Shown piece after piece: positions 1-34,553 of a DNA stretch of 34,553 nt. The translations under genes were made by a program, and so were the position numbers. A model generated the notes under the pieces. The model was not told where the DNA came from. It saw only the letters and a program-made list of their open reading frames with translations, and ran no database searches. The DNA comes from Verrucomicrobiota bacterium (GTDB lineage: Bacteria > Verrucomicrobiota > Verrucomicrobiia > Chthoniobacterales > SZAS-18): assembly GCA_025353105.1 (NCBI GenBank), contig JANXRG010000009.1:1-34553 (forward strand), in the 5' to 3' direction. Each line of letters starts with the position of its first letter. The first letter of the stretch is position 1.

Positions 1-42
1 GAACGCTGCATAAATTTGATGGCCGACCCAGCCACCAAGTAG

Positions 43-252
43 CTTGACTGTCGAATTGCTGCGTTCGGGGATCTTCAGTGCGGTCAGTGTGGGGCCGTTC
101 CGAGACAGGAGTTCGACGCCGCTACCCAGAAAAGTATTGCCTATAGCAGCCGTAGGATGGTGCTTGGTGCAGTTGCGCTAGCGGCATTTCTGATAGCGAT
201 GCTCGCATTTTTCCTCATTTACTTTAGGTCTCTTATCCATCCAGGTGCCTAA
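43..252 (+). pseudogene. Tail of a small membrane protein, cassette 1
   Basis: This frame is open from just after a stop at 40-42 to the TAA at 250-252, which sits inside the R'' box of the first attC. It encodes a C-x-x-C-G pair (LQCGQCGA) followed by about 20 residues, then one strong hydrophobic helix (VLGAVALAAFLIAMLAFFLI) and a short basic/polar tail. That layout suggests a zinc-ribbon followed by a membrane anchor. No ATG, GTG or TTG occurs before the ATG at 157, which would leave only the membrane helix. So either the gene starts at 157, uses a rare start, or its upstream part is frameshifted. The position of the stop inside the attC argues that this was once a real cassette gene. Confidence 0.4.
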
Positions 253-351
253 CCCCTAGGCACTGGAGCGAACCATCTCGGCGGCTCATGCTTCTTTCGT
301 TTTGAGGCTTTACATTCCGCCTCGCCGGTCGCTCAGTTTGATTCGTTATGC
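247..351 (+). other. attC site 1
   Basis: R'' box GCCTAAC (247-253) contains the stop codon of the preceding frame. R' box GTTATGC (345-351) closes the site, 105 bp in total. The inner stem pairs CACTGGAGCGAACC with GGTCGCTCAGT; the left arm has an extra G and an extra A, which would be extrahelical in the folded bottom strand. A second inner pairing, CGGCGG with CCGCCT, supports a long imperfect hairpin. Recombination would cut between G345 and T346. Confidence 0.85.
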
Positions 352-402
352 GGCCTCCCGGACGAGTTGACTCGGGTTGTCGGCTTGAGCAGCATCGCGC
401 CC

Positions 403-588
403 ATGAAGGTGCGCGACATCCTGAAACTGATTGAGGCCGATGAATGGGCTCTCGATCGGACTCGCGGAAGCCACCGCCAATACAAGCACCCCACAAAACG
501 CGGCTTAGTCACCGTCGCCGGAAAGCCCAGCGACGACCTTGCACCGGGGACGCAAAACAGTATTCTTAAGCAAGCCCAACTTAAATGA
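403..588 (+). CDS. hicA: HicA family mRNA interferase toxin
   Basis: The 61-aa product has the size and pattern of HicA toxins, double-stranded-RNA-binding-fold proteins that cleave mRNA when freed from HicB. It begins MKVRDILKLIEADEW, a typical first helix, and continues with RGSHRQYKHP, which carries the family's catalytic histidine, then a basic strand (KRGLVTVAGKPSDDL) and a terminal helix ending QAQLK. The ATG at 403 is preferred to the TTG at 367 because it gives the standard family length. The stop overlaps the hicB start (ATGA at 585-588), implying coupled translation. It lies alone with hicB inside one complete cassette (346-890). Toxin-antitoxin pairs are well known integron cargo, thought to stabilise arrays. 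Function is from the family; activity is not shown by sequence. Confidence 0.9.
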   Translation: MKVRDILKLIEADEWALDRTRGSHRQYKHPTKRGLVTVAGKPSDDLAPGTQNSILKQAQLK

Positions 589-800
589 GCCGCTACCTGA
601 TCATTATCGAAGAGACCGGCACCGGATTTTCCGCCTACTCGCCTGACCTGCCGGGATGCGTCGCGACGGGGGGCACGCGGGAGGAGGTGGAGCGCGAAAT
701 GCACGTCGCCATCGAGTTTCATATCGAGGGACTTCGACTTGCTCGCGAGCCTGTTCCAGCCCCGCGTTCGCAGGCCGCCTATTGCGAGACGGCCGCATAA
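585..800 (+). CDS. hicB: HicB family antitoxin
   Basis: The 71-aa product matches the partial RNase-H-like fold of HicB antitoxins: a first strand (YLIIIEETGTGFSAYSPDLPGC) with the family's Y/F-SAYxPDLPGC signature, then VATGGTREEVEREMHVAIEFHIEGL, the helix that follows. It ends with a short alanine-rich tail and shows no C-terminal helix-turn-helix or ribbon-helix-helix domain, so autoregulation through a DNA-binding domain is not evident. It overlaps hicA by 4 bases, toxin first, the usual order. Its stop TAA (798-800) lies inside the R'' box of the second attC. It should bind and neutralise HicA. Confidence 0.88.
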   Translation: MSRYLIIIEETGTGFSAYSPDLPGCVATGGTREEVEREMHVAIEFHIEGLRLAREPVPAPRSQAAYCETAA

Positions 801-896
801 CCAGGCGCTGCACCTAACCGATTCAGCGGAGGGTCATTTCTTCCCGGTTTTAGATTGCGTCTCGCCTCATCGGTAGGTGAGCTTCGTTCGTTAGGC
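795..896 (+). other. attC site 2
   Basis: R'' box GCATAAC (795-801) holds the hicB stop. R' box GTTAGGC (890-896). Length 102 bp. The inner stem is different from the other sites: GCTGCACCTAACCGA pairs with TCGGTAGGTGAGC, again with an extra G and A on the left arm. R'' is the exact reverse complement of GTTATGC at 345-351, the left edge of the same cassette, which is the expected signature of a cassette inserted as a circle. Confidence 0.85.
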
Positions 897-899
897 CTC

Positions 900-1181
900 A
901 TGCGCGATCCTGCTCCTGATCCGAAGCCGCGCCGGTGGATCTTGGTTCCACCCGCAGTCTTTGCATTCCTTTCGCCACTGATTGTTGCCCCGTTGCCGGA
1001 CACTGTGCTTGGCATTGCATCTTTCTTTGTTGTCGCCTTCATCGTCGGATTTCTGCTCACTATTTTGCTTTGGCTTGCGTACCGATTCATATCGGGCGTT
1101 TTCAAGTCGCCTTCACCGTCACCATCGCCAACGAAACTCGCTCCCCATGACGACGACGAATTACCTAGCTTGTCCCACTGA
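900..1181 (+). CDS. Small two-TM protein, cassette 3
   Basis: The 93-aa product is not a family I recognise. A basic N-terminus (MRDPAPDPKPRRW) precedes two hydrophobic segments, roughly residues 14-32 and 37-64, and the tail is proline/serine-rich (KSPSPSPSPTK) and then acidic (HDDDE). The likely topology is a membrane hairpin with a soluble tail. The ATG at 900 lies only 3 bases after the R' box of attC 2, leaving no room for a Shine-Dalgarno site, so initiation may rely on upstream cassette sequence. The upstream in-frame extension to 855 lies within attC 2 and is rejected. Its end overlaps the next gene by 35 bases in a different frame. Confidence 0.6.
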   Translation: MRDPAPDPKPRRWILVPPAVFAFLSPLIVAPLPDTVLGIASFFVVAFIVGFLLTILLWLAYRFISGVFKSPSPSPSPTKLAPHDDDELPSLSH

Positions 1182-1638
1182 GATCGTCGAGGCGCCGGTC
1201 GGCGTCGTGTGGAAGCTGCTCACCAACATCTCCGGCTGGGGCAGTTTCTTTGACCTTCGCGTCACCAGCGTCGAACCGCCGGGGCTGGCGGCCAAGGGCC
1301 AGCGCATGCTCGGTGAGACGGGCCCACGCTGGCTGCATCTTGGTGGCTCCTTCGAATACACACTCGTCGACGAGACGCATTACAAGCTTGAGATGGACGT
1401 GAGGCTGTCACTTGGCATGACGGTTCACGAGGCGCTGGACTGCGTTCCGCTTGAGGACGGGCGATGTCGCGTCAACTATCATTGCAATTTTGGTTTCCCA
1501 GGCGGTTGGCGTGGCCGGCTCATGCGCGTCCTGCTCAGCCGCGGATTGAAGCAAGGCCCTGCTGATTCGCTTATGCGGTTGAAACGCGCCGCCGAACAAG
1601 AACATCGCGGTCGGAAGGCGGAAAAGGGGGAAGCCTGA
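1147..1638 (+). CDS. SRPBCC (START-like) ligand-binding-fold protein, cassette 3
   Basis: The 163-aa product reads as an SRPBCC/polyketide-cyclase-like domain: CPTEIVEAPVGVVWKLLTNISGWGSFFDLRV fits the opening strand plus the conserved helix with the W-x-L-x-[ND]-x-x-x-W pattern. A strand series follows, ending in the long C-terminal helix (GWRGRLMRVLLSRGLKQGPADSLMRLKRAAEQ) that closes the pocket. The ligand is unknown; family members bind hydrophobic small molecules. The ATG at 1147 overlaps the preceding membrane-protein gene. Both share one cassette, a less usual two-gene arrangement. About 160 bases between its stop and the R'' box of attC 3 hold no gene that I can support. Confidence 0.72.
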   Translation: MTTTNYLACPTEIVEAPVGVVWKLLTNISGWGSFFDLRVTSVEPPGLAAKGQRMLGETGPRWLHLGGSFEYTLVDETHYKLEMDVRLSLGMTVHEALDCVPLEDGRCRVNYHCNFGFPGGWRGRLMRVLLSRGLKQGPADSLMRLKRAAEQEHRGRKAEKGEA

Positions 1639-1798
1639 GTCTGCGATCTTCCATATTGAGTTGGCGATAGTTCATCGCCATCCTCCCGCCACAGTTCCAC
1701 TCGCGCTCGTACTTTTCGAACGTGTTGCACTTACTTCGTGAATCCGCTCTTGGAGCGAGGTCGCCCTGCGAAATATTCGGGTGCCCGATCAGCCCCTC

Positions 1799-1899
1799 GC
1801 CTAACCGACACTGGAGCGAACCGCTTCGGCGGAAGGCACGATGAGCGTGTTCGATCTTTACTTTCCGCCTTGTCGGTCGCTCAGTTTGGTTCGTCGACC
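1799..1899 (+). other. attC site 3, degenerate right end
   Basis: R'' box GCCTAAC (1799-1805) is the exact reverse complement of GTTAGGC at 890-896, the left edge of the same cassette. The shared stem GACACTGGAGCGAACC / GGTCGCTCAGT is intact, with CGGCGGAA / TTTCCGCC inside. By alignment to the other sites the R' box is GTCGACC (1893-1899), which has lost the GTT triplet needed at the crossover. This junction may be poorly recombinogenic. Confidence 0.78.
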
Positions 1900-1911
1900 C
1901 TAGCGCGAAAT

Positions 1912-2214
1912 ATGTTCCACGACGTGATTTGGAAACTGCGCGATCGCGCGGCGTGGAAGCGCGCCCTCACGCTGGCCTGCGCAGGCGAGCCGCAACCGTT
2001 GATGACGGCTCGAAAGTACTTTGAGGACTTCCAAAAGCAGCTCCAGTTGCATCCTCTCGAGTGGCCATCCTCGACGCGTCCACCTTCAGAGCACATACTG
2101 CGCTTGGGCGGCCGAATTTCGATTCACGATCGACTCATTCCTGACGCGCAAACCGTAGAGATTCCTTCTGTCAAAGCACTAGACAAGCATCCCGACAAGC
2201 CTCCAGCGGCCTAA
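1912..2214 (+). CDS. Unrecognised 100-aa protein, cassette 4
   Basis: I do not recognise this protein. It starts at the ATG at 1912, 12 bases after the R' box of attC 3; the same frame is open through the attC back to 1738 but that part is attC sequence. The product is soluble, with a helical N-terminal half (MFHDVIWKLRDRAAWKRALTLACAG) that is basic and tryptophan-containing, a middle rich in aromatic and basic residues (ARKYFEDFQKQLQ), and a proline-rich, probably unstructured end. Its TAA (2212-2214) lies in the R'' box of attC 4, which supports it as the real cassette gene. Confidence 0.6.
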   Translation: MFHDVIWKLRDRAAWKRALTLACAGEPQPLMTARKYFEDFQKQLQLHPLEWPSSTRPPSEHILRLGGRISIHDRLIPDAQTVEIPSVKALDKHPDKPPAA

Positions 2215-2309
2215 CCAGGCTCTCGAGCGAACCGTCTCGGCGAGGACATCATGAGCGAATTGCGGCTTTACTTTCCGCCTCACCGGTCGCTCAGTCTGGG
2301 GCGTTGGCC
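2209..2309 (+). other. attC site 4
   Basis: R'' box GCCTAAC (2209-2215) contains the stop of the preceding gene. R' box GTTGGCC (2303-2309). Length 101 bp. Stem CTCGAGCGAACC / GGTCGCTCAG with inner GGCGAGG / CCGCCTCACC pairing. R'' does not match the degenerate left edge of its own cassette (GTCGACC), consistent with decay at the attC 3 junction. Confidence 0.83.
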
Positions 2310-2370
2310 GAGGATCACGCTCCATGTCAACAAAGACAGAATGACTTCCCGGTGAGTCGGCTCAGATACC

Positions 2371-2682
2371 ATGCGACCACTTCCCCATCCGCCCGACGCT
2401 GAGCGCGACCCCGACTCGCTGGAGATGCTGCGTGGCTGGGTCGTAAACGGTCAGTTTCAGATCTCCATCGCCGCATGGGTTTGGAAGGAGGAGCCCGCCG
2501 AGTGGGGCCGGTTACTCGCGGACAGCGCCAACCACCTCGCCGACGCCATTGCCGCCGATACGGGCCGCGACCGAGCGGAGATTTATGCCGCGATTTCGGA
2601 GAGCCTTATCCATCATCTCCAACATCCACCGGGAAATCTCAGTGGCGATTTTCACGATGATGCAAAAACTGGCGCGGCCTGA
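2371..2682 (+). CDS. DUF5076-like protein, cassette 5
   Basis: The 103-aa product resembles the small DUF5076 family as I recall it: an N-terminal proline stretch (LPHPPDAERDPDSLEMLRGWVVNGQFQISI), then a strand leading to VWKEEPAEWGRLLADSANHLADAI, matching the family's V-W-x-x-P-x-x-W-G-x-L-L-x-D-x-x-x-H-x-A-x-A pattern, and a closing helix. The biochemical role of the family is unknown to me. It is the only gene in cassette 2304-2763, starts 61 bases after the cassette edge, and its TGA (2680-2682) lies within the R'' box of attC 5. The 61-base leader has no visible gene. Confidence 0.68.
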   Translation: MRPLPHPPDAERDPDSLEMLRGWVVNGQFQISIAAWVWKEEPAEWGRLLADSANHLADAIAADTGRDRAEIYAAISESLIHHLQHPPGNLSGDFHDDAKTGAA

Positions 2683-2769
2683 CCCCTAGGCACTGCAGCG
2701 AACCGCTCTGAGCCTCCCGTTGGTTTGCTTGCCAACAGCTTCGCGGTCGCTCAGTTTGCGTCGTTGGGC
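2677..2769 (+). other. attC site 5
   Basis: R'' box GCCTGAC (2677-2683) holds the preceding stop; R' box GTTGGGC (2763-2769). Length 93 bp. The stem CACTGCAGCGAACC / GGTCGCTCAGT matches site 1, and the CCCTAGGCACTG stretch after R'' is identical in sites 1 and 5, so these two sites are close relatives. The central loop (GTTGGTTTGCTTGCCAAC) is itself a small palindrome not found in the others. Confidence 0.83.
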
Positions 2770-2788
2770 CGCTAAAGAATCACCGCGC

Positions 2789-3526
2789 TTGAGTCAACCG
2801 ACGCTTTATTTCTTCTGCACCACGCTTTTTCTGATTTCCGTCCTCTACGGGTGCGTCGGGCAGGGCGGCGGATCGGGTTACATCGCCGCGATGGCGCTAT
2901 TCGGCTTTGCGCCCGACTCAATTAAGCCCACGGCTCTTGTCCTGAATGTGTTGGCGTCAGGCGTCGTCTCTCTGCGTTTCTACCGTGCCGGGAACTTTTC
3001 GTGGCGCTTGCTCTTTCCGTTCGCCGTTTCGTCGGTGCCAACGGCCCTGCTCGGAGGCTACATCACGCTGCCGCCAGTCGCTTTCAGCAGGCTGTTGGGC
3101 GCGTTGTTACTTGTCGCTGCGGTGCCATTTATTTTTCGCCGCGACCTCCCGTCGCACACACTTTCACCACCACGGTTATTGGTAGCACTGCTGGCAGGCG
3201 CGAGCATGGGCTTGCTCTCCGGTCTGACCGGCGTCGGTGGCGGGATTCTTATCATGCCGCTGTTTCTCTATAATCGGTGGGCAACTCCCAGGACGGCCGC
3301 CGCTCTCACCGGAGTTTTCGTCCTCATAAACTCCGTGGCGGCGCTACTCGGTCATCTTGCGGCGACTCACAGCGTGCCCTCCGGGCTACCGCTCTTTGGG
3401 ATCGCCGCCGTTCTCGGCGGAATTGTAGGCGCGCAATTGGGCAGCGTCCATCTCTCCGCCTCGGCAATTTATCGCATTCTTGGCGCTGTCTTGTTGCTCT
3501 CCAGCGCCAAGCTCATCTGTGCCTGA
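2789..3526 (+). CDS. TauE/SafE family anion exporter, terminal cassette
   Basis: The 245-aa product is a polytopic membrane protein of the TauE/SafE family, proposed exporters of sulfite, sulfoacetate or other organic anions. Two homologous halves are visible: an N-terminal half with GCVGQGGGSGYIAAMALFGF and a C-terminal half with GLLSGLTGVGGGILIMPLFLY; both carry the glycine-rich G-x-G-G-G loop followed by an L/M-x-x-P-type turn. About eight hydrophobic segments are expected. There is no ATG near the N-terminus; the TTG at 2789 lies 19 bases after the attC 5 R' box and gives the normal family length. The open frame back to 2720 runs through attC 5 and is rejected. The stop lies in GCCTGAG (3521-3527), near-identical to the attC 5 R'' box, but no attC follows. 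Confidence 0.82.
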   Translation: MSQPTLYFFCTTLFLISVLYGCVGQGGGSGYIAAMALFGFAPDSIKPTALVLNVLASGVVSLRFYRAGNFSWRLLFPFAVSSVPTALLGGYITLPPVAFSRLLGALLLVAAVPFIFRRDLPSHTLSPPRLLVALLAGASMGLLSGLTGVGGGILIMPLFLYNRWATPRTAAALTGVFVLINSVAALLGHLAATHSVPSGLPLFGIAAVLGGIVGAQLGSVHLSASAIYRILGAVLLLSSAKLICA

Positions 3527-3540
3527 GTCGCTTCGGCTCG

Positions 3541-4317
3541 TCATTCGGAGCGTCGCGACGCATCTCGACTTTCGTAAAGACGTGAATACCGCACAAAAGT
3601 CGCGTACGCGTTGCCCACCGCGATCCAGAGGCCCGGAAAACCGTCAAGAAATCCGGCGCGCAGAATGTAGCCGCGAAAGAAACGCCAGATCGGCCGCGTG
3701 ACGTTGTCCCAAAGCGTCCATCGCCGACCCTCGCCGGCGGCGCGCTCCGCGAACGAGTCCGCATAGGAAAGCTGCTTCTCGACAAATCGCCGTAGCGTCG
3801 GGAACGACCAATGCAACAGATCGCCGTCCAGCTTCACCTCGCGTCCGTCTAGTTCTACCTTCGTGTGCTCGCTCGTGCCCGACCACCGGCCCGCGCTGCG
3901 CCGGAACAACCGGAGGCAATGGTCCGGGTACCAATCACCGTGCCGGATCCAGCGGCCGAGAAACCAGGTCCGGCGCGGAAAATAGGCCCCGGCCGCTTCG
4001 TCCCGGGCGGGTGACTCGAGAAACGCGAGGATCGATCCGAGGAGTTCCGGCGAGAGTGCCTCGTCCGCGTCGAGGCACAAGGCCCAATCGTTCGCACAAT
4101 GATCCAGCGCGACGTTTTTTTGCTCCCGAAATCCCAGCCACTTCTGTTCCACCCAGCGCGCACCGAATTCCGCGGCCACGGCACGCGTGTCATCAGTGGA
4201 GCCGGAATCGACGATGACAATTTCGCCGGCGATCGCCCGCAGCGAGTCGAGACAACGCCGCAGGTTGTCGGCTTCGTTCAACGTAATCAGGGAGACCGAC
4301 AGCGGCGGAGCGGCCAT
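3541..4317 (-). CDS. Family 2 glycosyltransferase (LPS-core WaaE/KdtX type)
   Basis: The 258-aa product is a GT-A family 2 glycosyltransferase. SVSLITLNEADNLRRCLDSL opens the nucleotide-sugar fold, IVIVDSGSTDDT is the family signature, and LCLDADEALSP provides the DxD metal-binding motif. The region FPRRTWFLGRWIRHGDWYPDHCLRLFRR and the C-terminal amphipathic segment resemble the WaaE/KdtX beta-1,4-glucosyltransferases that add the first hexose to lipopolysaccharide heptose. It most likely acts at the inner face of the cytoplasmic membrane in envelope glycan assembly. It converges with the integron's last gene, with 14 bases between stops, so it marks the chromosomal side of the array boundary. 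The exact acceptor is not deducible. Confidence 0.87.
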   Translation of the reverse strand: MAAPPLSVSLITLNEADNLRRCLDSLRAIAGEIVIVDSGSTDDTRAVAAEFGARWVEQKWLGFREQKNVALDHCANDWALCLDADEALSPELLGSILAFLESPARDEAAGAYFPRRTWFLGRWIRHGDWYPDHCLRLFRRSAGRWSGTSEHTKVELDGREVKLDGDLLHWSFPTLRRFVEKQLSYADSFAERAAGEGRRWTLWDNVTRPIWRFFRGYILRAGFLDGFPGLWIAVGNAYATFVRYSRLYESRDASRRSE

Positions 4318-4377
4318 GCCCGCAGTGTGCCCACGGAGTCCGCGGTTGCCAACGGCTTTTGCGGCGGAGCTTGGCTC

Positions 4378-4595
4378 ATGCGGTGGCTTGGTGCATCCCG
4401 GCGCGTGTCCAAAATGCTTGCCCGCTTCGGCCGATCCGTAGTGTACGTGATTCTCGCTGGCTTGCTGATCTAGTGCGCCGCCGCCCTGTGGTTTGACGAT
4501 CGTCTCGGATACCCAGATGGAGTTTCCAAGTCGGCACGCTCATCGCGACCCGTCGACGTGATCTACGAAATGCGGGGAGCGCACAGTTGGCGAGG
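4378..4595 (+). pseudogene. Possible remnant of a small membrane protein
   Basis: From the ATG at 4378 a frame encodes a basic stretch and a hydrophobic run (SVVYVILAGLLI) and stops at 4471-4473. Beyond the TAG the same frame continues plausibly (CAAALWFDDRLGYPDGVSK) and runs straight into the tandem repeat that starts near 4596. This looks like the N-terminal part of a membrane protein broken by one nonsense codon and then by the repeat. It is equally possible that it is chance coding. I know no homologue. The remainder of 4318-4595 holds nothing else that I can support. Confidence 0.25.
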
Positions 4596-5162
4596 TTCGG
4601 CGAAACGTCCCGACCATTTGCCAACGCGCCCGGAGGTCGCGTTCCACCTGCACAGTGCATTGTTCATTGAGGCATTTCACTGACTCAGGTGACTGGGGAG
4701 CGCATGCGTCCCGCGTGCTTACCTCGGCGTCCCGCCGAGGTTCCAAAATCGGAAACGAGGCAGCGAAACGGAAAGACCTTTGGCGAGACGCCGAACGCTG
4801 CACGCGAGAAGCGCGCGCTCCTCAATCCACTTTGCGTGCGAAATTTGGGACGTTTCGGCGAAACGTCCCGACCATTGCCAACGCGCCCGGAGGTCGCGTT
4901 CCACCTGTACAGTGCATTGTTCATTGAGGAATTTCACTGACTCAGGTGACTGGGGAGCGCATGCCTCCGCGTGCTTACCTCGGTGTCCCGCCGAGGTTCC
5001 AAAATCGGAAACGAGGCAGCGAAACGGATAGACCTTCGGCGAGGCGCCGAACGCTGCACGCGAAACGCGCGCGCTCCTCAATCCACTTTGCGCGCGAAAT
5101 TTGCGACGTTTCGGCGAAACGTCCCGACCATTTGCCGACGCGCCCGGAGGTCGCGTTCCACC
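4596..5162. repeat. 256-258 bp tandem repeat with hairpins (about 2.2 copies)
   Basis: The motif CGAAACGTCCCGACC recurs at 4601, 4859 and 5115, giving periods of 258 and 256. Copies run about 4596-4853, 4854-5109 and a 53-base third copy 5110-5162 that stops at the 3' end of the next gene. Copies are over 90 percent alike by eye. Each unit contains a near-perfect palindrome GGGACGTTTCG-G-CGAAACGTCCC (intact at 4848-4870) and a second hairpin CCTCGGC-GTCCC-GCCGAGG; in the other copy the C becomes T, keeping a G-U pair. All reading frames across it are repeat translations, not genes. Confidence 0.9.
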
Positions 5163-6080
5163 TTACGGCAGCGGCGGTTGGAGGAGCGCCGTCTGGAACG
5201 ATCGCACGCGGTAAAAATACTGCGGATCCGACGTCAGAATAGAAGGCGCGCCGGTGGTTGTCGAGCCGAGAGTCGGCGAAACGACGCCGAGTCCGGAGTC
5301 AACCCATGGCGTAGCCGGCAAGAGGTCGACATTCTTTTGGACGTCATAAGTGTACCCACTGGAGGGAGCGATGCTGGTCCACGTCACCGCAACAGTGCCG
5401 GTCGTCATGCCAACGGTGCGGACGACGTTCGTAATTCGCAGACCTGAATTCGGATTGTTCGGGTTCGTCCCGTCGAGGTACTCCTGGCGGTTGGTGATGC
5501 CGTCGCCATCCGGATCAGCATTGGCTAACGCATTCGGATTCGTCGCCCAGCTCGGGCCGAAATTCAGGATTTTCCAGGCATCCGGTATGCCATCGGCCGA
5601 GCTGCTGAAGCCACGGCGGATGATGTCGGTCACGACCGCCTGCGTAAACTGTCCGAGATTGATCCAGCCACAGTTGGCCGAATAGGCGTAGCCGCTGAGT
5701 TGTCCGTTGGTCAGGTTCACGACGGGATTGCCGGTGTCCTCGAAATTGATCCAGCCGATGTTCGCGCCGTACGCGTAGCCGCGCAGCCGGCCGGTGCCAT
5801 CCTGATTGATGCCAAAGTCCGTCGCGCTGGTATTCGAATAGTAGACGCGGTTTGTGGCCGCCCCGCTGCCAAAGTTGATCCACCCAACGTTGGCGCCGTA
5901 CGCGTAACCCGAGCAGACGTATTCGCCCACGACGACCCCGTTGGTCGTATCACCCCGTGCATCCACCCAACCGAGATTCGCCGCGTAAGCGTACCGGTTG
6001 GTCGAGTTGATTGTACTTTGCGCCGACAACGTGGCGGTACCGGAAAGCAACACGAGGAACAACAGGGCGGGAGTCTTCAT
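5163..6080 (-). CDS. Secreted GYAY-repeat protein with calcium-type loop
   Basis: The 305-aa product has a signal peptide (KTPALLFLVLLSGTATLSA, cleavage likely after residue 20). Four imperfect repeats of the form GYAY-x-AN-x-GWIN[FL] follow at about residues 29-40, 58-70, 101-113 and 130-142, separated by 18-31 residues. ADGIPDAWK and then NADPDGDGITNRQEY (about 187-201) is a thrombospondin-type-3/EF-hand-like calcium loop common in Verrucomicrobia and Planctomycetes surface proteins. The C-terminal 90 residues look like a fibronectin-III-like beta domain. The ATG at 6080 is chosen because it starts the signal peptide; the upstream frame lacks one. No PEP-CTERM anchor is present. The tandem repeat abuts the stop codon, so the original C-terminus may have been altered. 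Likely an extracellular or outer-surface protein of unknown role. Confidence 0.78.
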   Translation of the reverse strand: MKTPALLFLVLLSGTATLSAQSTINSTNRYAYAANLGWVDARGDTTNGVVVGEYVCSGYAYGANVGWINFGSGAATNRVYYSNTSATDFGINQDGTGRLRGYAYGANIGWINFEDTGNPVVNLTNGQLSGYAYSANCGWINLGQFTQAVVTDIIRRGFSSSADGIPDAWKILNFGPSWATNPNALANADPDGDGITNRQEYLDGTNPNNPNSGLRITNVVRTVGMTTGTVAVTWTSIAPSSGYTYDVQKNVDLLPATPWVDSGLGVVSPTLGSTTTGAPSILTSDPQYFYRVRSFQTALLQPPLP

Positions 6081-6217
6081 GGCGGAGTCTGGGGAAATGC
6101 GGACGCGGTTCCTTTTCCACAGGTTGAGGCCCGCGCACCCCGGCTGTCGAGCCAGATCGTGCGTGTCTGTGTTCCCCAATGCCGACCAGAACAACCGGCC
6201 CGGGCTTCAGCAAATCG

Positions 6218-7621
6218 TCACGCCAAATGCACCATCTCGGACGTCTGCGGAAATTGGACCTCCGCGATCTTGTCCGCCATGTCGTGATCGGGCAGAAAGG
6301 CAAGTTCGACGGAGGCGGCGCGGCTCACCCGCACCCGCATTTCGCGGATCTCCCCCTGCGGAACGCCGTCCACGAATCCGTTGAGCGGACGCTTCTCGAC
6401 GTCGAGCCCGACCATCTGCACCTCGGTTTCCAGCGACAGCAGCGCCGACTTCCAGTTCGCCGGCAGCATGACGTTGGAGCCGACGAGCAGCCACGCGGGC
6501 GTCTCCGCCAGCAGCGGTGTCGCCCCCATCGAACGCGCGTAAGCGGTCGAGCCCGCGGCCGTTGAGAGGAGGACACCATCGCAGACCAGCTTCGGCAGGC
6601 GGACCTGGTGTCCCACCTTCACCTGGAGCCAGGCGGTCTGACCCGTGGCGCGTTCGATCCACGCCTCGTTGAAGGCGTAATCCTGCGACCACGAACCATC
6701 CGGCCGACGGGTCTCGACGTAGAGCAGCGGCATCTGCCGAAGAATCAACTCCTCCTGCTCAAGGCCGTGATCGAAGACCGGCTGCGCGTCATTGAGCAGG
6801 AAGCCCAGATGTCCCGCGTTCAGCCCGAGGACAGGCAGGCGTTTTTTCCAGTGGCGACGGATCGCGCGCAGCATCGAGCCGTCACCGCCGATGACCAGCA
6901 CGCAATTCGGATCGTGCGGCACTTCGAACTGGCGAAAGCGGGCGGCCCACTGCATGGCCTTGGGATTCCATTCGTCGGCCACGATGATCAAACGCGGCTC
7001 CTTGAAGACGCGGCGGGTCACCCGGCTCGGGATCCGACCACGGTAAAGTCCGTAGCGCTCGATGTAGTCTTCCACCGAAGCCGTGACGAGATGCGAGATG
7101 GGTTCACGATGAAAAATCTGCTCGCGAATGTGCGAGCTCGCGCCCGGAGCCTCGAAGTGGACGATGCGGTTCCGCGGCGGAAGGTCCTTGTGCGTGACAT
7201 CGTATCCCGGCCGCGCGATGACCGCGAAGTTCAGGTTTCGCCACATGTCGTCGGCGTGATGCCAGACCCGATGGATGAAGGACTTTCCCTCGCCCCCGCC
7301 CTCCACCAAATCGCTCCCGATGACGTGCCAGACCTCCCCGCGAGCCGCGTAGCGTTCCTGCAGCTCGTGCGTGCGGGAAAACCTATCCTGCTCGAGATCG
7401 TCGAGGCAAATCTCGACCTTCGGCAAATCGGCGAAGCACAAATCGACCATCGTGGCGCGGAAAACGGAATCCACATCGTTGACCGTCGGTTTGTCCGGGC
7501 GGGAACCGCACGGATAGATAATGACCCGATCAAACTCCTCACAAAGCGCCTCGGCGATTCGGCGGTGATGGAGGCCGGGTGGATTGAAGCTTCCGCCAAA
7601 GACGGCGATTTTTTCACTCAT
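6218..7621 (-). CDS. Fused NadD-like adenylyltransferase and NAD kinase
   Basis: One uninterrupted 467-aa frame joins two NAD-pathway enzymes. Residues about 1-195 form a nucleotidyltransferase: GGSFNPPGLHH (9-19) aligns with the NadD GG[TS]FxPxHxGH loop, GSDLVEGGGEGKSFIHRVW matches the G-x-D...W segment, and SSHIR (162-166) matches the SS-T-x-I-R motif. The usual first histidine of HxGH is glycine and the order is GLHH, though the last histidine is kept. Residues about 205-467 are an NAD kinase: GGDGSML (245-251), NAGHLGFL (268-275), the NE pair (318-319) and DGVLLSTAAGSTAY (348-361). Roles: making dinucleotide from NaMN or NMN plus ATP, and phosphorylating NAD to NADP. It is last but one in a long minus-strand gene run. 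Both halves look catalytically plausible; the substrate of the first is uncertain. Confidence 0.9.
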   Translation of the reverse strand: MSEKIAVFGGSFNPPGLHHRRIAEALCEEFDRVIIYPCGSRPDKPTVNDVDSVFRATMVDLCFADLPKVEICLDDLEQDRFSRTHELQERYAARGEVWHVIGSDLVEGGGEGKSFIHRVWHHADDMWRNLNFAVIARPGYDVTHKDLPPRNRIVHFEAPGASSHIREQIFHREPISHLVTASVEDYIERYGLYRGRIPSRVTRRVFKEPRLIIVADEWNPKAMQWAARFRQFEVPHDPNCVLVIGGDGSMLRAIRRHWKKRLPVLGLNAGHLGFLLNDAQPVFDHGLEQEELILRQMPLLYVETRRPDGSWSQDYAFNEAWIERATGQTAWLQVKVGHQVRLPKLVCDGVLLSTAAGSTAYARSMGATPLLAETPAWLLVGSNVMLPANWKSALLSLETEVQMVGLDVEKRPLNGFVDGVPQGEIREMRVRVSRAASVELAFLPDHDMADKIAEVQFPQTSEMVHLA

Positions 7622-7711
7622 GCGATGGGAAGGCTAGCGACAGAGACACCGAGGGCACAGAGGAATTTGCGGGGATTTTAATAGGCAACCAAACCCACGC
7701 TTCAATTGGGG

Positions 7712-8359
7712 TTACACACCGCGGCTGTGAAACAATTCCGGTTTCACGGCGGACTTCATCTGCTCCAAAATCGCCGCGGGCGCGTCCGGCCGGCCGGCGA
7801 ACGTGGCGATATTAGCAACCCAATCATCCGGTTTCTCCACGAGCCCAGGATAGTCGACCTCGAACAATTCAAAATTCGGCGCCACGCGCAGATGTTCGAC
7901 GGACCAATCGGCATGGGCGCGCAGTCGCTTGATCATGGCCTGCCGCTCTTCGTCGGGCGTGTTGGAGGGATCTTCCGAACGTCCCTTCCGGCGGGCGATC
8001 ATCCGAAACTGCGAATCGACGACCTGTTCAATCGGACGTCGCATGAAGAGCACGCGGTAGCGATGACGATTGGGGAGCAGCGGAAGCATCGTCGAGACAA
8101 CCCTGACGACTTTGCCTTCGGCTTCCCGGATGATCTCCGGGCGCTGGCGCAACTGTTTGATCCCTTCCCATTCATAGTGACCATCCGGGTTGTCGGTATC
8201 GGGCACCCGCTCGCGATCCACCATGATCGGCCAGCCTCCGGCCGCCAGCATTTCCATCATGAGCGCCGTCCCCGAGCGCGGCAGGCCGGAAACGAGCACA
8301 AAGTCCAACGAGCGCCTTGCACTGGGCGGGTCCGACTCCGGGGGAACGAGGTTACTCAT
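7712..8359 (-). CDS. Sulfotransferase-family protein
   Basis: The 215-aa product has the PAPS-binding loop of sulfotransferases near its start (VLVSGLPRSGTALMMEML, about residues 21-38), equivalent to the P-loop that grips the 5'-phosphosulfate. YRVLFMRRPIEQVVDSQ fits the second conserved region, where an Arg and a Ser/Asp-x-x-x-S type motif contact the 3'-phosphate. It would transfer sulfate to an unknown acceptor. At 215 aa it is on the short side for the family. The ATG at 8359 is chosen over an upstream start at 8404 because the added residues look non-native. It lies between nadD-nadK and def in the same direction with modest gaps (90 and 128 bases). Confidence 0.75.
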   Translation of the reverse strand: MSNLVPPESDPPSARRSLDFVLVSGLPRSGTALMMEMLAAGGWPIMVDRERVPDTDNPDGHYEWEGIKQLRQRPEIIREAEGKVVRVVSTMLPLLPNRHRYRVLFMRRPIEQVVDSQFRMIARRKGRSEDPSNTPDEERQAMIKRLRAHADWSVEHLRVAPNFELFEVDYPGLVEKPDDWVANIATFAGRPDAPAAILEQMKSAVKPELFHSRGV

Positions 8360-8487
8360 GGGAAAGTCAGCGCGACGAGGCAGACAACCGGGGGGCGCCT
8401 GCACAGCACCTCGTCGAGTCGTTGGTTAGCCTTTTCCCTACGCGAGGTCAACCCGCGTGCGCCAGAGTGCGCCCGGGGCCAGCACCA

Positions 8488-9045
8488 TTACTCCTCGCTT
8501 TCGCGCTGCAAGCGCTTGAGGCGGCCCTTCAGACTCGCACGCGTGGCGGAGTTCATGCGATCGATGAAGAGAACGCCATTGAGGTGATCCACCTCGTGCT
8601 GAATGGCGCGAGCCAGCATGCCTGTCGCCTCGAACTCCACGGCGCGGCCATCGAGCAGGTCGGCCTTCACGCGCACTTTCGTCGACCGAACGACGTCGCC
8701 GTTGATGTCCGGAAAACTCAGGCACCCTTCGCTGGCGACATCGCGGTCCTCCTGCAGTGTGACCTCGGGGTTCAGCAACGTGAGCGGCATCCATTTTTCG
8801 AGGTCCTGTTCCTCCCCGCCCACGGTCAGCGTGCTGGGCCGCTCCTTCAGCAGCGGCAGGACGTCGATCACCGTCATCCGCAGTGCCTCGCCCACCTGTT
8901 GGGCGGCGAGCCCGAGGCCGTGCGCATCGTACATCGTCTCCAGCATGTCCGCGGAAAGTTGCCGGATTCGGTCGTCCGCCCGCCCGACCCGCCGACCTTT
9001 CACGCGCAGGGCGGGATGACCGTATTGGACGATTCGGAGAAGCAT
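8488..9045 (-). CDS. def: Peptide deformylase
   Basis: The 185-aa enzyme removes the formyl group from the N-terminal methionine of new proteins. All three family motifs are present: GLGLAAQQVG (43-52), EGCLSFP (106-112, with the metal-ligand Cys108) and QHEVDHLNG (149-157, with His150, catalytic Glu151 and His154). Between motifs 1 and 2 there is an insertion (LLKERPSTLTVGGEEQDLEKW) typical of type I variants with longer loops. The ATG at 9045 begins MLLRIVQYGHPALR, the expected start; upstream in-frame codons lie in spacer repeats. It follows exbD by 112 bases, a spacer made of short self-similar repeats. Confidence 0.95.
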   Translation of the reverse strand: MLLRIVQYGHPALRVKGRRVGRADDRIRQLSADMLETMYDAHGLGLAAQQVGEALRMTVIDVLPLLKERPSTLTVGGEEQDLEKWMPLTLLNPEVTLQEDRDVASEGCLSFPDINGDVVRSTKVRVKADLLDGRAVEFEATGMLARAIQHEVDHLNGVLFIDRMNSATRASLKGRLKRLQRESEE

Positions 9046-9157
9046 CGGGGGAATTGCGGATTGCGGTTTTAGAATGCGCACCTTGGCATTCGGCATTCGA
9101 ACTTCGCACTTTTCCCTATTTCCTTCGAATTTCGATTTTCCCGCGCGTGTGCGCGGG

Positions 9158-9568
9158 CTACTTGCCCGGGTCATTCATCTGCGTGGGCAGGTTTTCGATC
9201 CCGGCCTCCTTCAACGTGTCGAGCACCTTGATGATGATGCCAAAGGGCACCGTCTTGTCCGCGCGCATCGCCACTTCGCCCCCGTCTTTCCCCGCGGCCT
9301 TGATCGCCTCGCCGAGCTTCTCGAGTTCGACGGGCTGGGCGTTGACGAAGCACTTGCCGTCAGGAGAAATCGTCAGGATCGTCGGACGCGCCTTCGCGTT
9401 GGGCGATGCGACCGCGGTCTTGGAATCCGGCAGCTCAATCCGCACTTGCGGCGTTTGTGATTTAAACGTCGTCGTGACGATGAAAAAAATCAGCAGCACC
9501 GTCAGGATGTCCACCAGCGACACGATCGGGATGATCGGGGAAGCGCGTTTCTTGGTGTAAAAGGCCAT
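9158..9568 (-). CDS. exbD: ExbD/TolR family biopolymer transport protein
   Basis: The 136-aa product has the ExbD layout: a short cytoplasmic start (MAFYTKKRASPIIP), one membrane helix with the essential proton-pathway aspartate (VSLVDILTVLLIFFIVTTTF, Asp about residue 19), and a periplasmic domain with PxxxIxIxxDGxxxVN-like strand patterns (PTILTISPDGKCFVNAQPV) and DKTVPFGIIIKVLDTLKEAGI near the end. With ExbB it forms the proton-driven motor that energises a TonB-type protein. The ATG at 9568 is chosen over an upstream open frame. The 41-base gap to exbB contains repeated GTCGAAGG-like units. Confidence 0.93.
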   Translation of the reverse strand: MAFYTKKRASPIIPIVSLVDILTVLLIFFIVTTTFKSQTPQVRIELPDSKTAVASPNAKARPTILTISPDGKCFVNAQPVELEKLGEAIKAAGKDGGEVAMRADKTVPFGIIIKVLDTLKEAGIENLPTQMNDPGK

Positions 9569-9609
9569 CTGAGGAAGAGTCGAAGGTCGAAAGTCGAAGG
9601 CCAGAGTGC

Positions 9610-10374
9610 TTAGCTTTCCGCGGGCGAGGGCTCGAAGGATTCGATGGGGCGCGCGGCGCGTTTGACTGGCTCGGCAGTGGACGCCGATGGCGAGCGCCCC
9701 GCGCGGGCGGGCTGGTAGCACTTACTCAGCAATTCTCCGACAATTGCTTCCATCTCCGTCGAAAGCGACTCCACCCGACGCTGAAAATACGTGAAGGCGA
9801 TCAGGCTCGGAATCGCGACGACGAGTCCGAAGATGGTCGTATTCAGGGCTTCCGCGATGCCGAGGGCCACCGTGAGCGTGTCGCTGGCGTTCGTCGCGCC
9901 GGAACCCAGATTCGCGAATACCCGCACCAGTCCGGAGATCGCGCCGAGCAGCCCAAGCATCGGGCCGATGCCAACGATCAACTCGAGCGCGGCAAGGCCG
10001 CTTTCCATCTTGCTCACTTCAACGCGCGCGGTCGTGTGCACCGCCTCGAGGTTATCGGACTTCGACTCGCGCAAATGCCCGAGCGCGACGCGCGCGATGC
10101 GCGAAAGCGGCGCGATATCCCCCCCGACCAGTCGCGCCAGCTGCTCGGGATTGTCGCCGGGTTGGAATCGTCCCATCTCGGCTTCGACCACGCGCGGGAT
10201 GATCGACTCGCGTCGCAGCGCGAGCGCCCGCAGAATCATCAGCGTTACGGCCGCGAGCGAGCACACCGAAATGGGCACCATGAAGACGCCGCCCTTGACA
10301 AAGAAATGGTAGACCGATTCGAGCGGCGAGGACGAAGCAGTGGTGGCGGCGGCGGCGAGGAACAATGGAATCAC
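9610..10374 (-). CDS. exbB: ExbB/TolQ/MotA family proton channel protein
   Basis: The 254-aa product is the ExbB partner of the motor. A first membrane helix lies at about residues 30-52 (VFMVPISVCSLAAVTLMILRAL), then a long cytoplasmic section. The conserved core GLAALELIVGIGPMLGLLGAISGLVRVF is followed by a last helix, ALNTTIFGLVVAIPSLIAF. The G-P-x-x-G-L-L-G-x-x-x-G motif and the A-L-x-T-T-x-x-G-L-x-x-A-I-P motif are both diagnostic of the MotA/TolQ/ExbB family. The C-terminal 40 residues are polar and probably disordered. It sits between the tonB-like gene and exbD, giving the usual TonB-ExbB-ExbD set. Confidence 0.94.
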   Translation of the reverse strand: MIPLFLAAAATTASSSPLESVYHFFVKGGVFMVPISVCSLAAVTLMILRALALRRESIIPRVVEAEMGRFQPGDNPEQLARLVGGDIAPLSRIARVALGHLRESKSDNLEAVHTTARVEVSKMESGLAALELIVGIGPMLGLLGAISGLVRVFANLGSGATNASDTLTVALGIAEALNTTIFGLVVAIPSLIAFTYFQRRVESLSTEMEAIVGELLSKCYQPARAGRSPSASTAEPVKRAARPIESFEPSPAES

Positions 10375-10422
10375 AACGGTGGTCAGGAACGAGCGGCGAA
10401 CATCGCCGCGAACGCGGATGGG

Positions 10423-11520
10423 TCAATAGAAGGCGAAGGCGTACTCCACTTCGAGTCGGTTCTGGTCGAGGATGGCGGCGACGTCGGCCGGCATCGGAGG
10501 GATCCGCGCCTCCACGACAGATTGGACGGAAAATGAGGCCAGAGTCTCGTTGCTGGAGTTGGACACGACCCGCACGGCCTCGACGCGCCCGTCCCGGGTC
10601 ACATAAAAGTGAATCTTGGCGGTGCCGATGGATACGAGATCGGAGCGTTTTTGAGCGTAGAAGTACCAGCGCGACCCGATTGCGTCCTGGACCTGCTTTT
10701 GATACCGTCCCAGCGGCGTGCCAACGGCCGCGGCGGAGTTGCGTCCGCGATTCGTGACCCCTCCGATCATCTTCGTCTGTTCGGTCTGAGGCTGATAACC
10801 GGGCAACGTCTGCCGCCCGGGACTGGCCACGGAGGGATCGACCTGTCGCTGCGACTGGGGCGCCGGCGGCTGCGAGGGGGCATCCGGCTGTTGCTGGTTT
10901 TCATCGGGCGTCGCCGAGGGCTTCGGTTGCGGCTCCAGCATCGCGATTTCCTTTGGCGCGGCGGGCTTGGGGACGACCACCGCCAGATTGGGCTGCGGCC
11001 GCGGGGGATTGGTCGTGGGAACCGGAGGGGCAACTGGACCCGGGGTCGCCGGCACGGCGGGCTGGGGTTTTGACGCGATATTCGCCGCTTTCTCGCCTTC
11101 GACGTACGGCTTCGTGTCAAAATGGAAGAAAGGCAGCTCGCGTCCCTCCTGTGACGGAAGCGGTTCCTTGCCCTCCTCGCCGGGCTTCTCGCTGGCGGCC
11201 AGCGTGTCCTTGTCGGATTCAAACGCCGGCTTCTCCGGTGGCTTGTCCGCTTCCTGATCCGGATTCGTCTCGAGGTAGTTGAGCTTCTTTTTCTCCTCTT
11301 CCGCTGCGGCCTGTTGGTCCTCGGACGGACGCTCGATCGATAATTTCAGCGGTTTCGGGGGCACGGAAACCTTCGGCTCCGGAATCAACGGAATGAGCGT
11401 CGCCAGGCAGATCAGCAGGATCAAATGGATGCCCACCGCCCCGCCGATCGCCCAGAGCACGCGTTTCCGATTCCGCGCACGCGCGGCGCTGACTTCGGGT
11501 TGTTCCAGCAGTTGCGGCAT
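10423..11520 (-). CDS. TonB-like energy-transducing protein
   Basis: The 365-aa product has a short cytoplasmic start, one membrane anchor (LWAIGGAVGIHLILLICLATLIPLI, about 22-46; the S/G-x-x-x-H histidine typical of TonB anchors is present) and a long proline-, glutamate- and alanine-rich span (about 47-260). A C-terminal domain follows in which RYQKQVQDAIGSRWYFYAQK, a strand (IHFYVTRDGRVEAVRVVSNSSNE) and IPPMP resemble the TonB C-terminal fold. It would bridge the ExbBD motor to outer-membrane receptors or another envelope load. The region from about 60 to 150 is unusually acidic. The next gene downstream, exbB, starts 48 bases later; comB ends 4 bases upstream. Receptors for it are not in this window. 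Confidence 0.85.
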   Translation of the reverse strand: MPQLLEQPEVSAARARNRKRVLWAIGGAVGIHLILLICLATLIPLIPEPKVSVPPKPLKLSIERPSEDQQAAAEEEKKKLNYLETNPDQEADKPPEKPAFESDKDTLAASEKPGEEGKEPLPSQEGRELPFFHFDTKPYVEGEKAANIASKPQPAVPATPGPVAPPVPTTNPPRPQPNLAVVVPKPAAPKEIAMLEPQPKPSATPDENQQQPDAPSQPPAPQSQRQVDPSVASPGRQTLPGYQPQTEQTKMIGGVTNRGRNSAAAVGTPLGRYQKQVQDAIGSRWYFYAQKRSDLVSIGTAKIHFYVTRDGRVEAVRVVSNSSNETLASFSVQSVVEARIPPMPADVAAILDQNRLEVEYAFAFY

Positions 11521-11524
11521 TACG

Positions 11525-12247
11525 TCAGGACTTCATCGGCGGCAGAATCACGCCTTCGCGCAGCTCGGGCACGAGCGCGCTGCTCGAGGTGCGGGAACAG
11601 TATGCGACATCCTCACCCAGTCCGATGTTCACCAAACGCCGCCCATTTTTTGAGGAACGCAGACAACTGTATGGCTCCATGCCGAAGCGCAAATGGATCA
11701 GACCCACGACGGTGCCGGGGTCGGTTGCCTCCGCCTCAGGCAGCCGCGCCATCAATCCACCCGCCGCCAGCGCATCCTCGAGAGAGAAGTCATTCCAGGA
11801 GCCCGCGCAGACGAGCAGCAGGTGCTCCGGCCGGGCCGCCCGCAGGTAGGCGGCCAAGGCATCCAAATTTAGCAGCGCGCCGATCAGGACGCGTTCCGCG
11901 CCCGCTACGGCGCGCAGCGCCACCGTGCCGTTCGTGGTTGTGAGAATGATCTCCTTCCCGTCCGTTGCCTCCGGGGTGTATTCGCGCGGCGAATTGCCGA
12001 AGTGAAATCCGGCCTGCTTCACGCCTTCCCGCTCGCCGCCCACAATTGCGCCGGGGATCTTCTGCTGCAACGCCCAAGCCTCATCGATCGTCGCGACCGG
12101 ATGCACCCCCGCCGCGCCGCTCGCGAGCGCGGTAATGATCGTCGAGGTCGCGCGCAGGACGTCGAACACCACCGCCGTGCTGGCTGAGAGATCGCCCGAG
12201 GGCAGCGTCGCGATTTCCGCCGGGGTGAGGATGACATCAATCTTCAT
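11525..12247 (-). CDS. comB: 2-phosphosulfolactate phosphatase family protein (ComB)
   Basis: The 240-aa product matches the ComB family, which removes phosphate from 2-phosphosulfolactate to give sulfolactate, first found in coenzyme M synthesis. Visible signatures are VVFDVLRATSTIITAL near the start, GGEREGVKQAGFHFGNSPREYT in the middle, ILTTTNGTVALRAVAGAERVLIGALLN, and CAGSWNDFSLEDALAAGGL. The ATG at 12247 (MKIDVILTP) is chosen over the extension to 12268. In bacteria the physiological product may differ because coenzyme M is absent, and I cannot say what it does here. It ends 4 bases from the tonB-like start, so the two are probably cotranscribed. Confidence 0.87.
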   Translation of the reverse strand: MKIDVILTPAEIATLPSGDLSASTAVVFDVLRATSTIITALASGAAGVHPVATIDEAWALQQKIPGAIVGGEREGVKQAGFHFGNSPREYTPEATDGKEIILTTTNGTVALRAVAGAERVLIGALLNLDALAAYLRAARPEHLLLVCAGSWNDFSLEDALAAGGLMARLPEAEATDPGTVVGLIHLRFGMEPYSCLRSSKNGRRLVNIGLGEDVAYCSRTSSSALVPELREGVILPPMKS

Positions 12248-12322
12248 GGAAGGCGGACAGTAAAACAAAAAGCGGGCGGTGAAACCGGAAAGTGCCCGTC
12301 TCCTGGCTCGACCGCCCGTCTT

Positions 12323-12541
12323 TCACCAACGAAAGTGGAAATTGTAACCGAGTTTGACCCGCCGGCTCTTCCGCCGTGGCGCGCGCCTCCGGCCCGTGGC
12401 GGTCGGCTGGGCCGCCATGGATCCCTTTCGAGCGGGAGGCCGAGGGGAAGCGCGCCGCCAACGGTTGTAATCCGTCGCCAAATGATCAGCCGCAATGGGC
12501 AAACAACATCCCGAAACCCATGAGCAGGATACCCGGGCCAT
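12323..12541 (-). CDS. Doubtful 72-aa basic protein
   Basis: Between comB and the glycosylase gene lies 298 bases with no recognised gene. One minus-strand frame from an ATG at 12541 encodes 72 residues: a cysteine-containing start (MARVSCSWVSGCC), then a strongly basic, arginine-rich tail (GRRRAPRRKSRRVKLGYNFHFRW). The start codon lies 4 bases downstream of the glycosylase stop, at about operon spacing, which is the main argument in its favour. Against it are the high GC, which makes arginine-rich chance frames common, and the lack of a family I know. An imperfect inverted repeat (GGGCGGT at about 12268 and ACCGCCC at about 12310) follows before comB. Confidence 0.25.
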   Translation of the reverse strand: MARVSCSWVSGCCLPIAADHLATDYNRWRRASPRPPARKGSMAAQPTATGRRRAPRRKSRRVKLGYNFHFRW

Positions 12542-12545
12542 GGTC

Positions 12546-13421
12546 CTACTTTCCCGTCCCACGGCTGCCCTGCGTCCTTGCGTGATGAAACAAATATTGC
12601 TGCGCGTAGCCGCCATACAGACCGAAATGCGATTGCGCAAAATCCCGCAATCGGGCCGTCGTCACGCGACGCTTGCCGCGAAAATACGATTCGCGCAGCA
12701 CGCGCTCGATCCACACGTCGATCGGGAACGCATCCAGATGTTCCAACGCAAAAAGCAGAACGCAGTTCGCCACCTTCGGGCCGACGCCCGGCAATGTGCG
12801 CAACGCACTCTCGGCCGCTCCTCGATCGAGGCCGCGCAACGCATCCTCCGCGATTTCGGCAGATGCAAATCTTCGCGCGGTACCCAGCAATTTCGCGGCT
12901 CGGAATCCGAGACCGCACGCGCGCAGATCCGCTTCGCCGAGCGCGGCCAGAGCGTCCGGCGTCGGATAGGCGTGCAACTCCAGCTCACCCGCCCGCACGA
13001 CGCGCCCGTACCGCGCGCGCAGCACGGCCGAGATTTGTCGGATGTGCGCGACCTGTTTCATGGCCGAAGTGATGAAGGTCGCCGTGCATTCCCACAACGG
13101 TTGCCGGATGATGCGCAATCCGGCACACGACGCGGCGGCCGCCGCGAGCGCGACATCGCCCGCGGGAAAAGTTCGCCGGATTTTGGCCAGCGGATGGTCG
13201 AGGGAAAAATATCTCGCGATTAGTCCCACTCGCGCGGCCGGGGTGACGATCAACGACCCGCCGCGCTGCTCCACGTAGACGGGCGCGTCACCGATCGTTC
13301 CGGCAAACCCTTCACCCTCTGCCCGCCAATGAAACACCTGTCCGGAATTCAGCGTAAGCGCGAGATCGAAATCCGGCGCCACGATTTCCGCGCTCGCCAA
13401 ACCAAACCGGCGCGCAGACAT
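12546..13421 (-). CDS. 8-oxoguanine DNA glycosylase/AP lyase (OGG-type)
   Basis: The 291-aa enzyme belongs to the HhH-GPD base-excision repair glycosylases. An OGG-type N-terminal domain contains LNSGQVFHWR, the counterpart of the GQ-x-F-x-W motif. The catalytic helix-hairpin-helix is LPGVGPKVANCVLLFALEHLDAFPIDVWIER: Lys216 occupies the position of the Schiff-base lysine of human OGG1 and Asp235 that of the catalytic aspartate. It should excise 8-oxoguanine opposite C and nick the abasic site. Its ATG shares one base with the TGA of rex, so the two are translationally coupled. That pairing puts an oxidative-damage repair gene directly behind a redox sensor. Confidence 0.9.
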   Translation of the reverse strand: MSARRFGLASAEIVAPDFDLALTLNSGQVFHWRAEGEGFAGTIGDAPVYVEQRGGSLIVTPAARVGLIARYFSLDHPLAKIRRTFPAGDVALAAAAASCAGLRIIRQPLWECTATFITSAMKQVAHIRQISAVLRARYGRVVRAGELELHAYPTPDALAALGEADLRACGLGFRAAKLLGTARRFASAEIAEDALRGLDRGAAESALRTLPGVGPKVANCVLLFALEHLDAFPIDVWIERVLRESYFRGKRRVTTARLRDFAQSHFGLYGGYAQQYLFHHARTQGSRGTGK

Positions 13422-14044
13422 CAGCGGATGAAGTAGCTGAGATTCTCCAGCTCAATCGCGAGATCCACCGTGTTGACGACGACATTCTCGGGCACCTGCA
13501 GGACGCATTGCGCGAAATTCAGGATCGCTTGCACGCCCGCGGCAACAAACGCGTTGGCCACTTCCTGCGCGGCCGGTCCCGGCACGGCGATGATGGCCAT
13601 CTTGATGCCGTTCTGGCGGATGAAATCGGGCCCCTGCGAAATCGGCAACACCGCGAACTGTTCCTCGCCGACGTGCTTGCGTCCGGACTCGAGATCGAAC
13701 GCCGCGACAATCTCAAACCCCTCCTTCGCAAAGCCGCCACCGTAGCCAAGCAACGCGGCCCCGAGATTTCCCACCCCCGCGAGTACCACCGGCTGCAAAC
13801 GCGCGGTGCCGAGCACATCGGTCAGTTTCTGGCTCAGCGCGTCCACGTTGTAACCCAGGCCCCGCGTCCCGAAATGGCCAAGATACGCCAGATCCTTCCG
13901 GAGCTGCGTCGGCTTCACCCCGGCGGCCTTGGCCAGCGCCGCCGAGGAAACGGTGGACACCCGGTTCGCGCTCAAGCGCTGCAGACCCCGATGGTAAAGC
14001 GAGAGCCGGTAGACCGCCTTTCGCGGAATGTCTGGTTTTGTCAT
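13421..14044 (-). CDS. rex: Redox-sensing transcriptional repressor Rex
   Basis: The 207-aa product is a Rex repressor, which reads the NADH/NAD ratio and releases DNA when NADH binds. An N-terminal winged helix is followed by VSSAALAKAAGVKPTQLRKDLAYLGHFGTRGLGYNV, the highly conserved recognition segment. The Rossmann domain begins PVVLAGVGNLGAALLGY (G-x-G-x-x-G), and the C-terminal helix ELENLSYFIR swaps between subunits. Length is normal. It is first in a run of minus-strand genes that includes the DNA glycosylase and, further on, the NAD-enzyme fusion. The region just upstream contains a TTGTGAAAT half-site typical of Rex operators, suggesting autoregulation. Confidence 0.95.
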   Translation of the reverse strand: MTKPDIPRKAVYRLSLYHRGLQRLSANRVSTVSSAALAKAAGVKPTQLRKDLAYLGHFGTRGLGYNVDALSQKLTDVLGTARLQPVVLAGVGNLGAALLGYGGGFAKEGFEIVAAFDLESGRKHVGEEQFAVLPISQGPDFIRQNGIKMAIIAVPGPAAQEVANAFVAAGVQAILNFAQCVLQVPENVVVNTVDLAIELENLSYFIR

Positions 14045-14047
14045 TAG

Positions 14048-14081
14048 TTTGTGAAATGAAACGTGAATTCAGCGGAATTCA
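14048..14081. promoter_or_regulatory. Candidate Rex half-operator and palindrome upstream of rex
   Basis: TTGTGAAAT (14049-14057) matches one half of the Rex consensus TTGTGAAATxxxxTTCACAA, but the second half is not visible. Just beyond, TGAATTC-AGCG-GAATTCA (14064-14081) is a perfect 7-bp inverted repeat with a 4-base spacer. Both lie between the divergent rex and lipoprotein genes, where an operator would be expected. No promoter elements can be assigned with certainty in this 150-base gap. Confidence 0.35.
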
Positions 14082-14194
14082 ACCCGTCGTTTTCGCGCCC
14101 GGTAACCCTAAAACTCGAAAAAATGCGGGATTGCGGGAATCGCGGGAGCCACGCAGGATCCGTGGAGCGATCCCGTCACCAAGATCGTTCCCTG

Positions 14195-14686
14195 ATGCTT
14201 CGTTTCGTTCGCTTGCCTCCTCCGTGCTGGCTCGGTCCAGTCGCCCTCGCGATCGCCGCCGCGTTGCTGGCCACCGGCTGCTCCCGGACTCCGCGCAAGC
14301 CAGCGATCGCGATTTCCGCGGAGGACCGCGCCGTGCTCAACCAATATGAATCCGTCCGCGTTGCTCTGGCCGACGACGATTCGCGACGGACTCGGCTCGC
14401 CGCCGAAAAGCTTGCCAAGGCCATCGAGGCCCCCGGCGTTTCGCCCACCGTCGCCAAGACCAAGGCGGCGGCAAAGACGCTCGCCGACAGTTTTCGCATC
14501 GACGTTTCACGCGCTGCGTTCAAAGAAATCAGCGCCGCGCTGATCCCCATTTGCGACGGCGCGGAAGGCTTCTTTGTGTTTTCGACGTCGCTGGTCACGG
14601 ATGGAAACTGGATTCAAACGACGGGGGAAGTTGGCAATCCGTATCTCGGCCGGGCGATGGCGACGTACGGCGAAATCAAGCGTTAG
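14195..14686 (+). CDS. DUF3347-like lipoprotein
   Basis: The 163-aa product starts with a lipoprotein signal (CWLGPVALAIAAALLATGCSR; the box reads ATGC, close to canonical) and would be anchored in a membrane. The mature part resembles DUF3347: a helical section (LNQYESVRVALADDDSRRTRLAAEKLAKAIEA), then FKEISAALIPICDGAEGFFVF, ending WIQTTGEVGNPYLGRAMATYGEIK, matching that family's WL-x-x-x-x-x-x-x-NPYYG-x-x-M-x-x-CGE pattern. The cysteine and methionine/cysteine positions thought to hold metal in copper-efflux relatives are partly replaced (TYGEIK instead of TCGE). The ATG at 14195 is chosen because it starts the signal. It lies upstream of and in line with a MacAB-type operon, so a helper role in metal or drug efflux is possible but unproven. 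Confidence 0.75.
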   Translation: MLRFVRLPPPCWLGPVALAIAAALLATGCSRTPRKPAIAISAEDRAVLNQYESVRVALADDDSRRTRLAAEKLAKAIEAPGVSPTVAKTKAAAKTLADSFRIDVSRAAFKEISAALIPICDGAEGFFVFSTSLVTDGNWIQTTGEVGNPYLGRAMATYGEIKR

Positions 14687-15155
14687 GATTCGGCGGCGGG
14701 CGATGGGTCTTGGATGACGAACGTCGAGAGCAGAAGCTGGATGGGTGACAAGTTACGAATGTGCCCACAAACTTCCTCTGGAAATCTCGTTGAAATCACC
14801 AATCAGTGGTGAAACTCGCCTCTAAGTTTCACTAACCGAGTTATCAAATTCGAATGTTAATATTGTAATATCTTTAGTTGCAATATGATACATAATTTCC
14901 AGGCATGGCAGATGATCACTGGCATTGACCGTGCTAAATGGCTGACAACTAGCGCTGCTGCCATTCATGGTGATGGCGCGAACGAAACCGACGTGACCGT
15001 AATATTCGTCCACCCGCCATCTTTGCGAATTGCTTGCGCGAAGGGCATTCCGACCCGCCTCAACTGGACAAAGGCTCCCTCTCCATCCACTTTCTCGCCC
15101 GGGAATCCCGCGGCCCGCTCGAACCTGTGCATCTGAAGAACCCCCGCGATAAGCC
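14687..15155. promoter_or_regulatory. AT-rich control region ahead of the export operon
   Basis: These 469 bases hold no gene that I can support. The stretch 14820-14895 is markedly AT-rich against GC-rich surroundings. It contains TCACCA-ATCAG-TGGTGA (14796-14812), the perfect inverted repeat GTGAAACT-N8-AGTTTCAC (14809-14832), sharing bases with the first, and ATATT-GT-AATAT (14860-14871). Promoter-like TTATCA and TATGAT/TAATAT strings follow. The arrangement looks like overlapping operators beside a promoter for the adaptor-ATPase-permease genes, though the paired repeats could alternatively form mutually exclusive hairpins in a leader RNA. An 83-codon frame at 14885-15136 has no recognisable features. 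Confidence 0.4.
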
Positions 15156-16517
15156 ATGAACGAAACTACCAGCCCCGTCTCCACCTTGACCGGCGCCCCC
15201 CTCGTCAAACGCAAGAAATCCCGGCGCCGCCTCTATTGGATCATCGGATCCATTCTCGGTCTCCTTGTGCTCGTCGGAATATTCAAGCCCAAGTCCGTTC
15301 CGACGACGACCGTGACCGTCGAGAAGTCCGTCAAGCGGGATATCACCCAGCTGGTTTCCGCCAACGGCAAGGTGCAGCCCGAAGTTGAGGTGAAGATCTC
15401 ACCCGAAGTGGCGGGAGAAATCACTGAACTCCCCGTCAAGGTCGGGCAATCCATGAAAAAGGGCGACCTGCTCATGAAAATCAAGCCCGACACCTATATC
15501 GCGCAGATGGAGCAGCAGGAGGCGGCCATCCGATCCGCCCGGTCGACGAACGCGCAGCAGAAAGCGCAGATGGCGAAGGCCGAGCAGGACCTCAGCCGCG
15601 CCCGCATGCTCTTCAAACAGAAGATCACTTCCGAGGCCGATATCCTAACGGCCGAAACGACTTTCAGCGTCGCCACCTCATCCTACGAGGCGTCACTTTC
15701 GGATGTCAAACGCGCCGAGAGCGCCATGAGCCAGACGCGGGATTTGCTCGACAAGACCGTCATCAGTTCGCCGATCGACGGCGTCGTCAGCGTCCTCAAT
15801 TCGCAGCAGGGTGAGCGAGTGGTCGCCACCGGCGCGTTCGCGGGAACCGAAGTGATGCGGATCGCCGATTTCAGCGTCATGGAAATTCGCGTGCAGGTGA
15901 ATGAGAACGACATTCCGCAGGTCAAGATGGGCGACTCCGTGGCGGTGGCCATCGATTCGTTCGCGGGCCGCCCGTTCCGTGGCACGGTGAACCAGATCGC
16001 CAATTCCGCGACGACGACGGGCGCCGGCACGCAGGAAGAGGTGACCAATTTTGAAGTCCGCGTCCGCGTGGACGCGCAGGGCGCCGCGCTCCGTCCGGGC
16101 ATGAGCGGCACGGCGGACATCGAGACCAAGACGGTCCAGGGCGTGGTCGCGGTGCCAATTCAATCGGTGAGCGTGCGCGAGCGCGGCACGAAGATTTCGC
16201 CGGAGGAACGCGAGAAGGCGAAGGCCAAGGACACGGCGCAGGCCGACAACTCGGCGGAACTTTACAACGATCGCCAGCAAGCCGCGCAGAAGAAGGCCGA
16301 GCGCGAGAAAAGCACGCGCGTCGTCTTCGTGAAGAAGGGCGACAAGGCCGAGATGCGCGAGGTGGAGACGGGCATTTCCGACAACTCGCACATCGAAGTG
16401 AAGAAGGGTATCGCCGTGGACGAGGACGTCATCAGCGGACCGTACCGCGCGGTCAGCCGCACGTTGAAAGATGGGGCCAGAGTGATCCTCGAGAAGATTT
16501 CCGCCGCCGCAAAATGA
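15156..16517 (+). CDS. MacA-type periplasmic adaptor (HlyD/RND family)
   Basis: The 453-aa product is a membrane-fusion adaptor linking an inner-membrane ABC exporter to an outer-membrane channel. It has an N-terminal membrane anchor ([19 protein letters not shown], about 27-45) and a lipoyl-like half ([30 protein letters not shown]). A long coiled-coil hairpin covers about 112-195, with abundant Ala, Gln and Glu. The second lipoyl half is [22 protein letters not shown], followed by a beta-barrel domain ([26 protein letters not shown]) and a membrane-proximal domain. An inserted charged segment near 345-392 ([19 protein letters not shown]) is longer than in E. coli MacA. It opens an operon whose next gene is the ATPase, 49 bases on. 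Confidence 0.9.
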
Positions 16518-16566
16518 TCGCGTCCCGCGTCATCGTGCTTTACGCGCCACCCCAACGATTGTTCAC

Positions 16567-17334
16567 ATGAGCACCTCGCTCGCCAACCCCCCGCCCGCCG
16601 TGCCCATCATGGTCGATCCCAATGACCTGCGTCCCGCGCGGCCGCACGGGCCCTTGGTGATCGAAATCGAGAACGTGACAAAGGAATACCAGATGGGCAC
16701 CGAGTTGATCCATGCGCTCAGCGGCGTGTCGCTGAAAATTTACCGGAACGAATACCTGGCCATCATGGGCCCGTCCGGGAGCGGCAAGTCCACGCTGATG
16801 AACATGCTCGGGTGCCTCGACACGCCGACCCATGGCAAGTACGAGTTCAACGGGAAAAACGTCGCCCTGATGGACGACGACGAGCTCGCGCTCATCCGAA
16901 ATCGGGAAATCGGATTTGTCTTTCAGACTTTCAACCTGCTGCCGCGTTCCGATGCACTGCACAACGTGGAGCTGCCGCTGATTTACGCCGGACTCGGTCC
17001 GGATGCCCGCCGGGAGCGCGCCGAGCGCACGCTGACCAACGTCGGTCTCGGCGACCGCATGCACCACCGGCCGAATGAACTCTCGGGCGGCCAGCGCCAG
17101 CGCGTGGCGATCGCGCGCGCCCTCGTGAATGATCCCTCGATCATCCTGGCCGACGAGCCCACCGGCAATCTCGACTCCCGCACCGGCGAAGAAATCATGT
17201 CGCTCTTCGAATCGTTGTATGACCAGGGACATACGATCATCCTGGTCACCCACGAGGCCGACATCGCCGAGCACGCGCGCCGGATCGTCCGCCTGCGCGA
17301 CGGCCTGATCGAAAGCGATGGCCCCAACGCGTAG
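16567..17334 (+). CDS. MacB/LolD-type ABC exporter ATPase
   Basis: The 255-aa subunit hydrolyses ATP to drive the exporter. Walker A is GPSGSGKST (68-76), the Q-loop follows in [10 protein letters not shown], the signature is [15 protein letters not shown], Walker B is [13 protein letters not shown] and the switch histidine is in VTHE. The pattern [27 protein letters not shown] is typical of the MacB/LolD branch. It has an N-terminal extension of about 30 residues before the ATPase fold, rich in proline. Unlike E. coli MacB the ATPase is a separate protein, and one copy appears to serve two permeases downstream. Confidence 0.96.
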
Positions 17335-17350
17335 CGGCGGAACTAATTTC

Positions 17351-18607
17351 ATGCGTCGTCTCTGGTTTGAATTCACGGAAAGCTGGCGGATTGCCTACGC
17401 GCAGTTGCGGGCGAACCGCACGCGTTCCTTCTTGACCGCACTGGGCGTCATCATCGGAATCGTCGCGGTGACCCTGATGGGCACCGCCATCGGCGGCATC
17501 AACACCGGCTTCGAGCAAAGTCTCGCGCTCCTCGGCGACGACATTCTCTACGTCTCGAAATCGCCTTGGGTTCGCGACGGCGACGATTTTGAATTTCGCA
17601 ACCGGCCGGCGTTGAAGGCGGATTATGCCGAGCGCCTGAATGCGATCATCGACGCCACGCCTAATTCCCATTTGGTCATTGCGGTGCCGTCGAGCAGCTC
17701 CTTCAAGAAGATCAAGCGGGGGGACAACGAGGTCGACCGCGTCTATATCCTCGGCACGACCGATACATTTTCGGAAATCACGCCGACGGAATTCCGCGAG
17801 GGCCGCTTCTTCACGGGTGAGGAATCGCGCGGCGGCCGCAACGTGATCGTCCTCGGCTTCGATGTGGCCAACGCCTTGTTCCCGAACGAAACGCCGGTCG
17901 ACCGGACGGTGACCCTGGCCGGTCAGCAGTGGCGCGTGTCCGGCGTGCTCGTGCGGCAGGGCAGTTTCCTTGGCCTGTTCAGTTTCGACAACCAGGTCAT
18001 CCTGCCGCTCGGGGCATTCCAGAAATACTTCAAGGGCAAGAACCGCGACGAGTCCGACATCCGCGTGAAGGTGAAGGACAAGAACCACCTCGCCGAGGCG
18101 AGGGACGAATTGATGGGCGCCATGCGCCGGTTGCGCGGCCTCCTGCCCGACGAGGAGCCGAACTTCGCCATCAACGCGCAGGAGGCCTTCAAGACCACGC
18201 TCGGCCCGATCCAGGCGGGCATCGCCATCGCCGGGCTGTTCATCACGAGTCTTTCCCTGTTCGTCGGCGCCATCGGCATCATGAACATCACATTCGTCAG
18301 CGTGAAGGAACGCACGAAGGAAATCGGCACGCGTAAGGCCCTCGGCGCCCGCCGCCGCACGATCTTGCTGCAGTTTCTCATCGAGGCCGTCAGCATCTGC
18401 GTGCTCGGCGGCATCGCCGGCATCGGCGTTTCGTGGCTCCTGTTTGTCGCGGTTGGCTCCGCCTTCCCGAGCTTTCCGATTTCCTTCTCCATGCAGCTCG
18501 TCTTCGTGGGGCTCTTCATCAGCGTGCTCACCGGCATCGTCTCCGGCTTCGCCCCGGCCTGGACCGCCTCAAAACTCGATCCCGTCACCGCCCTTCGCTA
18601 CGAATGA
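17351..18607 (+). CDS. MacB-type ABC exporter permease 1
   Basis: The 418-aa product has the four-helix MacB/FtsX topology: a first membrane helix after a cytoplasmic amphipathic start (RTRSFLTALGVIIGIVAVTLMGTAIGG), then a large periplasmic MacB-PCD domain of about 230 residues. Three C-terminal helices begin IQAGIAIAGLFITSLSLFVGAIGIMNITFVSVKERTKEIGTRKALGARR, where the E-R-T-x-E-I-G-x-R-x-A-x-G-A coupling helix contacts the ATPase. The ATG at 17351 has GGCGGA upstream and begins MRRLWFEFTESW; the alternative at 17318 overlaps the ATPase gene. Acts as the transmembrane mechanotransmission subunit. Confidence 0.92.
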   Translation: MRRLWFEFTESWRIAYAQLRANRTRSFLTALGVIIGIVAVTLMGTAIGGINTGFEQSLALLGDDILYVSKSPWVRDGDDFEFRNRPALKADYAERLNAIIDATPNSHLVIAVPSSSSFKKIKRGDNEVDRVYILGTTDTFSEITPTEFREGRFFTGEESRGGRNVIVLGFDVANALFPNETPVDRTVTLAGQQWRVSGVLVRQGSFLGLFSFDNQVILPLGAFQKYFKGKNRDESDIRVKVKDKNHLAEARDELMGAMRRLRGLLPDEEPNFAINAQEAFKTTLGPIQAGIAIAGLFITSLSLFVGAIGIMNITFVSVKERTKEIGTRKALGARRRTILLQFLIEAVSICVLGGIAGIGVSWLLFVAVGSAFPSFPISFSMQLVFVGLFISVLTGIVSGFAPAWTASKLDPVTALRYE

Positions 18608-18738
18608 CAGTTATTTGTTAGTAGTTATTAGTTATTAGGAACCATTGACCATTTACCTCCGGCATCTACTCGCCCTCGGCTCCCGGCTCCTCCCAATAAC
18701 CAATAACCCGTAACCGCGCGGCTCCGCCACGCTTCCCC
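18608..18738. repeat. Spacer of short self-repeats
   Basis: The spacer holds TTAGTAGTTATTAGTTATTAGG (about 18616-18639) and, 55 bases on, CCAATAACCAATAACCC (about 18694-18710), which pairs with it as an imperfect inverted repeat with two A-C mismatches. The unit GTTATTA / TAATAAC is repeated within each arm. No gene is present. It separates the two permease genes of the export operon. Confidence 0.6.
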
Positions 18739-19974
18739 ATGCCCTTCAAGGAAACCATCCAGCTCGCGCTCGCGTCCCTCGGCGCGAACAAGCTGCGGTC
18801 CACCCTGACGATGCTCGGCATTACGATCGGCGTGTTTTCCGTGATCAGCGTGATGACGGCGACCGGTGCGTTACAGTCGTCGATCGAGACCGGCCTGACG
18901 TTTCTCGGTTCAAACATTTTTCAATTCGCCAAATATCCGATCCTCAGCGGCGGTGGCGGACGCAACAGCAAGAAGTACGAAAACCGCAAGAATATCACCT
19001 ACCAGCAGGGCCAGACATTCATCCGCGCGATGGAGGGCTACAACGCCGCCATCTGCCTCAAGGTTTTCGACGGCAACAAGCAGGCCACGCGCGGCCGGCT
19101 GAAGACCAACCAAAGTGCGCTGCTGGTCGGCACCAACCAATACTTCCTCATCGCAAACTCCTTCAACATCGACGAGGGACGCAACCTCAACGAGAGCGAT
19201 GTCTCGCTCGCGCGCAATGTCGCCGTCATCGGCAAGGAGCTGGAGAAGCGCCTGTTCCCGAACGAGAGCCCGATTGGCAAGGACATCAAGATTAACGGCA
19301 GGAACTACACCGTGGTTGGCACCTTCCAGACGAAGGGAGGCGGGTTCGGCGGCAATCAGGACGGCATCACGATTGTGCCGCTCCCGCGCTATTTCGAGGA
19401 CTTCGGTTCCGCCAACCGGACGGTGAACATCGCCATCCAGCCGGAATCGCAGGCCGCCTATGAACGCACGCTCAGCGCCGCGTTTGGCGCGATGCGGACC
19501 GCACGCGGTCTTAAGCCGGGCGACGAAAACGATTTCGAGTATTACGCCAACGATTCGCTCGCGAATGCCTTCGCGCAGATTGCCAACTCCGTCCGCGCCG
19601 GCGCGTTTGTCATCAGTTTCATCGCGCTCGTCGCGGCCGGCATCGGCATCATGAACATCATGCTGGTCAGTGTCACTGAGCGCACGAAGGAGATCGGCAT
19701 TCGCAAATCCATCGGCGCGCGCAAAAACGACATCCTGCGCCAGTTCCTCGTCGAGGCGGTCTTCCTTTCCGTCGTCGGTGGAATCGCGGGCATCCTCTTC
19801 GGCGTCCTTGGCGGCAATGCGCTCGCGGTCTGGCTGAAGGCGGACGTGCTGTTCCCGTTTGGCTGGGCCATCGCCGGCATTATGGTCTGCACAGTCATCG
19901 GCGTCGGCTTCGGCCTTTACCCCGCGTACAAGGCGGCGTCGCTCGACCCGATCGAGGCACTGCGTTTCGAGTAG
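18739..19974 (+). CDS. MacB-type ABC exporter permease 2
   Basis: The 411-aa product has the same topology as its upstream neighbour, with N-terminal helix STLTMLGITIGVFSVISVMTATGAL, a periplasmic domain, and the coupling segment AGIGIMNIMLVSVTERTKEIGIRKSIGARKNDILRQFLVEAVFLSVVGG. The periplasmic part differs strongly, including a glycine-rich start (GGGGRNSKKYENRKN) and NVAVIGKELEKRLFPNESPIGKDIKI. It is a paralogue rather than a duplicate of recent origin. Two MacB-like permeases with a single ATPase suggest either a heterodimeric transmembrane unit or two exporters sharing an ATPase. Its stop lies 17 bases from the stop of the convergent Rrf2 gene. Confidence 0.92.
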   Translation: MPFKETIQLALASLGANKLRSTLTMLGITIGVFSVISVMTATGALQSSIETGLTFLGSNIFQFAKYPILSGGGGRNSKKYENRKNITYQQGQTFIRAMEGYNAAICLKVFDGNKQATRGRLKTNQSALLVGTNQYFLIANSFNIDEGRNLNESDVSLARNVAVIGKELEKRLFPNESPIGKDIKINGRNYTVVGTFQTKGGGFGGNQDGITIVPLPRYFEDFGSANRTVNIAIQPESQAAYERTLSAAFGAMRTARGLKPGDENDFEYYANDSLANAFAQIANSVRAGAFVISFIALVAAGIGIMNIMLVSVTERTKEIGIRKSIGARKNDILRQFLVEAVFLSVVGGIAGILFGVLGGNALAVWLKADVLFPFGWAIAGIMVCTVIGVGFGLYPAYKAASLDPIEALRFE

Positions 19975-19991
19975 ACCTCACCCAATTCGAA

Positions 19992-20438
19992 TCAAATTTC
20001 GAAGGTGAACCGAGCCCCCGCCGGCACGCGGTCCACCGCGTCGCGCAAGCTCAGATCGTCGAGCAAAGCGCTCATCGCCGAGGCCACCTCGGTCATCGCC
20101 AGCCGCAACGGACACGTGCGCTCGTCGCGGCAGGTGCATTTCTCATTCGTGCCGCTTGCGGCGCACGCCACCGGCGCCAGCGGGCCGTCCAGCAACCGGA
20201 TCACCTCCCCCACGGTGATGTCCGTGGCGGGACGCGCGAGCAGGTAGCCGCCACCAACCCCGCGCTTGCTTTCGAGCAGGCCTTCGCGCCGAAGGCTGAG
20301 GAGGATTTGCTCCAGGAACTTGATCGGGATGTTCTCGCGCTGGGAGAGATCCTGAATCGGGAACGGCCGGTCGGGACGCGCCTGCGCAAGGGCAAAGAGC
20401 GCCCGCAGGGCGTACTCGGCCTTTTTCGAAATGCGCAT
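19992..20438 (-). CDS. Rrf2 family transcriptional regulator
   Basis: The 148-aa product has the Rrf2 winged-helix start (MRISKKAEYALRALFALAQ), the wing and recognition stretch (IPIKFLEQILLSLRREGLLESKRGVGGGYLLARP) and a dimerisation helix. Four cysteines (92, 101, 103, 109) lie in CAASGTNEKCTCRDERTCPLR, where IscR-type members ligate a 2Fe-2S cluster with three cysteines and a histidine or glutamate. A metal- or cluster-sensing role is therefore likely. Cysteine-metabolism regulators of this family (CymR) lack these residues. It is divergent from the RidA-family gene, 73 bases away. Confidence 0.9.
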   Translation of the reverse strand: MRISKKAEYALRALFALAQARPDRPFPIQDLSQRENIPIKFLEQILLSLRREGLLESKRGVGGGYLLARPATDITVGEVIRLLDGPLAPVACAASGTNEKCTCRDERTCPLRLAMTEVASAMSALLDDLSLRDAVDRVPAGARFTFEI

Positions 20439-20511
20439 GCCGCCATCGTGTCCAAATCCCGCCGGGATGCAACGCTTGATGGCGGCCCGGCGCGTGCTTC
20501 AGGATGGACCC

Positions 20512-20889
20512 ATGAAGACGATCCTCACTTCCGAGGCCCCCATCCCCGTGGGGCACTATTCGCAGGCCATCGTGCATGACGGGCTCGTTTACGTAGCCGG
20601 CCAGCTCCCCATCGACCCACGACGAGCGGGCTTCGTGCCGGAGACCATCGAAGAACAAACCGAACTGACGCTGCGCAACGTGGAGGCGATTCTGCGCTCC
20701 GCCGGCACGTCGCTCAACCGGTTGCTCCAGGTCACCATCTACCTCTCCGACCTGAGTCTTTGGGACCGCGTCAACACGATCTACTCCAAGGTGCTGGGCC
20801 CGCATCGTCCGGCGCGCGCCATCGTTCCGACGCTGCCGCTGCACTTCGGATGCCTGATCGAGATCCAGGTCATCGCGGCGGTCGGCTAG
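20512..20889 (+). CDS. ridA: RidA family enamine/imine deaminase
   Basis: The 125-aa product is a RidA/YjgF/UK114 protein, trimeric enzymes that hydrolyse reactive enamine/imine intermediates of PLP enzymes. SEAPIPVGHYSQAIVHDGLVYVAGQLPIDP is the family opening and TLRNVEAILRSAGTSLNRLLQVTIYLSDLSLWDRVNTIYSKVLG the central helix and strand. HRPARAIVPTLPLHFGCLIEIQVIA closes it, with GCLIEI as the family end motif. The conserved substrate-binding arginine appears in ARAIV. The ATG at 20512 follows AGGATGG. Its 3' end overlaps the 3' end of the convergent nuclease gene by 20 bases. Confidence 0.92.
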   Translation: MKTILTSEAPIPVGHYSQAIVHDGLVYVAGQLPIDPRRAGFVPETIEEQTELTLRNVEAILRSAGTSLNRLLQVTIYLSDLSLWDRVNTIYSKVLGPHRPARAIVPTLPLHFGCLIEIQVIAAVG

Positions 20890-21784
20890 GGGCGGTCTGG
20901 CCAAAACCAAACGCGGCGACGATGGCCCGATGGTCGCTCGCCTTCCGCCAGTTCGGCGATCGGTTCACCCGCGATCCCCCGCGGATGAGACACCGTTTCA
21001 ACGCCCGGTTCGCGAGGAGGTAGTCGATGCGCTGATAAGCGTCCGTGGTCTTGTCGTGCCACGTCCAGCGATCGCCCTGCCGGTCGGTCGGGGCGAGATC
21101 GAAGAGGGAACGCTGCTTTCCGCCGAGGATTTCCGCGACCGCTGGGGAATTCCGCACGTCGTTGAGATCGCCCCAGACGAGCAGCCGCCCTTTGGGTTCT
21201 GCCGCGAAAATCTGATCGACGTGCCGGCGCAGCAGCGCCGCCTCGTGACGGCGGGCGAGCGCCTCGTTGGATGAGTTGAAGGTCAGCCGCGATTTCAAAT
21301 GCGCGCCGACCAGCCGGATTTCGACGCCCGGCGCGGCTTCCACCGTCACATCGAGAAACCCGCGCCGAACCCGCTGCCGCGTGCCCTCCATTTCGTACGT
21401 GAGATTCGTCGCGGGCTGCCGAGCGACGATGGGCACACGGCTGAGCAACGCAAGATTCCGATCGCCCTCGGCCGCCTGAACGAACTCCGAATGGGGATAG
21501 TCGAGCCCGTTCGCCTTCAATCGCTGGCGGAGATATTCCAAATCCTCGCGCGTTCCCATTTCGCTGAGGCCCACCGCGTGCGCCTTCAGCGTCGTGAGAA
21601 TCCGCACAAGCACCTTGATGCTGGCGTTGGATTTCCGCCGCGGAGCGGCCGGATCATCCGGGCGGTCGACCGTGAAGAAGCTCTCGAGATTGTACGCCGC
21701 AAAAACGAAATCACGTTCGCGGGCGCGAGCCCCAGGCACGATGAAAATCGCCGCCCAGGCCAGGCAGAGCAGGCGTGCGCGCAT
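20870..21784 (-). CDS. Secreted endonuclease/exonuclease/phosphatase family protein
   Basis: The 304-aa product starts with a signal peptide (ARLLCLAWAAIFIVPGARA) and is likely periplasmic or secreted. It has the DNase I-like fold: AAYNLESFF carries the first metal-binding Asn, GLSEM the Glu, VGAHLKSR the His region, WGDLNDVRNSP the D-x-N motif and SDHRAIVAAF the terminal SDH. That combination predicts a magnesium-dependent phosphodiesterase acting on nucleic acid, phosphatidylinositol or similar; the substrate cannot be told. The 3' end overlaps ridA tail to tail by 20 bases. Confidence 0.86.
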   Translation of the reverse strand: MRARLLCLAWAAIFIVPGARARERDFVFAAYNLESFFTVDRPDDPAAPRRKSNASIKVLVRILTTLKAHAVGLSEMGTREDLEYLRQRLKANGLDYPHSEFVQAAEGDRNLALLSRVPIVARQPATNLTYEMEGTRQRVRRGFLDVTVEAAPGVEIRLVGAHLKSRLTFNSSNEALARRHEAALLRRHVDQIFAAEPKGRLLVWGDLNDVRNSPAVAEILGGKQRSLFDLAPTDRQGDRWTWHDKTTDAYQRIDYLLANRALKRCLIRGGSRVNRSPNWRKASDHRAIVAAFGFGQTAPSRPPR

Positions 21785-21792
21785 CGCGAAAG

Positions 21793-21833
21793 AAAAATCG
21801 GGTCCCCGGCGCGCTTCGCTCCGGGGACCCGAT
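21793..21833 (-). terminator. Intrinsic terminator after tatA
   Basis: A 13-bp perfect stem (ATCGGGTCCCCGG paired with CCGGGGACCCGAT; plus-strand coordinates 21797-21809 and 21821-21833) with an 11-base loop is followed on the minus strand by TTTTTCTTT. It lies 20 bases beyond the tatA stop and just before the nuclease gene, so it should end tatA transcription and separate the two genes. Confidence 0.88.
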
Positions 21834-21853
21834 CGTCTGGAAATGCTGCGGGA

Positions 21854-22159
21854 TCAGTTGACCGAATTGGTCGGCGGAGCGACGGGCGCCACCGGAGCGG
21901 GTGGGGCCGCGGGCGCGGCGGTGGGCGCGGGAACGAAGGGCTGCTTGTCCTTATTTTCCTGCACTTGAACCGCATTGGGATTCGCCGTTTCGAGCTCACG
22001 GTTGAAGTCATCTTTGGCTTTGCGGAACTCATTGACGGCCTGGCCCATGCCGCGAGCGAGCTCCGGCAGTTTCTTTGCCCCGAAGAGGATCAGGATCAGA
22101 AAGAACAGGATAATTATCTCAGGACCACCCGGCATATTGAGCGCGAGGAACGGATTCAT
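21854..22159 (-). CDS. tatA: Twin-arginine translocase TatA-type subunit
   Basis: The 101-aa product has a membrane helix (PEIIILFFLILILF, about residues 12-26), the hinge FGAKKLPELARGMGQAVNEFRKAKDDF with the F-G-x-x-K-L-P-E-L pattern, and an amphipathic helix, followed by a proline/alanine-rich tail (VPAPTAAPAAPPAPVAPVAPP). It would form the pore or membrane-thinning component for export of folded proteins. The ATG at 22159 is chosen over an upstream start at 22195. TatB and TatC are not in the window. TatA and TatB are hard to separate by sequence alone; the short tail favours TatA. Confidence 0.9.
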   Translation of the reverse strand: MNPFLALNMPGGPEIIILFFLILILFGAKKLPELARGMGQAVNEFRKAKDDFNRELETANPNAVQVQENKDKQPFVPAPTAAPAAPPAPVAPVAPPTNSVN

Positions 22160-22280
22160 AATCCTTGAAACTATCACCTGCGCTCCGGGTTGCAAAGAAC
22201 CTTACGCGGGCCCCCGATATCGAGTGCACCGATGTCAGAGGGTGCCAAATGCGATTTCTGGCCTGCCGCGGGGACGCATT

Positions 22281-22314
22281 AGGTGGAACTCGACCAGTGG
22301 GCGCGTTGGCAATG
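22281..22314 (-). repeat. Dispersed partial copy of the 256-bp repeat
   Basis: Read on the minus strand, this stretch matches a 34-base core of the tandem repeat at 4596-5162 (CATTGCCAACGCGCCC, about four mismatches, then GTTCCACCT). It lies in the intergenic gap between dapB and tatA, and nothing else is visible in that 190-base gap. It shows that the repeat is dispersed and at least partly decayed elsewhere. Confidence 0.75.
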
Positions 22315-22349
22315 CGTTGGGGCGCGCCCTGATGCGCGCCCCTGCCTCG

Positions 22350-23108
22350 TTACGAATCGCCTTCGCGCAGACCCAGCACATCCTCCATGTCGTAAATCCG
22401 CCCTGATTTCTGGCGAACCAGCCACGCGGCGGCGCGGAGAGCGCCCGCGGCAAACGTCTCCCGACTCGCCGCGCGATGCGTCAGTTCCACGCGCTCGCCC
22501 ATCCCCGCAAAAAGCACGGTGTGCTCCCCCACCACATCGCCACCGCGCACGGAATGCACGCCGATCTCATTCGCCTCGCGCGGACCCGCGTTGCCCACGC
22601 GGCCAGGCCGGAGATCGCGCTCAAGGCTCAACCGGCGGACGTCCGCGAGGATCTCCACCAGGCGGCGCGCCGTGCCGCTCGGCGCGTCCTTCTTCAGCCG
22701 GTGGTGCGTCTCGATCACTTCGAGATCGAAATCCGGACCGAGAATCTCCGTGGCTTTTCGCGTCAGCCAGAACAACGCGTTCACGCCGACGCTAAAATTT
22801 GCGGCGAGCAAAATCGGCACCGATTTCGCCGCCTGCGCGATGCGGCCCCGCCCTTCGTCATCGTGACCGGTCGTGCCCACGACCAGCGGTTTCCTGGCCG
22901 CGACGACGGCCTCGATCAGCGCGTCGGTCGTCTCCGGCAGGCTGAAGTCGATCACCGCGTCGCAATGCTCGAACGCGGCCGTCCAGTCATCCCCGCGCCC
23001 GGGCATCCCGATCAGGGCGAACGTCTCCGGATGGCGCCGCGCGCAGTCTTGCACGGCCTGGCCCATGCGGCCGGACGCGCCGACGAGTGAAACGCGGAGC
23101 GGTTCCAT
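22350..23108 (-). CDS. dapB: 4-hydroxy-tetrahydrodipicolinate reductase
   Basis: The 252-aa enzyme reduces the DapA product with NAD(P)H on the route to diaminopimelate and lysine. The Rossmann loop GASGRMG (10-16), the loop AANFSVGVN (102-110) and the catalytic set HHRLKKDAPSGTA (135-147, with His135/His136, Lys140 and the SGT substrate loop) are all present. GGDVVGEHTVLFAG is the expected C-terminal strand. Length is normal. It stands apart from other dap genes, between an orphan binding protein and tatA. Confidence 0.95.
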   Translation of the reverse strand: MEPLRVSLVGASGRMGQAVQDCARRHPETFALIGMPGRGDDWTAAFEHCDAVIDFSLPETTDALIEAVVAARKPLVVGTTGHDDEGRGRIAQAAKSVPILLAANFSVGVNALFWLTRKATEILGPDFDLEVIETHHRLKKDAPSGTARRLVEILADVRRLSLERDLRPGRVGNAGPREANEIGVHSVRGGDVVGEHTVLFAGMGERVELTHRAASRETFAAGALRAAAWLVRQKSGRIYDMEDVLGLREGDS

Positions 23109-23152
23109 GCTTCTTAACTGACAGGACGCCGCGCGTCCCGCAAGGCGGGACC

Positions 23153-23189
23153 AAAAACGAATCGCGGCGGCCGGTTGCCCGGTCGCCGC
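23153..23189 (-). terminator. Probable intrinsic terminator after the binding-protein gene
   Basis: Stem GCGGCGACCGG / CCGGCCGCCGC (one mismatch, plus-strand arms 23164-23174 and 23179-23189, 4-base loop) is followed on the minus strand by GATTCGTTTTT. The spacing to the T-run is 5-6 bases, a little long. It lies 20 bases past the stop of the binding-protein gene. Confidence 0.55.
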
Positions 23190-23209
23190 GTCGAATCGGG
23201 GCGCGACGA

Positions 23210-24220
23210 TTACTTGCCGGCGAAATCCTGCACCTCGGGGAACAGGAAATCCTTGGTGGATTCCGGTGCCTTCGGGATCCGCCCGGTCTTTGCCATGTGA
23301 ATCGACACGGGCAACACGCCGTTCAGATTGTTATCAAAGGTAATGCGCGGGTCGTTCATGATCATGATGGTCTCCTCGAGCTTCTCCTTCGGATTCAACT
23401 TCACGTAGAGCTCCGCGGCCGCCGTTTTGTCTTTGTTGATGAGGGCGGTCGCCTCGCGAAACGCCTTCACGACCGCACCAAACACCTTTGGATTATCCGT
23501 GCGAAATTTGCTCGTGCACCAGACGAGATTGAAGGTCACCGGTCCGCCGAACATCGTGTACGAATCCGTGATCGCATAGACACCCGGCGCCTTGGCCAGC
23601 TTGAACATGAACGGGGGGCTCGACCAATACGCGGTGATTTCGCTGCCGCCCGACATCAACGCGGCCGTGGAATCCGGATGGGAAAGACTGACCGTCGACG
23701 AATTCAGCTTGTCGAAGCCCTTGTCGCCAAAATCCTTCATCGCGAACATCTCGGTGAAGATGGCCTGGGTGGAAACCTTGACTGAGGTGACCGCGATCTT
23801 GTCCTTATCCGTGAAATCCTTGGCTGACTTAATGTTGGGATTCGTGGTGTAAAACACGTTCGGCATGTTGCCCAACGCACCAATCGAGCGCACCTCAAGC
23901 GGCGTGCCCTTGGTCTTCGACCACAGCGTTGTCAGCGCTGGGACACCGCCGGTGGCAAAGTCGAGGCTGCCGGAGAGCAACGCGTCGTTCATCGCCGCGG
24001 GGCCGGCCAACTGCACCGTGGTCGCCTTCACGTCGGGCAGACCGGCTTCCTTGCAATACTTCTCGATGAGCTTCTGCTCGATCATGACGTCGATCGCCAG
24101 ATAGTTCAGGCCAAACTGGCGCGACATGCGCACCTCATTTGTCTCCGCGCGCAGCGCGCTGCCAAAGCTACAGGCCGCGACGGCCGCCAAGACGGCCATC
24201 GATAGGATATTCTTCTTCAT
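23210..24220 (-). CDS. NitT/TauT-type ABC substrate-binding protein, orphan
   Basis: The 336-aa product is an NMT1/SsuA-like periplasmic binding protein. It starts with an export signal (KKNILSMAVLAAVAACSFGSALRA); the string VAAC could be a lipobox, or cleavage may be at ALRA-E. The core has the family's GLNYLAIDVMIEQKLIEKYCKEAG opening, LLSGSLDFATGGVPAL, and PNVFYTTNPNIKSAKDFTDKDKIAVTSVKVSTQ. The ligand is unknown; relatives bind nitrate, sulfonates, thiamine precursors or aromatic acids. No permease or ATPase gene lies nearby, so it either works with remote partners or has another role. Confidence 0.82.
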   Translation of the reverse strand: MKKNILSMAVLAAVAACSFGSALRAETNEVRMSRQFGLNYLAIDVMIEQKLIEKYCKEAGLPDVKATTVQLAGPAAMNDALLSGSLDFATGGVPALTTLWSKTKGTPLEVRSIGALGNMPNVFYTTNPNIKSAKDFTDKDKIAVTSVKVSTQAIFTEMFAMKDFGDKGFDKLNSSTVSLSHPDSTAALMSGGSEITAYWSSPPFMFKLAKAPGVYAITDSYTMFGGPVTFNLVWCTSKFRTDNPKVFGAVVKAFREATALINKDKTAAAELYVKLNPKEKLEETIMIMNDPRITFDNNLNGVLPVSIHMAKTGRIPKAPESTKDFLFPEVQDFAGK

Positions 24221-24329
24221 AATTTCAGGGGGTTTTCTGGGGTGAGAATGGGGAGGAGACTTTGACCCCGAAAATCGAAAACGTTCAACCATCATTCGCG
24301 TGGCTCCGGTGAATTCCTTCTCGTTCGAC

Positions 24330-25352
24330 CTAAACCAAGCGTGTCCGGCCCGAGCCCTTCTCGATCCGACCAATGCGCCGGGCCTTCGTGAGTCGCGCGA
24401 CCGCCGCGGCATCCTTCGCGGACACGACGAGCGCCATACCGATGCCCATGTTGAACACTTGATACATCTCCTCGCGTGGCACTGAACCCATCGTCTCGAG
24501 ATGCCGGAAGAGCGCCGGGACAGTCCATGACGTGGTGTCGATGACCGCGTCGCACCCGATCGGCAGAATGCGCGGAAGGTTGTCGACCAGCCCGCCGCCG
24601 GTGATGTGGGCTGCGCCCTTCAACACGTTTCGCGGCAGCGCGGACATGAGAGGCTGGTAGCTGCGATGCACGCGCATCAACTCGCGTCCGAGCGGCAGCT
24701 TCACGCCGGGCAGGCGCGCCTCGAGCGATAATTTTTTCTGCTCGATCAAAATCGCCCGCGCGAGCGAGTAGCCATTGGTGTGCAGGCCATCGGAAGCGAG
24801 TCCCAGAATCACATCCCCAGGCCGGATGCGGGACCCGTCGATCATCCGCGCGCGGGCCACGACGCCGACCACCGTGCCGGCGAGATCGTATTCTCCCGGC
24901 GCGTACATCCCCGGCATTTGCGCCGTCTCGCCGCCGATGAGCGCGCAGCCGGCCGCCGCGCACGCCCTCGCGAAACCCGCGATGAGTTGATGAAACACCC
25001 TCGGATCAAGTTTGCCCGCGCCGATGTAATCCAGAAAGAAAAGCGGCCTCGCACCGACAACAGCGATGTCGTTCACGCAGTGGTTTACGAGGTCCGCGCC
25101 GACCGTGCTATGCCGGTTCATCGCGAACGCGATTTTCAATTTGGTGCCGACGCCGTCGACGCTGCTCACGAGCACCGGGTCGCGCATCCCGGGAAAATGC
25201 GCGCGGTAGAGTCCACCGAAACCGCCCACTTTGCCGATTACGTTCGCGGTGTGCGTGGCGGCCAGCCGCGCCTGGAGTCCGCCCTTGAGACGGTTGCCCA
25301 GATCGACGTCGACGCCGGCGCGGGTGTAGGCTTTGGTTTTCCGCGAGGGCAT
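24330..25352 (-). CDS. purM: Phosphoribosylformylglycinamidine cyclo-ligase
   Basis: The 340-aa enzyme closes the imidazole ring in purine synthesis (FGAM plus ATP to AIR). Family signatures are VLVSSVDGVGTKLKIAF with the ATP-contact region, NDIAVVGARPLFFLDYIGAGKL, CALIGGETAQMPGMYAPGEYDLAG, and AHITGGGLVDNLPRILP. Length is normal. An upstream GTG at 25358 overlaps the TGA of the preceding gene (GTGA); the ATG at 25352 is the more conventional choice. Either way it is translationally linked to the secreted-protein gene and purF. Confidence 0.95.
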   Translation of the reverse strand: MPSRKTKAYTRAGVDVDLGNRLKGGLQARLAATHTANVIGKVGGFGGLYRAHFPGMRDPVLVSSVDGVGTKLKIAFAMNRHSTVGADLVNHCVNDIAVVGARPLFFLDYIGAGKLDPRVFHQLIAGFARACAAAGCALIGGETAQMPGMYAPGEYDLAGTVVGVVARARMIDGSRIRPGDVILGLASDGLHTNGYSLARAILIEQKKLSLEARLPGVKLPLGRELMRVHRSYQPLMSALPRNVLKGAAHITGGGLVDNLPRILPIGCDAVIDTTSWTVPALFRHLETMGSVPREEMYQVFNMGIGMALVVSAKDAAAVARLTKARRIGRIEKGSGRTRLV

Positions 25353-25354
25353 GA

Positions 25355-25858
25355 TCACTCGCGGTTCAGGGATTCAAATAACTTGGTCAGTCGGTCCTCA
25401 TGCCGTTTCACGAACGCGAGGTTTTCGCGGGGCACGTACGACGGCACCGCCGCATCCGGCTCGGCTTTCAGCAGGTCGGCATAAACCATCGCCATCATGA
25501 CGGAGTAACTATTGAGCACAAACTCGCGTGGTGACCCGCCGGCGGCCTGGAGGATCGCCATCATTTTTGGCTTTTCCTTTTCGATCGCTTCCACGAACCG
25601 ATCGATGCCTGCGGCCTTGGCCTCATCGTGGTCCAGTTCCTCTTTCAAGGCTTCGTCGGTCCGCGATTTGAGGTCCAGCTCGCGCAGCGCCGTCTCGAAG
25701 CGATCGAGCTTCGCCAGATCGAGGAGGTAAGTCGTCAAGGTCTTCGCGTCCGCCTCGGAAAAGAGCGGCTTCTCCGGCTCGATTTGCGCGAACGCCGCCC
25801 CGGCGGTGAGGCCGAGCAGCGCCGCCGCGAGAACAATCTGGAGCGAGGGGAACCGCAT
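25355..25858 (-). CDS. Secreted helical protein between purF and purM
   Basis: I do not recognise this 167-aa protein. It has a clear signal peptide (RFPSLQIVLAAALLGLTAGAAFA, cleaved before QIEPEKPLF). The mature part is almost entirely helical and highly charged: FSEADAKTLTTYLLDLAKLDRFETALRELD, then KEELDHDEAKAAGIDRFVEAIEKEKPKMMAIL, and a final SYVPRENLAFVKRHEDRLTKLFESLN. There are no cysteines. It starts 2 bases after the purF stop and ends in an overlap with the purM start region, so it is embedded in a purine operon despite being exported. The larger frame that continues upstream to 26155 is antiparallel shadow of purF. Confidence 0.72.
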   Translation of the reverse strand: MRFPSLQIVLAAALLGLTAGAAFAQIEPEKPLFSEADAKTLTTYLLDLAKLDRFETALRELDLKSRTDEALKEELDHDEAKAAGIDRFVEAIEKEKPKMMAILQAAGGSPREFVLNSYSVMMAMVYADLLKAEPDAAVPSYVPRENLAFVKRHEDRLTKLFESLNRE

Positions 25859-25860
25859 GC

Positions 25861-27312
25861 TCAGGCCAGCGCGAACAGGCTTGGTTGCGCGTCCGGATCC
25901 TGCGCAAGCGTGCCTTCCCGGTTTTGCCGGCGTTCCATGATGTGCTTGTCGAGCGCGGGATCGAACGGCGCCGGATACTGGCCGTTGAAACACGCGAGAC
26001 AAAATGAATTCTGCGGCAGGCCCGTCGCGCGGACCAAGGCGTCGAGATCGAGATACCCCAGACTGTCCGCGCCCAGGTACTCGGCGATCGCGTTCATCGG
26101 CATCTGATTGGCCAGCAGCTTCTCCGGATCCGGAAAATCGATCCCGTAATGGCACGCGAAACGATGCGGCGGACAGCTCACCCGCAGGTGGACCTCGGCC
26201 GCGCCTGCCTCGCGCAAATTCACCACCCGCGCCCGGGCCGTCGTGCCGCGCACGATCGAGTCATCCACCACGACCACGCGCTTCCCGCGCACGGCCTCCT
26301 TGATCAAATTCAATTTCACCCGCACGTGGAAGTCGCGGATCAATTGCGTCGGCTGCAGAAAGGTCCGGCCGATGTAGTGATTGCGCACAAAGGCGTGCCC
26401 CATCGGGATGCCCAACTCCTCCGCGAAACCCAGCGCCGCGTAATTACCGCTGTCCGGCACGGGGACCACCAGGTCGGCCTCGACCGGGTGCAGTCGCGCG
26501 AGTTCACGGCCCATTTCCACGCGCGCAAAGCTCACGTTCACGTCGTCAATCCGGCTGTCGGGCCGCGCGAAATACACGTACTCAAAAATGCAGAACGCTT
26601 TTTTCTCCGGCCGGAACGGCCATTCGGAACGCGGTCCGTTCTCGTCGATGATGAGCAATTCGCCCGGCGCGATGTCCCGCACAAACTCGGCGTGGATGAG
26701 GTCGAGCGCGCAGGTTTCGCTCGAAATGACCCACGCGCCCTCGAGCTTGCCGAGGCAGAGCGGGCGGAAGCCGAAGGGATCGCGCACGGCGATGACCTCG
26801 CGCTCGCTCATCATGACGAGGCTGAACGCGCCCTGGATGCGCCGGAGCGCGGAATGCAGGCCGTCGCCGGGCTGCGCGATCAGATGGAGAATGATTTCCG
26901 TGTCGGACGAGGTGCGGAAGATCGAGCCGCGGGCCTCGAGTTCCTCGCGCAGCGACGCCGCGTTCAGCAGGTTGCCGTTGTGGGCGATGGCGATCTGTCC
27001 CCGCTGGCAGTCGACGTACATGGGCTGCGCGTTGGCGAGGTTGCTCGACCCGGTGGTCGAATAGCGCACGTGGCCAATCGCGCGCTCTCCTTGCAGCGCG
27101 TCGATTTCCTTCTGGCTGAAGACCTGCCCGACGAGGCCCATGGCCTTGTGGGCCTTGAAGCGAGCGCCCGGCTCGGTGGCCGTGACGATGCCCGCGCTTT
27201 CCTGGCCGCGGTGCTGGAGGGCAAACAGGCCGTAATACGTCAGCGCGGCGGCGTTCGGGTGGCCATACACGGCGAACACACCGCATTCGTGGCTCGGAAA
27301 ATCAGGCAGCAT
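25861..27312 (-). CDS. purF: Amidophosphoribosyltransferase
   Basis: The 483-aa enzyme starts purine synthesis by moving glutamine's amide nitrogen to PRPP. The N-terminal nucleophile cysteine is in SHECGVFAVYGHPNAAALTYYGLFALQHRGQESAGI; Cys10 follows a 9-residue propeptide, as in the Bacillus-type enzyme. The phosphoribosyl domain has KRVVVVDDSIVRGTT, the PRPP loop. CPPHRFACHYGIDFP and SFCLACFNGQYP supply cysteines at the positions of the Fe-S ligands of the Bacillus-type enzyme (type I). The ATG at 27312 begins MLPDFPSHECG. It begins a tight set purF / secreted protein / purM. Confidence 0.96.
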   Translation of the reverse strand: MLPDFPSHECGVFAVYGHPNAAALTYYGLFALQHRGQESAGIVTATEPGARFKAHKAMGLVGQVFSQKEIDALQGERAIGHVRYSTTGSSNLANAQPMYVDCQRGQIAIAHNGNLLNAASLREELEARGSIFRTSSDTEIILHLIAQPGDGLHSALRRIQGAFSLVMMSEREVIAVRDPFGFRPLCLGKLEGAWVISSETCALDLIHAEFVRDIAPGELLIIDENGPRSEWPFRPEKKAFCIFEYVYFARPDSRIDDVNVSFARVEMGRELARLHPVEADLVVPVPDSGNYAALGFAEELGIPMGHAFVRNHYIGRTFLQPTQLIRDFHVRVKLNLIKEAVRGKRVVVVDDSIVRGTTARARVVNLREAGAAEVHLRVSCPPHRFACHYGIDFPDPEKLLANQMPMNAIAEYLGADSLGYLDLDALVRATGLPQNSFCLACFNGQYPAPFDPALDKHIMERRQNREGTLAQDPDAQPSLFALA

Positions 27313-27394
27313 TGGAGGCAGCTTAGAGTGCACCCCGCCGAATGACAAATGGCGTCCGCGTGCTTCGTCCGATCCCAGCCCGCCGAGGCGCCCG

Positions 27395-28645
27395 CTAGCG
27401 TTCGACATAGTCCAAATCCTTGCCGTAGGTTTCCTCCAGACCGACCAGCGAGACGAGGGCAATGGCGATGCAGACCACGCCGACGAGGAGGCCGCCGCCG
27501 AGCAAGCCCAGGCTGGTCCCCTTGGCCGTGGCGAAACTGATCGTGATGAGCGGCAGCGAGCCGCGCGCAAAATTCGGGACGGTCGTGGCGACGGTCGCGC
27601 GCAGATTCGTGCCAAATTGCTCCGCGCCAATCGTCACGAAGACCGCCCAGTAGCCCATCGTCACGCCGAGAAAGAAGATGATCGTGTAAAAACTGCGCGG
27701 ACTCGCCTCCATCGCCCGGAAATACACCGCCACGCAGCCCAACGCGGCGAGGAGAAACCCGGCCACGATTTTCCGGCGCGAACCAAACCACTGGCTGCCG
27801 GATCCGCTGAGAAAATCACCCACGGTAAGGCCCAGGTAGCACAGCATCACCGAGGATCCCGCGTCGATGTCGCCCGTGACTTTAAGCGCCCGGGCAAACT
27901 CGGGGCTGAAGGTCACGAGCACCCCCACGACGTACCAGGTGGGCAGACCGATCAGGATGCAGCAGAGATATTTGAGGAAACGACGCCGGTTCGTGAACAA
28001 GCTGAAAAAATCGCCGCGCGCGAGCCCGCCCGAGGGTCCCGTCTGAACCTTCCGGAACATGCCCGATTCCAGCACTCCGAAGCGCAGGAGCAGCAACGCA
28101 AAACCAAGCCCGCCACCGATGAAGTAGCACGTCCGCCAATGGAACCGCGCCGCGATGAGCGCGGCCACGACCGCCCCAAATACCCCGACGGTCGAGACGA
28201 TCATCGTGCCGTAACCGCGCGATTCCTTCGGCAGGACTTCCGCGACGAGCGTGATGCTGCCGCCGAGTTCACCGGCAAGGCCGACGCCGGCAATGAACCG
28301 CCAGACGGCGTACGCTTCGATCGACTGCACGAGGCCATTCGCGATGTTTGCAACGGAGTAAAGGCAGATGGAGCCGAAGAGGAGCACGACGCGTCCGCGG
28401 CGATCGCCCAGCACGCCCCAAAGGATGCCACCCAGCAGCATACCGAACATTTGCATGTTGATCAGGAACAGTCCCTTGTCCGTCAACTCGGCCCCCGCCA
28501 ACCCGAGTTCCTTGAGGCTCGCGACCCGCACGATGCTGAAAAGAATCAGATCGTAAATATCCACGAAGTAGCCCAACGCCCCGACGATCACCGCGGGCAC
28601 GAGCACGGAGCGAAGATGGGAGGAGGAAACTGGAACGGCGGACAT
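27395..28645 (-). CDS. MFS transporter, metabolite:H+ symporter type
   Basis: The 416-aa product has about twelve membrane helices. Signature regions are GALGYFVDIYDLILFSIV in helix 1, MQMFGMLLGGILWGVLGDRRGRVVLLFGS (the D-R-x-G-R motif between helices 2 and 3), and RFIAGVGLAGELGGSITLVAEVLPKESRGYG (the sugar/metabolite-transporter motif after helix 4). It fits the family with the FDxxD/YDL N-terminal pattern seen in organic acid and aromatic acid transporters. The substrate is unknown. ATG at 28645 is chosen over a GTG at 28663. It ends 82 bases before purF starts and faces the same way. Confidence 0.88.
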   Translation of the reverse strand: MSAVPVSSSHLRSVLVPAVIVGALGYFVDIYDLILFSIVRVASLKELGLAGAELTDKGLFLINMQMFGMLLGGILWGVLGDRRGRVVLLFGSICLYSVANIANGLVQSIEAYAVWRFIAGVGLAGELGGSITLVAEVLPKESRGYGTMIVSTVGVFGAVVAALIAARFHWRTCYFIGGGLGFALLLLRFGVLESGMFRKVQTGPSGGLARGDFFSLFTNRRRFLKYLCCILIGLPTWYVVGVLVTFSPEFARALKVTGDIDAGSSVMLCYLGLTVGDFLSGSGSQWFGSRRKIVAGFLLAALGCVAVYFRAMEASPRSFYTIIFFLGVTMGYWAVFVTIGAEQFGTNLRATVATTVPNFARGSLPLITISFATAKGTSLGLLGGGLLVGVVCIAIALVSLVGLEETYGKDLDYVER

Positions 28646-28829
28646 GCAAAGTGGTCGTGTCACCCGGAGTCACGCATCGGGGCGCGGGGGGCGACGGGGG
28701 AGACCGCGAGACTCATAGCGTGCAAACCCGGAGCATGCGAAACGAAAAACGGCGCTCCCGCCGCCACGGTGACCCGCCAACGGAGCAATTCTCGCATTGC
28801 GCCCCTTCCCAACCGGCGAAACGTCATTT

Positions 28830-30707
28830 ATGAGTCCGCGCGGTTCAGGTGCGGAGGTGCCCGCCCGGCCGGACTTTCTCATGCTGTCTGACGCATCCGA
28901 CCTCCGTTCCGACGTTGCCATTCGCCCGGACGCGCTTGAGCCGCCGGGCCCATCCGCCGCGGCCTCGCACTGGCACGCCGTCGTCATCGCGCTGGTGGCG
29001 TTCCTCGCGTTCGCGAATTCCCTCGGGAATTATTTCCTCCTGGATGATTTCTGGAATCTCGACTGGTCATCGAAGTTGAAGTGGTCCGAGGTCTTTCAGC
29101 CGTTTCGCTTTGGCGGGCAGCAGGAGTTCGGGCCGTATTGGTTCAATGCGAGCCGCATCAACACACACTCCGGCGAGGCCTATTTCAGGCCGCTTGTCTC
29201 CGTCGTGTACAAGGGCGTGGGCGCTATTTTTGGACTCGATGCCCGGGCATATCATTTCAGCAGCGTTGCACTTCACGTCCTGACCTCATTGATCGTGCTG
29301 TGGCTGGCGCGCATGTTTTTTCGGCGACGGGAACCGGCCTTCATCGTGGCGCTGGCCTTCGCGGTTCACCCGGCCCACGCCGAACCCGTCCAATGGCTGG
29401 CCGCGAACACTCATTTGATCGTCGGGCCGTTTTATCTGCTGGCCATCGGATTCTTTCTGCGCTCGCGCGATGGGGCGGGCCGCCCGTGGCATTTCGCGGC
29501 AGCGGTGGCCAGCGCTGTGGCGGCCCTCTGCAGTCATGAACTGGCGGTGACCCTGCCCGCCGTCCTGCTCCTCGCCGATTGGTGGAGTACGCAGTCCACC
29601 GCGCCGGTCCCGGGCCAGTTCCGCCGGATGGCGTGGCGCGTTCTGCCGTTCGCGGGGATCACCGCCGGGTATCTCACGTGGCATTTCGACGTGCTGCGGG
29701 CCATGCACACCGAGATGGCCGGCAGCACCTATCTCCACGACGTTTCGAATCCCCTCGAGTTCGCGCGAACCGCGCTCTTTCAACTCACCTACGGTTTGTC
29801 GCACCTCTTTCTGCCCTTTCCATTTGCGCCGATCGACGCCCAAGATGTTGCCCCTTGGATCGGAAAAAATCCGCTCGCCGCGGTCTGTGCCGCGCTCCTT
29901 GCCCTGCTCGCCTGGATGTGGATCAAGATGGGCGGACGCGACAGCCGGATGCTGCTGGCCGCCGCGCTCTTCCTGATTCCGTTCGCGCCTTCGTTGCTGG
30001 TGACGCCGGCCGAACGCCAGCTCTACGTGCCGTCCGTGGGCTTCTGCCTGCTGCTGGGACTGCTTTACGAGCGACAGACGGCCGACGGACGCAGCCTCCG
30101 CCTCCCCGTCATCGTGCTCGCGACGCTCGCCATCATTCTCACCTGGTCGTATAACGTCATGTGGTCATTTCCGTCGAACATCGCGCGCGCGCAGATCGAG
30201 GAACTACGCCGCCAGATGCCCCCGCCCGAGCCGGACAGCTCCGTTTATTTGCTGAACCTTTGGGGGCCGTCCTTCTATATGGAAAGGATGGTGGCAACGC
30301 TCTCCGGCGACCGCAACCTCGATCTGCAGGTGCTGACGATTCATCCCAAGCTGCTGCCCGTCGGCGAGTATCGCGTGAACAATCCACTGTTGCAGCGCTT
30401 TTTCGCGGCCCTCCTACCCGGTGCGACCGGCGAAGCGCCCGTTGAAATGCGATGGGAATCGCCGGACGTCTTGCGCGTCCAGATTCACAACGGCCGCTTC
30501 ATGCGCAGTCTCATCGAACAGACTTACCCCGCGGCGGCATCCGTCCAAGTCACGGGCGCCCGGGTTGAACTGGATCACTTTACCGCTGAGGTCGTGGCCG
30601 CCGACAGCGATGGCGTCGAAACGTTGCGGTTCCATTTTCAACCGGGACGCAAGCGGACCGTCTTTGATCTCCAGGGCGGTACGGTGCGGCCCGTCCCGGT
30701 CGATTGA
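28830..30707 (+). CDS. Polytopic membrane protein, GT-C glycosyltransferase-like
   Basis: The 625-aa product has a hydrophilic start of about 45 residues, then roughly ten to twelve membrane helices through about residue 460, and a soluble C-terminal domain of about 165 residues. The first loop begins LGNYFLLDDFWNLDW, an acidic pair after the first helix as in GT-C enzymes such as TMTC/PMT or ArnT. FAVHPAHAEPVQWLAANTHLIVG and FLIPFAPSLLVTPAERQLYVPSVGFCLLLG are strongly reminiscent of the TMTC-type conserved HP and R-x-L-Y-x-P-S motifs. It probably transfers a sugar from a lipid-linked donor to a periplasmic target. The ATG at 28830 is chosen over a TTG at 28797. No obvious partner genes. Confidence 0.7.
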   Translation: MSPRGSGAEVPARPDFLMLSDASDLRSDVAIRPDALEPPGPSAAASHWHAVVIALVAFLAFANSLGNYFLLDDFWNLDWSSKLKWSEVFQPFRFGGQQEFGPYWFNASRINTHSGEAYFRPLVSVVYKGVGAIFGLDARAYHFSSVALHVLTSLIVLWLARMFFRRREPAFIVALAFAVHPAHAEPVQWLAANTHLIVGPFYLLAIGFFLRSRDGAGRPWHFAAAVASAVAALCSHELAVTLPAVLLLADWWSTQSTAPVPGQFRRMAWRVLPFAGITAGYLTWHFDVLRAMHTEMAGSTYLHDVSNPLEFARTALFQLTYGLSHLFLPFPFAPIDAQDVAPWIGKNPLAAVCAALLALLAWMWIKMGGRDSRMLLAAALFLIPFAPSLLVTPAERQLYVPSVGFCLLLGLLYERQTADGRSLRLPVIVLATLAIILTWSYNVMWSFPSNIARAQIEELRRQMPPPEPDSSVYLLNLWGPSFYMERMVATLSGDRNLDLQVLTIHPKLLPVGEYRVNNPLLQRFFAALLPGATGEAPVEMRWESPDVLRVQIHNGRFMRSLIEQTYPAAASVQVTGARVELDHFTAEVVAADSDGVETLRFHFQPGRKRTVFDLQGGTVRPVPVD

Positions 30708-30722
30708 CGCGCGCGTCCTGCG

Positions 30723-31742
30723 TCAGACCGCGTGCTCGAGTACGCGCAGGTCCGGCCGGAGTTCATCCTCAAGAATTGCGATGATTTGCTCCGGCACCTC
30801 AAGAGCGGCAAGTGACCCAGCCTCTTCAATCGGCCGGATGCTGACGCGCCGGTTCGCGGACGCGAGCTTCTGCGCGCGTTCCGGCAGCGGACCGGGTGAA
30901 CGCTCCGGCCAAAGCACGGTGACCGGTTGCTTCACCTCGGCCAGCCGGGATTCAAAGCGGACGTTCAAGCCGCCGCGCAACCAATGGTAGATCGCGAGTT
31001 CCGCCCGCGCCTGCTGGGCAGACGCCGTGAAGACTTCGACCATCTCGGACGTCACCCGACCCGGCCGCGCGAACGCCGCCCGCTCCAGCCACGCCTTCAT
31101 CGCCTTGGTCCGCGCCAGCCAGTAGCGGTAGAGGATGCGATTGAGATTGGGCAGCCGTGTGACCGCCCGGAGCGACCGGGTCGTGGCCGGTCGGCCGGAC
31201 GGCGCGAGCAGAAAAATACGGTCCAGCAATTCCGGATGATGCGACGCCAGCAGGGTCAGGAGGCCCGCGCCCTGCCCGCTCGCAATGGCCACGATCGGTT
31301 TCCCGTCCGCGCCGACACGCTGGATGAAATCGGCCAGAGCGCGCGCCTGCCGGTCAGCGCCGAGCGGACGCAACGGACGCTCCGATTCCCCGAAGCCAAG
31401 CCAGTCCAACGCCAGCACGCGGTGACCCCCGGCAAACTCGGGGTAGACCTTGGACCACTCGTAGGACGACGCGCCGACTCCAATGGAATGAAGGAAGAGC
31501 AGCGTCGGACCCGGGCCGCCGGAGTTTGATTCGTGGTAAACAATCTGGCCGCCGGAGGTCTGACAGACGCGTGTCTTGAAGACCCGGGGCGAAATCGCTT
31601 CCGGAATGCGCTGGCCATCGGGCCGCCGGAAAAAATACCGCAGGCCGAGAAACAACGCGCCGAGAAGCCCGGCGCCCATCCCGACGCCGAGCAAGGCTTT
31701 CGGCGGACGCGGCGCGCGACGGAGTAATTCAAACAGCTTCAC
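30723..31742 (-). CDS. Membrane-anchored alpha/beta-hydrolase-fold protein, catalytic residues missing
   Basis: The 339-aa product has a hydrophobic anchor (GVGMGAGLLGALFLGLRYFF, about 19-38) followed by an alpha/beta hydrolase fold: PTLLFLHSIGVGASSYEWSKVYPEFAGGHRVLALDWLGFGESERP is a clear core. The nucleophile elbow reads ASGQG (154-158), placing glycine (156) where serine normally sits. The acid region reads LWPERSPGPLP, with serine where Asp is expected, and the final EEAGSLAALEVPE has serine in place of the catalytic histidine. It could be a pseudoenzyme or belong to a noncanonical subfamily. The GTG at 31742 after GGAAATT is preferred to a TTG at 31817 that would add a non-membrane extension. 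It converges with the membrane glycosyltransferase gene, 15 bases between stops. Confidence 0.8.
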   Translation of the reverse strand: MKLFELLRRAPRPPKALLGVGMGAGLLGALFLGLRYFFRRPDGQRIPEAISPRVFKTRVCQTSGGQIVYHESNSGGPGPTLLFLHSIGVGASSYEWSKVYPEFAGGHRVLALDWLGFGESERPLRPLGADRQARALADFIQRVGADGKPIVAIASGQGAGLLTLLASHHPELLDRIFLLAPSGRPATTRSLRAVTRLPNLNRILYRYWLARTKAMKAWLERAAFARPGRVTSEMVEVFTASAQQARAELAIYHWLRGGLNVRFESRLAEVKQPVTVLWPERSPGPLPERAQKLASANRRVSIRPIEEAGSLAALEVPEQIIAILEDELRPDLRVLEHAV

Positions 31743-31826
31743 AATTTCCAATACCGCGTGAACCGCCAAATGGTTGCACGCAATGGCGAAAATTCGCAGG
31801 GAACGCGCGTTTTGCAATCGCGGGGA

Positions 31827-34385
31827 TCACTCCGAGCGCACAGCCGCGGCGATCGGGAGGCGCGAGGCGCGCACGGCCGGAATCCAGCCCGCCACCAGCG
31901 CCGCCGGGACAATCCACAACGGCGTCAGTGCCAGCGCGGCCCACGGAAACGCAAGTTGGATCGTCCAGCCGAAGAAGGCCTTGTTGATGACGAAGGTCAG
32001 GACGAAGGACAGCACGATGCCGGCGGCGACGCCGAGAACGCTGGCAAGAAATCCAATCAGGCCGCTCTCTGCGAGCACCATCCCGCGAATCTGCCAGGTC
32101 GACGCGCCGATCGAACGCAGCACGCCGATCTCCCGTTCGCGCTCGGCCACGAGCGTCGTTAACCCGAGGAATATCCCCACCACCGCGACCACGACGGCGA
32201 TGGCCCGCAGCACGTACGTGATGCGGAAGGTCTGGTCGAAAATCTCGAAAATGCGCGTGCGAATGGAGCGGTTCGAATACACGAGATATTTGCCGAACGA
32301 GCCTGCGTACGCGCGCACTTCGTCCATCGTCGCATTGAGCGTGGCCGGATCCTTGAGGTACAACCCAAGCGATTGCACGCGGGGATCCTCCCAGGAGCGA
32401 TCGAAATTCTCCCGGCCGATCAGGATCACACCCGAGTCCCGGGTGTAATCGTAGTACACGCCGCCAATCGTGAATTCGACCACGCCCTTGGGCGTCGCCA
32501 GCGGCAGCTTCGCGCCGTCCCAAAGACCAAACCGGTGCGCGAAGCTTTCGGTGACCACAACGGTGCCCGGATCGAAGATCAGCGCCTGCTTGCGCGCGTT
32601 GTCGCCGCCGAGGAAGACGAGGTTGTCGCGCCGGCTGCCGGCCACGACCGCCAGCGAGACGCGTTCGCCGCGCACCGTGACGCCGATCTCCCGAAACGTA
32701 TCGAGTCGCCCAACCGCGGGCAGAGCGGCGAGATGGTCGACGATCTCGCGCGGCGTGAACGCGGCGAGGCCGACCGTCTCATTGGCCGCGGGCGTGACAA
32801 AGATGTCGGCCACGATCGTGCGATTGATCCAGACCTCGACGGTCCGGCGGAACGCGAAGATCATGACGGACACGCCCACCGTCATCGCGATTGCGGCCAT
32901 CAGCGCCGCGACGGTGACCGCGTTGCGATGCAGCGAGCGGCCGAGATTCTGCGCCGCCAGGCGCGCCATCGCCACGGGCGCGGCGACGCGCGCGGAAAGC
33001 CGGGCGCCGGAAAGCGTCAAGATCGGCGCGACAAACGCAAACCCGATCACGACGAAAAGCGCGCTGACAAAGCCGAGCAGCGCCGGCCCAGTGGTGACCG
33101 CGAGACCGGACGCGACGCCGGCGACGACGAGCGCCGCGAGGCCGACGAGCAGCCAGCGCGGCGGCGAAACGATGTTTCCCTCGATCACCGTGCCGAGGTT
33201 CAGCGCGCGAATCGGGTCCATGCGCGCGCCCTCCCACGCCGGAAACCAAGCCGCGATCAGCACGGAGCCGAGTCCAAATACGACCGCCGCTCCGACCAAC
33301 AGCGGCGTGAGATGGAACTGATCGATTCGCACCAGGATGTAGAGCGAGCTGATCGTCTTGGCCACCGCACCGACGAGGTAGCCGGAAAGAAGAATGCCGC
33401 CCCCCAGGCCAAGGAGCACTCCGATGAAGCCCATCAACACGGCTTCTCCGAGGAAGAGCGACAGCACCTCGAGCCGCGACGCGCCGACCGCACGCAGGAT
33501 CCCCACCTCCGCACGCCGCCGGACGACTGACGCCGCAATCGTATTGTAGATCAGAAACATCCCCACGAGCAGCGAGACCATGCTCAGCGCGCTAAGGTTG
33601 AGCTCGAACCCCGCGAGCATGCGCTGCACCTGGCCGCTGCGCTGGCCGGGCGCGAGAATGTTTACGTCCGCGGGAACAAGCTTCTGCACCGCCGCCGCCA
33701 TCGTCTCCGTGCGCGCCGGCTCGTCGAGGAGCAGCTGGACGGAGGAAAGCTTACCGACTTTGCCGAAAAGTTCCTGCGCCCAGGCGATGTCCATCGCACC
33801 GACGCGAGAGTTGCTGCCAGCGGGTGAATCGGTGAGCCGCATCAGGAAGCGGATCGTGAGCGCGCGGTCGCGCCCGTCGACCGCGACGCGCAGGCGATCG
33901 CCGACCTTCAATCGGTAACGCCGCGCGAATTCCTCCGAAAGCGCGAGAGCGCCGGGGTCGCGCAACCACGATTCGATGTCGAGCCGCTGGCGATCCGCAG
34001 TCTCGATCGCGAACGTCGCAAATGGTCCGTTGGTAAATGGATCGATGCCGAGGATTTGCAGGTATTCGCCGGGATAGTCCGGCAGAGTCAGGTAGCCCTC
34101 GACCAACGGCGTCGCCGCCTTCACCCCGGGTGCCCGGGCAAGGGTCGGCAGGATCGTTTCGTCGATCAGGCCCGCCGCGGATCTCGCCTCGAGATTGGCC
34201 TTCCCCGCCACCAGATCGATGCTGGCCGAAAAAGAGCGATTGGCGCTGTGATTCGCGATTTGGATCGCAAGAAACACCGCCACGCCGAGGGCCACGCTCA
34301 GGATGTTCAGCGCCGCGAGCAGCTTGTGCCGCGCAACGCCGCGCACGACATGCCACCGGAAAAGCCTCAAGAACTGCGGGGTCAC
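31827..34385 (-). CDS. FtsX/MacB-type ABC permease, large two-half form
   Basis: The 852-aa product belongs to the large FtsX-domain permeases, with an N-terminal helix (LLAALNILSVALGVAVFLAIQIA), a periplasmic domain of about 220 residues, and a first FtsX half (ELNLSALSMVSLLVGMFLIYNTIAASVVRRRAEVGILRAVGASRLEVL). Two further helices, a second periplasmic domain and a second FtsX half (VVAVVGIFLGLTTLVAEREREIGVLRSIGASTWQIRGMVL) follow. Both halves keep the coupling motif R-R-x-E-[IV]-G-[IV]-L-R-[AS]-[IV]-G-A-S. Such proteins move lipids or lipoproteins or drive envelope signalling. It starts with GTG at 34385. No ATPase gene is in view on this side, so the partner must lie outside the window or be shared with the exporter at 16567. 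Confidence 0.93.
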   Translation of the reverse strand: MTPQFLRLFRWHVVRGVARHKLLAALNILSVALGVAVFLAIQIANHSANRSFSASIDLVAGKANLEARSAAGLIDETILPTLARAPGVKAATPLVEGYLTLPDYPGEYLQILGIDPFTNGPFATFAIETADRQRLDIESWLRDPGALALSEEFARRYRLKVGDRLRVAVDGRDRALTIRFLMRLTDSPAGSNSRVGAMDIAWAQELFGKVGKLSSVQLLLDEPARTETMAAAVQKLVPADVNILAPGQRSGQVQRMLAGFELNLSALSMVSLLVGMFLIYNTIAASVVRRRAEVGILRAVGASRLEVLSLFLGEAVLMGFIGVLLGLGGGILLSGYLVGAVAKTISSLYILVRIDQFHLTPLLVGAAVVFGLGSVLIAAWFPAWEGARMDPIRALNLGTVIEGNIVSPPRWLLVGLAALVVAGVASGLAVTTGPALLGFVSALFVVIGFAFVAPILTLSGARLSARVAAPVAMARLAAQNLGRSLHRNAVTVAALMAAIAMTVGVSVMIFAFRRTVEVWINRTIVADIFVTPAANETVGLAAFTPREIVDHLAALPAVGRLDTFREIGVTVRGERVSLAVVAGSRRDNLVFLGGDNARKQALIFDPGTVVVTESFAHRFGLWDGAKLPLATPKGVVEFTIGGVYYDYTRDSGVILIGRENFDRSWEDPRVQSLGLYLKDPATLNATMDEVRAYAGSFGKYLVYSNRSIRTRIFEIFDQTFRITYVLRAIAVVVAVVGIFLGLTTLVAEREREIGVLRSIGASTWQIRGMVLAESGLIGFLASVLGVAAGIVLSFVLTFVINKAFFGWTIQLAFPWAALALTPLWIVPAALVAGWIPAVRASRLPIAAAVRSE

Positions 34386-34481
34386 GCGCCGACTCTAGCA
34401 GGCCGGCGGCGGCGCGCATGTCACGCCCCGCGCTTTACCACCGCCGCGAATCCATTATCTCTGTCCCGTGCCGCTGCGCCT

Positions 34482-34553
34482 ATGACTCCCGCGAATCGCA
34501 ATCCCGCCGGCGAACTGGACTGGCGCACGACCGACCAGCAGGAGGTCGAGCGC
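34482..34553 (+). CDS. Start of a gene cut by the window end
   Basis: From an ATG at 34482 the frame is open to the window edge (24 codons, MTPANRNPAGELDWRTTDQQEVER). It is divergent from the FtsX-type permease with a 96-base gap, which would hold both promoters. The visible residues are hydrophilic, without a signal peptide, and not enough to assign a family. Confidence 0.5.
   Translation, partial: MTPANRNPAGELDWRTTDQQEVER

Follow-up and report, generated by a model that had tools for sequence, protein, structure and literature searches.

The locus raises the question of which reactions would be carried out by a protein in which a NadD-like adenylyltransferase is joined to an NAD kinase, and whether these would be consecutive or would lie on either side of the NAD synthetase NadE. 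It is located in the window, the whole stretch of 34,553 nucleotides analysed here, which derives from a Verrucomicrobiota MAG (the host) of 3.72 Mb and 97.6% completeness. The original prediction had placed a single 467-aa frame at positions 6218-7621 and these coordinates are exact; the frame, whose strand had been left unstated, lies on the minus strand and runs from an ATG start at 7621 to 6218. The gene and its domains are as follows.

6218..7621, minus strand: fusion gene, NadD-like adenylyltransferase plus NAD kinase, 467 aa plus stop (open frame with translation; full-length same-genus orthologues)
7037..7621, minus strand: NadD-like domain, residues 1-195 (PF01467 over its cut-off; TIGR00482 at 77.8 bits; fold match to 3mla)
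7004..7036, minus strand: short inter-domain linker, residues 196-206 (position between the two fold matches)
6242..7003, minus strand: NAD kinase domain, residues about 207-460 (PF01513 over its cut-off; PRK04761 at 146.5 bits; fold match)

Pfam CTP_transf_like (PF01467) matched residues 7-153 of the window protein (E 4.9e-11), passing its cut-off, and Pfam NAD_kinase (PF01513) matched residues 213-275 (E 1.6e-10; 41.8 bits against a cut-off of 25.5). The best NCBIfam model of the front half was that for NadD, TIGR00482, which aligned to residues 7-193 over model positions 1-194 of 194 with 75.5-77.8 bits, a score below its equivalog cut-off of 112.45 bits. PRK04761 (NF003406) was the best NCBIfam NAD kinase model and fitted the NadK half far better than other NAD kinase models, covering residues 227-457 and scoring below the 211-bit equivalog cut-off. 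An AlphaFold2 model of the protein built on 24 orthologues had a mean pLDDT of 83.9 and a pTM of 0.85. Residues 2-195 of this model aligned with B. anthracis NadD (3mla_B) at Z 21.0 and an rmsd of 2.3 over 178 residues, whilst residues 209-459 matched several solved NAD kinases at Z about 22, a stretch in which residues 359-376 and 382-391 are, like the C-terminal tail, modelled with low confidence. As modelled, the N-terminal half has a NadD fold and the C-terminal half an NAD kinase fold, and both domains are complete by HMM and by fold.

All of the motifs named in the original prediction were present in the protein, GGSFNPP occupying residues 9-15. Their positions, together with those of two further active-site segments, are given below.

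7565..7597, minus strand: GGSFNPPGLHH, residues 9-19, with altered HxGH (G16, H18, H19), from alignment to fusions and separate NadDs
7490..7513, minus strand: PCGSRPDK, residues 37-44, the substrate loop, in which Asp takes the position of E. coli His45, from alignment
7310..7318, minus strand: GSD, residues 102-104, with the Asp equivalent to E. coli Asp109, invariant among fusions
7124..7138, minus strand: SSHIR, residues 162-166, S162 and R166 invariant
6869..6889, minus strand: GGDGSML, residues 245-251, NAD kinase motif, GGDG invariant
6665..6670, minus strand: NE, residues 318-319, NAD kinase motif, N318 invariant and N-D in many relatives
6539..6580, minus strand: DGVLLSTAAGSTAY, residues 348-361, NAD kinase motif DGV...GSTAY, with D348, G349 and G357-Y361 invariant

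Invariance of the NAD kinase motifs (GGDG, N318 and GSTAY) was scored over 24 aligned fusions. The adenylyltransferase active site was compared, using E. coli NadD numbering, between 27 fusions and 30 separate verrucomicrobial NadDs as well as solved NadDs, and the predicted replacement of HxGH by GLHH was evident against both. HxGH was present in 30/30 separate NadDs, whereas all 27 fusions carried G/S-x-H-H in place of the (H/T)xGH signature: the first His (His16) is Gly in 26 fusions and Ser in the other, Gly18 is His in every one, and the second His (His19) is kept. The pyridine-stacking His45 is similarly replaced by Asp in 27/27 fusions, the separate NadDs having His, Phe or Leu. Among the positions checked, these three (16, 18 and 45) were the consistent differences between fusions and separate NadDs; Ser11, Asn13 and Cys40 are found in separate NadDs too and are not fusion-specific. 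The equivalents of His19, Asp109, Trp117 and SSxxR were retained in all 27 fusions, and that of Arg46 is Lys in all except two (L089 and L108, with Ile or Gln) from a second genus, g219, in which decay may be starting beside a persisting canonical nadD. In E. coli NadD, His19, Asp109 and Arg46 are critical, with residual activities of 0.62% for H19A, 0.038% for an Asp109 mutation and 4% for H45A, and with R46A the most affected of all the mutants (PMC1249556). Judged by alignment, the fusion retains the strongest catalytic determinants, has lost the first His and has a re-made residue on the pyridine side. Such a re-made pocket may mean altered activity or specificity and is alone no demonstration of a preference for NMN; the literature text on carboxylate recognition in NadD yielded no rule at the level of residues for telling NaMN from NMN.

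The fusion recurs in related genomes, as the original prediction had suggested should be checked. All three genomes in the genus of the host have it at full length, the two independent genomes carrying the same fusion at 73% and 69% identity over its whole length, and dozens of further examples were recovered at about 50% identity. When 388 genomes of the phylum were searched the fusion was found only in the host and in six genomes of f11, a family belonging to another order; in the other matching genomes the NAD kinase and NadD matches were separate. Across the host's order it was present in 6/197 genomes, namely all three from the genus of the host and three from g219, a genus of another family. 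In f11 a full NadD-domain match (TIGR00482, 48-81 bits) was obtained in 62 of 68 genomes, and 59 of these matches sit in frames of at least 460 aa. Two of the three shorter frames reach contig ends; in the third (L161, in G417) the central part including GGDG is missing, through either a genuine deletion or a fault of assembly. Of the other six f11 genomes, four (78-90% complete) gave no match, and in two the gene was matched in part, at or close to the end of a contig. That two genes were wrongly joined through misassembly or faulty sequencing, the artefact raised at the outset, can be dismissed given independent genomes at 50-73% identity, including two f11 genomes assembled as single contigs (G446 and G451, the latter of 8,220,857 bases) that both carry the fusion. 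These data indicate that the joining of NadD-like and NadK domains is genuine and that the N-terminal active site is altered.

Plasmids, phages and viral contigs yielded separate homologues only and no fusion, NCBIfam holds no model for this domain combination, and no paper describing such a NadD-NadK fusion was found in the open-access literature, in agreement with the earlier statement that no characterised bacterial enzyme of this make-up was known to its author. Neither domain is new by itself; what we did not find described in that literature is their combination, the GxHH signature and the lack of a canonical NadD throughout a family. In phylogenetic analysis the fused NadD halves were set apart from separate NadDs by a branch with full support (100/100). 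The fused NadK halves likewise split from seven separate verrucomicrobial NadKs, on long branches, so that support for their placement is weak. Among plasmids and phages, the best matches to the NadK half were alphaproteobacterial or came from a Sinorhizobium phage, and we take the PRK04761 type of NAD kinase to be alphaproteobacterial, with which the best tblastn hits agree. These data are most simply read as the outcome of one fusion event.

To place the fusion in its pathway, other NAD enzymes were sought in the same genomes. The host, in which the original prediction had called for a search for separate nadD and nadE genes, has both: a complete canonical NadD (G000:C71:43149-43697, 167 bits, with a VHHGH motif) and a NadE of PRK13981 type. 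Canonical NadD was present beside the fusion in all genomes of the host's genus and of g219. A separate nadD and nadK in the same genome had been named as evidence against a functional fusion; the host has the former, and the latter is missing, no second NAD kinase having been identified in any genome checked. Two weak extra NAD kinase hits in the host are YegS-type lipid kinases, and other PF01513 hits are, where classified, lipid kinases or phosphofructokinases. One f11 protein (L152, in G066:C26) gave 31 bits against PF01513, had no NCBIfam match at 1e-12 and was not recovered by tblastn with the full-length fusion.

The f11 genomes differ from the host in having no ordinary NadD. None of the 68, including one-contig G446 and G451, encodes a NadD above the TIGR00482 cut-off, and the second TIGR00482 hits of G446 and G451 are CoaD. 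A hidden NadD, NadM or NadR was also sought, and the other PF01467 proteins of six f11 genomes proved to be of CoaD, HldE/RfaE and RibF types. NadE was present in 6/6 f11 genomes checked, and the two scanned exceed curated cut-offs (PRK02628, 837 bits; PRK13981, 711 bits). Among the individual NadE genes (L058, L060 and L061), the host and f11 genome G218 have the PRK13981 type and f11 genome G235 the PRK02628 type; other f11 NadE frames resemble the PRK02628 type. Since NadE is present in f11 and no other NaMN adenylyltransferase was found, the front half of the fusion there must make NaAD, unless NadE acts as an NMN synthetase, of which the f11 sequences give no sign.

Gene content and conserved residues together make it probable that the fusion is a bifunctional enzyme for the two ATP-consuming nucleotide-transfer steps that bracket NAD synthetase. 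The N-terminal domain would adenylylate NaMN to NaAD, a separate NadE would amidate NaAD to NAD and the C-terminal domain would phosphorylate NAD to NADP, so that the joined steps are non-consecutive. The loss of the first His of HxGH would be compensated by His18 or another residue. We infer that both sites are active and that the N-terminal substrate is NaMN, perhaps with NMN in addition; the NaMN adenylyltransferase activity attributed to the front half follows from f11, where there is no other NadD. In the host the fusion cannot be wholly inactive because no other NAD kinase was found, and its one certain essential role, as judged from the gene complement, is that of NAD kinase. The NadD half is there probably a second NaMN/NMN adenylyltransferase, although the canonical nadD could make it dispensable; its candidate roles may include a second NaMN adenylyltransferase, NMN salvage and regulation.

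The last of these roles leads to an alternative in which the NadD half is catalytic in f11 and, where nadD persists alongside it (in the host's genus and in g219), is a catalytically weak, ligand-binding regulator of the kinase. The canonical nadD of both genera is consistent with this, as is the absence of the first His throughout, and the loss of the Arg46 equivalent in two of the three g219 fusions, in genomes where nadD is kept, hints at decay and counts against a bifunctional enzyme in that genus. However, the host's genus keeps all the other key residues, and its NadD half evolves at the rate of a true nadD: identities are 65-68% for the fused half and 62-70% for separate nadD, with dN/dS values of 0.15-0.30 and 0.21-0.28, respectively. 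Relaxed selection on the NadD half was looked for in the host's genus and was not seen, and because the half is as constrained as separate nadD it is no decaying relic there. A regulatory role of this kind is considered unlikely.

Equally doubtful is a scheme in which the fused enzyme takes NMN besides or instead of NaMN and hands NAD to its own kinase, the neighbouring His of GxHH replacing the first His; dual NaMN/NMN specificity as such is possible. The stricter version, put forward in the original prediction, is that the N-terminal half is specific for NMN and that the protein catalyses consecutive steps from NMN to NAD to NADP, possibly with channelling. The substrate pocket is indeed altered, with Asp for His45 and Gly for His16, and an NMN-specific enzyme would account for the canonical nadD that the host's genus also keeps. 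NMN could come in that genus from NAD-dependent DNA ligase or from NAMPT, which is encoded in two of its three genomes, as identified from solved structures, and which would supply NMN there, a point that counts against the reaction order proposed above. These two NAMPT-type genes (L126, 1345-3417, minus strand; L127, 1384-3714, minus strand) carry the NCBIfam PRK09198 label 'nicotinate phosphoribosyltransferase', and the nearest solved structures of L126, the one compared, are NAMPT. In f11 an NMN-specific front half would need NadE to act on NaMN as an NMN synthetase, as in Francisella, where an adapted NadE homologue of this activity works together with NadM (PMC3376133). The two f11 NadEs scanned match ordinary NAD synthase equivalogs, being two-domain NAD synthases of two types above curated cut-offs, and NAMPT (PF04095) was absent from the host and from the seven f11 genomes tested. 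One f11 genome (G188) encodes a nicotinate phosphoribosyltransferase, which makes NaMN; PF04095 scores this type weakly and other genomes may carry one unseen. NMN specificity is therefore not required by the data and is disfavoured in f11, which has NadE, no other NadD and, in those seven genomes, no NAMPT, and we consider it very unlikely.

An enzyme acting on both sides of NadE can be set beside several known systems. With NadD (TIGR00482; B. subtilis 1kam, B. anthracis 3mla) the fusion shares homology over the whole domain, the fold, GG(S/T)F(N/D)P, the second His, the Asp109 and Trp117 equivalents and SSxxR; it differs in having GxHH for HxGH, Asp for His45, a short insertion before Trp120, a score below the TIGR00482 cut-off and an attached NadK. 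With PRK04761-type NadK it shares the fold and the GGDG, N-E/D and DG...GSTAY motifs, but scores 146 bits against the 211-bit cut-off and has an added N-terminal NadD domain. The NadD-type fusion PRK07152 also has a NadD domain first and a second domain after it; here the second domain is an NAD kinase and the match is confined to the NadD part (positions 2-188 of 361). In the NADP phosphatase/NAD kinase PRK14076 the NAD kinase is likewise the C-terminal partner of another enzyme, whereas in the fusion that partner is an adenylyltransferase and the kinase part alone matches. The joining of non-consecutive steps has a counterpart, in an unrelated pathway and with unrelated folds, in the aspartokinase-homoserine dehydrogenase ThrA, which fuses steps one and three of its route with a separate enzyme acting between them.

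If the proposed reading is right, an entire bacterial family relies on a single protein at the start and at the end of the NAD-to-NADP segment, and the formation of NADP would be coupled in fixed stoichiometry to that of NaAD, with a separate NadE in between. It would also mean that (H/T)xGH, usually regarded as diagnostic of the superfamily, is open to rearrangement in a presumably essential enzyme. The fusion escapes annotation based on the NadD cut-off, and such genomes would be reported as being without NadD.

Comparison of neighbour families across 23 loci revealed no conserved operon partner of the fusion; once reading frames that overlap it were set aside, the best of the neighbour families occurred in 11 of the 23 loci, all of them from f11 and mostly on the opposite strand. 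Upstream of the fusion in the window, the closest gene that was identified encodes a peptide deformylase (PF01327; 8488-9174, minus strand). A Rex-type redox repressor (PF06971 and PF02629), of a family that senses NADH/NAD, is encoded at 13421-14044 on the minus strand, about 6 kb from the fusion and not adjacent to it.
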